This document shows, piece after piece, positions 1 through 60,794 of a stretch of 60,794 bases of DNA (position 1 is its first letter; every line of letters starts with the position of its first letter). The DNA comes from Spirochaetota bacterium (GTDB taxonomy: Bacteria > Spirochaetota > GWB1-36-13 > JAKPDD01). A model generated the notes under the pieces. That model had not been told where the DNA came from, did no database searches, and saw only the letters and a list, made by a program, of their open reading frames with translations. The stretch spans positions 1-60,794 of the forward strand of contig JAKPDD010000026.1 in NCBI GenBank assembly GCA_029552945.1. Direction: 5' to 3'. The translations under genes and the position numbers were made by a program.

Positions 1-159
1 TTGTTTGTGCATGTGTTTACGATTAGTAAATGGGGAGGGAAGAGTATAATAGGTGGCACATGGTCAATGGTTGACCCATTGTTGATAGGATTACCAATAT
101 CAACAATAGTTTATATTGTTGTTAGCTTGTTTACTGCTAAATCCGAGAGAAGTAGCTAG
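1..159 (+). CDS. Sodium/solute symporter, C-terminal fragment
   Basis: The window opens inside a gene. Frame 1 reads for 52 residues to a TAG at 157-159. The visible part contains W-S-M-V-D-P-L-L-I-G-L-P followed by a hydrophobic segment of about 18 residues and a short charged tail (residues 46-52). This matches the last transmembrane helix of the sodium:solute symporter (SSS) family, which typically has a 'DPL-I-LP' turn before the final helix. The substrate cannot be told from this fragment. A terminator hairpin follows directly. Family assignment is by recall of the motif, so moderately sure. Confidence 0.6.
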   Translation: MFVHVFTISKWGGKSIIGGTWSMVDPLLIGLPISTIVYIVVSLFTAKSERSS

Positions 160-175
160 AGTCATATAATTATAG

Positions 176-208
176 AGAGTGGGGGCTTTAAAATCTCCCA
201 CTTTTTAT
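176..208 (+). terminator. Rho-independent terminator of the symporter gene
   Basis: AGTGGG (178-183) pairs with CCCACT (197-202) around a 13-base loop and is followed at once by a T-rich run. It sits 19 bases past the symporter stop codon. Confidence 0.75.
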
Positions 209-395
209 AATTTTTTATAATAATTCCTGTGTTTTAATTTTGAAGTAATTTCAGTTTTAATATATAATTTTTTATCAGATAGATTTCAAAGTAAAATTTA
301 ATTTATAAATCGAAATTAATAAGATTTTATGGGCTTATGTCTATAATTTAAAAAATTTTTAATTTAAAATTTAAGAAATAAAAGAATAAAATTTT

Positions 396-423
396 AATAA
401 AAAAGAGGGCAAGCCCTCTTTAT
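396..423 (-). terminator. Terminator of the phasin-like gene
   Basis: AAGAGGGC (403-410) and GCCCTCTT (413-420) form a perfect 8-bp stem with a two-base loop. Read on the minus strand, it is followed by a T-rich run. It lies about 15 bases beyond the stop codon of the minus-strand gene ending at 438. Confidence 0.8.
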
Positions 424-437
424 AATTTTCAAATTAA

Positions 438-860
438 TTAGAACTTTAAGAAAGAAAAATAATTTTTCATATTTTCTTCAATTTTCTTCATCATATCTTC
501 GAATTGTGCCTTAAATGGGAAGTTTATATCAGTTATGTTTAATCCTTCAAAAAGAGATAAAACTTTTTTGTAGTTCTCTTCAAATATGTTTTTGAACTCA
601 TCTCTTAATTTTATTCCACTTTCTATCCATTGTTTTACTATGTTTACATTGTCTTCTTGTAATGTCTTGCTTTTTTGAGCAAGATTAGATATTAGTTTTT
701 CAGTTTCTTCTTGAAGCTTAGTTAAGCTCTTTAAAGAAGCCATGTAACTATTTCTTGTTGCTTCAAGAATTTCTTTCCATTGATCATTAGATCCTTGTGT
801 TGCTTTTGCAGTAGAACCTGCATTAGTAGAAGTAGTAGCAGTTTTTTTAGCCTCAGCCAT
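438..860 (-). CDS. Phasin-like helical protein, paralogue of the gene at 47841-48203
   Basis: This is a 140-residue, mostly helical, soluble protein. I start it at the ATG at 858-860, because GGAGG at 867-871 sits six bases upstream; the longer reading frame has no such site. The first 24 residues are rich in Ala, Thr and Ser. A charged amphipathic helical region follows, beginning W-K-E-I-L-E. It aligns along its whole helical part with the product of 47841-48203, sharing WKEILE, R..Y, K.Q.E.EK, a W-I-x(6)-RD segment and a C-terminal FP.K...E...YF..FK pattern. Size and heptad-rich composition recall phasins, the proteins that coat polyhydroxyalkanoate granules, but no PHA gene is in view, so the function is inferred only. 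It is monocistronic with its own terminator. Confidence 0.6.
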   Translation of the reverse strand: MAEAKKTATTSTNAGSTAKATQGSNDQWKEILEATRNSYMASLKSLTKLQEETEKLISNLAQKSKTLQEDNVNIVKQWIESGIKLRDEFKNIFEENYKKVLSLFEGLNITDINFPFKAQFEDMMKKIEENMKNYFSFLKF

Positions 861-1173
861 ATTAAACCTCCAAGTTTTTATTTTATATCTTGGTAATATT
901 GTAAGCAAAAGATATGCCATTTTAAAATTATATTGTTATTTTTTTCATTTGTATAAATATTTTCAATTAATAAAAATATAAATCATTGATTATCAATATT
1001 TAATTAAGTTTATATAATTTACTATTTTTATTTAGAAATTATTTATGATTTTTTTATTAATTTTAAAAGAATATAAAGTTAATTTAATTTTTTATACTTT
1101 TTATGTATTAAAATGACACATATATTAAAAAATACAGACTATATGTGTTAAAAGTATACAACAAAGGTTTAAA
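861..1173. other. AT-rich divergent intergenic region
   Basis: 313 bases separate the divergent phasin-like and dikinase-regulator genes. It must hold both promoters, but the sequence is too AT-rich for me to choose -10 and -35 boxes. The one distinctive structure is the inverted repeat at 1116-1148. No conserved RNA or small ORF is evident. Confidence 0.6.
1116..1148 (+). repeat. 9-bp perfect inverted repeat upstream of the dikinase regulator
   Basis: ACACATATA (1116-1124) and TATATGTGT (1140-1148) are exact reverse complements separated by 15 bases, ending 25 bases before the ATG at 1174. It could be an operator or a 5'-UTR hairpin. It is not followed by a T-run, so a terminator is unlikely. 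Confidence 0.55.
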
Positions 1174-1995
1174 ATGAGGTATTATAACATATTTATTGTT
1201 TCGGATGCTACAGGAAGAACAGCAACATTTCTTGTTAAGTCTATAATTGTTCAGTTTAAAGGAATGGAAGATAGTTTTGTTTTAACTCATTTTAGTTTTG
1301 TAAGAAAAAAGAAAAAAATTGATGAGATTTTAGAATCAGCAAAAAAAAATAATGCAATGATTGTTCATTCTTTTGGTGACCCAGAGCTAAGATCATATAT
1401 AAATAATTTACTTGATACTGATAGTATTATATATCTTGATGTATTTAAAGTGACTATGCCTCAGTTTATAAGATTCACCGGTAAACAGCCTATGGGGCGG
1501 CCTGGTGGTCAGTATTTATTAACTGAAACATATTTTAAAAAAATAGAGGCTATGGAGTTTACTATTACACATGATGATGGTCAAAATGTTCATGATATTA
1601 ATAAAGCTGATATTATTTTAATTGGCCCATCCAGAACAAGTAAAACTCCGTTGAGTATATATCTGGCAAATGAAGGCTATAAAGTTGCGAATGTGCCATT
1701 GGTTTATAATATACCATTACCTGATGAGGTTTTTCAGGTTGAAAGGAAAAAGATAATTGCTTTAATAATAAGTTATGAAATAATGGTTGAAATAAGGAAA
1801 AAAAGATCCAATTATCTTGGAGATGAAAGTTTAAAATACTCTGATCCTCAATATGTTTATAATGAACTTGAATATTGTAGGGAGATCTACAGAAAACATA
1901 GGTGGAAAGTTATTGATGTGACTAAAAAAGCTATAGAAGAGACTGCTACAGAAATTATTAATATTGTTATTGGTGGAGAAAAAGAGTTTGTATAA
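1174..1995 (+). CDS. Pyruvate,phosphate dikinase / PEP synthase regulatory protein (DUF299 family)
   Basis: This 273-residue cytoplasmic bifunctional enzyme belongs to a family that phosphorylates (using ADP) and dephosphorylates an active-site Thr of pyruvate,phosphate dikinase or PEP synthase. It thereby switches the glycolysis/gluconeogenesis step between pyruvate and PEP. The sequence shows the family hallmarks: V-S-D-A-T-G-R-T at 9-16, T-H-D-D-G-Q at 132-137, and the P-loop-like G-P-S-R-T-S-K-T-P at 151-159, followed by Y-K-V-A-N-V-P-L-V at 169-177. AAAGG precedes the ATG. The dikinase gene itself is not in this window, so I cannot say whether the target is PPDK or PpsA; PPDK is likelier in an anaerobe. 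nadD overlaps its 3' end. Confidence 0.9.
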   Translation: MRYYNIFIVSDATGRTATFLVKSIIVQFKGMEDSFVLTHFSFVRKKKKIDEILESAKKNNAMIVHSFGDPELRSYINNLLDTDSIIYLDVFKVTMPQFIRFTGKQPMGRPGGQYLLTETYFKKIEAMEFTITHDDGQNVHDINKADIILIGPSRTSKTPLSIYLANEGYKVANVPLVYNIPLPDEVFQVERKKIIALIISYEIMVEIRKKRSNYLGDESLKYSDPQYVYNELEYCREIYRKHRWKVIDVTKKAIEETATEIINIVIGGEKEFV

Positions 1996-2566
1996 GATAG
2001 GAATTTTAGGGGGTAGTTTTAACCCTATTCATATTGGTCATCTTATAATTGCAAATGAAGCTATTAATAGATTGAAACTTGATAAGGTTTTTTTTATACC
2101 AACTATGAATCCTTTTAAAAATATCGATATTTTACCTTTACACAGATATAATATGACTAAACTTGCTACATTTGATAATCATATGTTTGAGGTTCTTGAC
2201 ATTGAGATAAAAAATAATAAGCCATCATATACTATAGATACTGTTAATTATCTTTTTTCTAATTATAAGGATACAGAATTTTTTTTTATTTCTGGGAGTG
2301 ATATAGTTGATAATTTTGAGAAGTGGAAAGACTATAAAGAATTAGGTAATATGTTAAGTTTTATTATTTATAAAAGAGAACATTATAACATAGATAAAAT
2401 AAAAAGTTTTTATAATATAGTAAGAGATTGTATATTGATAGATGGTCCACTGATAAATATATCATCATCAATGTTAAGGCAATATATAAAGAATGGTTAT
2501 AATATAAAATATTTTGTTACAGATTATGTATTGGAATATATTAAAGAGAATAAACTTTATATTTAA
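1988..2566 (+). CDS. nadD: Nicotinate-nucleotide adenylyltransferase
   Basis: This 192-residue cytoplasmic enzyme joins nicotinate mononucleotide to ATP to make deamido-NAD. The nucleotidyltransferase signature G-G-S-F-N-P-I-H-x-G-H is right at the N-terminus, and the C-terminal I-S-S-S-M-L-R is the family's second ATP-binding motif. I start at TTG 1988: GGTGGAG at 1972-1978 is nine bases upstream, and this puts K-I-G-I-L-G-G where the family normally begins. The gene therefore overlaps the previous stop by 8 bases and is probably translationally coupled. With nadK at 50551 it gives two NAD(P)-synthesis genes in the window. Confidence 0.9.
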   Translation: MYKIGILGGSFNPIHIGHLIIANEAINRLKLDKVFFIPTMNPFKNIDILPLHRYNMTKLATFDNHMFEVLDIEIKNNKPSYTIDTVNYLFSNYKDTEFFFISGSDIVDNFEKWKDYKELGNMLSFIIYKREHYNIDKIKSFYNIVRDCILIDGPLINISSSMLRQYIKNGYNIKYFVTDYVLEYIKENKLYI

Positions 2567-2580
2567 AAATGGAGGTTTTA

Positions 2581-2898
2581 ATGAGAAAAACTATTATATG
2601 TATATTTTTACTTTTTTCTTTATTTTACTGTAAAAAAGAGTCATATTCAGAAAAGCAATTAGTTGAAATATATGCCAGAACTGAACTTCTTCCACCGCAG
2701 GAGGCAGCATCATATATTAAAAAATTTGGTCTTGATAACAAGGAAAATAGAGAAGAGTATTATAATATGTTAAGAGAACTTTCATCAGACAGAGAAAAAT
2801 GGATTGAGTTCCTTGAAAAGGTTGATGAATACAAGAAAAATGTTATTGATGTTGAAAAACAAAAACAAAGAAGTATTAATGAGAATGTCAATAAATAA
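2581..2898 (+). CDS. Small lipoprotein of unknown function
   Basis: This predicted lipoprotein has 105 residues. The ATG at 2581 has GGAGG at 2571-2575. An upstream in-frame ATG at 2569 overlaps that site and is rejected. The first 16 residues are a signal peptide ending in a lipobox-like L-F-Y-C followed by Lys-Lys, so the Cys should be lipidated. The rest is charged and helical, and I recognise no domain. It lies 14 bases after nadD in the same operon. Confidence 0.6.
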   Translation: MRKTIICIFLLFSLFYCKKESYSEKQLVEIYARTELLPPQEAASYIKKFGLDNKENREEYYNMLRELSSDREKWIEFLEKVDEYKKNVIDVEKQKQRSINENVNK

Positions 2899-2899
2899 T

Positions 2900-2937
2900 T
2901 TATATTTTATCAATAACCATAAGATAAAATTACTTTT
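2900..2937 (+). terminator. Weak terminator after the lipoprotein gene
   Basis: ATTTTATC (2904-2911) pairs with GATAAAAT (2923-2930), followed by TAC and a run of T. The stem is almost pure A/T, and it overlaps the 3' end of the converging gene at 2910, so this is a tentative call. Confidence 0.4.
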
Positions 2938-3944
2938 TTTATAGTCAGATCAACTCTCTCTTTTACAGGTATTATTCCTATTCCCCAGAATACAACAGAA
3001 CTTGATTCATTAAACTCTTTGTATACGTCAAGCGGTGGCTTCAAGATAAGGTAATAGTTTTCTTTTTCAGGTGTTACATTTATTTGCATTACAAAAAGTT
3101 TTTTCCTGTTATCTATTAAACCACCTATGACCTCAAGTATATATTCTTTATCAGATTCAAGCTCTAATATTATGAACTCATTTTTATCCAGTACATGCCC
3201 TCTGGAAAACCTATAGTAAGACGGTTTGTCAGTGATTATTTTTAATATACCTTTATTAATGTTTTTTTCTAACAAGAGTTCAGTTGGATTTATTATCCTT
3301 ATATATTCTTTAATCTCCATTTCATCTATATATTCTGAGAAAAACTCTATATCTTTAGATAATGCTATTGTATTTTCAATTAGACTTGACCTCTTTCCTC
3401 TATTAATAAACTTTATCCTCTTTAATATGCTATTACTGGAATTATTTATTTTTATATTAAATCTTTTCCATTTATTATGATTTATTAGACCAATACTATA
3501 TCTTACTACTTTTTCAGGATATTTTATGTATATATAACCATCAACCTCTGAACCATCATTTAATATCCACAATGTTATACAATTGGCCCAATCAGGGATA
3601 TTTATTGATGATATGTCAAGTTCTATTGCACCACCTTTTGATATTGTTTTAAACTTGAAAATTATGGAATTTGATTCTTTTTTATTTCCTTTATTATCAA
3701 ATATATTGATTTTTTCTTCAAAAGTTCTTAATTCAATTGAACTTGAATATTTAACTGATTCTTTTTGAAAAGTATAATTTAATTTTTTAAATTCAGGGGC
3801 TTTGTATGTTATTTTATTAAAAAACTCATTTTGATAATATCTTCTTTCAACTTTTCTATCAAAAAAAATTATTGTGTTATCTCTACTGTAACAGGGTATA
3901 ATAAGGAAAATAATTAGAAAACTGTAAATAAAACTATTTAACAT
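2910..3944 (-). CDS. FlaA-like periplasmic flagellar sheath protein (putative)
   Basis: This 344-residue secreted protein has a hydrophobic signal peptide over about residues 1-20, ending near C-Y-S-R-D. Its middle resembles spirochaete FlaA proteins, the outer layer of periplasmic flagella. A strand-rich block around residues 120-160 (I-T-L-W-I-L-N-D-G-S then G-Y-I-Y-I-K) leads into a 'G-L-x(4)-K-W-K' element like the 'G-x-L-x-F-x-G-W-+' of FlaA. Later there is an F-F-x-E-Y-I-D-E-M segment like FlaA's 'YFDQ-K' strand. Length also fits FlaA. Overall similarity looks low, so this could be a FlaA paralogue with another job. It overlaps the preceding gene by 11 bases, has no clear ribosome site of its own, and is probably coupled to it. 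Confidence 0.5.
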   Translation of the reverse strand: MLNSFIYSFLIIFLIIPCYSRDNTIIFFDRKVERRYYQNEFFNKITYKAPEFKKLNYTFQKESVKYSSSIELRTFEEKINIFDNKGNKKESNSIIFKFKTISKGGAIELDISSINIPDWANCITLWILNDGSEVDGYIYIKYPEKVVRYSIGLINHNKWKRFNIKINNSSNSILKRIKFINRGKRSSLIENTIALSKDIEFFSEYIDEMEIKEYIRIINPTELLLEKNINKGILKIITDKPSYYRFSRGHVLDKNEFIILELESDKEYILEVIGGLIDNRKKLFVMQINVTPEKENYYLILKPPLDVYKEFNESSSVVFWGIGIIPVKERVDLTIKKVILSYGY

Positions 3945-4602
3945 TTATTACTGAATAAAGTTCACCTAATGAGTTTACAACTGTTTCCATATTTAAAGGG
4001 TCTTTATAAAAATTACCATTTATAATATACCTATAATAGTAAGTACCTTCTTTATCGAATTTTATGTCTATGTACCATGTATTTTCATCCAATTTATTCA
4101 TTTTTAAGCTATAAGGTTCCCAGTTATTGAACGTTCCTGTTATGTAAATGTATTTTATATCATCCCAATCAGAAGTTTTTCTATAAAAAAACCTATATTC
4201 TAATGGTTTGAGTTTTATCGGGCTATATTTAAAAAATATTTTTGGTTCTTCTATTTTAAAATAAGATATTTTCCCAATTATAGGATCAGTTATATAAAAA
4301 GGATTTTCAGGGTCATTTATATATATGTTATCGACAACAAGTTTATACTTATATGTCCCAGGTTTTAAATGATATTGAGGATCGTACAAAGGTATCTTAA
4401 GCTCCCAGCAATCTTCATTTTTTGTAAATACAAAGTTTTTTTCATAGTTATCTATGCTTATAAGCAGAAAAACTGATGTTGCAGATTTGTTATAATATTT
4501 AAATGTAAGATAACCGTCTTTTATTTCTGGATTTAATGAAAATATTATATTTACGAAAATAAAATTAAAAAATAGCAAATTTATTATTAAATTTTTTTTC
4601 AT
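3934..4602 (-). CDS. Secreted protein with two tandem glycogen-binding-like E-set domains
   Basis: This 222-residue exported protein has a signal peptide over residues 1-23. Two Ig-like E-set repeats of the AMPK/CBM48 type follow. The first (about 28-115) contains W-E-L-K-I-P-L, then P-G-T-Y-K-Y-K-L-V-V-D and D-P-E-N-P. The second (about 125-222) has I-T-G-T-F-N-N-W, W-Y-I-D-I-K-F and Y-Y-Y-R-Y-I-I-N-G, ending D-P-L-N. The 'G-x-F-N-x-W ... Y-x-Y-x(5)-G ... D-P' pattern is characteristic of the fold, but no glycosidase domain is attached. AAGGAG precedes the ATG. It sits between the FlaA-like gene and an anchored protein gene, overlapping both, which suggests a shared cell-envelope role. Confidence 0.6.
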   Translation of the reverse strand: MKKNLIINLLFFNFIFVNIIFSLNPEIKDGYLTFKYYNKSATSVFLLISIDNYEKNFVFTKNEDCWELKIPLYDPQYHLKPGTYKYKLVVDNIYINDPENPFYITDPIIGKISYFKIEEPKIFFKYSPIKLKPLEYRFFYRKTSDWDDIKYIYITGTFNNWEPYSLKMNKLDENTWYIDIKFDKEGTYYYRYIINGNFYKDPLNMETVVNSLGELYSVINVK

Positions 4603-5044
4603 TTTGGCTCCTTCTGTTTATATTTTCCATAGCGTTGTTTAAATAAAAATTAACAAAATTAAGATAATTTTTTGACTTTTGAAACTCTTGAGATTTAATA
4701 TTTTCAACAGCAAGATTATAATTAACAATAGCCATTCTTATATATTTTATACTTTCCCTAAGTTCTTTATTGACTTTTTTAATATTTAAATCTATTACTA
4801 TCTCTTTATATTCATCTTCTAGTATTTTTATTTTTTCCAGTAGTATATTGTGATTTATATCCTTATTTTCCTGTATATTATTTAATGTACCTAGTGATAA
4901 GTCTTTAAGTTTATTTATTATTTCAATACTCTCACTCTTGATAATTGGTGTATATTTGTCTATTTTTCTTAGACTAAGAGATAATACAAAAAATCCAATT
5001 AATCCGCTTATTATTAATAATTTTATCAAAAGAAATTTTTGCAT
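4565..5044 (-). CDS. Membrane-anchored helical protein of unknown function
   Basis: This 159-residue protein has one N-terminal transmembrane segment or uncleaved signal (about residues 5-24). The following charged region, rich in Lys, Glu, Ile and Asn, is strongly helical and probably a coiled coil in the periplasm. It is the first gene of the three-gene minus-strand cluster 2910-5044, and its 3' end overlaps the next gene by 38 bases. I do not recognise a family. Confidence 0.5.
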   Translation of the reverse strand: MQKFLLIKLLIISGLIGFFVLSLSLRKIDKYTPIIKSESIEIINKLKDLSLGTLNNIQENKDINHNILLEKIKILEDEYKEIVIDLNIKKVNKELRESIKYIRMAIVNYNLAVENIKSQEFQKSKNYLNFVNFYLNNAMENINRRSQNEKKFNNKFAIF

Positions 5045-5137
5045 TTTTTATTCTCTTAATTTTTTATTTTTTTAATAATCGATTATATTTGTTTTTTTAT
5101 AACTTTAAATTATATTTTTAATATATAGGTGGTTAGT

Positions 5138-6049
5138 ATGGAATTAGGTTTAAAAGTAAGTGGTATATATTTTAAAAATCCTATTATAACTGCTTCAGGT
5201 ACTTTTGGATATGGGATCGAATTTTTAGATTACTTTGATGTTAATCTTTTAGGAGGCATTACACTAAAAGGGATTTCATTAAATCCTAAAAGGGGCAATC
5301 CAACGCCAAGAATTGCAGAAACAGATAGTGGTCTTATAAATAGTATTGGTCTTGAAAACATTGGTTTTGATGAGTTTATTAAGACAAAACTGCCAATAAT
5401 TAGAAATAAACTTACGAATACAGTTATTATAGCAAATGTTTTTGGATCAACTGTTGAAGACTATGTCAAAATAAGTGAAATGTTTGACAATGTACCCTGC
5501 ATATCTGCTATTGAGCTTAATGTATCATGTCCTAACGTTAAAGAGGGGGGGATTGCATTTGGTCAGGATGAAAGGGTTTTAGGAAATCTTGTTAAACAGG
5601 TAAGAAAGGTTGTTAAAAACAAAAAGCTTATTGTAAAGTTAAGTCCTAATGTTTCTAATATTTCTGAGTTTGCCTATATATCTCAAGAAGAGGGGATAGA
5701 TATGGTATCACTTATAAATACAATAAGGGCTATGAAAATTGATATAAAGACAGGTAAACCTATACTTGCTAACATTATAGGTGGTCTCTCTGGTCCTGCT
5801 ATAAAACCTATTGCTATAAGAATGGTTTATGAAGTGGCAAAAAGAGTAAGTATACCTATAATTGGTATGGGGGGAGTATCAAGATATGAAGATGTTATAG
5901 AGTTTCTTATGGCTGGTGCAAGCCTTGTCTCTATAGGAACACAAAATTTAATTAATCCTCTTTCTTCTTTAAAGATACTTAATGACTTTTCCGATTATAT
6001 CATAACTAATAAAATTAAAGTCTCTGATTTAATAGGAAAAGCATTATGA
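5138..6049 (+). CDS. pyrD: Dihydroorotate dehydrogenase, class 1B catalytic subunit
   Basis: This 303-residue FMN enzyme of pyrimidine synthesis oxidises dihydroorotate to orotate. A-S-G-T-F-G-Y-G (19-26), the active-site segment N-V-S-C-P-N-V-K with Cys131, and the phosphate-binding G-M-G-G-V and S-I-G-T-Q loops near the C-terminus are all present. Cys as the catalytic base and the N-terminal pattern point to class 1. Class 1B enzymes work with a PyrK electron-transfer subunit, which is not in this window. I start at ATG 5138, because AGGTGG (5127-5132) is five bases upstream; the GTG at 5129 overlaps that site. The lytic transglycosylase starts inside the stop codon (ATGA). Confidence 0.93.
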   Translation: MELGLKVSGIYFKNPIITASGTFGYGIEFLDYFDVNLLGGITLKGISLNPKRGNPTPRIAETDSGLINSIGLENIGFDEFIKTKLPIIRNKLTNTVIIANVFGSTVEDYVKISEMFDNVPCISAIELNVSCPNVKEGGIAFGQDERVLGNLVKQVRKVVKNKKLIVKLSPNVSNISEFAYISQEEGIDMVSLINTIRAMKIDIKTGKPILANIIGGLSGPAIKPIAIRMVYEVAKRVSIPIIGMGGVSRYEDVIEFLMAGASLVSIGTQNLINPLSSLKILNDFSDYIITNKIKVSDLIGKAL

Positions 6050-7452
6050 GATTATTGTCAGTTTTTTTATCTTTTTTTATTTTTTCGAATTTTTTATCAG
6101 CATATCCAGGTCTTGATGAACTGTTAGATAAAAGGGATAATAAAGAGAAAATAATAGATCATTATATTAATGAACTCTCAGAAAACATTTCCAAAACTAA
6201 TGATATTATTGAAATAAAAGAATATGATGATGATAAAGCTAGTTTTGACCCTAACAGTTTTTCAATTAATTTTACAATGAATGAACAAATAGATTTTTTT
6301 GTCAAATATTATACAGGTATAGGAAGACCTTCATTACTTCTTGCGTTAAAAAGAATGGAGATCTATTATCCAACAATATTGGAAATATTAAAAAGGTATA
6401 ATATGCCACTTGATCTTATTGCACTTCCAATAATTGAAAGCCTTTATAACCCGAGTGCTGTATCCCCTAAGGGGGCAAGAGGAATATGGCAACTTATGCC
6501 TATTACTGCAAAAATGAATGGACTTATAATGAACTCTTATATTGATGAGAGAAGTGATATATATAAAAGTACAATAGCTGCCATGGACTATATTAAAAGT
6601 CTTAGAGAAATGTTTAATGATAACTGGGACCTTATAATTGCAGGCTATAATGGTGGTGGAGGTTATATACTTTCTCAGGTAAGGAAACAGAATACACTTG
6701 ATTTTTGGGAAATGTGTAATGCAAATGATTTTAAAGGAGAAACTCTTGAGTTTGTCCCAAGATTTTATGCAGTTTTACATATACTTAAAAACCTTGATAA
6801 TTATGGGATAGAAAAACCTAATTTAAGTGAAATCCCTAATTATCAGATAGTAAAAAGCAACAAAACAATATCAATTGCAGAGTTTGCTAAAATTATAAGA
6901 TTGCCATCAGAACTTATTGAAGAACTTAATCCTCATTTTTTAAATGGTTTTATATTTAAAGATTCTAATATTTATGTTCCTTATGGACTTAAAGATGAGG
7001 TTGTAAAAAATATAAAATTAAATAATAGTTTTGCTAAAAATTATTCAGTTTATGAGAATAAAAATACTAGTTACGGAAAAAATAGACAAAAAAATAATAA
7101 CAGAGCAGAGAGAAAATATTTTTTATATACTGTAAAAAAGGGAGATACTTTGTATAGAATATCAAGGAAATATAATATTGATTTTAAAGTTATAATCAAG
7201 TCAAATAATATAAAAGATCCTTACAATATTAAACCTGGATTTAAAATAATTATACCATTTACAACTTATACAAATCAACCTAAAATTGATAAATATATAG
7301 TTAAGAGGCACGTAGTTAAAAAAGGAGAAACACTTTTTAGAATATCAAAAAATTATGGCATTAATATAACCAGATTAATGAATTTAAATAATTTGAAAGA
7401 CTACAATATAAAAGAGGGGCAAATTATAAAGATACCATTTGATGAATCATAA
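6046..7452 (+). CDS. Membrane-bound lytic murein transglycosylase, MltD-like, with two LysM domains
   Basis: This 468-residue periplasmic peptidoglycan-cleaving enzyme has a signal peptide at residues 1-19. A family 23 SLT domain spans about 105-230, with the catalytic Glu131 in P-I-I-E-S and the following S-P-x-G-A-R-G-I-W-Q-L-M-P and A-G-Y-N-G-G segments. Two LysM peptidoglycan-binding repeats lie at 361-405 and 422-465. A low-complexity Asn/Lys linker separates the halves. There is no lipobox, so it is likely a soluble or loosely bound periplasmic protein. The gene overlaps the pyrD stop by 4 bases. Confidence 0.9.
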   Translation: MRLLSVFLSFFIFSNFLSAYPGLDELLDKRDNKEKIIDHYINELSENISKTNDIIEIKEYDDDKASFDPNSFSINFTMNEQIDFFVKYYTGIGRPSLLLALKRMEIYYPTILEILKRYNMPLDLIALPIIESLYNPSAVSPKGARGIWQLMPITAKMNGLIMNSYIDERSDIYKSTIAAMDYIKSLREMFNDNWDLIIAGYNGGGGYILSQVRKQNTLDFWEMCNANDFKGETLEFVPRFYAVLHILKNLDNYGIEKPNLSEIPNYQIVKSNKTISIAEFAKIIRLPSELIEELNPHFLNGFIFKDSNIYVPYGLKDEVVKNIKLNNSFAKNYSVYENKNTSYGKNRQKNNNRAERKYFLYTVKKGDTLYRISRKYNIDFKVIIKSNNIKDPYNIKPGFKIIIPFTTYTNQPKIDKYIVKRHVVKKGETLFRISKNYGINITRLMNLNNLKDYNIKEGQIIKIPFDES

Positions 7453-7525
7453 AAAATTAGATTAATAAAATAAAAAGTGAATATCGATAATTTTATATAG
7501 AAAAAAAGAATTAAGGAGATATAAT

Positions 7526-8155
7526 ATGAAAAAGAGTTTGATTCTGAGTTTTTTGGTTTCTATGATATTTATAATTTCATGTTCAAAAGAGAGTAAGCCC
7601 CAGAAAGATATTGATAGAAAAGATATTAATGAAAAAGAGGCTGTTGATTCTAAACAGGTTTATATCCAGTCAATTAAAGAAGATTTAAATATTGATGATA
7701 AAGAGGGTTATGGTATTTTGCTTATCAGGTTCAAGCTTGATGACTCTGATAAAAATAAATTAGCAAAACTTCCAAACTTTAGAATAACAGGTGTAAAAAA
7801 CTTTGAAATTGATAATAGTCCTTCAGCTATACAAAAAGATGCTATTCATATATATACTTTGCCACAGGGTAACTATTCTATATCCTCATTATATGCTGTA
7901 AATAGCCTTGGTCAATATGAGTTTGATAGACCTTTCCCTTCAAATAATTTTTATATTGAAGCAAAAAAAGTTAATTATATTGGAGATATAATTGTTTTGC
8001 TTGAAGAAGAAGAAAAATCTGCAGGTGTTATATCAAGAAAACTTAAATTAAAACTACCTAGTGATAATGATAAAACTATTGAAATAATAAAAGATAAATA
8101 TTCAGATATAATCGAAAAATATCCACTCTTAAGAAGAATAATATCTTTTAGATAA
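7526..8155 (+). CDS. Lipoprotein of unknown function
   Basis: This 209-residue predicted lipoprotein has a hydrophobic leader ending I-I-S-C-S-K, which puts the lipidated Cys at position 19, then a charged linker to about residue 50. The rest appears to be a beta-sandwich: a 'Y-G-I-L-L-I-R-F-K' strand, then 'I-Y-T-L-P-Q-G-N-Y-S-I'. That resembles the 'LPxGxYxI' turn seen in carboxypeptidase-regulatory-like and DUF2846-type folds. No catalytic motif is visible. AAGGAG lies upstream of the ATG. It is followed by a shared terminator against fba. Confidence 0.55.
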   Translation: MKKSLILSFLVSMIFIISCSKESKPQKDIDRKDINEKEAVDSKQVYIQSIKEDLNIDDKEGYGILLIRFKLDDSDKNKLAKLPNFRITGVKNFEIDNSPSAIQKDAIHIYTLPQGNYSISSLYAVNSLGQYEFDRPFPSNNFYIEAKKVNYIGDIIVLLEEEEKSAGVISRKLKLKLPSDNDKTIEIIKDKYSDIIEKYPLLRRIISFR

Positions 8156-8159
8156 TTCT

Positions 8160-8190
8160 AGAAAAGAGGGATATTTTCCCTCTATATTTT
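8160..8190. terminator. Bidirectional terminator between the lipoprotein gene and fba
   Basis: AGAGGGA (8165-8171) and TCCCTCT (8177-8183) form a 7-bp stem with a 5-base loop, with T-rich sequence on one side and A-rich on the other. It overlaps the last bases of fba. Confidence 0.75.
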
Positions 8191-9120
8191 ATATTTTATT
8201 TGATAACCTAATACATTTCTTATTTTATGCTTAACAATCTCTTTTACTGCATCTCTTGCTGGTCCTAAATATTTTCTTGGATCAAACTCCTTAGGGTCTT
8301 TTGCTAACTGTTCTCTTATTGTTGCAGTCATAGCAAGTCTAAGGTCAGTATCTATATTTATTTTACATATTCCCATCTGTGCTGATTTTCTTAACATATC
8401 TTCAGGGACTCCCCTTGCATTATCGATTTTTCCACCATAATTATTTGCTCTTTCAACTATATACTGTGGTACTGAAGATGCTCCATGAAGTACGAGAGGG
8501 AAACCTTTTAATTTTTCTGCTATTGTTTTAAGCCTTTCAAAGTCTAATCTTGGTTCACCTTTAAACTTATAAGCTCCATGACTTGTTCCTATTGCTATTG
8601 CAAGTGAATCAATACCAGTTCTCTCTACAAACTCTACTGCCTGCTCAGGATCAGTAAATGTTGCCTCTCTCTCACTTACTTTTATATTATCCTCTACACC
8701 AGCTAATTTACCAAGTTCAGCCTCAACAACCACACCTTTACTGTGAGCGTAGTCTACCACTTTTTTAGTTAGTTTAATATTTTCTTCAAAAGGTAGTTTA
8801 GAGCCATCTATCATTACTGAAGTAAAACCATCATCTATACATTCTTTACAGATTTCGAATGTTTCACCATGGTCAAGGTGAATAACTATTGGTAATTCTG
8901 GATACATTGCAACTGCTGCTTCCGCAAGTTTTTTAATGTATATTGGACCTGCGTATTTTCTTGCTCCTGCTGATGCCTGGAGTATTACTGGTGATTTTTC
9001 TTCATAAGCAGCTTCAACTATTGCCTGAACTATTTCCATATTATTTATGTTGAAAGCTCCTATTGCGTATCCACCTTCATAAGCTTTTTTGAACATCTCT
9101 TTTGAAGTTACAAGTGGCAT
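8182..9120 (-). CDS. fba: Class II fructose-1,6-bisphosphate aldolase
   Basis: This 312-residue zinc-dependent glycolytic aldolase interconverts fructose bisphosphate with dihydroxyacetone phosphate and glyceraldehyde 3-phosphate. H-L-D-H-G at 81-85 supplies the catalytic Asp83 and a zinc-binding His84. G-T-S-H-G (His181) and L-H-G-A-S (His212) give the remaining metal ligands and phosphate loop, and N-I-D-T-D-L-R near residue 260 binds phosphate. Length is typical of the shorter class IIA/B forms. An AGGGGG ribosome site precedes the ATG. It is monocistronic and ends in a bidirectional terminator. Confidence 0.95.
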   Translation of the reverse strand: MPLVTSKEMFKKAYEGGYAIGAFNINNMEIVQAIVEAAYEEKSPVILQASAGARKYAGPIYIKKLAEAAVAMYPELPIVIHLDHGETFEICKECIDDGFTSVMIDGSKLPFEENIKLTKKVVDYAHSKGVVVEAELGKLAGVEDNIKVSEREATFTDPEQAVEFVERTGIDSLAIAIGTSHGAYKFKGEPRLDFERLKTIAEKLKGFPLVLHGASSVPQYIVERANNYGGKIDNARGVPEDMLRKSAQMGICKINIDTDLRLAMTATIREQLAKDPKEFDPRKYLGPARDAVKEIVKHKIRNVLGYQIKYKI

Positions 9121-9168
9121 TTATACCCCCTTAAATTTTTACTAATTATAATTTAACTATTTTAAATT

Positions 9169-10746
9169 TTATTTTAAAATTTGTAATAAAACTATACCTA
9201 CATCTCTTACCAGTGGTGCTGCTATCATCCCGCCTGTATAGTCTCCCACCGGTTTTCTTAGTACAGAGTATATAATATAGTATTTATTATTTTTAGGATT
9301 TTTTATTATACCAATAAAACTTGTGTTTGTATATTTGTATTTATTCTCTTTTGGATCAAATATTTGAGCAGTACCAGTCTTACCAGCAAGCCAAACTCCT
9401 TCAATGTTAGCATTTTTACCAGTTCCTCTTGTTACTACCTCTCTCATAAAACTTAAAATTTTATTAGTAGTTGAAGTTTTTAATATTTTTTTTTCTTTTT
9501 CTATTGGGAATATTTCGATTGTGTCCATATTATATATTGTTCTATCAATTATTCTTGGTTTTACTATTATTCCACTATTTGTTATTGCTGTATATGCTTT
9601 TACAAGTTGTATTGGTGTTACTCCTATTTCTTGCCCTATAGATATAGCAATTTTTGAAGCATATGTCATTTTTTGAGGTATCCTTAATATACCATTTTCT
9701 TCACCAGGCAATAATATTCCAGTTTTTTCTCCAAATCCATAATCTTTTAATATTGTGTAAATTTCTGTTTTTGTAAGTCTTTGTGAAAATAAAGCCATCC
9801 CTATATTACATGACTTAACAATAATATCTTTTATATTAACAATTCCGTGATTTTCCATATCTCTTATTATTACACCATTAATGTCTTCTGTTCCTTTACA
9901 ATTTAACCTTTCTGTTTCATTAACAAGATTTTTTTCGATAAGGTATGCCATTATAAGTGGCTTGAAAGTAGAACCTGGTTCATCAATGTGAGAAATAGCA
10001 AGATTTTTAAATATTTCTATATTATATCTTTTAAAATTGTTGGGGTCAAAGTTTGGGAAATTTTCCATAGCAATTATGTTACCTGTATCTGATTCAAGAA
10101 CAATAGTTGAAATACTCTCAGGTCTATATTTATTATAATAATCTTTCATTATTTCAAAGACTCTTTTTTGTAGGTTCATATTTATTGTTAAAACAATATC
10201 TTTTCCTGTTAATGGCTCATCAATTGTTATATTGGAGTTTCTAAGGTATTTATCTGCTGAATATTCTATTCCGTTTAGTCCAAAACCATCTATTCCTACA
10301 AAGCCTACAATATTTGATGCTATGTTTTCATATGGATAAACTCTAAGATACTCCTTTATAATACCTATTCCAGGGAGTTCATAAGCTTTTACGGTATGGT
10401 AAATATTTTCATCACCAAATCTTACTAACCATACGAATCTCTTATTTAAGTTTAAAAATTTTTCTTTAAAAGAAAAACTTAAATTAATATTTTTAATTAA
10501 TTCTTCATATTCTTTTTCTCTATTCCAATCTATTAATTTTGGATCTATATATATAGAGTATTTCTTTAAACTAACTGCTATAAGATTCATATCTGAAGAG
10601 AATATTGAACCTCTTAAACTATTTATATTCTCATATTTATCATATTTGGCAGATGATAGAGAATGGTTAAGTAACGATCCAGATATTATTAAAAATAATA
10701 ATGTAATAACTATCTCTAAAAATGAAATCCTAACTTTTTTTTTCAT
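9169..10746 (-). CDS. Class B penicillin-binding protein (FtsI/PBP2-type transpeptidase)
   Basis: This 525-residue inner-membrane peptidoglycan transpeptidase has one N-terminal membrane helix (about residues 9-28), a PBP-dimer domain, and a C-terminal transpeptidase domain with all three active-site motifs: S-T-F-K with Ser259, S-C-N at 312-314 and K-T-G at 456-458. There is no PASTA domain. I start at the ATG at 10744-10746: AAGAGGT (10750-10756) lies just upstream, whereas an in-frame TTG at 10770 has no ribosome site. Length and motif spacing favour FtsI of the division septum over elongation PBP2. It lies away from the ftsQAZ cluster. Confidence 0.85.
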   Translation of the reverse strand: MKKKVRISFLEIVITLLFLIISGSLLNHSLSSAKYDKYENINSLRGSIFSSDMNLIAVSLKKYSIYIDPKLIDWNREKEYEELIKNINLSFSFKEKFLNLNKRFVWLVRFGDENIYHTVKAYELPGIGIIKEYLRVYPYENIASNIVGFVGIDGFGLNGIEYSADKYLRNSNITIDEPLTGKDIVLTINMNLQKRVFEIMKDYYNKYRPESISTIVLESDTGNIIAMENFPNFDPNNFKRYNIEIFKNLAISHIDEPGSTFKPLIMAYLIEKNLVNETERLNCKGTEDINGVIIRDMENHGIVNIKDIIVKSCNIGMALFSQRLTKTEIYTILKDYGFGEKTGILLPGEENGILRIPQKMTYASKIAISIGQEIGVTPIQLVKAYTAITNSGIIVKPRIIDRTIYNMDTIEIFPIEKEKKILKTSTTNKILSFMREVVTRGTGKNANIEGVWLAGKTGTAQIFDPKENKYKYTNTSFIGIIKNPKNNKYYIIYSVLRKPVGDYTGGMIAAPLVRDVGIVLLQILK

Positions 10747-10848
10747 TTTACCTCTTGACTTTTTTACCAATTTTTATATAATTATTTTTTAGGTTATCAA
10801 AATTTATAATTATTTTTTAAATGATAATAATTTTTAAAAGGAGTGTAT

Positions 10849-11208
10849 GTGTTAGAACAAAGATCTAGTGATAGATATAGAGTAATCTGGAAAGTTTATT
10901 TAAAAACAGATACAAAATACAAGTTTATAGGTTTTCTTATGGATATAAGTCAGGGGGGAGCAAGATTTTTTATAGAAAAAATAAGTGAATTCAGACCTGA
11001 AAAAGAATCTGAGTTTACTGTTCTTATAAAACCACAAGAGGACCTTAAAATAAAAGAACTTGTTATAAAAGTTAAGTGTAAGTGGTATAAAGAGTGGAGC
11101 AGTGACAGTGATACTTATGAGTTGGGTGTTGAGTTTGTAAAAACAGACCCTGGAGAAAATAATATTATTAGTAATTTTATAGAAGAGTTTAAGAAATTAA
11201 AGAGATAA
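10849..11208 (+). CDS. PilZ-domain protein, probable c-di-GMP receptor
   Basis: This 119-residue cytoplasmic protein is essentially one PilZ domain. The N-terminal R-S-S-D-R-Y-R-V provides the RxxxR c-di-GMP-binding loop, and D-I-S-Q-G-G-A provides the (D/N)xSxxG motif about 25 residues later. Both ligand-binding motifs are intact, so binding is expected. I start at GTG 10849, since AAGGAG (10838-10843) is five bases away; a GTG at 10843 overlaps that site. In spirochaetes PilZ proteins often modulate motility, but no partner is adjacent here. Confidence 0.8.
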   Translation: MLEQRSSDRYRVIWKVYLKTDTKYKFIGFLMDISQGGARFFIEKISEFRPEKESEFTVLIKPQEDLKIKELVIKVKCKWYKEWSSDSDTYELGVEFVKTDPGENNIISNFIEEFKKLKR

Positions 11209-11241
11209 ATTATTATTAATATAAAGCTGAAATTTTTTAAA

Positions 11242-12009
11242 TCATTTATTATTGTTTTTTTCAGAGTATTCTATTATAAGATATTTGAAGTTATTTATGG
11301 TTAGCCACTGGGTATCATTAATTTCTTTTGTTATGTTATTATTTAATAGAATAGCCTGGGTAAGATATCTAAATGCAGTATCTGGCTCTTTTGCTCTGTA
11401 ATATTCATATAAGAAATAATTACAATAATCTTTTTTATAGTTCATTTGCATGGATTTTATAAAGTAATCTATTTTTTGATCATCGAGTCTATTTTTAGCC
11501 CTATAATATAGACCTAATATAAAATATGCTAATGCATAGTTTCTAGGGTTTATCAATTTGGCTTTATAACTTTTTTCTTTTAATTCCTCATACTCATTTA
11601 TTATAGAGTTTAAGTTTGCTATGGCAAGATTGTCATTTTCAAGTTCAAAATATATTGTTGACAACATATATTTTGCTTTTAGTTTATCAACTAGATATTT
11701 AAAATATTTATCTTCTTCACAAGCAGACTTAAGGTCAGTAAGTGCCTCTTTGTATAATCCTTTTATATATTTTATCTCTCCTATTCTATAAAAACATTCT
11801 CCACACTTTTCGTTTAGTATTATAGCATATTCGTAGTTTTTTATTGCATTTTCAAAATCACCTTTATTTCTATACATGTCCCCCATAGATTTATAATAAA
11901 AATAGGGTTTATCTATACCAAATCTTTTTATTATGTTTTTCTTTACTTCAGCATTGACTGTATTAACAATATTAATAATTATAATCAGTAAGTAAATAAT
12001 TCTTTTCAT
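11242..12009 (-). CDS. Exported TPR-repeat protein
   Basis: This 255-residue protein has a signal peptide (about residues 1-20, ending V-N-A-E). Tetratricopeptide repeats follow, the clearest at about 38-71 (M-G-D-M-Y-R-N-K-G-D-F-E-N-A-I-K-N-Y-E-Y-A) and 72-105 (Y-R-I-G-E-I-K-Y-I-K-G-L-Y-K-E-A), with weaker ones after 115. These are protein-protein scaffolds, here on the periplasmic side. No enzymatic domain is seen and I cannot name a partner. It lies downstream of the LysM gene on the same strand, so the two may form an operon with an envelope role. Confidence 0.65.
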   Translation of the reverse strand: MKRIIYLLIIIINIVNTVNAEVKKNIIKRFGIDKPYFYYKSMGDMYRNKGDFENAIKNYEYAIILNEKCGECFYRIGEIKYIKGLYKEALTDLKSACEEDKYFKYLVDKLKAKYMLSTIYFELENDNLAIANLNSIINEYEELKEKSYKAKLINPRNYALAYFILGLYYRAKNRLDDQKIDYFIKSMQMNYKKDYCNYFLYEYYRAKEPDTAFRYLTQAILLNNNITKEINDTQWLTINNFKYLIIEYSEKNNNK

Positions 12010-12068
12010 AAAATGTATACTTTTTTATTTTTTATTTTAAAAATATAAAATATTAATTTAAAATTAAA

Positions 12069-12731
12069 CTACATATTTGGTATTAGTATTACTTGCCCTG
12101 GTAAAATAAGATTAGGATTAGTTAAAGTATTATTTACTGCAATTATATTAATAGTTTTAACACCCATTTTTTGTGCTATTTTCCATAAAGCATCACCTTC
12201 TTGTACGGTATATTCTGAAACTATATAAAGATTTTTGTCTGGTTTTACTTTATATCTTTTTAAAGCTTTCCAATTATAGTTTTTGTAATCTATATATTTT
12301 TTATCTACTATATTTTCTTTTATTGTTTTTTCTTGTTTTTCTACCTTTTTTGTCTTTTCTTTTTCCTTAATTGATTCTTTAACTTCTTTAATATCTTTTT
12401 CTGTTTTCTTTATCTCTTTTTCTTCCTCTTTTTTAGCAATAGTTTTTGCATCTTTTATATTATCTTTTTCTTTTGTAATCTCTTTATTTTCAGTTGGTTC
12501 AATTTTTTTAGGTTCAATTTTTTCTTCTGTATCTGTAATTGTTTTTTGTTCTTTTTCTGTTATGTCAGATATGATTGGCTTTATATCAACTACCTTAACA
12601 TCTGTTTTATTGTTTGTAATTATTACAACTACCATTAATATTAATGATATAAATGCAAGAAGATATATTATCCAGTCAAGCTTTTTGCTTTTTTTTCTTA
12701 CTTCAACTTCTTGTGTTCTTTTTTCTACCAT
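12069..12731 (-). CDS. Membrane-anchored LysM protein with a Lys/Glu-rich linker
   Basis: This 220-residue protein has a short charged cytoplasmic N-terminus, one transmembrane helix at about 20-40, and a roughly 110-residue low-complexity linker of Lys, Glu, Thr and Ile that could span the periplasm. One C-terminal LysM domain at about 174-218 (Y-T-V-Q-E-G-D-A-L-W-K-I-A ... P-G-Q-V-I-L-I-P) follows. It should tether the inner membrane to peptidoglycan. GGAGG precedes the ATG. Upstream, the element TTTTCGGA (12788-12795) is also found upstream of the flagellin gene. Confidence 0.75.
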   Translation of the reverse strand: MVEKRTQEVEVRKKSKKLDWIIYLLAFISLILMVVVIITNNKTDVKVVDIKPIISDITEKEQKTITDTEEKIEPKKIEPTENKEITKEKDNIKDAKTIAKKEEEKEIKKTEKDIKEVKESIKEKEKTKKVEKQEKTIKENIVDKKYIDYKNYNWKALKRYKVKPDKNLYIVSEYTVQEGDALWKIAQKMGVKTINIIAVNNTLTNPNLILPGQVILIPNM

Positions 12732-13058
12732 TTTATTTTCCTCCAGATTGTTAAATATTTTTTAAAACTTAAATAACACATCAAACATTTTCGGAAATAA
12801 TTCAAAACTGTTAATATTTACCCTAATTTTTATGAGAATAAAATACTTTTAATAATTTACTTTATATATTATTGTTTTAATTTTATAATTTTAATTTTTA
12901 AATTTTAACTTTAAAAGTTTTAATTTAAAATAAATTATTTAAAATAAAAATTTTAAAATTTTACTTTAACTTTTTTATTTCAAATTTTCAATTACATAAT
13001 AAAAAATATTTTTTTATAATTTTTATTACATTAAAACTTATAAGCTTGAAAAGATGAT
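12732..13058. other. Very AT-rich divergent intergenic region
   Basis: 327 bases lie between the LysM gene (-) and flhB (+). Most of it is runs of A and T with many trivial short inverted repeats. The only element I can single out is TTTTCGGA at 12788-12795, a possible sigma-28-type -10 on the minus strand. No RNA gene or small ORF is evident. Confidence 0.5.
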
Positions 13059-14222
13059 ATGAAAAGTATGGGAATATTTGATAACAATTTATTTTTTACT
13101 AATAAAAATATAGAACTCGATAAATACATAAATAATTATTGCTTTAATATTCAAATTTTTGCCTCACCTGAAGATGAAGGAAGAACAGAAGAACCGACTG
13201 AAAGAAAGAGAAGAAAAGCAAGAGAGGAAGGTAATGTTGCAAAGTCACAGGACCTTGTCTCTGCCTTTGTATTTCTATTTAGTTTCTGGACATTATGGTT
13301 TTTAGCTAAGACAATAATAAAAAGTCTTAAAGAATATTTTCTATACACTTTTTCTAACTTAAATCAACCATATTCATATAGTAATGTTACATCATCAATC
13401 CTTGACTTTTCATTTTTTTTCTGGAAATTAATAGGTCCAGTAATATTTGCTGCTGTAATAATTGGATTTCTTGTTAACGCTTTTCAAGTTGGTTTTATGT
13501 TTGCACCAAAAGCTATTGTTCCTAAGTTTAGTAAAGTATCTTTTACTTTATCTAAATTAAAAGAACGTGTTTTAATGTCAAAAACTGTTTTTACTAACTT
13601 TATTTTTTCTTTGATAAAGTTTATATTACTACCTATCATATTTTTTATAATCCTTAAATCAGAAATAACAGAAATAATGAACCTTGGATTTATGGGAATA
13701 AGTCCATCTATAGACTTTATTGGTAATATGATATTAAAGTTGTTTAATTCTACCGGTATATTGCTTCTTGCTATTGCTATTCCAGACTATTTTATTAAAA
13801 AGAAACATTATGAAGATTCTCTTAAAATGACAAAGGAAGAATTAAAAAGAGAGTTCAAAGAAGAGGAGGGAGATCCACTTATAAAGGCTGAAATAAGAAA
13901 GATGTATATGTCTATACTTAACAAAAAGAATATAAGAAAGAGGGTGCCTGAATCTGACTTTGTTGTAACAAACCCGACTCACTATGCTGTAGCAATAAAA
14001 TATGATATGATGGAAATGAGTGCTCCTATTGTTATGGCTAAAGGTGAGGAGCAGGAGGCTTTATTAATCAAAGAAATTGCAAAAGAACATAATGTCCCTA
14101 TTATAGAAAATCCACCTTTAGCAAGGCAGCTATATAATTCAACTGAGGTTGGACAGGAGATACCCCCAGAGTTTTATGTTGTAGTTGCAGAAATATTGAT
14201 ACAGATAGGTAAGTTTAAATAA
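13059..14222 (+). CDS. flhB: Flagellar export switch protein FlhB
   Basis: This 387-residue inner-membrane component of the flagellar type III export gate switches export from rod/hook to filament subunits. The E-D-E-G-R-T-E-E-P-T-E segment (38-48) and R-K-A-R-E-E-G-N-V-A-K-S are the conserved FlhB start. They are preceded here by a nearly 40-residue extension. Four hydrophobic helices follow (about 66-90, 118-150, 178-200 and 222-245), then the cytoplasmic domain with the autocleavage motif N-P-T-H at 305-308. The extension resembles the 'LQWFAAEDEGRTEEPTE' start known from spirochaete FlhB. The export genes that usually surround it are absent here. Confidence 0.95.
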   Translation: MKSMGIFDNNLFFTNKNIELDKYINNYCFNIQIFASPEDEGRTEEPTERKRRKAREEGNVAKSQDLVSAFVFLFSFWTLWFLAKTIIKSLKEYFLYTFSNLNQPYSYSNVTSSILDFSFFFWKLIGPVIFAAVIIGFLVNAFQVGFMFAPKAIVPKFSKVSFTLSKLKERVLMSKTVFTNFIFSLIKFILLPIIFFIILKSEITEIMNLGFMGISPSIDFIGNMILKLFNSTGILLLAIAIPDYFIKKKHYEDSLKMTKEELKREFKEEEGDPLIKAEIRKMYMSILNKKNIRKRVPESDFVVTNPTHYAVAIKYDMMEMSAPIVMAKGEEQEALLIKEIAKEHNVPIIENPPLARQLYNSTEVGQEIPPEFYVVVAEILIQIGKFK

Positions 14223-14267
14223 AGAATTTTAATTTTTCACTTGAAAATATAAAAGTAAGGTTTTAAA

Positions 14268-15110
14268 TTGAAATTAAATTACAGAAAAAACACTTTAGAT
14301 ATATCGAATAAATTAAAATCAGAAATTGCTATAAGAAGGGCAAGGTTTGCTAAAATTTATGATTATGATGGAAATAAGTTTTTTGACTTTTATCTTTTCG
14401 ATGGAAGTATAATATTTGGATATAACTATAAGCCAATATCAAAGATTTTGAAAAATACAATAAGTTATGGTTTTTTAAACTATTACCCTAACCATCTTGA
14501 ATTAAGGGCGAAGAAAATTATAAAATCAGTTTACCCAGGATATGAGTTCTACTTTTTTTATAGCTTGGATTCTATCAAAAAATGGTTTTATAATTCTGGT
14601 ATAGAACCAGTTTTTATTACATACAATCAATATAGTGAAAATATTGATAATAGTTCTATTTTATATTTGGGAAATAGAACATTAAGAACAAATTTTAAAC
14701 CAGAAATAAAATACATAATTTTATCACCTGCAATTGCTAATGGGCTTGAAGTTTATGCCTTTGGGATAAGGGAGTCAGAGGATTTATATGTTAAAGAAGA
14801 CAAATTACCTCTTATATACTACCAGTCTATAATAACCACAATATCTGAGTACATTAAATATAAAGATATTTTTGACAATATATATTTGAAAAAACTTTTT
14901 GATTATAAAAATAATATTAACTATCTTGGGGGTGGTATTTTTACTTTAAATGACTTAAATATTTCAGAGTTTAGGGATATTTTATTTAAACATTGTATTT
15001 ATATTGAAAAAGGACAGAATGAAATATTTTTATGTTTAAAGACTGAAGAACATCAAATAAAGTATCTTTTTAAAGTTTTAAAAAAAATAAAAAATGGAGT
15101 GATAGAATAA
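14268..15110 (+). CDS. Degenerate class III aminotransferase-like protein lacking the PLP lysine
   Basis: This 280-residue protein starts at TTG 14268, with TAAGG seven bases upstream. Its N-terminal third looks like fold-type I class III aminotransferases (glutamate-1-semialdehyde aminomutase type): Y-D-Y-D-G-N-K-F-F-D-F at 31-41, then a G-Y-N-Y-K-P segment at 51-56. At 152-166, L-S-P-A-I-A-N-G-L-E-V-Y-A-F-G aligns with the usual 'x-G-K-A-I-A-N-G-x-P-x-S-A-x-G'. The Schiff-base Lys is Pro154, so PLP catalysis as in the family is not expected. It is about 140 residues shorter than active enzymes, with the middle domain reduced. It is the first gene of the murG-ddl-ftsQAZ run and abuts murG (TAATG). 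Confidence 0.6.
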   Translation: MKLNYRKNTLDISNKLKSEIAIRRARFAKIYDYDGNKFFDFYLFDGSIIFGYNYKPISKILKNTISYGFLNYYPNHLELRAKKIIKSVYPGYEFYFFYSLDSIKKWFYNSGIEPVFITYNQYSENIDNSSILYLGNRTLRTNFKPEIKYIILSPAIANGLEVYAFGIRESEDLYVKEDKLPLIYYQSIITTISEYIKYKDIFDNIYLKKLFDYKNNINYLGGGIFTLNDLNISEFRDILFKHCIYIEKGQNEIFLCLKTEEHQIKYLFKVLKKIKNGVIE

Positions 15111-16141
15111 TGAATAAAAATATAATAATAGCAGGGGGAGGGACTTTTGGGCATATAAGACCAGCCCTTACTATTAAAAACTGGTTGGAAGATATTGGTT
15201 TTAATGTTTTTTATTCATGTGCTGAAAGGGATAAAAAGTTTCCTTTCTTTCATAAGGAGAAAAACATTTTTCCAATTAAACTAACAGGATTGCCAAGGAC
15301 AAAGAATATATTTAAATTGATACTATTCTTTTTTAAGTTGTTTTCTGCAATTTTTAAGGCTTTTTTAATCTTACTTAAGATAAAGCCAACTATAATAATA
15401 ACAACTGGGGGATTTGTCTCTTTTCCTTATCTATTATTAGCCAAAATATTTAGAAAACCTTATTTTATATTTGAGCAAAACTCTATTCCTGGGCTTGCTA
15501 ACCGTCTGTTTTTTAAAAGTGCAAAAAAAGTTTTTTTATCTATTCCGTTAAAAGGATATGAAAACTTAACTAATTTTATTTTATCTGGTAATCCTATAAA
15601 TGTTAAAGTTTATAATAAAGAAGATGCAGCCAAAATATTGGGAATTGATTTTTATGATAATAAAAAATATATTTTAGTTTTTGGTGGTAGCCAGGGAGCT
15701 AAAACAATAAATAATATTTTTTTATCAAATATTGAGAGTTTGAAAAAATTATCTGATTATATGTTTATTTTAGTTACAGGGGATGATACTAAAGTAGTGG
15801 ATGAAAATATTATTACATTTAAGTTTATAGAAGATATGGGTGCTGCTTATTCTTTATCAGATTTTATTATATCAAGAGCAGGTGCAAGCACTGTTTCTGA
15901 GGTTATATATTTTCAAAAACCAACAATTTTTATTCCTTATCCTTATGCTACTGAAAATCATCAATTTTATAATGCTAAGTTCGCTTTAGAAAATATTAAT
16001 GGTATTATAATAGATGAGAAAGATATTAATTTTGATATAATTATTAATTCTTTAAAAAAGTTAGATAATACCGAAAAAATAATAGTGAATAAATATGACA
16101 CAAAAAAAATTGTAATTGATGAGGTATTAAAATGGATTTGA
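15110..16141 (+). CDS. murG: UDP-GlcNAc:lipid I GlcNAc transferase
   Basis: This 343-residue membrane-associated GT-B glycosyltransferase makes lipid II from lipid I in peptidoglycan synthesis. The N-terminal glycine loop reads G-G-G-T-F-G-H (9-15) with the conserved His15. One Gly of the standard GGTGGH is Phe here, which is unusual. A second-domain loop F-G-G-S-Q-G-A-K-T-I-N-N, the donor-binding S-R-A-G-A-S-T-V-S-E, and P-Y-P-Y-A-T-E-N-H-Q are all present. The start codon overlaps the previous stop by one base, and its own end overlaps ddl by 10 bases. Confidence 0.93.
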   Translation: MNKNIIIAGGGTFGHIRPALTIKNWLEDIGFNVFYSCAERDKKFPFFHKEKNIFPIKLTGLPRTKNIFKLILFFFKLFSAIFKAFLILLKIKPTIIITTGGFVSFPYLLLAKIFRKPYFIFEQNSIPGLANRLFFKSAKKVFLSIPLKGYENLTNFILSGNPINVKVYNKEDAAKILGIDFYDNKKYILVFGGSQGAKTINNIFLSNIESLKKLSDYMFILVTGDDTKVVDENIITFKFIEDMGAAYSLSDFIISRAGASTVSEVIYFQKPTIFIPYPYATENHQFYNAKFALENINGIIIDEKDINFDIIINSLKKLDNTEKIIVNKYDTKKIVIDEVLKWI

Positions 16142-17061
16142 GATCTTTTAATATAGGTGTATTAATGGGTGGTTTTTCATCAGAAAAGGATGTTTCTTTG
16201 AGGTCTGGCGAAAATGTTTATAAGACACTTAAAGCAGGTGGTTATAATGTTTATAAAATAGATGTTGGAAATGACTTTATAGACTCTATAAAAGACCTTA
16301 GTATAGATATTGCTTTTAATGTATTACATGGTTATTTTGGTGAAGATGGTAGAATACAGGCAATACTTGATTTTCTTGGTGTTGCATATACTGGATCTGG
16401 TTATGAGGCTAGTTTTATAGGAATTAATAAGGTTATGTGTAAAATAATTGCACAAATGATAGGAGTAAAAACAGCTGAGTTTAAGCTTGTGAATAAAATT
16501 GATGATATTTATTCTTTTGGATATCCTTGTATAGTTAAACCAATTAATGAGGGTTCGAGTATAGGAGTTACACTTATTGAATCTAATGAAGACTTGGATA
16601 AGTTTAAGAATAATTTTAAACCTAATAATTTTTTTGTTGAAAGATTTATAAAGGGAAAAGAGATAACAGTTGGGTTATTAGATAATGGTGATACTCTTAT
16701 AAAGCTACCTATATTACAACTTGTTCCTAAAAATAGATTTTATGATTATGAAGCGAAATATGTTAAAGGTATGACTGATTTTATTCTCCCTGCAGAATTA
16801 ACAAAAGAGGAAGAGAATAGGGCATATGACTATGCTCTAAAAGTTCATAAACACTTAGGTTGTTTAGGTGCAACAAGGAGTGATTTTATTGTAGGAAATG
16901 ATGATATATATTTTCTTGAGATAAATACTAATCCAGGAATGACGGATACAAGTGATATTCCTGCCCAGGCCAAAGCTTACGGTATGAGTATGCTCCAGTT
17001 ATGTGAGTTTATATTATCATCTTCTTTAAAGAGGTTGAATATTGAAAAAAAGTTTTATTAA
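16132..17061 (+). CDS. ddl: D-alanine--D-alanine ligase
   Basis: This 309-residue cytoplasmic ATP-grasp enzyme makes the D-Ala-D-Ala dipeptide for peptidoglycan stems. The N-terminal M-G-G-F-S-S-E-K-D-V-S-L-R-S-G is the ligase signature. P-C-I-V-K-P-I-N-E-G-S-S-I-G-V is the ATP-grasp lid region. R-S-D-F and F-L-E-I-N-T-N-P-G-M-T hold the metal-binding and D-Ala-binding residues. The Ddl-typical 'PG(M/L)T' favours D-Ala over D-lactate or D-serine products. The ATG lies within murG's end, preceded by GAGG. Confidence 0.93.
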   Translation: MDLRSFNIGVLMGGFSSEKDVSLRSGENVYKTLKAGGYNVYKIDVGNDFIDSIKDLSIDIAFNVLHGYFGEDGRIQAILDFLGVAYTGSGYEASFIGINKVMCKIIAQMIGVKTAEFKLVNKIDDIYSFGYPCIVKPINEGSSIGVTLIESNEDLDKFKNNFKPNNFFVERFIKGKEITVGLLDNGDTLIKLPILQLVPKNRFYDYEAKYVKGMTDFILPAELTKEEENRAYDYALKVHKHLGCLGATRSDFIVGNDDIYFLEINTNPGMTDTSDIPAQAKAYGMSMLQLCEFILSSSLKRLNIEKKFY

Positions 17062-17698
17062 ACTCTTAATTATTTTTTTATTTTTTCTGTTTTCTAGTTT
17101 TATTTTTATTAATAATTTTTGCAAAATTAAAAAAATTGAAGTAACAGGTATTGAAATAATTCCTATTAGTTTTTTTGAAAATATTCCTATAACTGATAAT
17201 AATTTATTTAGTGTTGATAGAGATGTAATAGCTGATTATTTAAAAAAAATAGATACTATTGAGAGTTTTAATATTAAGAGGGTCCTCTTTAATACTCTTG
17301 TTATAGAAGTCAAAGAAAAGAATATACTAGCGATAATAAATAATAATGATAATTTTTTTTATATAACCTCAAAATTCGAGTTAATAAGAAGAAAAAGTGG
17401 ATTTAATGACAATTTTTTACCTGTGATTGAAATTGAAAAAAAAATTAGTTATGAGAGGTTAATTGGTATATTAAAGGGTCTTAATTTAATAAAAAATTTT
17501 AATAAAAATTTTTTTAACCAAATAGAAAAAATATCCTTGAAAGAAAATCAAAATACTTATATCTTTATTAGAAATAAAATGTATTTTTTATTAAACTCTA
17601 TACCAACAGAGTTGGATTTTTTAAAAGTTTTTACTTTATGTAAAATTTTTAATTCTGGAAAGTTTGATTTAAGGGGATATTATATTTTAAACATTTGA
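17042..17698 (+). CDS. ftsQ: Cell-division protein FtsQ/DivIB-like (POTRA domain)
   Basis: This 218-residue bitopic membrane protein has a TTG start at 17042, with AAAGAGG (17029-17035) upstream and within the end of ddl. One transmembrane helix (about residues 6-25) is followed by a POTRA-like stretch: I-K-K-I-E-V-T-G near residue 31, I-E-S-F-N-I-K-R near 76, then E-V-K-E-K. The remaining periplasmic part is divergent and Asn/Lys-rich. The assignment rests on topology, the POTRA start and the position directly before ftsA. In the divisome FtsQ links early and late proteins through FtsL/FtsB. Confidence 0.75.
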   Translation: MKKSFIKLLIIFLFFLFSSFIFINNFCKIKKIEVTGIEIIPISFFENIPITDNNLFSVDRDVIADYLKKIDTIESFNIKRVLFNTLVIEVKEKNILAIINNNDNFFYITSKFELIRRKSGFNDNFLPVIEIEKKISYERLIGILKGLNLIKNFNKNFFNQIEKISLKENQNTYIFIRNKMYFLLNSIPTELDFLKVFTLCKIFNSGKFDLRGYYILNI

Positions 17699-17747
17699 AA
17701 TTATTAGTCTAATTAGCAATTTGGTATTTTTGGGAGGGGAATTATTT

Positions 17748-18968
17748 ATGGGTGAAGATAATATTATAGTTGGTATTGATATTGGTAGTAGCAAAACATC
17801 TGTAGCTATAGTTCAAAGAGATTTAAATGAGCTTTTAATTCTTGGTCTTGGTTCAGCTCCGAATGACGGTATGAATAAAGGAACCATAGTTAATATAGAT
17901 CAGACTATAAAATCCATTAAGCAGGCAGCACAAGAAGCAACACTTATGGCAGGACTTGAGTTCAATCAGGTAAATATAAACCTTCCTGGTGAAGTTTTCT
18001 TTGAAAACTCCCAAGGCATTGCTGCTATATCAAGAAAAGATAGAGAAGTCAGGGAAGAAGATGTAAATAGAGCTATTGAACAGGCAAAAAGCAGGGACAT
18101 TGGGAATAGATCTATTGTTCACGTATTTCCTCAATATTATAAACTTGATGATTATTCAAATATAAAAAATCCTATTGGCATGTCTGGTTTTAGACTTGAA
18201 TGTAGTATTCATATAGTTACTGTTCCAAAAATAAATATATCAAACATAGTAAGAACAGTTACAAAAGCTGGGTTTAAACCTTATCAGGGTTTTGTTAATT
18301 CCTATGCATCATCAAGAGCAGTATTGGAGGAAGAGGACAAAGAGGGTGCTATTGTCCTTGACATTGGGGCTGGTACTATTGATATAATGGGATTTAAGGA
18401 TGGATATCCGGTATTATCATCTGTGGTTGCATTGGGTGGATCTAACCTTACAAAAGATTTACATAAATGTCTTGGAACTACCTTTTCTACAGCTGAAAAA
18501 ATAAAGATAAAATATGGTTCTGTTGTTCCTGATATGGTAACTGATGAGAATATTGAGGTCCCCTCTTATGCCAAACATGGTATTGATAAACTTAATAAAA
18601 AAGAGATAGCAAGAATTCTTGAACCAAGGGCTATTGAAATACTTGAAATAGTTAAAAAGAATATAAAAGATAGGGGATTTGATATTGAAAAGTTTAGTTT
18701 TTGTGTTTTAACCGGGGGTGGTGCAAAAACAAAAGGTATTGCAAAACTTGCTCAAAAGATATTCGGCATACCTGTTAGAGTAGGTTATCCTATAAATGTT
18801 AAGGGGGTAGTTGATGAGATAAATGATCCTGCATATAGTTGTGTGATAGGCCTTTGTCTTGGGGATGAAGTTACATTCACATCAGATAAAAAAGAGGATG
18901 CAATACTTGCTGAAAAAGACAGTGTTATAAGAAAAATTGGTAATATTATAAAAGACATATTAGGTTAA
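17748..18968 (+). CDS. ftsA: Cell-division actin-like protein FtsA
   Basis: This 406-residue actin-fold protein tethers FtsZ to the membrane and recruits later division proteins. I-V-G-I-D-I-G-S-S-K-T near the N-terminus is phosphate loop 1. V-L-D-I-G-A-G-T-I-D near residue 205 is phosphate loop 2. L-T-G-G-G-A-K-T-K-G is the adenosine motif. The C-terminus V-I-R-K-I-G-N-I-I-K-D-I-L-G is an amphipathic helix suited to membrane binding. I start at ATG 17748, which has a strong GGGAGGGG (17731-17738) ahead of it; an in-frame TTG at 17721 lies upstream of that site. Confidence 0.95.
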   Translation: MGEDNIIVGIDIGSSKTSVAIVQRDLNELLILGLGSAPNDGMNKGTIVNIDQTIKSIKQAAQEATLMAGLEFNQVNINLPGEVFFENSQGIAAISRKDREVREEDVNRAIEQAKSRDIGNRSIVHVFPQYYKLDDYSNIKNPIGMSGFRLECSIHIVTVPKINISNIVRTVTKAGFKPYQGFVNSYASSRAVLEEEDKEGAIVLDIGAGTIDIMGFKDGYPVLSSVVALGGSNLTKDLHKCLGTTFSTAEKIKIKYGSVVPDMVTDENIEVPSYAKHGIDKLNKKEIARILEPRAIEILEIVKKNIKDRGFDIEKFSFCVLTGGGAKTKGIAKLAQKIFGIPVRVGYPINVKGVVDEINDPAYSCVIGLCLGDEVTFTSDKKEDAILAEKDSVIRKIGNIIKDILG

Positions 18969-19029
18969 ATAAAAATTTTGAAAAAATTAAAATTTTATTT
19001 ATAAAAATTTTTTTGGGGGGCTTTATAAA

Positions 19030-20184
19030 ATGAATATTAAAATGGAAAACGAAAACAGTTGTATCACCAGAATTAAAGTATTAGGAATAGGGGGTGGTGG
19101 ATGCAATGCTGTAAACAGAATGATAGAGAAAGGTTTTAAAGATGTAGAGTTTATAGCAATAAACACTGATGTTCAGGTTCTTAATAGTAATAAGGCACAT
19201 AAAAAAATTCAGATAGGTTCTAACCTAACCAGGGGAATGGGTGCAGGTTCAAATCCTGAAACTGGGGAAAAGGCAGCACTTGAAAGTAAAGAGGCTATAA
19301 AAGAGGCTATAGAAGGTTCTGACATGATTTTCATAACTGCTGGTATGGGGGGTGGTACAGGAACTGGTGCAAGCCCTGTAGTTGCTCAGATTGCAAAAGA
19401 GCTTAACATATTAACAGTAGCTGTTGTTACTAAGCCTTTTATATTTGAGGGTAATATAAGAATGAAACAAGCTGAAGAGGGAATAGAAAAATTAAGAAAA
19501 TATGTTGATTCTATAATAATTATACCTAATGAAAGATTACTGGAAATTGCAGAAGAGAAACTAGGTGTTTTTGAGTCTTTTGCTTATGTTGATGATATAT
19601 TAAGACAAGCTATTCAAGGAATATCAGATATAATAAACAAGACTGGTTATATAAATGTAGACTTTGCTGATGTTAAAGTTGTAATGCAGAACTCAGGTAA
19701 TGCTGTTATGGGAATAGGACATGGTGCAGGTCAGAATAAAGTTGAAAAGGCTTTAGATATGTGTTTAAAGAATCCATTACTTAATGTTGATATAGAGGGT
19801 GCAAAAGGAATACTTGTTAATGTTACTGGTAGTAAAGACCTTACTATAGTAGATTATAGTAAAATAATGTCAACAATAACAAAAAAAGCTCATACAGAAG
19901 CACGAATAATAGTCGGCTACTTATATGATGAGTCATTACAGGATAGTGTAACAATTACTCTTATTGCAACAAACTTTGATGAAAACAAGAAATTAAAGTC
20001 AAATAAGATTGAAAGTAATATAAAAGAGAATAGGGTCAAATTAGTTGAAGATAATATGAATTTTGATATAGAAGATAGTTTTTTAAATTTTAAGTCTATC
20101 TCAAAAAGTGATAAATTTGATATAACTATTGATGATATTTCTAATTTTGATGAGGATATTCCTGCTATTATGAGGAAAAGATGA
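19030..20184 (+). CDS. ftsZ: Cell-division tubulin homologue FtsZ
   Basis: This 384-residue GTPase forms the Z ring. [11 protein letters not shown] (19-29) and the tubulin signature G-G-G-T-G-T-G at 107-113 bind GTP. The T7 loop N-V-D-F-A-D-V-K provides the catalytic Asp at the protofilament interface. A linker of about 55 residues ends in D-I-P-A-I-M-R-K-R, the conserved C-terminal peptide that binds FtsA. A very strong GGGGGG ribosome site lies 61 bases after ftsA, in line with high expression. The next gene starts inside its stop (ATGA). Confidence 0.97.
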
Positions 20185-21143
20185 AAAAAAAATTTTTTTC
20201 TATTGTATCTTTTACTCTGTTTTATTCTGTAATTTTATTTGGTGGTGAGGCATATCATGGTGCCAATTTTATTAAAAATAGGGTAGGAGCAAGGTCAATA
20301 GCTTTAGGTATATCCTATGTGGGTTTTATTGATGGGCCTTATTCACTCTTCTATAACCCTGCAGGGCTTTTAAACTATGATTCTATTATAAGCTTTGGTG
20401 GGGGGTATGATGAATACCAGAATATTGAGTCATCAGGGGTCTTGTCTTTAATTTCAGAAGATTTTGGTATTGCGTTTGGTTTTCTATATAAAAATTATGA
20501 TGATATTTTTAAGTATGATTCTTCAGGAACAAGAGTATCTCCTATAAAAAATGATAATATTTTAGGTGTTTTTGGTTTTGCAGCATCTCTTACAGACTTT
20601 TCAAGCCTTGGGCTTAATTTCAAGTTTGGATACAGGACTATTGATGATATCAAATATATGGTCCTTGCATCAAACTTTGGTTTAATGGCAAATGTTCTTT
20701 TTTTCCAAATAAGTTTTGGTATTGATAATATTGGTGTAAATTATGAAAATGACTATAAAACATATAATTTTGTAAATCCAGATTTTTATCTTGGTATAAG
20801 CTACATAGATACAAATCAAGAAAACGAAAAAGTTTTTGGAGTTGGTTTTGGTATAAAAAGAGGGGTAGACCTTCCAAATGAAGAAACAAGAATTGGCTTT
20901 GGTAGTTTTATAAGACTATTTTCTGCTGCACCAGAACTTATTGCTGTTTTAGAAAAAAAGGATAAAGTTACAGTGCCAAATAGTTTTTATCTTAATATAG
21001 GTATTGAAAAATATCATGGAATAAACTTTTCAGTTGGTTTTTCTCTTATTTTATGGGGCTTTCAAACAGATTATGCATTAACATTCCCAACAGAAGATAA
21101 GAAGGAATTTTCTCACTATGTCACCTTATTATTCAAGTTTTAA
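20181..21143 (+). CDS. UPF0164-type outer-membrane beta-barrel protein
   Basis: This 320-residue exported protein has a signal peptide (about 1-20). The [18 protein letters not shown] segment that follows, then the N-P-A-G-L-L turn, is the signature of the UPF0164/PorV/FadL-like barrel group found in treponemes and other spirochaetes. The body alternates aromatic beta strands with short turns and ends in hydrophobic V-T-L-L-F-K-F, a typical C-terminal barrel strand with terminal Phe. The ATG overlaps the ftsZ stop, so its translation is coupled to ftsZ. The substrate is unknown; hydrophobic-compound transport is the family's suggested role. Confidence 0.7.
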
Positions 21144-22089
21144 AGATTATTTTAAACTTCTTCAGGTAGACCCTGAGGCTGAACCAGAGGTAATATCAGC
21201 AGCATATAAAGCATTAATGAAAAAGTATCATCCGGATTTAAATGCAGATACTGAAGATACTTATGTTAAAGAGATAAATGAAGCATATGAAATATTATCT
21301 GACCCTGTTAAGAGAGAGGAATATAAGAAAAGGTATAAAGAGTTTATTTCTAGTAATGATTATAAATCTCCCTATATTATTATGGAAAGATTAAAAAGAA
21401 AAGAGGAGGAACTAAAAAGAAGAGAAATACATATAAAAATAAGAGAAAAAATACTGAAAGATATTAATATATATTCTAATGAAAATATTAACTTAATAGA
21501 AAAGACTAAAAAGTTTATTTCTGATTTTATTGATTCTAAAAGCTCAAAAGAAAAAGAGGTATTTCAGAGAATAGATAATTTTGAAAATAAAGAGGAGATT
21601 ATAAGACAACTTCTTTCATCAAGACTTACCTTATCAAAAGAGTTTATTATTTATGAGTATATACTTGATAATAATATAGAGTATTTTAAAAACATGATTG
21701 CACCAGCATTTAAGTTCAAAAATCTTTATCCAAAGATATTTGACTATTTATATAATTTTAACGTAAAGGACTATAATACAAAAATAGAACTTATAATAAA
21801 CTCACTTAATTTCGATATGTTTGAATTAGAGATTCATACTTTTATTAAAATTATAAAACTTATATCAAAAATATTTGAAAAAGAAAAAGTTATAGAATTT
21901 ATGAAAAGACTTGAGAAGCCAGTAGAAAGATATATTAAAAAAAGTCCTAAGTATAATTATGATTTTATAGATATTCTCTATAATACCATAAAAGGACTTG
22001 AAATTACTCAAAATTTTAGTGCAAAATTTATAAAAAAAATCGAACAATGCCTTACATCACAACTATCCCTTCATGATACTGTTTATTAA
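21118..22089 (+). CDS. J-domain (DnaJ-like) protein with unknown C-terminal region
   Basis: This 323-residue protein has residues 8-72 as a J domain with the essential H-P-D at 38-40 and N-E-A-Y-E-I-L-S-D. It should stimulate a DnaK ATPase. There is no Gly/Phe-rich region, zinc finger or C-terminal substrate domain, so it is not DnaJ itself. The remaining 250 residues are helical and lack a motif I know. GAAGGAA (21101-21107) lies upstream, and the start lies 26 bases inside the UPF0164 gene. Its 3' end converges on and overlaps the flagellin gene by 27 bases. A client in outer-membrane or division assembly is possible but not shown. Confidence 0.75.
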   Translation: MSPYYSSFKDYFKLLQVDPEAEPEVISAAYKALMKKYHPDLNADTEDTYVKEINEAYEILSDPVKREEYKKRYKEFISSNDYKSPYIIMERLKRKEEELKRREIHIKIREKILKDINIYSNENINLIEKTKKFISDFIDSKSSKEKEVFQRIDNFENKEEIIRQLLSSRLTLSKEFIIYEYILDNNIEYFKNMIAPAFKFKNLYPKIFDYLYNFNVKDYNTKIELIINSLNFDMFELEIHTFIKIIKLISKIFEKEKVIEFMKRLEKPVERYIKKSPKYNYDFIDILYNTIKGLEITQNFSAKFIKKIEQCLTSQLSLHDTVY

Positions 22090-22875
22090 ATAATTATTCA
22101 TTCTGTGAACATTAACAATTGTCATTGAGTTTGCCTCTGTTAAAACATTGTATTTAATATATTCTGAAAATTCTTTTGCCATATCTGTATCGAGTATTCT
22201 TGATTGAGAGCTTATTGTATTCTCTCTATTTATCATCGTACCTTTATAAGCTTTTTCAAGTCTATTAAGAGAGGCTCCTATTTTTGCTCTTATTCTGTTA
22301 ATCTCTTTTAGAGCTACGTCTATCTTTCCTATTGAAATATTTGAAGATTCTATATTTTCAAAGCTTACTTTATCAAGTCCAAGGTATTTTGTGTCTATCT
22401 TTTCCAGGTATAATTCCTCATACTGATCCATATTTGCACCTATGTGAAATCTGAAAGTATTATCGTTAAAAAGTTTTAACTGATTGAACTCGGCATAGTC
22501 AATAACTTTATCAAAAGCTTGTATTAATCTGTTTGCCTCAATTCCAATAAGCTCTCTATCGTATGTTGTTAATATACCATTACTTGCCTGTACTGCCAAT
22601 TCTCTTATTCTCTGTATTAATGAAGTTACATCCTCAAGATATCCGTCAGCAGTTTGAAGTAAAGATATATCGTCTTGTGCATTTTTTCCTGCCATAAAAA
22701 GACCTCTTATCTGGCTATTCATTTTTTCAGATATAGCAAGACCTGAAGAATCATCACCAGCTCTATTTATCTTTTTTGCTGAACTTAGTTTTTCATGAGT
22801 TTTATCAGATACGTATTCAATATTTTTTATGTTTCTACTTATAAAGTCTGTTTTCATATTATGATTAATATACAT
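22063..22875 (-). CDS. Flagellin, FlaB-type periplasmic filament protein
   Basis: This 270-residue flagellin has no signal peptide, as expected for type III export. The start M-Y-I-N-H-N-M, then I-N-R-A-G-D-D-S-S-G-L-A-I-S-E-K-M and Q-I-R-G-L, and the central F-H-I-G-A-N-M-D-Q are hallmarks of spirochaete FlaB. The C-terminal D0 helix (T-D-M-A-K-E-F-S-E ... L-T-E-A-N-S-M) is present, but the extreme C-terminus ends in atypical N-Y-L-I-N-S-I-M-K-G. It lacks a variable D2/D3 domain, as FlaB proteins do. GAAGGAG precedes the ATG, and a sigma-28-like promoter candidate lies at 22910-22937. The sequence looks more diverged than a major FlaB. Confidence 0.88.
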   Translation of the reverse strand: MYINHNMKTDFISRNIKNIEYVSDKTHEKLSSAKKINRAGDDSSGLAISEKMNSQIRGLFMAGKNAQDDISLLQTADGYLEDVTSLIQRIRELAVQASNGILTTYDRELIGIEANRLIQAFDKVIDYAEFNQLKLFNDNTFRFHIGANMDQYEELYLEKIDTKYLGLDKVSFENIESSNISIGKIDVALKEINRIRAKIGASLNRLEKAYKGTMINRENTISSQSRILDTDMAKEFSEYIKYNVLTEANSMTIVNVHRMNNYLINSIMKG

Positions 22876-22909
22876 ATTATTATCTCCTTCTATAGTTTTT
22901 CTTGACTTA

Positions 22910-22937
22910 TTTTCGGAAATTTGAACATCAAATCTTA
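22910..22937 (-). promoter_or_regulatory. Candidate sigma-28 promoter of the flagellin gene
   Basis: On the minus strand, TAAGATTT (22930-22937) and TCCGAAAA (22910-22917) are separated by 12 bases. Each matches 6 of 8 positions of the sigma-28 consensus TAAAGTTT / GCCGATAA, whose usual spacer is 11. It lies about 35 bases upstream of the start codon, the right place for flagellin transcription. Confidence 0.45.
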
Positions 22938-23119
22938 AATATCTGAAACTTTTTTTCTTTTTCTGAAATTGGTATTTTAAAACTTAAAAATTTGAATATA
23001 ATTTTTTTGTCTAAAACAATTTTTAAGATTATAAATAAGACTTTTTATCAAAAATAGATATAAAAATCTATTTTTATTAAATTTTACTTTGAAATTTTGG
23101 ATTATTTTAAGGAGATTTT

Positions 23120-24589
23120 ATGGAAAATATTAGTAATGAGAGAGATATTAGAATAGAAAAAGTTAAAGAACTTAAAGAAAAAGGTATAAACCCATATCCA
23201 AACTTATACAAATATACTGATAATTCTTCTGAGATAAAGGATAGATTTGAAAAATATAACACAAGTTTTAAGGTAAATATAGCAGGTAGGGTGATGCTAA
23301 AAAGAGTGTTTGGAAAAGCACTATTTATGACTTTAAGAGACTTTAAAGGCGATATTCAAATATATGGCCAGTCATCAGTATTAAATGATGATTATGAGTT
23401 ATTGAAGAAAAAAGTTGATACGGGTGATATAATAGGTGTTGAGGGTGAAGTATTTAAAACACATAAAGGTGAGATAACAGTTAATATATTATCTTTTAAG
23501 ATACTTTCAAAATGTATAAATCCATTACCTGAAAAGTTTCATGGTATAACTGATATAGAACTTAAATATAGGCAAAGATATCTTGATATGATAATAAATA
23601 CTGAAGTTAAAGATAGATTTTTTAAAAGAGGACTTATAATAAAAGAGATTAGAGAGTTTCTTTACGAAAGGGGTTTTATTGAGGTTGAAACACCTGTGTT
23701 ACAACCTATTCCAGGCGGGGCAAGAGCAAAACCATTTATTACTCACCATAATGCACTTAATATGGATCTATATCTTAGAATTGCACCTGAACTTTATCTT
23801 AAGAGAATAATAACAGGCGGTATTGAAAAGGTTTTTGAACTGGGTAAAATGTTCAGAAATGAAGGTATATCAACAAGACACAACCCTGAGTTTACTATGC
23901 TTGAATTATACCAGGCTTATGCTGATTATAAAGACATGATGGAGATAACTGAAGAGCTAATATCTCGTCTTGTCTATAAGTTCAATAATAACTCGTACGT
24001 TATTGAATATGAAGGTAAAAAATACGACTTTACAAGACCATGGAAAAGACTTACTATGATTGAGGCGATAAAAGAGTATCTAGGACTTAATAGTCTTGAT
24101 TTTGATTATGTAAAAGAAAATGCTATAAAACTTGGTATACCAAAAGATATAGTTGAAAAGAGTAGTTATTACTCTTTACTTAACCTTATGTTTGAGGAAT
24201 TTGTTGAAAGTAAACTTGATGGACCAATATTTATTACAGAATACCCGGCTGAGACAAGCCCTCTTGCAAAGAGTAAAGAGTCTGACACTAACTTTGTTGA
24301 AAGATTTGAGTTATTTATTGCAGGAAGAGAACATGCAAATGCATACACTGAGCTTAATGACCCTATAATACAGAGAGAAAGGCTACTTGCACAGGCTAAG
24401 GCTAAAGCTGGCGGGGATGATGAGGCTATGTATTTTGATGAGGACTTTATAAATGCACTTGAATATGGTATGCCGCCTACGGGAGGGCTTGGGATAGGTA
24501 TAGACAGGCTTCTTATGATACTTCTTAAACAACCTTCAATAAGAGATGTTATAATATTCCCTCATATGAAACCGTTAAAGGAGAATTAG
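23120..24589 (+). CDS. lysS: Lysyl-tRNA synthetase, class II
   Basis: This 489-residue cytoplasmic aminoacyl-tRNA synthetase charges tRNA-Lys. An OB-fold anticodon-binding domain (about 50-150; A-G-R-V-M ... G-D-I-I-G-V-E-G) is followed by the class II catalytic core. The core has motif 1 P-V-L-Q-P-I-P-G-G-A-R-A-K-P-F, motif 2 F-R-N-E-G-I-S-T-R-H-N-P-E-F-T, and motif 3 G-G-L-G-I-G-I-D-R-L at the C-terminus. Length is normal. AAGGAG precedes the ATG. The GNAT-like gene follows two bases later. I see no T-box in the 5' region. Confidence 0.97.
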   Translation: MENISNERDIRIEKVKELKEKGINPYPNLYKYTDNSSEIKDRFEKYNTSFKVNIAGRVMLKRVFGKALFMTLRDFKGDIQIYGQSSVLNDDYELLKKKVDTGDIIGVEGEVFKTHKGEITVNILSFKILSKCINPLPEKFHGITDIELKYRQRYLDMIINTEVKDRFFKRGLIIKEIREFLYERGFIEVETPVLQPIPGGARAKPFITHHNALNMDLYLRIAPELYLKRIITGGIEKVFELGKMFRNEGISTRHNPEFTMLELYQAYADYKDMMEITEELISRLVYKFNNNSYVIEYEGKKYDFTRPWKRLTMIEAIKEYLGLNSLDFDYVKENAIKLGIPKDIVEKSSYYSLLNLMFEEFVESKLDGPIFITEYPAETSPLAKSKESDTNFVERFELFIAGREHANAYTELNDPIIQRERLLAQAKAKAGGDDEAMYFDEDFINALEYGMPPTGGLGIGIDRLLMILLKQPSIRDVIIFPHMKPLKEN

Positions 24590-24590
24590 A

Positions 24591-25766
24591 ATGAAGGTTA
24601 ATATTGTTGATTTTTATCCCTCTGATAAAAAAATGACAAAAAAGCTGTATAATTTTATAATTGAACATTATAAAGATGATCCTTATTTTGTTCCAACATT
24701 AAAAATAGACCTATTAGGGAGTAAATTGCTTGGTATAAAGGGCTTACTAAGGAATGATCACCCATTTTTTGAACATGCTGAAGCTAAGTATTTTATGGCA
24801 TTTGATGAAAATAGTAGGCCTGTTGGTTCAATTGCAGCAGTAATAAACCATGCTCATAATCAATACCATAATGAGAATATAGGTTTTTTTGGTTTTTTTG
24901 AGTGTATAGAGGATTATAAGGTAGCAAAAAAGTTACTTGATAGTGCTAAAGAGTTTTTAAAGTCTAAAGGTATAAAGATAGTAAGAGGCCCTGCCAATTT
25001 TTCAACAAATGAACCTGTAGGATTAATGATATCTGGTTTTGATAATATACCATATATGTATACAGCGTACAACAAAAAATATTATCAGGACTTTATTGAA
25101 AAATATGGTGGAATTAAAGTTATGGATCTTATTGCAATGCTTATGCCGGTTGTTATTGAAGATGAGGAAAAGGAAAAAGAGAGAAAAGAGAGAATGGCAA
25201 AGCTTGTTAATAAGATAAAAGATAGGTACAATATAAGGATTGAAAACTTTAAAAAGTCATCAAAAAAGCACCTTGAAGATATTGAGTTAATATATAGAGA
25301 AGCATGGAAGGATAACTGGGGTTTTGTTCCACCAACAAAAAAAGAGTTTAAAATATTGGCAGACAGTTTAAAAATTGCAGCCGATCCATTACTAGTAAAA
25401 ATTGCATATATAAACAATGAACCTGCTGCATTTATAGGTGCATTGCCTGATATTAATGAAGTTGTCCATAGAAAGAAAAAATCTAATGAGTTTATAAAAC
25501 TTTTCTCACTAATCTGGTATCTTTTTAGAAAAAAGTTTACAAGGACAAGACTTATGTTGTTTGGAATAAGGGAGCAATTCAGGAGAACAGGTGTTGATTC
25601 TGTTCTTTTTTATGAAGAGTTTGAGTCTGCAAGGTATAAGGGAAGAAAATATAAGGACTGTGAGATTTCCTGGTTACTTGAAACAAATACACTTATAATA
25701 AATGCTGCAAAAAGACAGAATGCAGAGGAGTATAAAAGGTGGAGACTGTACGATATAAGTATTTAA
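24591..25766 (+). CDS. GNAT-fold acyltransferase-like protein
   Basis: This 391-residue soluble protein matches the long GNAT-like proteins found in spirochaetes and deltaproteobacteria. N-terminal D-P-Y-F-V-P-T-L leads into a first half with F-F-G-F-F-E-C and V-R-G-P-A-N-F-S-T-N-E-P-V-G. A second half (about 230-391) carries W-G-F-V-P-P-T and a G-I-x-x-x-F-R-R-T-G-V-D-S-V-L segment in the position of an acetyl-CoA loop. Two GNAT-like halves are likely. The substrate is unknown. It is preceded by AAAGGAG inside the end of lysS, so the two are co-transcribed. Confidence 0.6.
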   Translation: MKVNIVDFYPSDKKMTKKLYNFIIEHYKDDPYFVPTLKIDLLGSKLLGIKGLLRNDHPFFEHAEAKYFMAFDENSRPVGSIAAVINHAHNQYHNENIGFFGFFECIEDYKVAKKLLDSAKEFLKSKGIKIVRGPANFSTNEPVGLMISGFDNIPYMYTAYNKKYYQDFIEKYGGIKVMDLIAMLMPVVIEDEEKEKERKERMAKLVNKIKDRYNIRIENFKKSSKKHLEDIELIYREAWKDNWGFVPPTKKEFKILADSLKIAADPLLVKIAYINNEPAAFIGALPDINEVVHRKKKSNEFIKLFSLIWYLFRKKFTRTRLMLFGIREQFRRTGVDSVLFYEEFESARYKGRKYKDCEISWLLETNTLIINAAKRQNAEEYKRWRLYDISI

Positions 25767-25868
25767 AGATAAAATTTTGTATTAATACTCTAAACTTCAA
25801 GCTATTTAAGATATAATTTTTGTTAATTAAAATGTTTTTTGTTATTTTCAGTATTTATACAATAAATT

Positions 25869-25896
25869 TAAACTTTAAAAATAAATTTTTCGATTA
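25869..25896 (+). promoter_or_regulatory. Candidate sigma-28 promoter of the chemoreceptor gene
   Basis: TAAACTTT (25869-25876) matches 7 of 8 of the TAAAGTTT box. After 12 bases comes TTCGATTA (25889-25896), a weaker match to GCCGATAA. The spacing equals that of the flagellin candidate. It lies 42 bases upstream of the ATG. Confidence 0.35.
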
Positions 25897-25938
25897 TAAT
25901 TTTTTTAAACCACACCTTAAAGATATGGAGCATTAATT

Positions 25939-28083
25939 ATGAGAGTAAAAACAAAAGTATATTTAAATAACTTTTCTCTTTTTCTAATACTTCTTATAAG
26001 TTTTATAATAATATTTACTATAGTAAACAATCAGCTTAAAAAAGATATTGATGAAATTTTACATGCTAAGATAGATGGTATTTTTACTCTTGTAAATGAC
26101 TCACTTAATGTATCAATAAAAAATTATCTTAAGGGTATAGTTGAAACAAACAAGAAAGTAATAAAAGAATATCACTACAAAAGGTATAAAAATGGAGAAC
26201 TTAAGGAGGATGATGCAAAAAAGAGGGCAGCCCAACTTCTTTTATCTCAGGTAATAGGTGATATAGGGTATATTTACGTTGTTAACTCTTCAGGTATTAT
26301 CTTAATACATCCAAAAGAAAGTCTTGTTGGAAATGATGTTTCTAAGTACGATTTTGGAAAACTGCTGATGAGTTTAAAAGAGGGTTATATTGAGTATAAG
26401 TGGAAGAATCCTGGAGAGGAGGTTGAAATGGATAAAGTTTTATATATGAGCTACTTTCCTGAATGGGACTGGATAATATCAGCATCAGCATATAAAAGTG
26501 AGTTTATAAAACTACTTGATAAGGAGATAATAAGACATAAGATAATAGATACAAAAATCGGAAAGACAGACTATTTTTTTGTTCTTGATGATAAGGGAAA
26601 TGTTGTTTTTCACCCTGACTTATCACTTGAGGGGAAAAATCTTAAGCACATCGCAGATGCTGATGGGAATTATCCATTTAAGAAAATTATTGAGTCAAAG
26701 GAGGGAAAATTTTCATACAGGTGGAAGGATCCTGAGGGGAGTATAAGAGAAAAATATATGCATTTTAGGACAATAGATTCACTTGGCTGGAGGGTATGCT
26801 CATCTTATTATGTTGATGAGGTTGAAGGCCAGATGAAATCAACTTTATACACAATGATAATAATACTTATCTTTACATTTATAATAGTACTTGCTACAAC
26901 ATCTTTTAGTATAAAGTCTATCTTAAATCCTTTAAAAGAGATGGGTGACATTATATCAAACATTTCAAAGGGTGAGGGTGATCTTACAAGCAGGGTATTA
27001 AGGAATAATAACGATGAGTTTAAGAATATTGGTGATTCACTTAATACTTTTATGGATAATTTACAAAAGATGGTTAAAGAGTTAAAAGATCAGGCAAAGT
27101 TTTTGCTTAATGTATCGGAGGAACTTGCTGCAAACTCACACCAGACAGCCTCAAGTGTGCAGGAAATAACAGCAACAGGGCAATCTGTTGCAGATAATAC
27201 GCAAAAACAGAAGAGACTTATTAGTGATGCGGTAAGCAGGGTTAAAAAGATAATAGAGTCAATAGAGTATCTACATAAGAGCAGTGAGACAATAAATGAT
27301 GCAATATCATCAGCCTCAGCTGCAATAGAAGAGATGGCCTCAAATATAGTAAGTGCAGCAGATATGGCAAGAAATGGGGATAAGGCATCTGAAAAGCTTA
27401 TGAATGCATCAATAGAGGGAAGTAATGCTATGACAACACTGGTTAATGCAATAAAAGATGTTGCATCAAGTTCATCACAGATAGAGGAGATGGTTAAACT
27501 TATAATGGATATAGCAGAGCAGACAAACCTTCTTGCTATGAATGCAGCAATAGAAGCAGCCCATGCAGGTGAGTATGGAAAAGGATTTGCTGTTGTTGCA
27601 GAAGAGATAAGAAAGCTTGCAGACAAGAGTGCAAAGGGTGCAAAAGATATACAGAACATTGTTAAGGTTATATCTGAAAATCTTAATAAGAACATATCAC
27701 TGGCAGATAAAACAAATGAGAGTTTTAATCTATTGAAAAATAATATAAACGATGTTAAAAGGATAAGTAAAGAAATAGATTCTGCAATGGAAGAGCAGAA
27801 GAATGCAAACAAGTCTATACTTGAGTCTATTATGAAGATTAAGGATTTAAGTTATAAGATGATGGAAAATATGAAAGAAGAAGTTAAAAGAAGTAATGAT
27901 GTTGAAAAGGGACTTGAGAACGTATTAATTATGAGTGAGGAGATAGCAACCAGTATGGAAGAACAGAAAAATGGATTAATTGAGGCATCAAGTGCAGCTG
28001 AACATATAAGTAGTATATCGAATCAAATAAAAAATATTGCTAAAAAGATGGAAGAGGACTTTAACAAGTTTAAAACTGAGTAG
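25939..28083 (+). CDS. Methyl-accepting chemotaxis protein with two Cache-type sensor repeats
   Basis: This 714-residue transmembrane chemoreceptor has a first helix at about 12-32. The extracytoplasmic part (33-300) holds two related Cache-like units: one with [16 protein letters not shown], the second with [16 protein letters not shown]. Each continues to a Y-x-W-K-(N/D)-P and a 'W-x-(I/V)-x-x-S' strand. A second helix (about 302-325) leads to a HAMP domain and the signalling coiled coil, whose tip (about 520-560) reads [17 protein letters not shown]. It should report to CheA/CheW. The ligand is unknown; Cache units usually bind small acids or amino acids. GGAG precedes the ATG. Confidence 0.93.
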
Positions 28084-28091
28084 GATACTAA

Positions 28092-28112
28092 ATACAAGCC
28101 TCTTCCTTGTAT
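28092..28112 (+). terminator. Hairpin after the chemoreceptor gene, weak terminator
   Basis: ATACAAG (28092-28098) and CTTGTAT (28106-28112) form a perfect 7-bp stem with a 7-base loop, nine bases after the chemoreceptor stop. There is no T-run immediately after it, so termination is uncertain. Confidence 0.35.
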
Positions 28113-28292
28113 ATCCAAAGCAATTTTAATTTTATTTTTTAATTTTTTAAATAAGTTTGGTAAATAAAATCACACTAGATAGTTCTGTTATCCTATAAAT
28201 ACAAATCTATTTCTTATTTATAAATTTAATTTTTTAAAAATTTCTTTATTAATTTTAAATAGATTTTTTAAAAATAGATGGGAGTTCTTTTT

Positions 28293-29516
28293 ATGAATAT
28301 ATTGGTACAAAAATATGGGGGAACCTCAGTAGGTTCTATTGAAAGGATAATGAATGTTGCAAAGCGGATAATAGAGTATAAAAACCAGGGTTATGCAATG
28401 GTTGTTACTGTTTCGGCAATGGCAGGTGAGACAGACAGGCTTATTAACCTTGCTAAACAGATAACACCTCAACCTGATGGAAGAGAGCTTGATATGATGG
28501 TATCAACGGGTGAGCAGGTTTCAATTGCATTGCTTGCTATAGCTTTGCACTCTATGGGATATAAAGCAATATCAATGAACGCGTATCAGGCTGGTATATA
28601 TACAGACAGTGTTTATACAAAAGCAAAAATAGGCAAGATTAATACAGAAAGAATAATAAAAGAACTTGAGAATGATAATATTGTTATAGTTGCTGGGTTT
28701 CAGGGTATAGATGATAATTACAATATAACTACACTTGGTAGAGGTGGGTCTGATACAACAGCTGTTGCACTTGCTGCTGCATTAAAAGCAGTTAAATGTG
28801 AAATATACACTGATGTTGATGGAGTATACACTGCGGACCCAAGAATAGTAAAAGAAGCAAAAAAACTTGATGAAATAACCTATGATGAGATGCTTGAACT
28901 TGCGAGTCTTGGTGCAAAAGTATTACACTCAAGATCGGTTGAGTTTGCAAAAAAATATGATGTAGTATTAGAGGTAAAAAATAGTTTTAACAATAATTCT
29001 GGAACTATAATTGTAAAGGAGAGTAAAAAAATGGAAAAGTTTGTTGTTTCAGGAATAACTTGTAAAAAAGATGAAGCAAAGGTAAATATTATTAATTTAC
29101 CTGATAGACCTGGAATTGCTGCAAGAATATTTTCTGAACTTTCTAACAACAATATTAATGTTAATATGATTGCTCAATCATCCCTAGATGATAACAGTGG
29201 CATAAATAATATATCGTTTACTGTTTCAAGAGAAGACCTTCCTAAAGTAGTGAAAATAATGGAAAACTTAAAAAAAGAACTTGGAGCAAAGGATGTAATT
29301 ACTTCAAATAATATTGCAATAGTTTCTGTTGTTGGGATAGGTATGAAAACAAATCCTGGTGTTGCTGCAAGAATGTTTAGTATACTTGGCAATGAAAAAA
29401 TAAACATTGAGATGATAAGTACATCAGAAATAAAAATATCAGTAGTAATAAAAGAAGAGTTTGCAAATAAAGCTGTTCAGTTATTACATAAAGAATTTGA
29501 ACTTGATAAGGTGTAA
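28293..29516 (+). CDS. Aspartate kinase
   Basis: This 407-residue enzyme phosphorylates aspartate, the first step toward lysine/diaminopimelate, threonine and methionine. V-Q-K-Y-G-G-T-S-V-G-S opens the amino-acid-kinase domain, and G-R-G-G-S-D-T-T-A and D-V-D-G-V-Y-T-A-D-P are the catalytic and nucleotide loops. Two ACT domains (about 258-330 and 338-400; N-L-P-D-R-P-G-I-A-A and G-M-K-T-N-P-G-V-A-A) should give feedback control. I start at ATG 28293, with GGGAG (28280-28284) ahead; an in-frame ATG at 28278 overlaps it. There is no fused homoserine dehydrogenase. No lysine riboswitch is visible upstream. Confidence 0.95.
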   Translation: MNILVQKYGGTSVGSIERIMNVAKRIIEYKNQGYAMVVTVSAMAGETDRLINLAKQITPQPDGRELDMMVSTGEQVSIALLAIALHSMGYKAISMNAYQAGIYTDSVYTKAKIGKINTERIIKELENDNIVIVAGFQGIDDNYNITTLGRGGSDTTAVALAAALKAVKCEIYTDVDGVYTADPRIVKEAKKLDEITYDEMLELASLGAKVLHSRSVEFAKKYDVVLEVKNSFNNNSGTIIVKESKKMEKFVVSGITCKKDEAKVNIINLPDRPGIAARIFSELSNNNINVNMIAQSSLDDNSGINNISFTVSREDLPKVVKIMENLKKELGAKDVITSNNIAIVSVVGIGMKTNPGVAARMFSILGNEKINIEMISTSEIKISVVIKEEFANKAVQLLHKEFELDKV

Positions 29517-29522
29517 ATAAAA

Positions 29523-30323
29523 TTGGATAGAAATCTTCCTATTGGTATTTTTGACTCAGGTGTAGGTGGCCTTACTGTTGTAAAAGCAATTAGAGACTTA
29601 CTACCATCTGAGTCTATTATCTATTTTGGTGACCTTGCTCATATGCCTTACGGTAGTAAAGGAACAAAAACTGTAAAGACTCTCGCTTTAAATGTTGCAA
29701 AGTTTTTATATAATCAGGGGATAAAGATACTTGTTGTTGCATGCAACACTGCAACAAGTAATGCATTACCATATATAAAATCAGAGTTTAGCGATATACC
29801 TATTATTGGTGTTGTTGAACCTGGTTCAATTGAGGCTTTAAATATAAGTGAAAATAAGAGAATAGGTGTTATAGGTACAACAAGAACTATAAACAGTAAT
29901 GCATATCTTGAAACAATAACATCAATAATGCCATCTGCAAGAGTATTTCAATATGCAACACCAACACTTGTCCCTCTTATTGAAGATGGTTGGATAGATC
30001 ACCCAGGAATGTATCTAATATTAAACGATTATCTATCATATTTTGAAGATAAAGATATAGATACACTTCTTTTAGGCTGCACCCATTATCCATTAATAAA
30101 AAAGAATATAAAACTTTTAAGACCTGCACTTAAAATTGTTGACTCTGCTGAATCTACAGCTAAGAAAGTCAAAGAAACACTTGAAAAAATAAACATATTA
30201 TCAAATAATTCAGAAAGTTTTATAAAGTTTTTTGCATCTGATATAAGTGAAGTCTTTATTGACCTTACAAAAAAGATAATGGGTGATTACATAGAAATAA
30301 ATATAGTAGAAGGTGCAACATGA
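29523..30323 (+). CDS. murI: Glutamate racemase
   Basis: This 266-residue cytoplasmic enzyme supplies D-glutamate for peptidoglycan. It uses two cysteines as acid/base: V-V-A-C-N-T-A-T-S-N-A and G-C-T-H-Y-P-L-I are both intact. The N-terminal I-G-I-F-D-S-G-V-G-G-L-T-V and Y-F-G-D-L-A-H-M-P-Y-G motifs are canonical. The start is TTG at 29523, with AAGGTG at 29508-29513 in the end of the aspartokinase gene. The next gene begins within its stop (ATGA), so this is a tight operon. Confidence 0.95.
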   Translation: MDRNLPIGIFDSGVGGLTVVKAIRDLLPSESIIYFGDLAHMPYGSKGTKTVKTLALNVAKFLYNQGIKILVVACNTATSNALPYIKSEFSDIPIIGVVEPGSIEALNISENKRIGVIGTTRTINSNAYLETITSIMPSARVFQYATPTLVPLIEDGWIDHPGMYLILNDYLSYFEDKDIDTLLLGCTHYPLIKKNIKLLRPALKIVDSAESTAKKVKETLEKINILSNNSESFIKFFASDISEVFIDLTKKIMGDYIEINIVEGAT

Positions 30324-31291
30324 AAAAATATTTTATTTTTATAACTCTATTAATAATATGTTCTGTTTATAGTGCAGAATTATTTGATAAGATAGAACTA
30401 AAAGTAAATGATAAGTTTGCAACAAAAAGGATGATAGATAAATATAATCAATTCTTAAACCTTATTTCTCAGGACAAATTATCAAGAGATGCAACAATAA
30501 AAAATCTTGCAAATACTTTTGTGCTTGAATATTATCTTGAAGAAAAGAGTATAAATATATCAGATAAAGATGTTAATAGACAAATTGATGAACTACTTGA
30601 AAATAACAAGATGAGTGATATAAATACTATATTGTTGCAATTAAAATCAAAAGGGCTTGAACTTACTGAGAAAGAGTTTAAGGATTTTATAAGAAAACAG
30701 ATAGTAATAAAAAAAGCACAGGAATATGTTATTTTGAAAGATATGAGGGATAAGCTTACAATTCCATCAGATGATGAACTAAAAGACTTTTATAATAAAA
30801 ATAAAGAATATTTCAAAGACCAGACTACAATTAAAATTTCTCATTTAGTAAAGACAGTATCTGATAATATGGGATTAAAAGAAAAAATAGCAATTGAAGA
30901 GAACCTGAATAATATAGCGAAAAAATTAAGAAACATTAAAAACATTGAAATAAGAATAAAAGAGTTTGAGTCTGAAGTACAAAAAAATGCATCAGAGATT
31001 TATAAAAAAAATAATGGTGATTTAGGTTATTTTGATGAGGAAAAATTAAAATCAATATTCCCTCAATATATAACTGCATTAAAAATGAATAAAGGGGATC
31101 TATCTAATGTTGTTGTAACTCAATATACAAGAGCAATATTTATAGTCACAGATAAAAAAGGTGGTGAAATATTACCTTTTGAAAATGTTAAAAACAGAAT
31201 TATAGATATACTTCTTTATAACAAAGGTGCAAAAATGTTTATGGAATGGCTTGATAAATACTCAAAAAAATATGAAATAACAGTAAGGTAA
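30320..31291 (+). CDS. SurA-like periplasmic chaperone with parvulin-type domain
   Basis: This 323-residue exported protein has a signal peptide (1-18, ending V-Y-S-A). A helical SurA-N-like chaperone region follows to about residue 150. A parvulin-like prolyl isomerase region runs from about 173 to 280: I-K-I-S-H-L-V, later N-G-D-L-G-Y-F-D and M-N-K-G-D-L-S-N-V-V. The C-terminal helix packs back as in SurA. Such proteins escort outer-membrane barrels through the periplasm. It overlaps murI by 4 bases. Confidence 0.8.
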   Translation: MKKYFIFITLLIICSVYSAELFDKIELKVNDKFATKRMIDKYNQFLNLISQDKLSRDATIKNLANTFVLEYYLEEKSINISDKDVNRQIDELLENNKMSDINTILLQLKSKGLELTEKEFKDFIRKQIVIKKAQEYVILKDMRDKLTIPSDDELKDFYNKNKEYFKDQTTIKISHLVKTVSDNMGLKEKIAIEENLNNIAKKLRNIKNIEIRIKEFESEVQKNASEIYKKNNGDLGYFDEEKLKSIFPQYITALKMNKGDLSNVVVTQYTRAIFIVTDKKGGEILPFENVKNRIIDILLYNKGAKMFMEWLDKYSKKYEITVR

Positions 31292-31298
31292 TAATACA

Positions 31299-31811
31299 TT
31301 GCCGGGTGGCAAAACACATGATCTTTTAAATATTATTTTCATAGTTTTTGTTTTTGCTATAATAGCTGTTTATAACATTGTAATAAGTTTTGACCAGGAT
31401 AAAGTACTGGTCGCTTTTTATATTTTTATAGGTTCTTACATTTTTTCAACATTTATGCTAAGTCCAGACCTTGACCTTCATAAAAACAGATCAAAAATAA
31501 ATTGGGGTATATTAAGGTGGATCTGGTATCCATATTCAAAGATTTTTAAACATAGAGGCATTTCACATTCTCTTATTTTTGGGCCTATTACGAGAATTAT
31601 ATATGTTTATACAATGATTTTGTTATTTCAGATAGCTTATTTTTATATAAGTTCGAGAGATTTTGACGATTTAAATTTTTTTATAATTGATGAAGATTAC
31701 CTTAATACTTACAATATATTAAGTTTTATATTAGGTATATACCTCCCATCAATTATTCATACTTTATCTGATAGGCTATATACTTCTCTTAAAAGAAAGT
31801 TAAGAAGGTAA
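31299..31811 (+). CDS. DUF2227-like integral membrane protein (putative metal-binding)
   Basis: This 170-residue protein with several hydrophobic segments starts at TTG 31299, with AAGGT at 31285-31289. The pattern P-G-G-K-T-H-D near the start, S-P-D-L-D-L, W-x(3)-R-W-I-W-Y-P-Y, and H-R-G-I-S-H-S followed by G-P-I-T-R is that of the DUF2227 family ('putative metal-binding'). These conserved His and Asp residues could bind a metal. Membrane segments lie at about 8-28, 37-53, 95-117 and 140-158. No function is established. It sits in the aspartokinase-murI operon. Confidence 0.65.
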   Translation: MPGGKTHDLLNIIFIVFVFAIIAVYNIVISFDQDKVLVAFYIFIGSYIFSTFMLSPDLDLHKNRSKINWGILRWIWYPYSKIFKHRGISHSLIFGPITRIIYVYTMILLFQIAYFYISSRDFDDLNFFIIDEDYLNTYNILSFILGIYLPSIIHTLSDRLYTSLKRKLRR

Positions 31812-31815
31812 TGTC

Positions 31816-32730
31816 TTGGGATTACTATTATTTTTTATTGATGGAATTGGAATTGGAAAAAAGTCAAAAAATAATCCATTGTATAGATATGGATTATGGA
31901 AACATATTATAAGTCTTAAAGGTATTACAACATTAAAAAAAATTATGACAAAAAATTATGTAATTATCCCATCTGATGCCAAAATGAGTGTTGATGGAAT
32001 TCCTCAAAGTGCAACAGGACAGACTACAATTCTTACTGGTATAAACGCACCTCAAAAGATTGGGGGACATATAACAGGTCTTCCTTCAGACACTTTAAGT
32101 AAAATTATACTTGAACACTCCATACTAAAAAAAATAAAAGAGATGGGGTTTAAAGTTACGTCTGCAAATGCATATTCACAAGAATATTTTAAAATGGTTG
32201 AAGAGAAGAAAAGTAGGGTATCTGCGACAACACTTGCAATAAAAGCTGCTGGGGTTGAGTTTAAAATGCTTGAGGATATATATAAAGGTAGTGCTGTATT
32301 TATGGATATTACAAATCATATACTTATTACACGATATAAGAATCATAAAAAAATAACTATAAAAAAAGCTGTTTCAAACATAATTAATCTTATAAATAAA
32401 CATGATTTTGTATTATATGAGTATTTTCTTACTGATCATTTTGGTCATAAAGGAAAAATGAAAGATAGAAAAAAGATAATAAAGCATCTTAACACTTTTC
32501 TTAAACAACTTGTAAAAAAAATTGATACTAAAAAAAATATAATAGTTATTACAAGTGACCATGGGAATATTGAAGACTTATCAAAGACTCATACTGAAAA
32601 CATGGTGCCAACTATAGTTTTTTCTAAAAATAAGGAGATTTTAAAATTATTTTATAGAAAAATAAATACTATTCAGGATATACCTAACACAATACTAAAG
32701 TATTTTATGAGTTATAAAAGAAAGATTTAA
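31816..32730 (+). CDS. Metalloenzyme of the phosphoglycerate mutase/alkaline phosphatase superfamily
   Basis: This 304-residue cytoplasmic protein starts at TTG 31816, with AAGAAGGT (31803-31810) ahead. L-L-F-F-I-D-G-I-G-I-G gives the first metal-binding Asp. Q-S-A-T-G-Q-T-T-I-L-T-G holds the usual catalytic Ser/Thr position. D-H-F-G-H-K-G and S-D-H-G-N-I-E-D carry further metal ligands, with an H-T-E-N near the end. It is too short for the two-domain iPGM (about 510 residues), so the substrate is unknown; phosphopentomutase-like or other phosphoester chemistry is possible. It is the last gene of the operon. Confidence 0.65.
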   Translation: MGLLLFFIDGIGIGKKSKNNPLYRYGLWKHIISLKGITTLKKIMTKNYVIIPSDAKMSVDGIPQSATGQTTILTGINAPQKIGGHITGLPSDTLSKIILEHSILKKIKEMGFKVTSANAYSQEYFKMVEEKKSRVSATTLAIKAAGVEFKMLEDIYKGSAVFMDITNHILITRYKNHKKITIKKAVSNIINLINKHDFVLYEYFLTDHFGHKGKMKDRKKIIKHLNTFLKQLVKKIDTKKNIIVITSDHGNIEDLSKTHTENMVPTIVFSKNKEILKLFYRKINTIQDIPNTILKYFMSYKRKI

Positions 32731-32734
32731 CTTC

Positions 32735-32772
32735 ACATAACCTATATTATGTTAACTTGATACTAGTATCAA
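32735..32772 (+). promoter_or_regulatory. Palindromic operator candidate upstream of the TrpR-family gene
   Basis: TTGATACTAGTATCAA at 32757-32772 is a perfect 16-bp palindrome centred on CTAG. E. coli TrpR operators also carry ACTAGT. Its first six bases, TTGATA, could be a -35 box, with TAAACT (32781-32786) as a poor -10 after 18 bases, so binding would block transcription. A second small inverted repeat (ACATAA 32735-32740 / TTATGT 32747-32752) lies just upstream. There is no T-run, so it is not a terminator. Confidence 0.5.
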
Positions 32773-32879
32773 TATTCAGTTAAACTGTAAGAATTAGTTA
32801 GAATAAAATTTGTTAATATAAAATTTTGATAAATTGATTTTTTTTATAAAATTTAAAAAAATAACATAAAGGAAATATT

Positions 32880-33158
32880 ATGAAAAATTATCTTGAAGAC
32901 TTAGCTTATGCTTTTATGATGATAAGAAATAAGGATGACATGTTAAAGTTTTTTGATGAGATATTTACAAAAAATGAAATAAAAAAGTTTGAAGAAAGAT
33001 GGAAGCTTTTAACTCACCTATTCTTGGGCGAAAAACAGAGAGAAATAGCAAAAAAGTTTAATCTAAGTCTTTGTAAAATAACACGTGGTGCAAAGATATT
33101 AAAGAATAAAAAATCAATTACCTATCAACTCTTATCAGAAATATATAAAGAAAAATAA
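32880..33158 (+). CDS. TrpR-family transcriptional repressor
   Basis: This 92-residue, all-helical DNA-binding protein has R-E-I-A-K-K-F-N-L-S-L-C-K-I-T-R-G-A-K-I-L-K (about 58-79) as a helix-turn-helix very like the 'x-A-T-I-T-R-G-S-N-x-L-K' reading head of E. coli TrpR. E-E-R-W-K-L-L-T upstream matches the family's B helix. The Chlamydia-type TrpR and the YerC/YecD subfamily share the layout; the T-R-G-x-x-x-L-K motif favours TrpR proper. No tryptophan genes are nearby, so the regulon is unknown. AAAGG precedes the ATG, and a palindrome about 110 bases upstream suggests autoregulation. Confidence 0.75.
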   Translation: MKNYLEDLAYAFMMIRNKDDMLKFFDEIFTKNEIKKFEERWKLLTHLFLGEKQREIAKKFNLSLCKITRGAKILKNKKSITYQLLSEIYKEK

Positions 33159-33160
33159 TT

Positions 33161-36100
33161 TCATATTTTCTTTAAAACCAGCATTGTAATATCATCTTCT
33201 TGATCAGCCATCCAAGAATCAACTGCTTCAATAACTGATTCTATAATCTCATGTGGAGTTTTATTTCTATTTTTCATTACAACATCAAACAGCCTTTTTT
33301 CACCAAACATTTCAGCTTCTTTGTGTTTTTTCCTTTCATTTTTTAAAATATTTTTAGCCTCTGTTATACCATCAGAATAGAAAAATATTAGGTCTCCCTT
33401 ATTAAGCTTATACTTTTCAGATTCTTGATTTAGGACTGCATCTTCCATAATTCCAACTAAAAAACCAGAGGATGGTATTGTTTTAATTTCACCATTTGAA
33501 GTGCATATAAAGGGTTCAGCATGGTCATTACCAAATATTTCAAAATTACCATCTTTATCAAACCTAAACAATCTTAATGTCATATACATATGGGAATATT
33601 CATTTTTCATTGTTCTTTTTGAAATTCTTTCCTGAATATTTTTGTAGAGTGTTCTATTTATTATTTGATACAATTCATGAATTGGCTTTTTCTTAATATC
33701 ATTATTTTCAATTATAGTATTAAAAGACACCTCAGCCATCATCATAACAAGACCTGACTTTAATCCATGACCTGATACATCTCCAAATACACCAAAATAA
33801 GGTTCTTCATCAAGGTATATGTCATAATAATCACCCCCTACTTCAGCTGCTGTTCTCATAAAAGCGGCAACCTCATAGTATTGATTTTCTTTAATGAATG
33901 GTAGAATTGATGTTTGAATATTTTTTGCTATCTCCATCTCCTGTTCGATTTTTGCCTTTTCTTGCATTTTCTGATACAGTCTTGCATTTTCTATTGATAT
34001 AGCAGCCTGAGTTGCAAATGCTTTTAAGAGTTCAAAATTATCTTTTGTAAAAACACCCTTTACCTCTCTATTATCAAGATAGATAGCACCTAACATTTTC
34101 TGTGATGTTCTTATTGGGACCGTGATTATTGATTTTATTTCTGATTTTATTTTGTTATCAATATTATCATAATTTTCAAGGTCTTCAATAATCTGAGCTT
34201 TTGATGTCTTTATTGTTTTCTCTACTATATTTTCTGGATAATAAATTTTTTCTTTTATCTCAAGCCCATCAGCACCAACCATTAATACTGGAGAAAAATT
34301 AGATCTTTCTGGATCATCAAGGTTATCATACAAAAATAGAATACCTATTTGAGCACCTGATGTTTTCATTGCAAGAAACATTATTTTTCTTAGAAGTTCA
34401 TCCATATTATATGACTTTACAAGCTCTTCTGATGCCTGTAAGAGTGCTTTTAACATGATTTGTGAAGTAAATTGTGTCTGAGTTTTTGTATAAGTATATG
34501 TTTTTGTTGCCTCAAAATCTTTATCTTCTGTTTCTTCTGAAATAAAATCTTCATTATTTCCTGAGATAGCTTTTATTATATTATCAATATTTTTAATTTC
34601 ATTTTTTAGGTCTCTTGATATGTAAAATTTTTTTATCTCATCATAGAGTTTATGACCCTCACTTATATTACCTTTAAGTATTAAAACTTGAGCTTTTAAG
34701 CCTAAATTGTAATGGTAAAGATATTCGTAATACTTACCTATTGATTTCACTATTCCAAGTATTTTATCAATAATAGATAAACATTTGTCAAAGTCTGGCT
34801 GTAATTGAGAAAGTTCATCATAAACTTCAAGCCTTAATTTCCATTGTTCAAATATTTTTGGATTTGATATACCAACATACTTTAGACCCTCTTCAAAATA
34901 CTTTTTTCCTAATTCTTTTTTGCCAATAACATAGTATGTTTCTGAAATTGTAAACAACAACATCCACAAGCCTATAATTATATTATGCTCCTTAGACATT
35001 TCGATAGAAGATATCATATATTTAATACCTTCTTCAAATCTTAACATATTTATGTATGCCCTTCCAATATTGAATGTTATATTACTTTCAAGTGTAATAT
35101 TTTTAAGTTCTTTAGCCATCTCGAGTGCTTTTTTATTGTATTCTAGTGCATCGAGTGGATCACCAATCATAGAATAGACACTTGCTTTGAAAAAATATAT
35201 ATATAACCTATTAAGATTATTTCTTACTATATTTTTGCCCTCAATTAAATTGTTTATCTTTGTGATAATCTCTATTAATCTATAATTATTTTTTAATAAA
35301 CTTATTATATTTTCTCCCTCCAGTATTTTCTTGTTAGTTATTGTTAACCTTTTGTTTATTTCATTAATTATAGTAATATAAGTTTCTTTTAATCTATCTT
35401 TTTTTCTTTTATTTTCTCTGTTTAATATAATGCTATTAATTATAAGTTCATAATCCAACAATTCTTTAGAATCTTCAGATAAAATAGATTCTAATATGTT
35501 TTTTGCTTCCATTAATTCTTCATTAAAAATGAAAAAAAGATCATCATATGGTATGTATTCATCTGTAAGCTTTTTTATTATTGAAATAGCATCTTTTTTA
35601 AGACCTACTGCAGCATAAGATTGTGCTAATATTCCAAGTGAGTATATCCATTCAAGCTCTTCTTCTTTGGAAAGGAGTTTAAGTCCTTTTTGGATATTTT
35701 CTATAGCATCACTAAAATTAGCCATATAACAATGTGCCCTTCCTATTGCACAATAAGGTATTGCAAGAAGGTTATTAAGTTTTAATTCTTCAGCAAGTGG
35801 AATTACCATAGAATAAAATTGCATTGCTGATACCTGATTACCAACAAAATAGTAGTTTTTTCCAAGCATATAGTAACAGTATGCAAGTTCTTTATTTAAT
35901 TTGTTTTGCTGAGCTATTTTTATTGTCTCTTCAAGTAATTTTATACTTTCTTTATACATAGCAAGTTGAAAATATATTTCAACTATTTTTATAGTAAGAT
36001 TGATTTTTCTTAGACTATTCCTTTTGGTTGTATTTTTATCTTCTTCAAAAGAATCTAATATATTTAAAGCATTCAAATAAAAAGAGCTTGCTATTTTAAG

Positions 36101-38332
36101 AGCAAATGAAGATAATGCAATATCCCCTGCTTCCTTATTGTAAATATAAGCATCACTCTTTTTATCTGCCTCCATATAATGGTAGGCAAGCATAAATACT
36201 TTTTCATTTCCTTTATAAAAGTCTTTTATAATATCACCTGCTATTCTGTGAAGGGTTTTGTATTCGTTAATATCTATTTCCGAAGTCAGAATACTTATCA
36301 TTTTATCATGAGAAAAAGAATATAAGATGTCACCTTTTTCTGTTATCTTTTCTTCTATAATCCTTGATTTAATTGCTTCATTAAGAGAGTTTAAAACATA
36401 TTCTTTTGAATATTTTTCTAAGTTATTTAATTTAGAATATTTTTCTATAAGTTCATAAAGTATTTTAAAATTAAACTCTCTGCCTAGTATTGATGCAATT
36501 TTAATAACTTTTTTTGTATTATCATCAATATTTGAAAGTCTTATCAATATATTGTCAACTATAGTTCCCGCGAGTTTTTTATTAGCCATTTTTTTAAGAT
36601 CAACAACCCACTTATCAGAATCCTGTTTTATTATACCATCTTCAACTAAGTTTTTTATATTTTCTATTAATATAAGTGGGTTACCACCTACTGACTCATA
36701 GAGCTTTAGGGCAAGTTCAGTAATATTATCTATTTTACCAAATATTTCAGTTATTAAATCTTTAGTTTCTTCAAGATCAAAATCCTGAATATTCAGTATA
36801 GACATTCTATTCTCAGAAGACTCTCTTTTAATAAAATCTATAAATTCTTTCAGTTCAAGTGATAAATCTTCACGTATCAATAAAAGTATATATATTCTTT
36901 TATTTAAAATTTCATTATGAAAAATTTTAAATAACTGGATAGTGTCATCATCCCAGAAATGTACGTCATCAAACACAAGTGTTAAAGGAAATATCTCTGA
37001 TACTGATTTGAAAAATGTTATTATGCTATCTAAGAAAACTTCCTTTTCCTTTCTTGAGAATAAAAAGTTTTCTGGCAACTCTCCTACTATGTTTTTCATC
37101 GCTAAAATAAATTTTGATAATATTTTCCCATCTTCTCCTAGATCGTTTTTAATTTTATTTAGTATTTCATCTTTTCTATCTTTTGAATATTTGAATATTT
37201 TATTTATTATATTTTCAATTGAATTAATTACAGGAAAATATGGATATTTTTTGTTTCTCTCATCGCTTATATTGTATATATACATAATTTTTTTATTATA
37301 TGCATATTTTTCGAGTTCTTGAACAAGCCTTGTTTTTCCTACTCCTGACTTTCCTATTATTAAGGTTGAAAAACCTTTATTAAGTAATATGCTATTGATC
37401 TTATCTAATAGGTGTTTTATCTCTCTTTTTCTGCCAACAAGAATGGTTGTATAATTTATTTTTTTTATTCTATCTTTAAGACCTAAATCAAGATAGACTG
37501 TCATTTTTTGTTCATCTGTAAGAGACAAATATTTTTTTAAGTCTTCAGCAAGCCCGTAAGCAGTCTGATACCTTTCGTCCGGGTCTTTTTTAATAAGTTT
37601 AAGTATTATCTTATTTATTATTGGGGAAAGTTCTGGGACAATATTTTTCGGTTCCTCAGGAATTTTTGCAATATGCTGGTAAATAAGTTCTTCGGGGGTT
37701 TCAGAATAATACGGTAATCTCCCAGTAATAAGCTGATAAAGCAATATGCCTAAAGAATAAAGGTCAGAACGTGTATCTATAGGTCTTTTAAGAATTCCAC
37801 TTTGCTCTGGAGACATATATGCAAAACTACCCTCAATCTTGTAGTTAAGACTTGTTAAACTTTGAAAGTCTATAAGATTTGCTATACCAAAATCCAATAT
37901 TTTTATACTATTATCTTTCTTTACCATTATATTACTTGGTTTTATATCTCTGTGAACAATATTCTGAGAATGTACATAATCAAGTGCCTCCGCTATTTTG
38001 ATAATTATTTTTATTTTTTCATCAATAGACACTTTACTGTTTATGAAATCTTTAAGACTTACACCTTCAATATACTCAGTTACTATATAAAGGTATTTAT
38101 CTTTTTTTATAAGTTCTATAAACTTTACAATGCTTGGATAATTAAGCTTTTTAAGATTATCTGCCTCTCTTTTAAACCTCAGAAAAGTTTCGCTCTCAAC
38201 CTCAACATCTGTTTTTAATGTTTTAATTGCAAAAATATTTTTACTATTTAAATTAATTGCTTTATAGACAACACCCATACCACCTGATGCTATTTCTTCT
38301 ATTATCTGATAGTTATCAATAATTTTTTGCAT
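33161..38332 (-). CDS. Giant signalling protein: Ser/Thr kinase, AAA-type ATPase, helical repeats, GAF, SpoIIE phosphatase (copy 1)
   Basis: This 1723-residue cytoplasmic protein has five parts. Residues 1-265 are an active-looking kinase with glycine loop A-S-G-G-M-G-V-V-Y-K-A, catalytic H-R-D-I-K-P-S-N near 130 and D-F-G near 148. At about 295-560 is a P-loop ATPase of the PknK/MalT kind, with Walker A G-K-S-G-V-G-K-T near 325 and Walker B L-V-F-D-D-V-H near 452. Helical TPR-like repeats follow (about 600-1290), then a GAF domain (about 1300-1460). Last is a PP2C/SpoIIE phosphatase (about 1465-1723) with G-G-D-Y-Y-D, G-D-V-S-G-H-G, Y-S-D-G-I-T-E-A and E-D-D-I-T-M intact. The chain can in principle both phosphorylate and dephosphorylate. 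It lies 100 bases downstream of its paralogue. Confidence 0.9.
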   Translation of the reverse strand: MQKIIDNYQIIEEIASGGMGVVYKAINLNSKNIFAIKTLKTDVEVESETFLRFKREADNLKKLNYPSIVKFIELIKKDKYLYIVTEYIEGVSLKDFINSKVSIDEKIKIIIKIAEALDYVHSQNIVHRDIKPSNIMVKKDNSIKILDFGIANLIDFQSLTSLNYKIEGSFAYMSPEQSGILKRPIDTRSDLYSLGILLYQLITGRLPYYSETPEELIYQHIAKIPEEPKNIVPELSPIINKIILKLIKKDPDERYQTAYGLAEDLKKYLSLTDEQKMTVYLDLGLKDRIKKINYTTILVGRKREIKHLLDKINSILLNKGFSTLIIGKSGVGKTRLVQELEKYAYNKKIMYIYNISDERNKKYPYFPVINSIENIINKIFKYSKDRKDEILNKIKNDLGEDGKILSKFILAMKNIVGELPENFLFSRKEKEVFLDSIITFFKSVSEIFPLTLVFDDVHFWDDDTIQLFKIFHNEILNKRIYILLLIREDLSLELKEFIDFIKRESSENRMSILNIQDFDLEETKDLITEIFGKIDNITELALKLYESVGGNPLILIENIKNLVEDGIIKQDSDKWVVDLKKMANKKLAGTIVDNILIRLSNIDDNTKKVIKIASILGREFNFKILYELIEKYSKLNNLEKYSKEYVLNSLNEAIKSRIIEEKITEKGDILYSFSHDKMISILTSEIDINEYKTLHRIAGDIIKDFYKGNEKVFMLAYHYMEADKKSDAYIYNKEAGDIALSSFALKIASSFYLNALNILDSFEEDKNTTKRNSLRKINLTIKIVEIYFQLAMYKESIKLLEETIKIAQQNKLNKELAYCYYMLGKNYYFVGNQVSAMQFYSMVIPLAEELKLNNLLAIPYCAIGRAHCYMANFSDAIENIQKGLKLLSKEEELEWIYSLGILAQSYAAVGLKKDAISIIKKLTDEYIPYDDLFFIFNEELMEAKNILESILSEDSKELLDYELIINSIILNRENKRKKDRLKETYITIINEINKRLTITNKKILEGENIISLLKNNYRLIEIITKINNLIEGKNIVRNNLNRLYIYFFKASVYSMIGDPLDALEYNKKALEMAKELKNITLESNITFNIGRAYINMLRFEEGIKYMISSIEMSKEHNIIIGLWMLLFTISETYYVIGKKELGKKYFEEGLKYVGISNPKIFEQWKLRLEVYDELSQLQPDFDKCLSIIDKILGIVKSIGKYYEYLYHYNLGLKAQVLILKGNISEGHKLYDEIKKFYISRDLKNEIKNIDNIIKAISGNNEDFISEETEDKDFEATKTYTYTKTQTQFTSQIMLKALLQASEELVKSYNMDELLRKIMFLAMKTSGAQIGILFLYDNLDDPERSNFSPVLMVGADGLEIKEKIYYPENIVEKTIKTSKAQIIEDLENYDNIDNKIKSEIKSIITVPIRTSQKMLGAIYLDNREVKGVFTKDNFELLKAFATQAAISIENARLYQKMQEKAKIEQEMEIAKNIQTSILPFIKENQYYEVAAFMRTAAEVGGDYYDIYLDEEPYFGVFGDVSGHGLKSGLVMMMAEVSFNTIIENNDIKKKPIHELYQIINRTLYKNIQERISKRTMKNEYSHMYMTLRLFRFDKDGNFEIFGNDHAEPFICTSNGEIKTIPSSGFLVGIMEDAVLNQESEKYKLNKGDLIFFYSDGITEAKNILKNERKKHKEAEMFGEKRLFDVVMKNRNKTPHEIIESVIEAVDSWMADQEDDITMLVLKKI

Positions 38333-38432
38333 TTTAAGTTTTCTCCTTAAAATAAACTCAAATATCTATAAAATGATCTTTAACTGAATTTTATCAGAGT
38401 AAAGTATAAAAACATATTATTTTTACCTAATT

Positions 38433-41400
38433 TTATTTTTTCTTTATTATAAGCATAGTAATGTCATCTTCCTGTTCAACCATCCAGGAATCAACAGCAT
38501 CTATTATAGAGTTTATTATTTCTGATGGCGACTTATCTCTGTTCCTGGCAACTATATCAAATAACCTCTCCTCACCAAACATTTCTCTAGCTTTTTTGTT
38601 ATTTCCTTTACTCTCATTTTTGGCCTCAGTTATTCCATCTGAATATAGGACAAGTATATCTCCGCTTTTAAGTTTAAACTCAGTAGGGTTACCTTTCATG
38701 ACTGCATCTTCTACAATTCCAATTAAAAACCCTGATGAAGGTATTGGAGTAATCTCACCTGTATCTTTTCTGCAAATAAAAGGTTCTGCATGGTCGTTAC
38801 CAAACATCTGGAAGTTACCGTCTTTATCAAATCTAAATAACCTGAAAGTCATATACATGTGTGAATAACCACCCTTTTTACTTTTCTTTGAGAGCCTACC
38901 CTGTATATTCTCATATAGTGTTTTATTTATAACTTGATAAATATATTCTATCGGCTTATTCTTAAGGTCAGTGTCTTTCATAACTGTATTAAAAGATACC
39001 TCAGCCATCATCATAACAAGACCTGACTTAAGCCCATGTCCTGATACATCCCCAAAAACACCAAAGTAAGGTTCATTATCAAGGTAAATATCGTAGTAAT
39101 CACCCCCAACTTCTGTTGCTGTCCTCATAAAACCAGCAATGTCATAATACTGGTTTTCTTTTATAAAAGGAAGTATGGATGTTTGGATATCTTTAGCTAT
39201 CTCCATTTCCTGTTCAATTCTTGCTTTTTCCTGAACCTGTTTATAAAGTCTTGCATTCTCTATTGATATAGCAGCCTGTGTAGCAAAAGCTTTTAATAGT
39301 TCAAACTTATCTTTTGTAAAAACACCCTTTACTTCTCTATTATCAAGATATATAGCACCTAAAATTTTCTGTGATGTTTTAACAGGAACAGTTATAACAG
39401 ACTTAATTTTTGTTTTCAATTCCTCATCAAAATTTTCTTTTTCAAGGTTTTCAATAAGTTGAGCTCTTGAAGTTGTTATTGTCTTTTCTACAATTAGTTT
39501 AGGATATAGCAGTTCATCTTTAATTATTTTACCGTCTTGATCAACTTTTAAAGCTGGTATAATACTGGAGTTCTTAATATCATCAAGATTTTCATACAAA
39601 AATAGTATTCCGTATTGAGCACCTGATGTCTTCATAGCAAGAAACATTATTTTATTGAGAAGTTCTTCCATTTGATATGATTTTGCAAGTTCTTCTGATG
39701 CTTCAAGTAATGACTTAAGTTGTAATTGTGATGAAAATTGAGTTTGAGACTTTGTAAGTGTTGCAGTATATGTACTTGTAACTTCCATATCTTCCACAGC
39801 AGGTATTTCAGTTTCACCCAAAATTCTTTGTTTTAAATACTTGGCTTTATTTATATCAATATCAAGGTCTCTTGATGCATAAAATGCTATGACCTCATCA
39901 TAGATCTTTTCAGCCTCTTGCCTATTACCTTTAGAAAAAAGAATAAATGATTTTGTTAAAAGATTGTAATAATAAAAGTATTCATAGTATTTTCCAACTT
40001 CTTTTGATATTTCTAATGCCTTTTCAATAAGATTAAAACATTTATCATAATCAGGTGATAATAAGGATAATTCATCTAAGGCTTCAAGTCTTAGTTTCCA
40101 CTGTTCAATTATTTTTGGATTTGATATACCTACGTATTTTTTCCCTTCCTCAAATGCCTCTTTAGCTGACTCTCTATTACCAACAGTATAATAATTTTCA
40201 GCAAGTGCAAACATAAGCATCCATATACCAATTAATGTATTATGTTCTTTTGCAAGGTTTATAGCAGATGAAATATTTTTTATAGCTTCCTGAAAATTAA
40301 GAATGTTAGAATAAGCTCTTCCTATACTAAATATAGAGTTTATTTCAAGAGTTGGATTTTTAAGTTCTCTTGACATATCCAGTGCTTTTCTTGACTCAAT
40401 AAGTGCATCTTTTGGATTGCCTATCATTGAATATACACTTGCTTTAAAAAATTGAATATACAGTTTATGTATCTCATTTTTTATTATTCTTTTATTTTTT
40501 ATTTTGTCTACAATATTTTTTACAGAATTTGCTATTCTATCCTTTTTACCAGAAAATTTTGAAAAATTATCTAATATTTTTACATCAGTTTTTATGTCTT
40601 TTTGAGAAGCTTTATTTTCAATAGTATTTATTATTCTTTTTAGAAATTGTTCAATTTGAGATTTATCAATGTTTGAAGTTTTAATATCTATTATATTGTC
40701 AAATATAACGTTTAATGAAAGAAAATCCTTAAAATTTTCTGGAAGAACTTCATTAATCTCTTTTTCTATCTCTTTAATCTCGTTTTCATTATTTTTTAGT
40801 TCATAATCATAAGGAGGAAAATCCTCTAAAAGTCTTGAAATAGTATTTAAAGCCTCTCTCTTAAGACCAACAGCAGCATAAGACTGAGCTAATATTCCAA
40901 GAGAATAGATCCATTCTATCTCCTCATCTTTTGGTAAGATAGCTATTCCTTTCTGTATATAATCAATTGAATCATCAAATTTAGCTATATAACAGTTTGC
41001 TCTTCCAATAGCACAGTAAGGAATAGCAAGTAGTTTATCAAGTTTAAGTTCTTCAGCAATCGGGATTACTTTATAATAAAAATCCATAGCAGCAACTTGA
41101 TTTCCAAGAAAGTAGTAATTTTTTGCAAGCATATAATAACATTTTGCAAGTTCTTCTTTAAATTGATTTTTCTCACTTAATTTCATAGTTTCTTCTAGGA
41201 GAGCAATATTTTCTTTATACATTCCTAATTGAAAATAGATATCCACTATTAAGAGAGCAAGTTCTATTCTTGTTGATATAGCTTTTTTTGTTTCTTTTGC
41301 AAACTGTCGGAGTATATTAAGTGAATTCATGTAAAAGTTAGCAGCCAGTTTTAATGAAAATGAAGATGAAGCAAGGTCACCTGCCTGTTTATTATAATGG

Positions 41401-43589
41401 TATGCTTCTGTTCTCCTATCTCCTTCAAGATAATGATATGCAAGCTTGTATATTTTATCATTGCCATGGTAATTATTTTTTATTACATCCCCTGCTATTC
41501 TGTGATAGTCTCTATAGTCTTTTCTTTCAATTTGAGATATTAAAGATTCAATAACTTTATCATGCGAAAATGAATATATTACCTTTCCACTTTCAGATAT
41601 TTTCTGTTCTATTAAATAATTTTTAGTAGCTTCCTCAAGATTATCAAGTAGTTTTTCTTGGGAAAATTGAGAGTATTTTATATTTATTTTCGAGTATTCC
41701 TTAATTATCTGAAAAAGCGTTATAAAATCAAACTCTTTCCCCAATATTGATGCTATTTTTAATATAGATTTTGTTGAATCAGATATTTTTGATATCCTTG
41801 ATATTATATTATCAAGTATTGAAGATGAAAATCTAAAATGGGACAATTTTTCAAGATCAACAATCCATCCTTCATTTTTTTGTTTTATAATCTCTTCTTC
41901 TACCAGGACTTTTATGTTTTCTATTAGGAGGAGTGCATTTCCGCTTGTTGCTTCATAAAGTCTTGCTGAAACTTCAGGTAGGCCCAAATATACATTTCCA
42001 AATATTTCCAGTATGAGAGAATCAACATCATCAGGAGCAAAGTTTTTAATATCAATTATTGACATATTGGTTTCGCCAGCTTCTTTTCTTATGAAATCTA
42101 TTAAGTCTTTCATGTTAATAAGGGATTCTTCCCTTATTGAAAGTAGTATATATATACTATTTTTTCTAAGAGAGCTTTGAATATGTTTAAAAAACTGGAT
42201 ACTACCTTCGTCCCAAAAATGGATATCATCAAAAACAATTATTAATGGTCTTATCTCTGATACTGAAATAAAAAAGTTTTTTAAACTGTCCAAAAAAACT
42301 TCACTCTCTTTTCTATTAAAAACATAATTATCAGGCAATTCACCTAATATATTTTTTAAAACTGGTGATATTTTTGATAATATTTTACCTTCTTCTCCAA
42401 GGTCTTTTATTATTTTTGAAATTGCCTCATTTTTCTTTGATTGCCCAAGTTTTGAAAATAGCTTTATTACACTTTCAATTGATGTAATTACAGAATAAAA
42501 AGGATAGGTCTTATTTCTTTCATCACTTGCAACATATATATAAAAAGCATTTTTTGTGCTGGTATATTTTTGTAATTCCTGTAAAAGTCTAGATTTTCCT
42601 ACCCCTGACTTTCCTATTATTAATGAGGAGAAACCTTTTTTAAGTAGTGTATTGTTTATATTATCAAGTAAGTGTGTAAGTTCCTTTTTTCTATCAACAA
42701 GTGTTGCACTATAATTAACTTTTCTTGTTTTATCTTTTTTACCTAATTCAAGATAAAATGTTTTTTTCTGCTCTTCGTTGAGTTGAAGATATATTTTCAG
42801 GTCTTCAGCAAGTCCATAAGCAGTCTGATACCTTTCGTCCGGGTCTTTTTTAATAAGCTTAAGTATTATCTTATTTATTATTGGAGAAAGCTCTGGAACA
42901 ATATTTTTTGGTTCTTCAGGTATTTTTGCAATATGTTGATGTATAAGTTCACCAACATCTTTTGCATCATAAGGTAGTTTACCTGTAATAAACTGATAAA
43001 AAAGTATCCCAAGTGAATAAAGGTCAGATCGTGTATCTACTCCTCTTTGCAACATTCCACTCTGTTCAGGTGACATATAGGCAAAACTGCCCTCTATATT
43101 TTTAGATAATGTTATCATATCCTGAAAGTCCATAAGATTTGCAATGCCAAAGTCGAGTATTTTCACAGTATTATCTTTTTTAACCATTATATTACTTGGT
43201 TTTATATCTCTATGAATTATTCCATTCAAATGAACATAGTCAAGTGCTTCCGCTATTTGAAGAATTATCCCTATTTTTTCATCAATTGTAAGATTTGAAT
43301 TAATAAGATCTTTTAAATTATATCCATCAATATATTCAGTTACTATATACAGTCTTTTATCTTTTTCCAACAAATCAATAAATTTTAATATGTTTTTATG
43401 ATTAAGTTTTTCAAGATTTTCAGCTTCTTTTTTAAATCTTATAAAAGCTTCACTACCCACATCAACATAATATTTTAAAGTTTTTATTGCTACAACAGTC
43501 TCATTTTTTTCATCAACTGCTTTATATACAATACCCATACCACCTTCAGATATCTTTTCTATTATTTTATAACCATGAATATTTTCCAT
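38433..43589 (-). CDS. Giant signalling protein: Ser/Thr kinase, AAA-type ATPase, helical repeats, GAF, SpoIIE phosphatase (copy 2)
   Basis: This 1718-residue protein is collinear with the product of 33161-38332. The kinase has I-S-E-G-G-M-G-I-V-Y-K-A, H-R-D-I-K-P-S-N near 130 and D-F-G. The ATPase has G-K-S-G-V-G-K-S near 330 and I-V-F-D-D-I-H. The GAF domain (about 1300-1460) and SpoIIE domain (G-G-D-Y-Y-D, G-D-V-S-G-H-G, Y-S-D-G-I-T-E-A, E-D-D-I-T-M) are intact. Identity is very high in the kinase tail, GAF and phosphatase. It is lower in the repeat region around residues 930-1030, where ligand or partner specificity may differ. GGAGA precedes the ATG. It is the upstream gene of the pair. 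Confidence 0.9.
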   Translation of the reverse strand: MENIHGYKIIEKISEGGMGIVYKAVDEKNETVVAIKTLKYYVDVGSEAFIRFKKEAENLEKLNHKNILKFIDLLEKDKRLYIVTEYIDGYNLKDLINSNLTIDEKIGIILQIAEALDYVHLNGIIHRDIKPSNIMVKKDNTVKILDFGIANLMDFQDMITLSKNIEGSFAYMSPEQSGMLQRGVDTRSDLYSLGILFYQFITGKLPYDAKDVGELIHQHIAKIPEEPKNIVPELSPIINKIILKLIKKDPDERYQTAYGLAEDLKIYLQLNEEQKKTFYLELGKKDKTRKVNYSATLVDRKKELTHLLDNINNTLLKKGFSSLIIGKSGVGKSRLLQELQKYTSTKNAFYIYVASDERNKTYPFYSVITSIESVIKLFSKLGQSKKNEAISKIIKDLGEEGKILSKISPVLKNILGELPDNYVFNRKESEVFLDSLKNFFISVSEIRPLIIVFDDIHFWDEGSIQFFKHIQSSLRKNSIYILLSIREESLINMKDLIDFIRKEAGETNMSIIDIKNFAPDDVDSLILEIFGNVYLGLPEVSARLYEATSGNALLLIENIKVLVEEEIIKQKNEGWIVDLEKLSHFRFSSSILDNIISRISKISDSTKSILKIASILGKEFDFITLFQIIKEYSKINIKYSQFSQEKLLDNLEEATKNYLIEQKISESGKVIYSFSHDKVIESLISQIERKDYRDYHRIAGDVIKNNYHGNDKIYKLAYHYLEGDRRTEAYHYNKQAGDLASSSFSLKLAANFYMNSLNILRQFAKETKKAISTRIELALLIVDIYFQLGMYKENIALLEETMKLSEKNQFKEELAKCYYMLAKNYYFLGNQVAAMDFYYKVIPIAEELKLDKLLAIPYCAIGRANCYIAKFDDSIDYIQKGIAILPKDEEIEWIYSLGILAQSYAAVGLKREALNTISRLLEDFPPYDYELKNNENEIKEIEKEINEVLPENFKDFLSLNVIFDNIIDIKTSNIDKSQIEQFLKRIINTIENKASQKDIKTDVKILDNFSKFSGKKDRIANSVKNIVDKIKNKRIIKNEIHKLYIQFFKASVYSMIGNPKDALIESRKALDMSRELKNPTLEINSIFSIGRAYSNILNFQEAIKNISSAINLAKEHNTLIGIWMLMFALAENYYTVGNRESAKEAFEEGKKYVGISNPKIIEQWKLRLEALDELSLLSPDYDKCFNLIEKALEISKEVGKYYEYFYYYNLLTKSFILFSKGNRQEAEKIYDEVIAFYASRDLDIDINKAKYLKQRILGETEIPAVEDMEVTSTYTATLTKSQTQFSSQLQLKSLLEASEELAKSYQMEELLNKIMFLAMKTSGAQYGILFLYENLDDIKNSSIIPALKVDQDGKIIKDELLYPKLIVEKTITTSRAQLIENLEKENFDEELKTKIKSVITVPVKTSQKILGAIYLDNREVKGVFTKDKFELLKAFATQAAISIENARLYKQVQEKARIEQEMEIAKDIQTSILPFIKENQYYDIAGFMRTATEVGGDYYDIYLDNEPYFGVFGDVSGHGLKSGLVMMMAEVSFNTVMKDTDLKNKPIEYIYQVINKTLYENIQGRLSKKSKKGGYSHMYMTFRLFRFDKDGNFQMFGNDHAEPFICRKDTGEITPIPSSGFLIGIVEDAVMKGNPTEFKLKSGDILVLYSDGITEAKNESKGNNKKAREMFGEERLFDIVARNRDKSPSEIINSIIDAVDSWMVEQEDDITMLIIKKK

Positions 43590-43925
43590 AAATTGTCTCC
43601 ATGTATTATTTATATACTATATATACAAAAGTCTAAGATATAATAAAAAGTAATTTTCATAAAAAATTCAAGTATTTTTATAAAAATCTTTAGATTAATA
43701 ATAAATAAAATATTTTATATTTTTGTTATTTAAATGAGAGTTAATAAAAAAATTATACCTAATAAATGTTATATTAATTTGTTTTAACTAGTTAAAATTA
43801 TTCTAATAATATTTAAAAAATATGAGTTTTTAATAAGTTTTTGCTTATAGTATCAAAAATTTTATTAAATTTTAAGTCATGAAATTTAAGCTACTCAATA
43901 TAAAAATAAATTTTTTGAGGTTATT
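43590..43925. other. AT-rich divergent intergenic region with a CTAG-centred palindrome
   Basis: 336 bases separate the kinase gene (-) and greA (+). It should hold both promoters, which I cannot place in such AT-rich sequence. TTTTAACTAGTTAAAA at 43782-43797 is a perfect 16-bp palindrome sharing its ACTAGT core with the palindrome before the TrpR-family gene. No RNA gene or ORF is seen. Confidence 0.5.
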
Positions 43926-46859
43926 ATGATAATAGATACTTTAAAAAACTTTTTAAAAGAGGAACAGTGGACAAGAGCAACAATAGAAAAATATAACGAA
44001 AACGAGTTTAAAGAAATAGATATTTTTATAGAAAAAATTAAATCCTCAAGTCCTGAAGAACTTGATGAAGCCTATAAACTTATAAAAGGATTTGTATCAC
44101 ATAATCCAAGAACAATAGTCGGATTGTATATACTTGGGAATCTTGCATATTTTCTTGGTAAAAAAGATGATTACGATTCTTTCATAAGACTTATAGAAAT
44201 TTTCAAAGAAAACAGAAAAATTAATATAGCAGATTTTTTGCTTAAAAAAATTCTCTCATACGATAAAAATAACATATATGCATTAAAATTGATAATAACT
44301 TTATATCAACAGGAATCTGGTGATAAGAAAGAGGAAAGAATAAAATATATGGAGGACCTTGTCAGAGCCGACGCTAATGATGGGGATACACCTTTTAAAC
44401 TTGGAAAATATTATGAAGAGAAAGCTAAAAACGAAAAAGATCTTAATCTTAAAAAAGAATATGAAATAAAGTCTATAATGTATTATAAAGCATCTTTAAG
44501 AAGATTTGCTAAGTCTTCAAGCCCTAAAATAAACGATATATGGAATATACTTTCATATGAACTCCTTGAGATAGAGAAAGAGCCAAAAGATACTAAAAAA
44601 GATAAGAAACTTGAAATAAACTTTTTTTTAAACATAGCTTCTATAATAGCTGAAAACAATAAGGACATGGCAATTACAATATTAACCGAACTTCTTGGAT
44701 TATATTATCAAGAAGGAATTAATGCAGAAGAAACTTTAAAAGATCTCTTTATAAATAGAGCTATTTCCCTTGCCAAAAAAATATTGGAAATGGACCCTGC
44801 TAATAGAAAAGCAAGGGATAAAATAATAGAAATATATAAAGAAAAATACAAAAATATAAACAATATTGATAAATATATAGAAAATTCTGGACTAAACGAG
44901 AAAAAAATTGATATAATTACTGCAATAAGAAGATTTGAGAAAGAAATACAATTTATGACCTCAAATTATGTATATCATAGGAGCTGGGGGATTGGTAAAA
45001 TTTTAAAAATTGAAGAGGACTGTTTTATAATAATGTTTGATGACAAAAAAGAGCATAAAATGACCTATTCAATGGCATTAAAGTCACTTATACCTTTACC
45101 AGATAATCACATATGGGTATTGAAAAAAGAAAACAAAATACCTAAAATAGTATGGGATAATGTAGAAGAGGAAGAGAATATAAATAAAAATGTTGCTGAA
45201 GTAATAAGGAGTGTTGTACTTAGTTTCCCAGATAGAAATATAACACTAGAGGACTTCAAAATAGAACTCTTACCTGTTATATCTTCTCAAATAACAAAAA
45301 ATATAACAAAGGATTCTCTATGGAACAACTGGTGGAATAAAGCAAAATCAATAATAAAGTCTGATAAACTTATAGGATGTATTAAAGAAGGAAGATTATC
45401 ATATTTCCTTAGAGAAACTGAGATAAGTAATGAAGACGAACTTATAACAGCATTTAATGAAAATAAAGTATTTATGGACAAGTTTAAAGTATTTGACGAG
45501 TTTTATAAAGAAAAATATTATGCAGATTATCCAGATAATTTTAAAGATATGGTATCCTACTTTTATAATATAGCTCATGACCAAAGGTTTTACACTTATG
45601 AAAGACTTTTATCATATGCAGTTTTAAGAATAGTATCAAGAGATAAAGATGTAGATTGGGCTATTAGTTCACAAATAAATTTTGACACAAAAATTTTAAA
45701 TGATTTAGATAAAGTTGTTGAAACACTTGAGATGACATATAGAAATGAATATAGAAAAGAGATATTAAGACTAATTGGTGATTACTTAATAGAAAATAAA
45801 GAAGATTATTTTATAGAAATCTTGAAAAGAGACCCAGCAAAGATAGTTGATCTTGTAATAGATGAGATAAAAAATATATACAAAAATTTAGATCAAGTAG
45901 CTGTTAATGAAAAGATTGAAGATTTTGTAATTGAAATGTTAACCACTAGTTTTAAATACAACCCATATCTTAATTTCTGGGCTGTTAGATATTTTCTTGA
46001 AAAAGAGTTATATAAAAAAAGAGAAATAAGTTTAGAATCCATATACCTTGAACTATTATACAGAATGGATACTCTCGCTAAACTTTCACTACAAAAAAAA
46101 CTTGGTTGGTTTACTATTCCAGTTTCCCAAAATAATGTTAAAGACCTTATAAAATTTGGTGATAATATATTATTCTCGAATAAAAAACTTAACTTTAAAG
46201 ATTTTATATTACAAAATGATATTATTAATAATAAAGAATATATTGAAAAAATATACAGGCTTTTAAGAGACCTTATGGAGTATGAATCCAAAGATAGAAA
46301 AAAGATAATTGAAGAACTTAAAATAAAATACCCAGACCTTGAAAAGAGAACAACAGAAGAGGAAATAATACTCATAAACTATTTAGATGAAAAAATAATA
46401 TGGACGACAACAGAGGGACTTGAAAAACAAAAGAATAAACTTAAAATGTTAAAAACTGAAAAAGAAAAACTAGCAGAAGAATTGCAAAAAGCAAGAGACA
46501 AAGGAGACCTTCGAGAAAATGCAGAATATCAGGCTGCAAGAGAAAAAGAGAGAAATATTAATTCAGAAATAACACAACTTGAAGAAAAAATAAATAGATC
46601 AAAACTTCTGGACCTATCAAGTATTAAAGGAGATAAGGTTATTCCAGGAACTAAAGTTGTTATTGAAAAAAATGGTAAAAAAGAGGAGTATAAGATACTT
46701 GGTTTTTGGGATACGGATGAGACTAAAAACATAATAGCATACAATGCTCCTATAGCAAAAGCAATATTGGGGCTTAAAAAAGGAGAAACAGTTGAGGCTC
46801 TGATAGGTGGAGAAAAAATATCAATAAAGGTAATTGATATTGAACCAGTTAAAATCTAA
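43926..46859 (+). CDS. greA: Transcript cleavage factor GreA with a giant N-terminal extension
   Basis: This 977-residue protein has only about its last 150 residues as GreA. A coiled coil from about 829 (L-E-K-Q-K-N-K-L-K) has the tip G-D-L-R-E-N-A-E-Y-Q-A-A-R-E-K, whose acidic residues act in the RNA polymerase channel to rescue backtracked complexes. A C-terminal FKBP-like domain (about 905-977) holds G-T-K-V-V-I and I-A-Y-N-A-P-I-A-K-A-I-L-G. The first roughly 820 residues are helical, TPR-like at the start, with an S-W-G-I-G-K-I segment near 355. Extended GreA proteins are known from spirochaetes, such as the roughly 900-residue Borrelia form. Their extension has no settled role. GAGG precedes the ATG. 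Confidence 0.9.
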   Translation: MIIDTLKNFLKEEQWTRATIEKYNENEFKEIDIFIEKIKSSSPEELDEAYKLIKGFVSHNPRTIVGLYILGNLAYFLGKKDDYDSFIRLIEIFKENRKINIADFLLKKILSYDKNNIYALKLIITLYQQESGDKKEERIKYMEDLVRADANDGDTPFKLGKYYEEKAKNEKDLNLKKEYEIKSIMYYKASLRRFAKSSSPKINDIWNILSYELLEIEKEPKDTKKDKKLEINFFLNIASIIAENNKDMAITILTELLGLYYQEGINAEETLKDLFINRAISLAKKILEMDPANRKARDKIIEIYKEKYKNINNIDKYIENSGLNEKKIDIITAIRRFEKEIQFMTSNYVYHRSWGIGKILKIEEDCFIIMFDDKKEHKMTYSMALKSLIPLPDNHIWVLKKENKIPKIVWDNVEEEENINKNVAEVIRSVVLSFPDRNITLEDFKIELLPVISSQITKNITKDSLWNNWWNKAKSIIKSDKLIGCIKEGRLSYFLRETEISNEDELITAFNENKVFMDKFKVFDEFYKEKYYADYPDNFKDMVSYFYNIAHDQRFYTYERLLSYAVLRIVSRDKDVDWAISSQINFDTKILNDLDKVVETLEMTYRNEYRKEILRLIGDYLIENKEDYFIEILKRDPAKIVDLVIDEIKNIYKNLDQVAVNEKIEDFVIEMLTTSFKYNPYLNFWAVRYFLEKELYKKREISLESIYLELLYRMDTLAKLSLQKKLGWFTIPVSQNNVKDLIKFGDNILFSNKKLNFKDFILQNDIINNKEYIEKIYRLLRDLMEYESKDRKKIIEELKIKYPDLEKRTTEEEIILINYLDEKIIWTTTEGLEKQKNKLKMLKTEKEKLAEELQKARDKGDLRENAEYQAAREKERNINSEITQLEEKINRSKLLDLSSIKGDKVIPGTKVVIEKNGKKEEYKILGFWDTDETKNIIAYNAPIAKAILGLKKGETVEALIGGEKISIKVIDIEPVKI

Positions 46860-47763
46860 AATAATAGAGGGGCTCTCCCCAGCCCATCTATTTATAATAA
46901 TATATCTCTTTATACTGGTCTTAATGTCTCTTTTTTTTGGAGATTATAATTTTTCTTTATTTTACATTCTCCTTATAATTTTAACCAAAATAATTGCTTA
47001 CTTCAATTCATCTTTCAAATATACTGTAAAAAATTACGTAGGAAAAATGACTATAGGATTAGTTATACTAGCTATTTTTTCTTCATTAGGTTATCTAATC
47101 CCAAAAATAAACCCTATATTATATGATACTCAATTACTTAATATAGATATTAAGATTTTCGGTACAAACTTAGTCCTTTGGGTATCAGAAAATATAAAAA
47201 ATAGAATTTTAATTGAATGGTTCCAGATAAACTATCTCCTATATTTTTTCTTTGTTTTTGGAATTATTTTATATATGATAATAAATAAAAAAAATGAAAA
47301 TAACATTGAATTTGTAATTTTTTCTATAACTTTCTCATATCTTATTTCATATACAGGTTATATTATATTCCCAGCACTTGGGCCACGAGACCCTAGCGAA
47401 GAAATAGAGCTTGCAAAAAAACTTATAGTAATATACTCTAATAAAATTGAAGGTATATTTTTTACTCCATATATAAGAGAGCTCTTAAATACTCTAGAAA
47501 AGATAAAAGTAAATGCTTTTCCAAGTGGTCATACTATGTTAACTTTAGTTGCTTTGAGCCATTACAAAAAATATGCAAATAAATTATTCTATTTTCTTTT
47601 ACCAATTGGTATAAGTATAATTTTAGCCACAATAATATGTAGGTACCATTATGGGATTGATGTTATAGCAGGTATATTTTGTTTTATTATTGTTAAAATA
47701 ACTGAAAAGAAGATATTTAACCTTATGTTAAAATTAAAGAAATTAATTAATCAGATTGCTTAG
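46840..47763 (+). CDS. PAP2-superfamily membrane phosphatase / phosphotransferase
   Basis: This integral membrane protein has 307 residues if begun at TTG 46840 (AAAGG at 46826-46830); a TTG at 46834 is also possible. It has at least six hydrophobic helices. The PAP2 motifs are near the C-terminus: F-P-S-G-H-T carries the His acid, and C-R-Y-H-Y-G-I-D the nucleophilic His, preceded by G-P-R-D-P as a remnant of motif C1. The arrangement resembles the inositol-phosphorylceramide-synthase/PAP2_3 type, which acts on lipid phosphates. The substrate is not determinable. It starts within the end of greA, an unusual pairing that implies co-transcription. Confidence 0.75.
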   Translation: MNQLKSKIIEGLSPAHLFIIIYLFILVLMSLFFGDYNFSLFYILLIILTKIIAYFNSSFKYTVKNYVGKMTIGLVILAIFSSLGYLIPKINPILYDTQLLNIDIKIFGTNLVLWVSENIKNRILIEWFQINYLLYFFFVFGIILYMIINKKNENNIEFVIFSITFSYLISYTGYIIFPALGPRDPSEEIELAKKLIVIYSNKIEGIFFTPYIRELLNTLEKIKVNAFPSGHTMLTLVALSHYKKYANKLFYFLLPIGISIILATIICRYHYGIDVIAGIFCFIIVKITEKKIFNLMLKLKKLINQIA

Positions 47764-47780
47764 TTTATAATTAAGAATAC

Positions 47781-47830
47781 CCCTCCTCCTATCTTTTTAT
47801 TTTGAAAAAAAGATTGCAGAGGAGGCATTA
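47781..47830. terminator. Hairpin between convergent PAP2 and phasin-like genes
   Basis: CCTCCT (47785-47790) pairs with AGGAGG (47820-47825), enclosing a second stem ATCTTTTT (47791-47798) / AAAAAGAT (47807-47814), with a five-base bulge. It is the only strong structure in the 77-base convergent gap and probably ends transcription from both sides. Confidence 0.55.
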
Positions 47831-47840
47831 TTAATCAATA

Positions 47841-48203
47841 TTATTTACTTTTTCTAATAAAGTTCTCCATTCCTTTAAATACTTCAAAGTATTTTTCAAG
47901 ACTTTCCTGTATATTCTTATATATTTGTTCTAATTCTTTTTTAAGTGGGAAAAAATCAGATATATTTGAGAACATTTTTTCTACAGCTTTGTTTAAACCA
48001 TCATTAATAGCATCCCTTATATTTAATTGAGTTTTTATCCATTCTTCAAAAAATTCTGTCACTTTTTTGTTAGATGCCATGTTACTATCAGCCATAGTAA
48101 AAAGTACCTTTTCTATTTCTTTCTGCATTTTTGAAATAGTCTGAATAACGGAAATATAATTATCCCTGCTTTTTTCAAGAATTTCTTTCCAATTACTAAC
48201 CAT
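47841..48203 (-). CDS. Phasin-like helical protein, paralogue of the gene at 438-860
   Basis: This 120-residue soluble, helical protein has AGGAGG ahead of the ATG. It begins W-K-E-I-L-E-K-S-R-D-N-Y and follows the 438-860 product to the end (W-I-K-T-x(4)-R-D, F-P-L-K-K-E-L-E, Y-F-E-V-F-K), without the Ala/Thr-rich N-terminal tail. The family resembles phasins in size and helical character only. It is the last gene of a minus-strand trio with DUF948-like and YtxH-like small proteins, which are often stress or envelope associated. The role is unknown. Confidence 0.6.
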   Translation of the reverse strand: MVSNWKEILEKSRDNYISVIQTISKMQKEIEKVLFTMADSNMASNKKVTEFFEEWIKTQLNIRDAINDGLNKAVEKMFSNISDFFPLKKELEQIYKNIQESLEKYFEVFKGMENFIRKSK

Positions 48204-48230
48204 TTATCCCCTCCTAAAATTTTTATTATT

Positions 48231-48527
48231 TTAATTCTTTTTCTTAAAGACTCTGGTAATAAGAGAAATTAAACCAACTTTCAAGCCATCTCTTATTCCT
48301 TTAACCCTTAAAATAATATCCTTTATATCATTGATAATTTCAAATATATTTTCTTTTAAAGTCTCTTCTATATTTTTTGCATCATCTACGATAGATTCAA
48401 TCTTTTTTGTTATACTTTTAAATATTTTAATCAACTTAATTACTTTTGCTAAAAGTACTATAAAAAATATAAGAAAAAGTATGTTAAAAAAAAGATTTAT
48501 TGATGTAAAAATTTCAAGAGTACTCAT
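48231..48527 (-). CDS. Small membrane protein, DUF948-like
   Basis: This 98-residue protein has an N-terminal transmembrane helix (about 8-28) and a long amphipathic helix with I-E-S-I-V-D-D-A-K-N-I-E-E-T-L, ending in a basic tail F-K-K-K-N. The layout is that of DUF948 general-stress proteins, though similarity is only in pattern. It starts three bases after the YtxH-like gene's stop. Confidence 0.45.
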   Translation of the reverse strand: MSTLEIFTSINLFFNILFLIFFIVLLAKVIKLIKIFKSITKKIESIVDDAKNIEETLKENIFEIINDIKDIILRVKGIRDGLKVGLISLITRVFKKKN

Positions 48528-48530
48528 TTA

Positions 48531-48767
48531 TTAAATCTCTTCTTTATTTTTAAAAACGTTTTTTCCTTTTTCTATAACATTTTGAGTCATTTCTTTTACT
48601 TTGCCCAATTTTTCTTTTGCTTTATCTTCTATGTCATTCAAAGTTTCTTTTATTTTTTCTCTTGTTTCTTTACCTGGTGCAGGTGCAAACAATACTCCTA
48701 ATATACCACCTACTACAACTCCACCGACAAATATACCTAACTTTTTGAAAAACTCTCTTGGGTCCAT
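48531..48767 (-). CDS. YtxH-domain small membrane protein
   Basis: This 78-residue protein matches the YtxH pattern: a glycine-rich helix F-V-G-G-V-V-V-G-G-I-L-G-V-L-F-A-P (about 13-29), then the diagnostic A-P-G-K-E-T-R-E-K-I and a charged helix with K-A-K-E-K. YtxH proteins are stress-linked in Firmicutes, but their activity is unknown. It heads the 48767-47841 operon and has an AGGTG-type ribosome site. Confidence 0.75.
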   Translation of the reverse strand: MDPREFFKKLGIFVGGVVVGGILGVLFAPAPGKETREKIKETLNDIEDKAKEKLGKVKEMTQNVIEKGKNVFKNKEEI

Positions 48768-48847
48768 AAAACACCTCCATTTAATCCTATATTTTTTATT
48801 TAATTTAATAAAAATTAACTAAAAAACATATTTTAAACAAATTTTTA

Positions 48848-50551
48848 TTAATTATTTTTACCATATTTAATAAACTCTTTTGCATGCTCTATTGAAACAT
48901 GCTTAAGTTTATCACCACTTAAGAGTCTACTTATTTCTTCAACAACTTCATCACCATTAAGTTCTCTTATAATTGTGTTTGTCCTACCATCTTTTTCTAT
49001 TTTTTCAACCTTAAAATGTTTATCTGCCTTTGAAGCTATCTGGGGTAAATGGGTTATACATATAACTTGTTTTTCAGATGAAATCTGTTTTAATTTTTCA
49101 CCAACAGAAAAAGCAGTATTTCCGCCTATACCTGCATCAATTTCGTCAAAAACCATTATAGGTACAGGGTCTACCATTCTTAAAACAGACTTTAGAGCAA
49201 GCATTATCCTTGATATTTCTCCACCACTTGCTATCTTGTTAAGGTGTTTAAAGTCTTCTCCTTTATTAGTAGATATAAGAAATATAGGGGCTGCAACTCC
49301 ATTCTTTGAAAGTCTTACTTTTTTCCCCTCAATATCAATTTTCCCTTCATTATCCTCTATAAACTCAAATTCAACTTTTATTCTAGAGTTTTCCATATTA
49401 AGAAAATTAAACTCATTTTTAACATTCTCTTCAAATACTTTAGCTACATCCTTTCTTTTATTATGAATTATTAATCCTATCTCCTTTAATTTTTCTATAT
49501 TTTTTTCCATTAATCTTTCTAATTCATTTAATCTTTCCCTAGAAGCTTCTACGTTTAATATTTTTTTCTCAAGCTCATTACGATGATTTAGTATATCATT
49601 TATAGTGTTACCATATTTTCTTTTAAGAGTATCAATAATTTCAATTCTCTCAGTTATGCTTTTTATTTCATTTGGGTCAAATTCGTATTTAAAAGACTTT
49701 AAATAGTCTATTACTGGTTCAAGTTTAATAATTGAGTCTTTTAGAAATGGCAATATCTTTTTTATACCTTTTTCCTTATCTTTTATTGATTCAAGAATAG
49801 AATCAGCCTTTTTAAGTTTAAAAATTGCCGAATCATCACCAGTTATAAGATTAACAACCTCATTAAATTTTTCATAAATATTTTGAATATTAATAAGTAC
49901 ATCAAGCCTATCTTTAAGCTCAACATCTTCATTTTCCTTTAATTTAGCAGAATCTATCTCATCGATAGCATATTTTGCAAAATCATAAAATCTTTCCTGC
50001 TCTTTCTCAGACTCAAGGATGAGTTTATATTCTTTTTTAAGACTTATAGCCTCGTTAAAAAGTTTTTTATATTCTTTTATTTCATTTATTCTCCCATAAG
50101 AATCAAGTATATCTATATGATTCTCAGGTTCAAGTAAACTTTGATTCTGGTGTTGTCCATGAAAATCAATAATGTTTTTAGTTACATCTTTTAATGTTTG
50201 AACTAAAACTCTTTTATTATTTATAAAAGCTTTCGACCCTTTTTCTTTATCAACCTCTCTTTCAATTATAATTACATTCTCAGAAGTATCTATCCCAAAA
50301 CTTTCAAGTTTTTCTTTTAATTTCTTATTTTTACTAAATTCTATCTCAAAGACAGCCTCTATCTTCGCATAATTTTCTCCCCCTCTTATAACATCGCTCC
50401 TTATCTGTTCACCCAACAGGAAACTAATAGAGTTTACGATAATAGACTTTCCAGCACCAGTCTCTCCAGTAATTACATTAAATCCGCTATCAAACTCAAT
50501 TTCTACATCTTCAATTATAGCTATGTTTTTTATTTTAAGTCTCTTAAGCAT
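48848..50551 (-). CDS. recN: DNA repair protein RecN
   Basis: This 567-residue SMC-like ATPase acts in recombinational repair of double-strand breaks. N-terminal Walker A G-E-T-G-A-G-K-S, a central coiled coil broken near residues 180-290, and the C-terminal A-S-G-G-E-I-S-R-I-M-L-A-L-K signature with M-V-F-D-E-I-D-A-G-I-G-G (Walker B) and C-I-T-H-L-P-Q-I-A are all present. I start at the ATG at 50549-50551, which gives M-L-K-R-L-K-I-K-N-I-A, the normal RecN beginning. An in-frame TTG at 50563 is less likely. It overlaps the nadK stop (TAATG). Confidence 0.95.
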   Translation of the reverse strand: MLKRLKIKNIAIIEDVEIEFDSGFNVITGETGAGKSIIVNSISFLLGEQIRSDVIRGGENYAKIEAVFEIEFSKNKKLKEKLESFGIDTSENVIIIEREVDKEKGSKAFINNKRVLVQTLKDVTKNIIDFHGQHQNQSLLEPENHIDILDSYGRINEIKEYKKLFNEAISLKKEYKLILESEKEQERFYDFAKYAIDEIDSAKLKENEDVELKDRLDVLINIQNIYEKFNEVVNLITGDDSAIFKLKKADSILESIKDKEKGIKKILPFLKDSIIKLEPVIDYLKSFKYEFDPNEIKSITERIEIIDTLKRKYGNTINDILNHRNELEKKILNVEASRERLNELERLMEKNIEKLKEIGLIIHNKRKDVAKVFEENVKNEFNFLNMENSRIKVEFEFIEDNEGKIDIEGKKVRLSKNGVAAPIFLISTNKGEDFKHLNKIASGGEISRIMLALKSVLRMVDPVPIMVFDEIDAGIGGNTAFSVGEKLKQISSEKQVICITHLPQIASKADKHFKVEKIEKDGRTNTIIRELNGDEVVEEISRLLSGDKLKHVSIEHAKEFIKYGKNN

Positions 50552-51369
50552 TAGTCCAACCAATTTAATTTTTCTTTAAGTACATTAAAAAAACTTCTAT
50601 TTTCAGGTTTAACAATATTAACATAACCATCTTTTTTAATTGTTATAAGGTCTTTATTTGTTATTTCAAATGTTATTTGTCCATCAAAAGTAATTATTTG
50701 TGGAGTATTAGATATAACTCTTATCTGTATCTCTTTGGAAGCATCAATTACCAGTGGTCTTACCCGTAACGAATGTGGGCATATTGGAGTTATTATTATA
50801 TTTTCAAGTTCAGGTTCAAGTATGGGGCCACCGGCTGACAGAGAATATGCAGTTGAACCAGTTGGTGTGGCAATTATAAGACCGTCAGCTCGGTATCTAC
50901 AAACATATTCTTGATTTATGTAAAGGTCAAGATCAATTATTTTACAGACATTACTCCTTGTTATTACAATATCATTTAATGCTTTATATGTTTTTATTTC
51001 ATTATTAGAAATTATATCTGATTTTATAACAATTCTTTTCTGTGTTTCTATCTTATTTTCTATAAAAGACTTTAATATATGTATTAACTCATTTTTTTTT
51101 ATTTCAGTAATAAAGCCCAAATTACCAAAATTTACAGGAAATATTGGTATGTTTGTATTGGCAAGAAGTCTTGCAACATAAAGTACAGTGCCATCCCCAC
51201 CTATAGAAATAGCAATAGATCCTTCAGAATAATTAATAGTTTTAATTTGATCTATTTCAATCGGTACTTTTATACTCTTGTATCCTAAAATATATATTTC
51301 ATCTTCAAGATAATTTATAAAATCCAAAACCTTGCTATTAGTAGAAATATAAAATAAAAGAATTTCCAT
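50551..51369 (-). CDS. nadK: NAD kinase
   Basis: This 272-residue enzyme phosphorylates NAD to NADP. I-S-I-G-G-D-G-T-V-L (catalytic GGDG), A-L-N-D-I-V-I-T-R and the glycine-rich T-P-T-G-S-T-A-Y-S-L-S-A-G-G-P-I-L loop are canonical, as is P-I-C-P-H-S-L-R. It is coupled to recN, a pairing common in bacteria. Two STAS genes precede it on the same strand. Confidence 0.95.
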   Translation of the reverse strand: MEILLFYISTNSKVLDFINYLEDEIYILGYKSIKVPIEIDQIKTINYSEGSIAISIGGDGTVLYVARLLANTNIPIFPVNFGNLGFITEIKKNELIHILKSFIENKIETQKRIVIKSDIISNNEIKTYKALNDIVITRSNVCKIIDLDLYINQEYVCRYRADGLIIATPTGSTAYSLSAGGPILEPELENIIITPICPHSLRVRPLVIDASKEIQIRVISNTPQIITFDGQITFEITNKDLITIKKDGYVNIVKPENRSFFNVLKEKLNWLD

Positions 51370-51401
51370 AAGTTCCAGTTTTAAATTTCTTAAAGAAATT
51401 C

Positions 51402-51737
51402 TTAAATTGATTTTAAAGCTTCATCAGTTGTTTCATGGATGTCAAAAATATCATCAAACTCAACTATTTTAAATATCTTTGCAACATTAGGTTGTATTTC
51501 AGCAATTTTCATAGTACCATCTACTTCTTTAAGTCTTTTTAAAGTTGAAATAAATACTCTTAAACCACTACTTGATAAATATGATAAGTCTTTAAGATTA
51601 AATATCAGTTTTTTTTCACCCGAATCAATTATTTCATTTATTGCTTGTTCAACTTCTAATGATTTATGGACATCAAGTCTACCGTCTAAATAAATAATCA
51701 AAAAATCATTTTTTTTCTCTGTTTTAACTGAAGACAT
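51402..51737 (-). CDS. STAS-domain anti-sigma-factor antagonist (copy 1)
   Basis: This 111-residue single STAS domain is of the SpoIIAA/RsbV type. The phospho-acceptor region is L-S-Y-L-S-S-S-G-L-R-V, where Ser56 aligns with SpoIIAA Ser58. Such proteins bind an anti-sigma kinase when unphosphorylated and are reactivated by PP2C/SpoIIE phosphatases, which occur in the two giant proteins of this window. No RsbW-like anti-sigma factor is seen here. AGGAGG precedes the ATG. It is closely similar to its upstream neighbour, from which it is separated by 33 bases. Confidence 0.88.
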   Translation of the reverse strand: MSSVKTEKKNDFLIIYLDGRLDVHKSLEVEQAINEIIDSGEKKLIFNLKDLSYLSSSGLRVFISTLKRLKEVDGTMKIAEIQPNVAKIFKIVEFDDIFDIHETTDEALKSI

Positions 51738-51770
51738 TTAATTCCTCCTATATTTTAACTTATATTTATT

Positions 51771-52103
51771 TTAAATTGTTTTTAATGCTTCATCAACTGT
51801 ATCTTTAATATCAAAAATATTATCAAACTCAACCATCTTTAATATCTTATAAACTGTAGGCTGTATACCTACTATTTTCATTACCCCCTCTTTTTCTTTA
51901 AGTTTTTTAAATGTAGAAATAAATACTCTTAAACCACTACTTGATAAATACGATAAGTCTTTAAGATCAAATATCAGTTTTTTTTCACCCGATTCTATAA
52001 GAGCATTAATAGATGACTCAAGTACAGCAGATTCATTAATATCTAATCTACCATTTAAATACACTATGGTAATATTATTTTTCTTTTCAGTTTTTATGTC
52101 CAT
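51771..52103 (-). CDS. STAS-domain anti-sigma-factor antagonist (copy 2)
   Basis: This 110-residue protein has the same family and layout as the adjacent 51402-51737 product. The central block (G-E-K-K-L-I-F-x-L-K-D-L-S-Y-L-S-S-S-G-L) is nearly identical and Ser55 is the expected phosphorylation site. Differences cluster at the N-terminal strands and helix 3. It is the first gene of the STAS-STAS-nadK-recN run, with AAAGG upstream of the ATG. A recent tandem duplication is the simplest origin. Confidence 0.88.
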   Translation of the reverse strand: MDIKTEKKNNITIVYLNGRLDINESAVLESSINALIESGEKKLIFDLKDLSYLSSSGLRVFISTFKKLKEKEGVMKIVGIQPTVYKILKMVEFDNIFDIKDTVDEALKTI

Positions 52104-52252
52104 AGCAATAACCTTTTGTATTACTTTAAGTATAAAATTTACCTAAAAGAATAATAAAACAAAATAATGTTTATTAGTCAATACTAATTTTTAATTGTAA
52201 AAAAATTTTATTTTAAAATTTTTTATGTTAAATTTAAATCTGTCCATTTTAT

Positions 52253-52342
52253 GGAGAGATGGCCGAGTCCGGTTTATGGCGGCGGTCTTGAAAACCGTTG
52301 AGGGTTAATAGCCCTCCGGGGGTTCGAATCCCTCTCTCTCCG
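52253..52342 (+). tRNA. tRNA-Ser (anticodon UGA)
   Basis: The acceptor stem GGAGAGA (52253-52259) pairs with TCTCTCC (52335-52341), with discriminator G at 52342. The anticodon loop CTTGAAA (52287-52293) gives anticodon TGA at 52289-52291 on a 5-bp stem. A long variable arm (GAGGG ... CCCTC), typical of serine tRNAs, precedes the T arm with loop TTCGAAT (52323-52329). CCA is not encoded. It lies directly upstream of murF. Confidence 0.97.
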
Positions 52343-52372
52343 TTGTATTTTTATAGTCAAAAAGGTAATTTT

Positions 52373-53641
52373 GTGACTCTTTCTCAGATAATTTTAAAAA
52401 AATTTGGATCAGAAATAAATTTTGAGGAAATATCAACAGATACTCGTACAATAAAACCTAATTCTATTTTTTTAGCACTAAAAGGAAATAACTTTGATGG
52501 TAATCTTTTTGTTGAAGATGCATATAAAAAAGGTGCAAAAGCTGCTATAATAAACTCAGAATATGTCAAAAGATATTCTTATCTTCCTATAACTTTAATA
52601 GGAGTAAAAGATACTTTAGAAACATATCAGGAAATTGCAAAAGAATATATAAAATCAAAAAAAATAACTAAAATAGGCATAACTGGCACAAGTGGAAAAA
52701 CTACAACAAAAGAATTATTAAAAGCAATTTTATCAACAAAATATAATGTATTTGCAAATGAGGGAAATCTTAATAACCAGATAGGAGTACCATTTTCTAT
52801 TCTTAACATAAAGGATGAAGATATTGCTGTAATAGAGATGGGAACTGGTAAACCATCTGATATTGAAAGACTTACTTGGATATTTGAACCTGATATAGGA
52901 ATAGTAACAAGCATCGGAGAAGCACATATAGAGTATTTCGGGAGTATTGAAAATATAGCAAAAGAAAAGTCAGATATAACTAAATATGGAGCAAAAGGAA
53001 TAACTATTAAAAAAATAGAATATGAATATTTTAAAAATTATAAAAAAATTGGACTTGAAGTTTTTAAAGATATTATTGAAAAAAATGATCAGACATATGA
53101 TATAAAAATAGATAAAAAATACTTTAACTTTAAATTCTGGGGTGAGTATAACTTATATAACCTTGCTATCGCTGTTTATGTTAGCAAAATGTTTGGTATT
53201 GATGAAGATCTTATAATAAAAGGGGTAGAAAACGTTACAATACCACCATTACGATGGCAGAAAATTGAAAAAAATGATATTGAATATATACTTGACTGTT
53301 ATAATGCTAACCCTCTTTCAATAAAGGAGGCATTAAAGTCTTTTGATAAAATAAAAACTAATAAAAATAAAGTAGTAATATTAGGTGATATGTTAGAACT
53401 TGGGGACTTATCTTCATTATTGCATGCTGAATTAGGACATTTTATAAATAGCCTTAATATTGATTCTTTCATATTTTTTGGTAAATATATTGAAAACACT
53501 TTTAAAATTTGCAATAAAGAAAAATATTATTTCAATGATAAAACAAAATTAAAAAAATTTATATCTTCTTATATCGATAAAAACAAGATTGTTTTACTTA
53601 AAGGTTCAAGGGGAATGAGACTTGAGGAAATAATATCTTAA
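52373..53641 (+). CDS. murF: UDP-MurNAc-tripeptide--D-Ala-D-Ala ligase
   Basis: This 422-residue cytoplasmic ATP-dependent ligase adds the D-Ala-D-Ala made by Ddl to the peptidoglycan precursor. S-T-D-T-R-T at the start, the P-loop I-T-G-T-S-G-K-T-T-T-K-E, N-L-N-N-Q-I-G-V-P, E-M-G-T-G-K-P-S-D-I and D-C-Y-N-A-N-P are MurF hallmarks. I start at GTG 52373, with AAAAGG (52359-52364) ahead. The open frame extends further upstream, but that part is the tRNA. It ends at a strong shared terminator. Confidence 0.93.
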   Translation: MTLSQIILKKFGSEINFEEISTDTRTIKPNSIFLALKGNNFDGNLFVEDAYKKGAKAAIINSEYVKRYSYLPITLIGVKDTLETYQEIAKEYIKSKKITKIGITGTSGKTTTKELLKAILSTKYNVFANEGNLNNQIGVPFSILNIKDEDIAVIEMGTGKPSDIERLTWIFEPDIGIVTSIGEAHIEYFGSIENIAKEKSDITKYGAKGITIKKIEYEYFKNYKKIGLEVFKDIIEKNDQTYDIKIDKKYFNFKFWGEYNLYNLAIAVYVSKMFGIDEDLIIKGVENVTIPPLRWQKIEKNDIEYILDCYNANPLSIKEALKSFDKIKTNKNKVVILGDMLELGDLSSLLHAELGHFINSLNIDSFIFFGKYIENTFKICNKEKYYFNDKTKLKKFISSYIDKNKIVLLKGSRGMRLEEIIS

Positions 53642-53647
53642 ATATAA

Positions 53648-53676
53648 AAAAGCCCCATAAAGGGGCTTATTTTTTA
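53648..53676. terminator. Bidirectional terminator between murF and the PII gene
   Basis: AAGCCCC (53650-53656) and GGGGCTT (53662-53668) form a 7-bp stem with a 5-base loop, flanked by A-run and T-run, serving both convergent genes. Confidence 0.88.
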
Positions 53677-54015
53677 TCCTATTGCAACAGGTCCCTCTTC
53701 TTTAGTTCTTACTCTTATACAACGCTCAATAGGTAAAACAAATATTTTTCCATCACCTATATTACCAGTAAATGCACTTTCAAGTATTGTATTTATTGTA
53801 ATATCTACAAAATTATCGTTTACTGCTATTTCAAGCCTTACTTTTTTTATTAAATTAACCTCTGTTTTAATACCCCTATAGGCTTCTGGATAACCACCCT
53901 GTTGTCCACAACCTATAGCGTTTGTAACAGTCATTTTTGCTACCCCAGCTGCTGTTAGTGCTTGTTTTACATCAGTTAATTTTTCTGGTCTTATTATTGC
54001 AATTATCAGTTTCAT
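53674..54015 (-). CDS. PII nitrogen-regulatory protein (GlnB/GlnK family)
   Basis: This 113-residue trimeric signal protein senses ATP/ADP and 2-oxoglutarate. It aligns without gaps to E. coli GlnB over the first 60 residues: [10 protein letters not shown], a T-loop with [14 protein letters not shown], then T-G-x-I-G-D-G-K-I-F-V and R-I-R-T-like R-V-R-T near the end. Position 51, where GlnB is uridylylated on Tyr, is Thr here, so control by that modification is not expected. AAAGGAGG precedes the ATG. It is next to amt, so the likely partner is the ammonium channel. Confidence 0.93.
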
Positions 54016-54035
54016 AATAACCTCCTTTATTTTAA

Positions 54036-55388
54036 TTATTTAGTTAAAAATGATTGAAAGTCTGGGTATGCTTCCTGGCCATGTTCACCTATATCTAATC
54101 CCATTAATTCTTCATCTCTGCTTACTCTTATACCTATAGTCCACTTTAATATCAACCATACTATAGTGCTTATAATAAATACGAAGATACCCACACTTAC
54201 TACTCCAATAAACTGATTAATTAATAGCTTAAAACCACCTCCAAAAAATAGTCCATTTCCAGTATTAGTACCAGTTATACCATCTTTTGCAAATAAACCT
54301 ACAGCTAATGTTCCAAATATACCGTTAACAAGGTGAACTGATAAAGCTCCAACAGGATCATCAATCTTAATTTTATCAAAACTAATTACACTTATCACTA
54401 CTAAAATACCTGCTATAATTCCTATAATTGCAGAGGAATAAACATCTACAAATGCACAACCTGCAGTTATTGCTACTAAACCAGCTAAACATCCATTAAT
54501 TATCATAGTAAGATCTGGCTTTCCCTGAATTAACCATGAAGTAATAGTTGAAGATATTATAGCCATTATTGCAGCAGTATTTGTTGTAATAAATATATGA
54601 GATATAGCAGAACCATCCCCAACACTCATAGTAGATCCAGGATTAAAACCAAACCATCCAAACCATAATATAAGTCCCCCTAATGTCACAAGAGAAAGAT
54701 TATGTCCCATAATAGGCCTTACTTCCCCATTAGGCAAATATTTACCAAGGCGAGGACCTAAAATCAATACACCAGCTAAAGATGCCCAACCACCAACAGA
54801 GTGAACAACGGTTGAACCTGCAAAGTCAAACATACCTAGAGTCTGTAAAAATCCACCACCCCAAATCCAGTGTCCTACAATTGGATAAACAAACCCAACT
54901 AGGAGTAAAGAAAATATTATAAATGATATGAATTTTATCCTTTCTGCAACTGCACCTGAAACTATTGTTGCTGCTGTTCCTGCAAATACAAGTTGAAAAA
55001 AGAACTTAGCCCATAAAGGAACTTGTGTCCAACTAATTGCACTATATCCTTCATCAACACCACTATTTACAAAAAATAGATTAGTTAATCCTATAAATCC
55101 ATTACCATCTCCAAACATAATACCCCAACCTATAAACCAGAACATTAAACTTGATAAAGCAAATACAATAAAGTTTTTTGCCAATATATTTACAGTATTT
55201 TTTGATCTTGCAAGACCAGATTCAACCATAGCAAATCCAGTATTCATAAAGAATACCAATAATCCTGTTATTAGCACCCAAACTGTGTCTATCGCTATCG
55301 ACACTTTTTTAACGTCTATTTCACCTGATGCATAAGCAGCAGGAACTATAAGGGTTATTAGTAACCCTAAGTATAACCATCTTTTCAT
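54036..55388 (-). CDS. amt: Ammonium transporter Amt
   Basis: This 450-residue inner-membrane ammonium channel begins with a cleavable-looking signal (1-20, ending A-Y-A-S), as in E. coli AmtB. Eleven hydrophobic helices follow. The twin pore histidines are retained in [13 protein letters not shown] and [11 protein letters not shown], and the outer-gate W-x-x-F-N-P region reads G-W-F-G-F-N-P-G-S. It is transcribed ahead of the PII gene, 20 bases apart. GGAGGAG precedes the ATG. Confidence 0.95.
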
Positions 55389-55693
55389 GATCTCCTCCTC
55401 TTATTTTCATAAAGATGATTATTATAATGAAAAATTCATACCAATAATTATTATTAATAAAAAGATTTGATAATCAAAAGTTTATATTTAATTTAACATA
55501 AAAAGATTAAATTAAATGATTAAATTTTAATCAAAATCATATTTTAAATGATTAGAAAATAAACAAATAGAAGATTTTTAAAGTAACAGATTAATTTAAA
55601 ATATAAAATAAATTAATTTAAAATGATTCAGAACAAAAAATAAAGAAACAACAGAGAAATTTAATTTCCCTGTTGTATAGATGTATAACAATC
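55389..55693. other. Intergenic region upstream of amt, containing a terminator
   Basis: 305 bases of AT-rich sequence should hold the amt promoter. I do not find a convincing sigma-54 (-24/-12) site. The only clear element is the hairpin at 55648-55676 that ends the upstream membrane-protein gene. Confidence 0.5.
55640..55678 (-). terminator. Terminator of the small membrane protein gene
   Basis: ACAACAG (55648-55654) pairs with CTGTTGT (55670-55676), with an inner A/T stem. On the minus strand it runs into a T-rich stretch. It lies just past the stop of the gene at 55694. Confidence 0.65.
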
Positions 55694-56017
55694 TTAACTA
55701 TTTTTCTTTACCTGCAATAGCCCAATACCTATAAAAACAATGCCTCCAATTAAGCCTATCCATCCAACAAGTGAAAGTAGTTTTCCTAAACTATTCGATA
55801 ATTTACCCAAAAGAGTAAATATACCAAGCAGGATTAAAACAAAACCAAGAAATGTTTTTTTCTTTATATAAGTCAAACCAAGTAGTATAAGTATTACACC
55901 TAATATCCAGTAAAACAAAAAGAAAGTTGTCAATACTTTAACAAACAATATTATTATCCCAATTATAAAAAGTAAGAGTCCCCAGGTTATATAGTTTACA
56001 GCATCTTTTCTATTCAT
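55694..56017 (-). CDS. Small multi-pass membrane protein of unknown function
   Basis: This 107-residue hydrophobic protein has about four membrane helices (near 9-26, 29-48, 54-68 and 84-101) and short charged ends. Glycine-rich helices of this kind occur in many small DUF families, and I do not recognise one. AGGAGG precedes the ATG. It lies on its own between amt and the hydrogenase operon. Confidence 0.55.
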   Translation of the reverse strand: MNRKDAVNYITWGLLLFIIGIIILFVKVLTTFFLFYWILGVILILLGLTYIKKKTFLGFVLILLGIFTLLGKLSNSLGKLLSLVGWIGLIGGIVFIGIGLLQVKKNS

Positions 56018-56147
56018 AAAACCTCCTTAATTTAATTTTTTAACTTTAATTTAAAATATTAACAATTTTTGTAATTTTAATAAAATTTTTTAATTAAAAA
56101 TTTAAAATATCAATATATAAGACTATAAACTTCAAATACAGGTAATA

Positions 56148-57905
56148 TTAATAAAGTACTTTTTTAAAATAATGTGTATGCAATAATTTATGAGACTTTT
56201 CACTAAGTGGCTTACCCAGATATTTTTCATAAAGCTCAATAATATATGGGTTTTTATGCGATTTTCTTATTTCTTTATGCCTATCCTCATGATATATTGC
56301 TCTTGCTCTTGCTCTTATTATATCAAGATTGCCATGGTGATATGGTTGGCCACCACCACCTATACACCCACCTGGGCATGCCATTATTTCTATAGCATGG
56401 TAGTTTGACTTTCCACTCTTTATCTCTTCTAAAAGTTTTCTTGCATTACCAAGACCATATGAAATACCAATGTTAAGTTCAAATCCCCCAAAGTTTACTG
56501 ATGCAGTTCTTATTCCTTCATCACTTCTTAACTGTCTAAACTCAACGTCTCTTAACTCTTTTCCAGTATACCACTCATAAGCAGTTCTTACAGCAGCTTC
56601 TATTACACCACCTGTTACACCAAAAATTACCCCTGCTCCAGTTGACTCCCCTAACGGCTTATCAAAGTCCTCTTCAGGTAACGACATAAAGTCAATATTT
56701 GCCTGTTTTATTAACCTCGCAAGTTCTCTGGTAGTTATTGATATATCTACATCTGGATTTCCATTTACTTTAAACTCAGGTCTACTTGCTTCATACTTTT
56801 TAGCAAGACATGGCATTACTGATACAACAACTATTTTTTCTCGTGGAACTTGAAGTATATCGGCAAAATATGACTTTGCTATTGCACCAAACATCTGTTG
56901 AGGTGATTTGGCTGTTGATGGCATATCTATTAATTCAGGGAAATGGTGCTCAAAAAACTTTATCCATGCAGGACAGCATGATGTAAGTATTGGTAACCTA
57001 ACAGATTTATCACCATTTAAAAACCTTGTTAATCTATCAAGAAACTCAGATGCCTCCTCCATTATTGTAAGGTCAGCAGCAAAATCAGTATCAAACACAT
57101 AATCAAAACCTAACCTTTTTAATGCAGCAACCATTTTACCTGTAACAGATGTCCCAGGCTCAAGCCCAAACTCTTCACCCAGTGCTGCTCTTACTGCAGG
57201 TGCTGTTTGAACTATTACAATCTTATTTGGATTTGCAATAGCGTTTATAACATCCCATGAATAGTCAACTTCAGTTAAAGCTCCTGTTGGGCATACAGCA
57301 ACACACTGCCCACAATATGTACATGTTGTATCTTCAAGGTTCTTTTCAAAAAATGTTGCAACAACTGAATTAAATCCCCTGTTAATTCCAGATAATACAC
57401 CAACAGTCTGGACCTCATTACACATAGTCTCACACCTTCTACACATAACACACTTATCCATATCTCTTATTATTGATGGTGAATAATCTTTTCTATATCT
57501 TGACATCTCACCTTCAAACTCTATCTTTCTTATAGCAAACTCTTCAGCAAGTTCCTGCAGCTCACATTCTCCAGACTTTGCACATGTTAAACACTCTTTA
57601 GGATGATCAGATAAGAGTAATTCGAGAACAATTTTTCTTGCGTTTAAAGCTCTTATTGAATTAGTTATTACTTTCATTCCATCAAAAACTGGTGTTGAAC
57701 ATGAAGGTGCAAGGTTTTTTCTTCCCTCAACTTCAACAACACATACACGACATGAAGCTGCTTTATTTACCATCTTTATATCATGAAGATCAAGATGGCA
57801 TAATGTAGGTATTTTTATACCAATTTTTTTTGCAGCCTCAAGTATTGTAATACCTTTTTCAACTTCTATTGTTTTACCATCTATTGTAACTTTACATTTC
57901 TCCAT
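56148..57905 (-). CDS. NAD-linked [FeFe]-hydrogenase catalytic subunit (HydA/HndD type)
   Basis: This 585-residue cytoplasmic enzyme evolves or oxidises H2. A plant-type [2Fe-2S] domain (about 1-80) is followed by the His-Cys [4Fe-4S] site D-H-P-K-E-C-L-T-C, then two ferredoxin clusters (C-V-M-C-R-R-C and C-T-Y-C-G-Q-C-V-A-V-C-P). The H-cluster domain has all three signatures: T-S-C-C-P-A-W near 308, M-P-C-L-A-K-K-Y-E, and M-A-C-P-G-G-C-I-G-G-G-G-Q-P near 507-520. With the three following genes it forms a flavin-based, probably electron-bifurcating complex using NADH and reduced ferredoxin. Confidence 0.95.
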   Translation of the reverse strand: MEKCKVTIDGKTIEVEKGITILEAAKKIGIKIPTLCHLDLHDIKMVNKAASCRVCVVEVEGRKNLAPSCSTPVFDGMKVITNSIRALNARKIVLELLLSDHPKECLTCAKSGECELQELAEEFAIRKIEFEGEMSRYRKDYSPSIIRDMDKCVMCRRCETMCNEVQTVGVLSGINRGFNSVVATFFEKNLEDTTCTYCGQCVAVCPTGALTEVDYSWDVINAIANPNKIVIVQTAPAVRAALGEEFGLEPGTSVTGKMVAALKRLGFDYVFDTDFAADLTIMEEASEFLDRLTRFLNGDKSVRLPILTSCCPAWIKFFEHHFPELIDMPSTAKSPQQMFGAIAKSYFADILQVPREKIVVVSVMPCLAKKYEASRPEFKVNGNPDVDISITTRELARLIKQANIDFMSLPEEDFDKPLGESTGAGVIFGVTGGVIEAAVRTAYEWYTGKELRDVEFRQLRSDEGIRTASVNFGGFELNIGISYGLGNARKLLEEIKSGKSNYHAIEIMACPGGCIGGGGQPYHHGNLDIIRARARAIYHEDRHKEIRKSHKNPYIIELYEKYLGKPLSEKSHKLLHTHYFKKVLY

Positions 57906-57916
57906 TTTTTAAACCC

Positions 57917-59656
57917 CTATTTTTTATAAATAGCATCAAACTTACATGTATTATAACATGCCCCACACTTGATACATTTATCCTGATCAATAGTATGAGG
58001 TTCCCTTACTTTCCCGCTTATTGCATATACAGGACATACCCTTACACACGCTGTACATCCTACACACTTATTATGGTCAATAATATACCTTATTAACTCT
58101 TTACACTGTCCTGATGGACAACTTTTTTCATTAACATGAGCTACATATTCATCCCAAAAGTTTGTTATAGTAGATAAAACTGGATTAGGTGCAGTCTGTC
58201 CCAATCCACATAAAGCTGTATCTTTAATAACATTCGATAAGTTTTTTATTTTATCAAGATCAGAAAATGTTGCTTTCCCAGATGTCACCTTCTCAAGTAG
58301 TTCATATAACCTTTTATTTCCCACTCTACAAGGCGTACACTTACCACATGATTCATCAACTGTAAACTCAAGATAGAACTTTGCAACAGCAACCATACAA
58401 TCATCTTCATCCATTACAATCATTCCACCTGAACCCATCATTGAACCTTTTGCAAGCAGTGTGTCATAATCAATTGGTGTATCAAGGTCTTTTTCAGTTA
58501 AACAGCCCCCTGATGGTCCACCTGTTTGCACAGCTTTAAACCTCTTCCCATCCTTTATACCACCACCTATGTCAAATATTATCTCTCTTAGAGTAATACC
58601 CATAGGTACCTCAATAAGTCCAACATTGTTTATTTTACCAGCAAGGGCAAAAACCTTTGTCCCTTTTGACTTTTCAGTCCCAATTTTATTAAACCAATTA
58701 GCTCCTTTGTTTATGATAACAGGAACATTTGCAAATGTCTCAACATTATTTACGTTTGTTGGTTTATCCCAGTAACCAGACTCTGCAGGATAAGGTGGTT
58801 TTGAAGTAGGTTCCCCTCTTTCACCCTCCATTGACCTTATTAAGGCAGTCTCTTCCCCACATACAAAAGCACCAGCACCATACTTTATCTCAATATCAAA
58901 ATTAAAGCCTGATCCCATAATATTATTACCTAAAAACCCATACTCTCTTGCATCTTTTATAGCTTTAGATAATCTCTTTACTGCCAATGGATACTCTGCT
59001 CTTGTATATACAAGTCCTTTATTTGAACCTATAGCATATCCGCATATTAGCATTCCTTCAATAACTGAATGTGGATCGCCTTCAAGAACTGACCTATCCA
59101 TAAAAGCACCAGGATCCCCCTCATCCGCATTACAAACAACATACTTTTGATCCGAATTCTGTTTATAAGCATATTCCCACTTAAGTCCTGTTGGGAAACC
59201 ACCACCACCCCTACCTCTTAAGCCAGACAGTTTAATTTCATTTATTACATCCATTCTTGACATTTTAAGTGCTTTAGCAAGTGCAAAATAACCATCTTTC
59301 TCAATATAATCATCTATATTTTCAGGATCTATAAATCCACAGTTTCTTAAAACTATTTTAAGTTGTTTTGATTTTTTATTTTCATGTACAAGTCTTGACA
59401 CAACCTCTCCATTAATAAGGTGCTTTTCAACAATTTCTTTGGTATCCATTGGTTTTACACCAGAATAGACAATATTATCTGGCATTATTTTAACAATAGG
59501 CCCCTGTTTACATAAACCAAAACATTCTGTCATTACAACTTTAATATCTTTTATATTATTTTCTCTTAAATAATGTTTTATATTATCAGCAATAGCCTTT
59601 GAATAATGCCCACACTTTGAAGAATTACAAACAAGACAATATCTTTGATAACTCAT
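57917..59656 (-). CDS. Hydrogenase NADH/FMN subunit (HydB/HndC, NuoF-like)
   Basis: This 579-residue diaphorase subunit has an N-terminal thioredoxin-like [2Fe-2S] domain (C-N-S-S-K-C and E-C-F-G-L-C). The NuoF core follows, with FMN/NADH motifs G-R-G-G-G-G-F-P-T-G-L-K-W and N-A-D-E-G-D-P-G-A-F-M-D. Next come an SLBB segment and the N3 cluster E-S-C-G-K-C-T-P-C-R. Two C-terminal [4Fe-4S] sites (C-V-G-C-T-A-C-V-R-V-C-P and C-I-K-C-G-A-C-Y-N-T-C-K) complete it. All ligands are present. GGAAGG precedes the ATG. Confidence 0.95.
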   Translation of the reverse strand: MSYQRYCLVCNSSKCGHYSKAIADNIKHYLRENNIKDIKVVMTECFGLCKQGPIVKIMPDNIVYSGVKPMDTKEIVEKHLINGEVVSRLVHENKKSKQLKIVLRNCGFIDPENIDDYIEKDGYFALAKALKMSRMDVINEIKLSGLRGRGGGGFPTGLKWEYAYKQNSDQKYVVCNADEGDPGAFMDRSVLEGDPHSVIEGMLICGYAIGSNKGLVYTRAEYPLAVKRLSKAIKDAREYGFLGNNIMGSGFNFDIEIKYGAGAFVCGEETALIRSMEGERGEPTSKPPYPAESGYWDKPTNVNNVETFANVPVIINKGANWFNKIGTEKSKGTKVFALAGKINNVGLIEVPMGITLREIIFDIGGGIKDGKRFKAVQTGGPSGGCLTEKDLDTPIDYDTLLAKGSMMGSGGMIVMDEDDCMVAVAKFYLEFTVDESCGKCTPCRVGNKRLYELLEKVTSGKATFSDLDKIKNLSNVIKDTALCGLGQTAPNPVLSTITNFWDEYVAHVNEKSCPSGQCKELIRYIIDHNKCVGCTACVRVCPVYAISGKVREPHTIDQDKCIKCGACYNTCKFDAIYKK

Positions 59657-59670
59657 TTTAACCTTCCTTA

Positions 59671-60045
59671 CTAAATAGTTTCATAATTTATTGGTATTAT
59701 ACCATCAACAATCTCATGATTAATTAAATACTTTTCAATTATTTCATCAATTTTATGTTCATCAACATTACCGTAAACAACTGGTTGATATCCAGGTAAA
59801 GTTATCTCTATAGTAGGTTCAAGATAGCAGTAACCCATACAACCAACATCTTTAATTATATACTCTTTTATATTCTCTTCCTCAAGTCTTTTTATAATAT
59901 AATCTTTAATATGTGATCCACCAGCTGCAATACCACATGTTGCAAGTGATATTTTGATTATTATTTTATTTAATTCAGACCTTTTATTTTTTTCTATCTC
60001 TTTTTTATGTTTAATTAATTCATCATAACTATTTATCTTCTTCAT
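59671..60045 (-). CDS. Hydrogenase accessory ferredoxin-like subunit (HndB type)
   Basis: This 124-residue thioredoxin-fold protein has A-T-C-G-I-A-A-G-G near residue 36 and G-C-M-G-Y-C-Y-L-E-P near 77. That is three cysteines rather than the four of a standard [2Fe-2S] thioredoxin-like ferredoxin. As far as I recall this is usual in HndB proteins, so a cluster may be absent or differently ligated. Its ATG overlaps the previous gene's end by 4 bases. Its presence makes this a four-subunit hnd operon rather than a three-subunit hydABC. Confidence 0.85.
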   Translation of the reverse strand: MKKINSYDELIKHKKEIEKNKRSELNKIIIKISLATCGIAAGGSHIKDYIIKRLEEENIKEYIIKDVGCMGYCYLEPTIEITLPGYQPVVYGNVDEHKIDEIIEKYLINHEIVDGIIPINYETI

Positions 60046-60530
60046 ACAACCCCCAACGCTTTATATTCAGAAATTATCTTTTCAACCATATCAACAGTAA
60101 CTTTGCCATATACTTTATCTTTTATGATTACAACAGGTGCTAAACTACAGGCACCAACACATCTTAGTCCATCTAATGAAAACAATCCATCTTTTGTAGT
60201 TTGACCTATATCTATTTCAAGCTTTCTTTTAAACTCATCCAACAATTTTGCAGCACCTCTTACATAACAAGCAGTACCAAGACATACTGATATTGGATAT
60301 TTTCCCTTTGGTGTCATTGTAAAAAATGAATAAAAAGTTACTACACCATATACTTTTGACCTTGGTATACCAAGCTTTTTTGCAACAAAAGACTGTACCT
60401 CTTCAGGAAGATACCCAAATATATCCTGAGCTTTATGAAGTACAGTAATAAGAGAGCCTTTCTTATCTTCTAATGAATCAATAAATGATTCAAGTCTTGA
60501 AAAATATGACTCCATTTTTACGTGTTTCAT
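60042..60530 (-). CDS. Hydrogenase NuoE-like subunit (HydC/HndA)
   Basis: This 162-residue first gene of the hydrogenase operon has an N-terminal helical bundle and a thioredoxin-like [2Fe-2S] domain with the four ligands in C-L-G-T-A-C and C-V-G-A-C. The Y-G-V-V-T-F-Y-S-F-F segment is typical of NuoE. It passes electrons between the flavin subunit and the hydrogenase core. Divergent from it is the small ribosomal-protein-like gene at 60706. Confidence 0.93.
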   Translation of the reverse strand: MKHVKMESYFSRLESFIDSLEDKKGSLITVLHKAQDIFGYLPEEVQSFVAKKLGIPRSKVYGVVTFYSFFTMTPKGKYPISVCLGTACYVRGAAKLLDEFKRKLEIDIGQTTKDGLFSLDGLRCVGACSLAPVVIIKDKVYGKVTVDMVEKIISEYKALGVV

Positions 60531-60705
60531 TTAAGAACCTCTTAAGAAATTTTAATCAGAATTTTTATAATTTAAATTAAATAATTATTTAATATTTTTG
60601 TCAAGTTTTAAATTATAAAATTTCATTAATAGATTTTTTTTTTATATATTTAAAGAGCTTTTTTGATATTTAATCTTAAATTAAATAAATAATTGGAGGT
60701 TATTG

Positions 60706-60794
60706 TTGGGTTCATTAAAGAAAAAAAGAAAATCAAAAATGAATAAGCATAAAAGGAAAAAAAAGTCAAGAAAAAATAGACATAAAAAGAAATA
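60706..60794 (+). CDS. Tiny basic ribosomal protein, bS22/COX24 (AURKAIP1)-like; stop codon cut by the window end
   Basis: A TTG start at 60706 has GGAGG (60695-60699) six bases upstream. The frame gives 29 residues, and the window ends after TA of the next codon, so a stop is likely there. The peptide begins (M)-G-S-L-K-K-K-R, continues K-M-N-K-H-K and ends R-H-K-K-K. It is over half Lys/Arg. This matches the AURKAIP1/COX24 domain of bS22, a roughly 30-residue small-subunit protein best known from mycobacteria, which begins M-G-S-V-I-K-K-R-R-K-R-M. It is too short for most gene finders. Confidence 0.7.
   Translation, partial: MGSLKKKRKSKMNKHKRKKKSRKNRHKKK

Follow-up and report, generated by a model that had tools for sequence, protein, structure and literature searches.

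The closest described relatives of the protein discussed here are GSAM/HemL and the other class III aminotransferases (PF00202), which are fold-type I enzymes that form dimers. The protein has the sequence of the N-terminal domain in common with these enzymes, as well as the topology of its predicted model, a remnant of the Lys/glycine loop and a C-terminal small domain. It differs from GSAM in its length (280 aa vs. ~430 aa), in having a Pro for the GSAM Lys and in the absence of the SGTEA, YHG, DE and AGTLSGNP motifs. Fold-type I pseudo-subunits are known as well, as in serine palmitoyltransferase, where LCB1 pairs with LCB2. LCB1 (SPTLC1) resembles the family described below in being a fold-type I protein that lacks the PLP Lys and has a non-catalytic role. 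However, it belongs to a different fold-type I subfamily, the chain of the Lys-less family is much shorter, and LCB1 pairs with an active homologue whereas the members in Borreliaceae have no active class III homologue. With LCB1 as an example, PLP-fold pseudoenzymes are already known as a kind. In the open-licence papers searched, neither a description of this family nor biochemical or genetic data on any member were found.

The gene lies in a window of 60,794 nucleotides, i.e., the whole stretch of DNA that was analysed (contig JAKPDD010000026.1 of a Spirochaetota bacterium); gene and product are called the window gene and the window protein here, and the features are listed in Table 1. The reading frame was found as first described in an earlier note on this DNA, including its length, its TTG start, the overlap with murG and Pro154, and its GC content is low (0.24). 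The overlap consists of one base, shared by the murG ATG at 15110 and the stop codon of the window gene (15108-15110). The same note had placed the gene at the head of the murG cluster. With only 45 bp between it and the end of flhB, which precedes it on the same strand, it lies between flhB and murG and cannot clearly be called the head of that cluster. Elsewhere in the window, two adjacent, very large ORFs of near-equal length (33161-38332 and 38433-43589, minus strand; 1723 and 1718 aa) are possibly a tandem duplication.

Table 1. Coordinates of the window gene, its parts and neighbours, and of examples of the small membrane protein in other genomes.
Feature	Coordinates	Strand	Remarks
Lys-less class III aminotransferase-like gene, pseudoenzyme with high probability	14268..15110	+	280 aa, TTG start, intact ORF
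Residues 19-100, conserved N-terminal domain	14322..14567	+	sole part matched to GSAM by sequence; D40, G51, K62, R24
Residues 101-147, short, poorly modelled stretch	14568..14708	+	in place of ~140 GSAM residues (SGTEA, YHG, DE)
Residues 148-170, Lys/glycine loop relic (YIILSPAIANGLEVYAFGIRESE)	14709..14777	+	aligned with GSAM ILGKIIGGGLPIGCFGGKEE
Pro154 codon CCT, in place of Schiff-base Lys	14727..14729	+	sequence, GSAM alignment
Residues 180-275, C-terminal small domain	14805..15092	+	AF2 pLDDT mostly 74-93; GSAM C-terminus alignment
flhB, upstream neighbour (context only)	13059..14222	+	Pfam Bac_export_2, 8e-109
murG, downstream neighbour (context only)	15110..16141	+	1-bp overlap with the window gene
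ddl, ftsQ, ftsA, ftsZ, after murG	up to 20184		ftsA and ftsZ named from translation
Small membrane protein, examples	L042:1522-1827, L058:7239-7538, L075:5489-5905, L080:2382-2741

In sequence searches, only the N-terminal ~80 residues of the window protein are matched to GSAM. Residues 19-97 match the GSAM of PDB entry 3l44 (E = 3.6e-6), the NCBIfam GSAM model is matched at E = 1.9e-7 with 30.1 bits vs. a cut-off of 637, and Pfam Aminotran_3 (PF00202) at E = 0.0057 with 15.8 bits, i.e., below its cut-off of 30.5. The curated cut-offs of both collections thus lie above the scores of the window protein, and of all scanned members just two longer ones, L040 and L047, exceed that of Pfam. An AF2 model of the window protein was built from 39 family members and has a mean pLDDT of 81.3 and a pTM of 0.81. 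Its best PDB matches in Foldseek are class III aminotransferases (best E 9.9e-11, TM of at most 0.70 over the query), and GSAMs top the PDB matches of a separately modelled Borreliaceae member (AF2, pLDDT 86.1; class III at E 9e-8); both comparisons use predicted models, with an rmsd of ~5-11 Å over gapped alignments, and inform on the fold class only, not on detail. At that level, the predicted topology is fold-type I, nearest to class III. Judged by sequence and model together, the window protein is of class III ancestry beyond chance. The class III-like identity proposed in the earlier note is thus retained, including the fold-type I similarity on which it hinged.

The cofactor site is where the window protein departs from these enzymes. 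Residues 152-166 read LSPAIANGLEVYAFG, with Pro as residue 154, and the GSAM alignment puts Pro154 exactly on the position of the Schiff-base Lys. The loss of this Lys, as claimed earlier, is therefore borne out. It is not the sole loss, since GSAM residues ~125-265, including the YHG and DE motifs, are reduced to ~45 residues, and the PLP-holding His and Asp, which are kept by true enzymes, belong to the deleted segment; the phosphate-binding residues and most of the PLP domain are gone too. From sequence and model we infer that the window protein lacks PLP chemistry and cannot transaminate.

A search of 60 genomes with the window protein yielded many short ORFs with the N-domain and a single good homologue (34%), in G001 (GWB1_36_13), the identity being 34-36% along most of the length. 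A profile (A3) of 39 family members, the window protein being one of its rows, was subsequently compared with 393 Spirochaetota genomes. At E ≤ 1e-14 it matches 225 of them, which is not a clean family count: A3 gives true GSAMs scores of up to 109 bits, so that some of the weak matches are enzymes, and very divergent members fall below. This threshold was rejected as a family count on its own because true GSAMs can pass it. About 180 of the 393 genomes match at E < 1e-35, which is, as read from the table of matches, better than any true enzyme scored; the window protein, itself part of the profile, matches at E 1.8e-52.

The Schiff-base Lys is present in all 21 true class III enzymes aligned and in none of the 52 aligned members, so that the pseudoenzyme of the earlier note, a reading that a Lys retained in relatives would have undermined, is a conserved one. 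Members with a recognisable loop have P, T, N, S, G, A or E in the former Lys position; the shortest members have no loop, and the letter aligned there means little. Most short members lack both the loop and the entire middle of the PLP domain; the glycine-rich loop relic is kept in window-type and longer members. As the f5 members and L040 are longer (~360-405 aa) and keep the Asp, L040 also keeping the His, degeneration looks stepwise, after loss of the Lys. L040:381-1457 is a near full-length member (359 aa) with Asp, His and an IIGGG loop, and with Thr for Lys; it looks like an intermediate in decay. In a tree of the N- and C-terminal parts, all 52 members fall on one side of a branch with a support of 98/95, found in 96% of bootstraps; the tree covers 135 columns, has long branches, and takes its 21 true enzymes from spirochaetes only. 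The window protein belongs to the family by its profile match, its missing Lys and its grouping with the members apart from the true enzymes. At the level of sequence and predicted structure, these data demonstrate a phylum-wide family of shortened class III descendants with a single origin, from which the Lys, together with most of the PLP site, would have been lost before the sampled spirochaetes diverged. That it is a family of pseudoenzymes can be stated with high confidence.

The family is evidently under constraint. In a set of 15 Borreliella copies, dN/dS has a median of 0.16 (range 0.06-0.29), with 0.06 for the first 90 codons, 0.20 for the middle and 0.28 for the C-terminus, which puts the rate of evolution of the last two parts at three to five times that of the N-domain. 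On the basis of these low values the protein is functional and under purifying selection, the N-domain being its most constrained part. Within this domain D40 is found in 52/52 members, G51 in 51/52, K62 in 50/52 and R24 in 47/52. K62 is less conserved in true class III enzymes, where it occurs in 8 of 21.

In many families, the gene is followed by one for a protein of 97-105 aa with three or four hydrophobic segments, the ends of both genes often overlapping. This membrane protein family is unannotated, carries a W[ST]RTR-like motif (119 aa in L080) and has no convincing match in Pfam. Searched for independently of the pseudoenzyme family, it is present in 116 of the 393 genomes. Both positions are known in 75 genomes: the membrane protein lies directly downstream on the same strand in 59, among which are three longer loci of the f5 type that were positioned manually, and is unlinked in 16. 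Six genomes (f18, f29, f3, f16) have the membrane protein and no strong family match. In each, the pattern of the family is found in the ORF immediately upstream: the profile match is clear in three (3e-19, 5e-18, 8e-8) and stands at 4e-6 in a fourth, and L096 and L098 show the pattern by motif only. The f18 copies (L096, L097, L098), open frames of 416-520 codons directly upstream of the membrane protein, are very divergent; the profile detects them barely or not at all, and they were recognised only by where they lie and by a short lysine/glycine motif. In the genome of the window the membrane protein was not found, and G001 and the Borreliaceae are absent from the list of matches in the 393 genomes. 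A match in the window's own genome was discarded, as it lies antisense inside flhB and contains two stops. Where the membrane protein exists, we give a partnership with the pseudoenzyme an even chance. Such a partnership is common and not universal, and with no accepted match for the membrane protein in the window genome, G001 and the Borreliaceae it cannot explain function in all members.

With regard to function, there is good reason to expect a non-catalytic binding role. Overall, we lean towards an ancient, dead class III descendant that serves as a non-catalytic binding or adaptor protein, often with a membrane partner. Its N-domain, which stems from the subunit-interface part of class III enzymes, would be the conserved working surface. 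Since the N-domain is paired in many lineages with the small membrane protein encoded directly downstream, the pseudoenzyme would probably be a membrane-recruited adaptor or regulator, recruitment taking place where the small protein exists. A more tentative extension is that the dead class III aminotransferase and the three-to-four-segment membrane protein form a shared ancient two-part module with a spirochaete-specific housekeeping job; both parts are kept in a treponeme-type genome of 1.1 Mb (L080). This extension also holds, equally tentatively, that Borrelia lost all its active class III aminotransferases while the pseudoenzyme remained.

Alternatively, the fold could have been re-used as a different, PLP-independent enzyme or, through the former active-site cleft, as a ligand sensor, and the conservation of the family could then be due to an unrecognised PLP-independent enzyme activity. 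The persistence of the loop relic in window-type and longer members fits with this, as does the near invariance of R24, D40 and K62, of which K62 is less conserved in true enzymes. However, the loop and the middle of the PLP domain are missing from most short members, and the faster evolution of the middle and C-terminal parts is unlike what is expected of a cross-domain active site, making this alternative improbable.

The reading proposed in the earlier note takes the pseudoenzyme as co-expressed with murG-ddl-ftsQAZ and as serving lipid II synthesis, with MurG, or division in the manner of a scaffold or regulator. The one-base overlap and the tight same-strand packing in the window genome agree with such a role, and so does the presence of two cell-envelope genes, lolA and a rodZ-like gene, a few genes away in many families. 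The commonest gene order is lolA - rodZ-like - rimO - uvrD/pcrA - family gene - (small membrane protein) - rplM - rpsI, and that in Borreliaceae gatB - family gene - rplM - rpsI - eno (rimO, uvrD, rplM, rpsI and gatB named from translations). The family gene adjoins groEL in the nearest relative, G001, and is found in the context of rny in L039, L047, L053 and L064, of deoA-recJ in L044 and L057, and of tsaD in the 1.1-Mb genome. For Treponema pallidum, nothing relevant turned up under locus tags inferred from tsaD. Neither murG nor any other window gene lies beside it among the 38 further family loci compared. The usual neighbours (uvrD/pcrA upstream, the small membrane protein or rplM downstream) are replaced in the window by flhB and murG, and linkage to murG or the fts genes is not conserved. 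The adjacency to murG therefore looks like a local arrangement of this genome that gives co-expression and is no evidence for a lipid II role. This takes away what chiefly spoke for a part in lipid II synthesis or division, and we consider such a role unlikely. The flhB neighbour might point to the flagellum, but this reading is disfavoured too, since G280 keeps the family gene without a FlhB match, which makes the flagellum an unlikely client. A peptidoglycan role via transpeptidase loss in family f49 was uninformative, the f49 genomes having a transpeptidase. The RodZ-like protein, an HTH protein encoded upstream of uvrD, is a frequent near neighbour (L050/L054, L042).

Family f36 was assigned by us to the Borreliaceae from map position and gene order. 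As rplM, rpsI and eno are BB_0339, BB_0338 and BB_0337 (PMC9524633), the B. burgdorferi member of the Lys-less family should, by gene order only, be BB_0340, situated between gatB and rplM where the window gene has flhB and murG. BB0340 has been labelled a methionine sulphoxide (or disulfide) reductase (PMC3147059; PMC5013056). The protein at the BB_0340 position (L054:6668-7510) has no methionine sulphoxide reductase domain and PF01625 is unmatched in two Borreliaceae genomes, so this label looks wrong and is unsupported by the sequence. BB0345, essential for mammalian infection according to a paper title in a reference list (PMC8316131), was considered as the Borrelia member and ruled out, as it is the RodZ-like neighbour by gene order.

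In six Borreliaceae genomes no class III aminotransferase scores above the Pfam cut-off, the best match being the Lys-less protein itself. This bears on the idea that the protein pairs with an active class III aminotransferase as the non-catalytic half of a heterodimer, in the style of LCB1-LCB2. The dimeric nature of class III enzymes would permit such a pairing, and the genome of the window has two true ones, L021 and L022, which by reading are ArgD-like and BioA-like. Nevertheless, the six Borreliaceae genomes keep the protein without a class III enzyme over the cut-off, so an active homologue is not an obligate partner and a heterodimer is very unlikely as the general function; moreover, no enzyme partner gene was seen beside the family gene. 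The least probable explanation, by which the gene is a pseudogene in decay or the window genome is misassembled here, might be read into the low GC content, the short chain and the single homologue matched along its length in the single-sequence search, but it is already refuted for the family by the open frame, the identity to G001 along most of the length, the Lys-less orthologues throughout the phylum and the purifying selection in Borreliella.

The pseudoenzyme family, most readily understood as one of non-catalytic binding proteins, is directly testable through its linked membrane protein and strongly conserved N-domain. It is rare for PLP enzymes to have given rise to a pseudoenzyme that is found throughout a lineage. 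In Lyme- and syphilis-type spirochaetes, selection has preserved this family in the course of genome reduction; its members there are annotated as hypothetical or carry doubtful labels, and its retention points to an unmapped core function of spirochaetes.

Follow-up and report, generated by a model that had tools for sequence, protein, structure and literature searches.

The window analysed here, the whole 60,794-nucleotide stretch of contig JAKPDD010000026.1 from a Spirochaetota bacterium, carries two long genes of the same design, arranged head to tail on the minus strand. Copy A (38433..43589, 1718 aa) comes first and copy B (33161..38332, 1723 aa) follows after a gap of 100 bp. Both are complete ORFs, and in both the Pfam domains run in the order Pkinase, AAA_16, TPR, GAF, SpoIIE, which agrees with the initial annotation of two tandem 1720-residue proteins joining a kinase, a P-loop ATPase, a GAF domain and a SpoIIE phosphatase. 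A clear AAGGAG ribosome-binding site precedes the ATG of B, and no terminator-like site was found in the gap. A promoter scan of the region upstream of A was uninformative, with 5 sites where 5.9 would be expected; around the gap the scan gave 6 sites against 2.3 expected, five of the six lying on the opposite strand.

In copy A, the Hanks-type Ser/Thr kinase domain occupies 42822..43571, the AAA_16 P-loop ATPase 42165..42701, the GAF domain 39261..39671 and the SpoIIE/PP2C phosphatase domain 38442..39062; the counterparts in B lie at 37562..38311, 36914..37441, 33992..34405 and 33170..33799, all on the minus strand. The Pfam assignments stand far above their cut-offs for Pkinase (E-values of 4e-54 in A and 4e-56 in B), AAA_16 (3e-12 and 1e-12) and SpoIIE (4e-34 and 2e-31), as they do for TPR_12 and GAF. 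Besides AAA_16, a MalT-like TPR match fell under its cut-off, nSTAND3 was matched weakly in one relative (L117), and neither HisKA nor HATPase_c matched A or B at E<=0.01. The residues that we take to be catalytic are all present in both copies. Alignment places K36, D128, N133 and D146 (A numbering) in the kinase, the ATPase carries the Walker A motif GKSGVGK[ST] and the Walker B motif FDD, and the four metal-site Asp motifs of PF07228 are conserved as D1497, D1514, D1651 and D1709 (A numbering), so that the earlier statement that both copies keep their catalytic motifs at both ends holds. The kinases are PknB/StkP-like in sequence and are RD-type enzymes carrying Ser/Thr in the activation loop. 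Ahead of the SpoIIE domain, after the GAF domain and a linker, the alignment shows a conserved (E)IAxxIQxS(I/L)LP stretch, which reads EIAxxIQxSILP in A.

The two proteins are 61% identical, and both the N-terminal and the C-terminal tree group them as a separate clade with 100/100 support, in keeping with the tandem duplication originally claimed. A is the slower-evolving copy: in the N-terminal tree the branch of B is about twice as long (0.44 vs 0.21), and despite this longer branch every motif in B is conserved. The same genome (1.87 Mb, 50 contigs) encodes a third homologue on another contig (C3:178211-183016, 1604 aa), with both ends intact and 52% identity to A, and a fourth, distant kinase...SpoIIE protein at C3:19779-24137. 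Separately, a single genome_contigs scan returned eight distant loci, most of them matched by the kinase part alone. G001, the sole relative of the same order among the genomes searched, contains two proteins that are close homologues (56% and 48%). Either the pair therefore arose by duplication in the lineage of A and B, or G001 has lost the second copy. Gene conversion between A and B is not claimed: residues 221-260 are 100% identical in protein, but their codon identity (0.78) is only modestly above the average of 0.61, and exact DNA identity extends over no more than 41 nt.

A and B fit an HstK-like chassis, in which an N-terminal Hanks kinase is followed by AAA_16, TPRs and GAF. The cyanobacterial HstK/cbSTKIII proteins are known kinase-GAF-histidine-kinase relatives that include the tandem duplicates Alr0709/Alr0710 (PMC2176072). 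Such proteins, named ‘trifunctional serine/threonine-protein kinase/ATP-binding protein/sensor histidine kinase’, were also the best tblastn matches in a plasmid collection (24-28% identity). Like A and B they have an N-terminal Ser/Thr kinase, an AAA-type ATPase and a GAF domain; unlike A and B, they carry a HisKA/HATPase output in place of SpoIIE. A protein from plasmid pA of Kovacikia minuta CCNUW1 (NZ_CP083583.1, 1871 aa) shares the Pkinase - AAA_16 - GAF - SpoIIE order, although it is longer, about 27% identical and matched by no TPR family at E<=1e-4.

Single chains holding both a kinase and a phosphatase were reported in 2005 by Krupa and Srinivasan (PMC1262709): one bacterial polypeptide combines a PP2C/SpoIIE-like phosphatase with a Hanks kinase. 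In contrast to A and B, the phosphatase lies N-terminal to the kinase, and an ATPase, TPRs or GAF are not known to be described for it. SypE of Vibrio fischeri has an N-terminal serine kinase, a middle regulatory domain and a C-terminal PP2C-like phosphatase, and its two catalytic ends share the STAS protein SypA as their target (PMC3610818). SypE thus resembles A and B in having a kinase at the N-terminus, a phosphatase at the C-terminus and regulation between them, but its kinase is HPK-like, its regulator is a receiver domain, and it has no ATPase, TPR or GAF. The kinase end of A and B is a Pkinase domain (PF00069), without the RsbW/HPK-like kinase domain of the SypE type (no HATPase at E<=0.01). 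A literature search that reached few subscription papers found no functional study of a kinase-AAA-TPR-GAF-SpoIIE protein; the exact architecture was not found to be functionally characterised in the literature searched, while the architecture class itself is known. A and B are ordinary members of a known modular family, and the small new point is the pair-specific insert described below.

The initial annotation had suggested a survey of how widespread the fusion is. From the matches listed in a search of 41 genomes we took 60 stretches, and 68 proteins, including those of the own genome and the window copies, were aligned. Among these 68 chassis proteins, which were sampled by similarity to A so that proportions are not frequencies, 36 have a SpoIIE output (34 by profile, L129 and L137 by Pfam), 11 a C-terminal GGDEF domain (by motif), five a LuxR-type HTH (L091 and L124 by Pfam, three by their tails) and four a guanylate cyclase; one ends in HD_5, one in GGDEF plus a histidine kinase, one has a cyclase-like tail (L095), one is unclassified (L140) and eight are incomplete. 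Of the 41 genomes, 11 or more contain the SpoIIE form, which the cyanobacterium Kovacikia minuta has as well. The design is known, widespread and modular. SpoIIE and GGDEF forms are interspersed in the tree of chassis proteins, in which the SpoIIE members L133, L129 and L137 are labelled OTH and counts of output changes are slightly off. Tandem chassis genes are common, with two each in L097, L098, L102 and L106. The kinase-ATPase-TPR-GAF unit is a reusable chassis, joined to at least five outputs other than SpoIIE. The own genome also encodes a 1966-residue protein (G000:C47:57354-63092, L019) with AAA_16, TPR, GAF, GGDEF, HisKA and HATPase; the kinase at its N-terminus scored 60 bits in the genome search with no match in the protein scan at E<=1e-4, and may be degenerate.

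Both catalytic ends could be read in 31 of the 36 SpoIIE members, 29 by alignment plus L129 and L137, whose phosphatase residues were read by eye. Set aside were L096, in which the contig cuts the phosphatase, L100, L122 and L139, for which no kinase was read, and L115, whose N-terminus is incomplete. All 31 have their phosphatase Asp residues intact (29/29 by alignment plus L129 and L137), and 28 retain the K/D/N/D residues of the kinase (26/29 by alignment plus the same two). The three exceptions, L119, L121 and L131, pair a pseudokinase with a live phosphatase, and the reverse was seen in 0 of 31. L119 and L121 are sisters in the tree, and the three cases thus stand for at least two events of kinase loss. 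Kinase residues are also kept in all 11 GGDEF members and in the cyclase members. The usefulness of the kinase thus extends to many enzymatic outputs and does not lie specifically in opposing the phosphatase. In a separate observation, the kinase catalytic residues are degenerate in all five members with a LuxR-type HTH (L091-L094 of G001 and L124 of G036), four of which come from one genome and one clade. How the integrity of the kinase goes with the type of output among chassis members is a correlation that can be tested.

These patterns bear on the self-contained switch originally proposed, in which a single mark would be both written and erased by the same chain, either because kinase and phosphatase act on one target or because the phosphatase resets the kinase activation loop. 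The domains and the intact motifs at both ends on which that proposal was built stand, and extend to the C3 copy, both G001 homologues and the 28 SpoIIE members noted above; the RD-type kinases and their activation-loop Ser/Thr also speak for it, and the opposed ends of SypE acting on SypA provide a precedent (PMC3610818). The conclusion drawn from them, however, becomes one possibility only. The pseudokinase members retain their phosphatase, the kinase is kept equally well beside outputs that leave it no phosphatase to oppose, namely GGDEF and cyclase, and the SypE kinase is an HPK-like domain rather than a Hanks-type one. We consider a self-contained switch unlikely.

Where the two copies part company is the helical part of the TPR region. 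As the initial annotation had noted for the region around 930-1030, A and B differ most here: across the 106 residues aligned at 921-1030 identity drops to 25%, whereas all other segments keep 50-72%. The divergence coincides with an insert of about 105 residues (residues about 923-1030; 40500..40823 in A, and its counterpart, 25% identical, at 35243..35560 in B, both on the minus strand) that is found only in A and B among five close sequences, the C3 copy and both G001 homologues being without it. The two inserts are homologous (global alignment z = 5.3, with none of 1000 shuffles scoring as high), and this alignment rules out independent acquisition in A and B. The simplest history would be gain before the A/B duplication and fast divergence since. 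In an AlphaFold2 (AF2) model covering the TPR region, with a mean pLDDT of 76.8, ordered helices run through the insert, which is a lineage-specific ordered helical element and a new detail of the pair. The initial annotation had suggested that the copies may read different signals; the analyses of the insert yielded no sign that it acts as a sensor. A search of the own genome gave no other significant match to it (best other E 0.05), and a mobile or known domain was rejected on that ground and because the one candidate name, SUKH_6 (E 0.008), fell under its cut-off. A fold search with the TPR model returned TPR proteins, LGN by E-value and Rap 4gyo as the best by TM-score to target (0.67), too generic for a ligand to be named from them.

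Alternatively, A and B might be redundant paralogues maintained for dosage, in which the insert serves as a neutral spacer and signals have not diverged. Identical architecture and residues, the fully supported A/B clade in both trees and the lack of a significant relative of the insert elsewhere in the own genome are consistent with this. The depth of divergence between the copies (61% identity), the doubled branch of B combined with complete conservation of its motifs, and the predicted helical order of the insert speak against it, and we regard redundancy as quite improbable.

The reading that we hold to be probable, if by no means certain, is that A and B are soluble HstK-like sensors whose ATPase, TPR and GAF domains control an RsbU/SpoIIE-type phosphatase acting on STAS proteins. 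SpoIIE/RsbU phosphatases classically dephosphorylate phosphorylated STAS proteins, RsbU-class enzymes dimerise via a helical linker that positions the switch helices, and it is proposed that GAF, PAS and receiver inputs can be swapped between phosphatases of the PPM type, histidine kinases and GGDEF enzymes (PMC12143880). The general-stress-response phosphatases RsbU, RsbP and RsbZ share with A and B a sensor (GAF in RsbZ), a helical linker and a PPM phosphatase with switch helices, and differ from them in having no fused kinase, ATPase or TPR. The (E)IAxxIQxS(I/L)LP stretch sits where PMC12143880 puts the linker and switch element. A single-sequence AF2 model of the GAF-SpoIIE part reached a pLDDT of 36 and was discarded.

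We infer the substrate, direction of control and signal of A and B as follows. The kinase, the STAND-like ATPase and the TPR superhelix would together sense a cue in the form of a nucleotide, protein or peptide, and the GAF domain and helical linker would pass this state on to set the phosphatase switch helices. The active phosphatase, as family knowledge and gene content suggest, would remove phosphate from at least one STAS anti-anti-sigma-like protein, and the dephosphorylated STAS protein would release the partner of an HATPase_c_2 kinase. The Hanks kinase, probably active, may phosphorylate itself or a separate target. Most likely, the phosphatase end switches a partner protein on and does not simply undo the kinase.

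The own genome holds candidate partners: 11 STAS places over the cut-off (the sequence of one is that of a SulP-type transporter, and in two the match includes a stop), seven HATPase_c_2 places likewise over it and an RsbV/RsbW-like neighbour pair at C34:45220-45932. Within the window, two tandem single-domain STAS genes on the minus strand (51402-51737 and 51771-52103, together 51402..52103; 68% identical to each other), followed by an NAD kinase and a RecN/SMC-type gene, are candidate substrates of the A/B phosphatase. G001 has one STAS gene in the same gene order, which shares 76% identity with the 51402 copy and 59% with the 51771 copy; it lies at a contig start, so that a second copy may exist just beyond. 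A and B themselves have no adjoining STAS or HATPase_c_2 gene, this pair, about 8 kb away, being the closest STAS genes. A scan of 62 loci with a 5-sequence profile, in flanks of mostly 1-1.5 kb, found STAS genes beside only one, L133 of G028; the scan was repeated with 11 sequences on 31 loci outside the window, covering 32 SpoIIE genes. At L133 one STAS gene lies directly downstream of the kinase...SpoIIE gene and carries MDSSALG, which we take to be the usual phosphosite motif; the L133 SpoIIE domain is a divergent subtype. We counted in favour of an RsbU-type phosphatase the intact domains, the 31/31 phosphatases, the chassis with other outputs, the STAS, HATPase_c_2 and SpoIIE-domain genes of the genome, the conserved stretch ahead of SpoIIE and the L133 neighbour, and against it the missing STAS neighbour at A and B, the single STAS neighbour among 62 loci, the divergent L133 subtype and the kinase kept intact in 28 of 31. 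It is very unlikely, even though A and the 51402 STAS gene are the conserved copies while B and the 51771 gene have diverged faster, that A and B are Hanks-kinase analogues of SypE, each phosphorylating and dephosphorylating the same STAS protein with the ATPase/TPR/GAF core picking the winning end, and that with the STAS pair they form two insulated channels arisen in parallel.

A and B, the third copy and the relatives with other outputs or dead kinases offer a natural series on the role of a Hanks kinase fused to a SpoIIE phosphatase. A kinase that opposes the phosphatase would mean that eukaryote-like kinases have a direct input into partner switching; otherwise the kinase would serve as an allosteric or autoregulatory input.

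Divergently upstream of A lies a gene for a long-form GreA (window 43926-46859, 977 aa, PRK14720-like but below the model cut-off). A functional link to A is not claimed: greA is missing beside the C3 copy, and next to the G001 homologue at C108, which runs up to a contig edge, none of the other window genes was found. The own genome has 20 SpoIIE-domain places (one with internal stops) and seven Pkinase places over the cut-off, and with its STAS and HATPase_c_2 places (11 and seven) in 1.87 Mb looks rich in partner-switching parts for its size. One SpoIIE match, at G000:C2:44667-45232, has two TAA codons inside it and continues in a second piece, and is probably a broken phosphatase gene.
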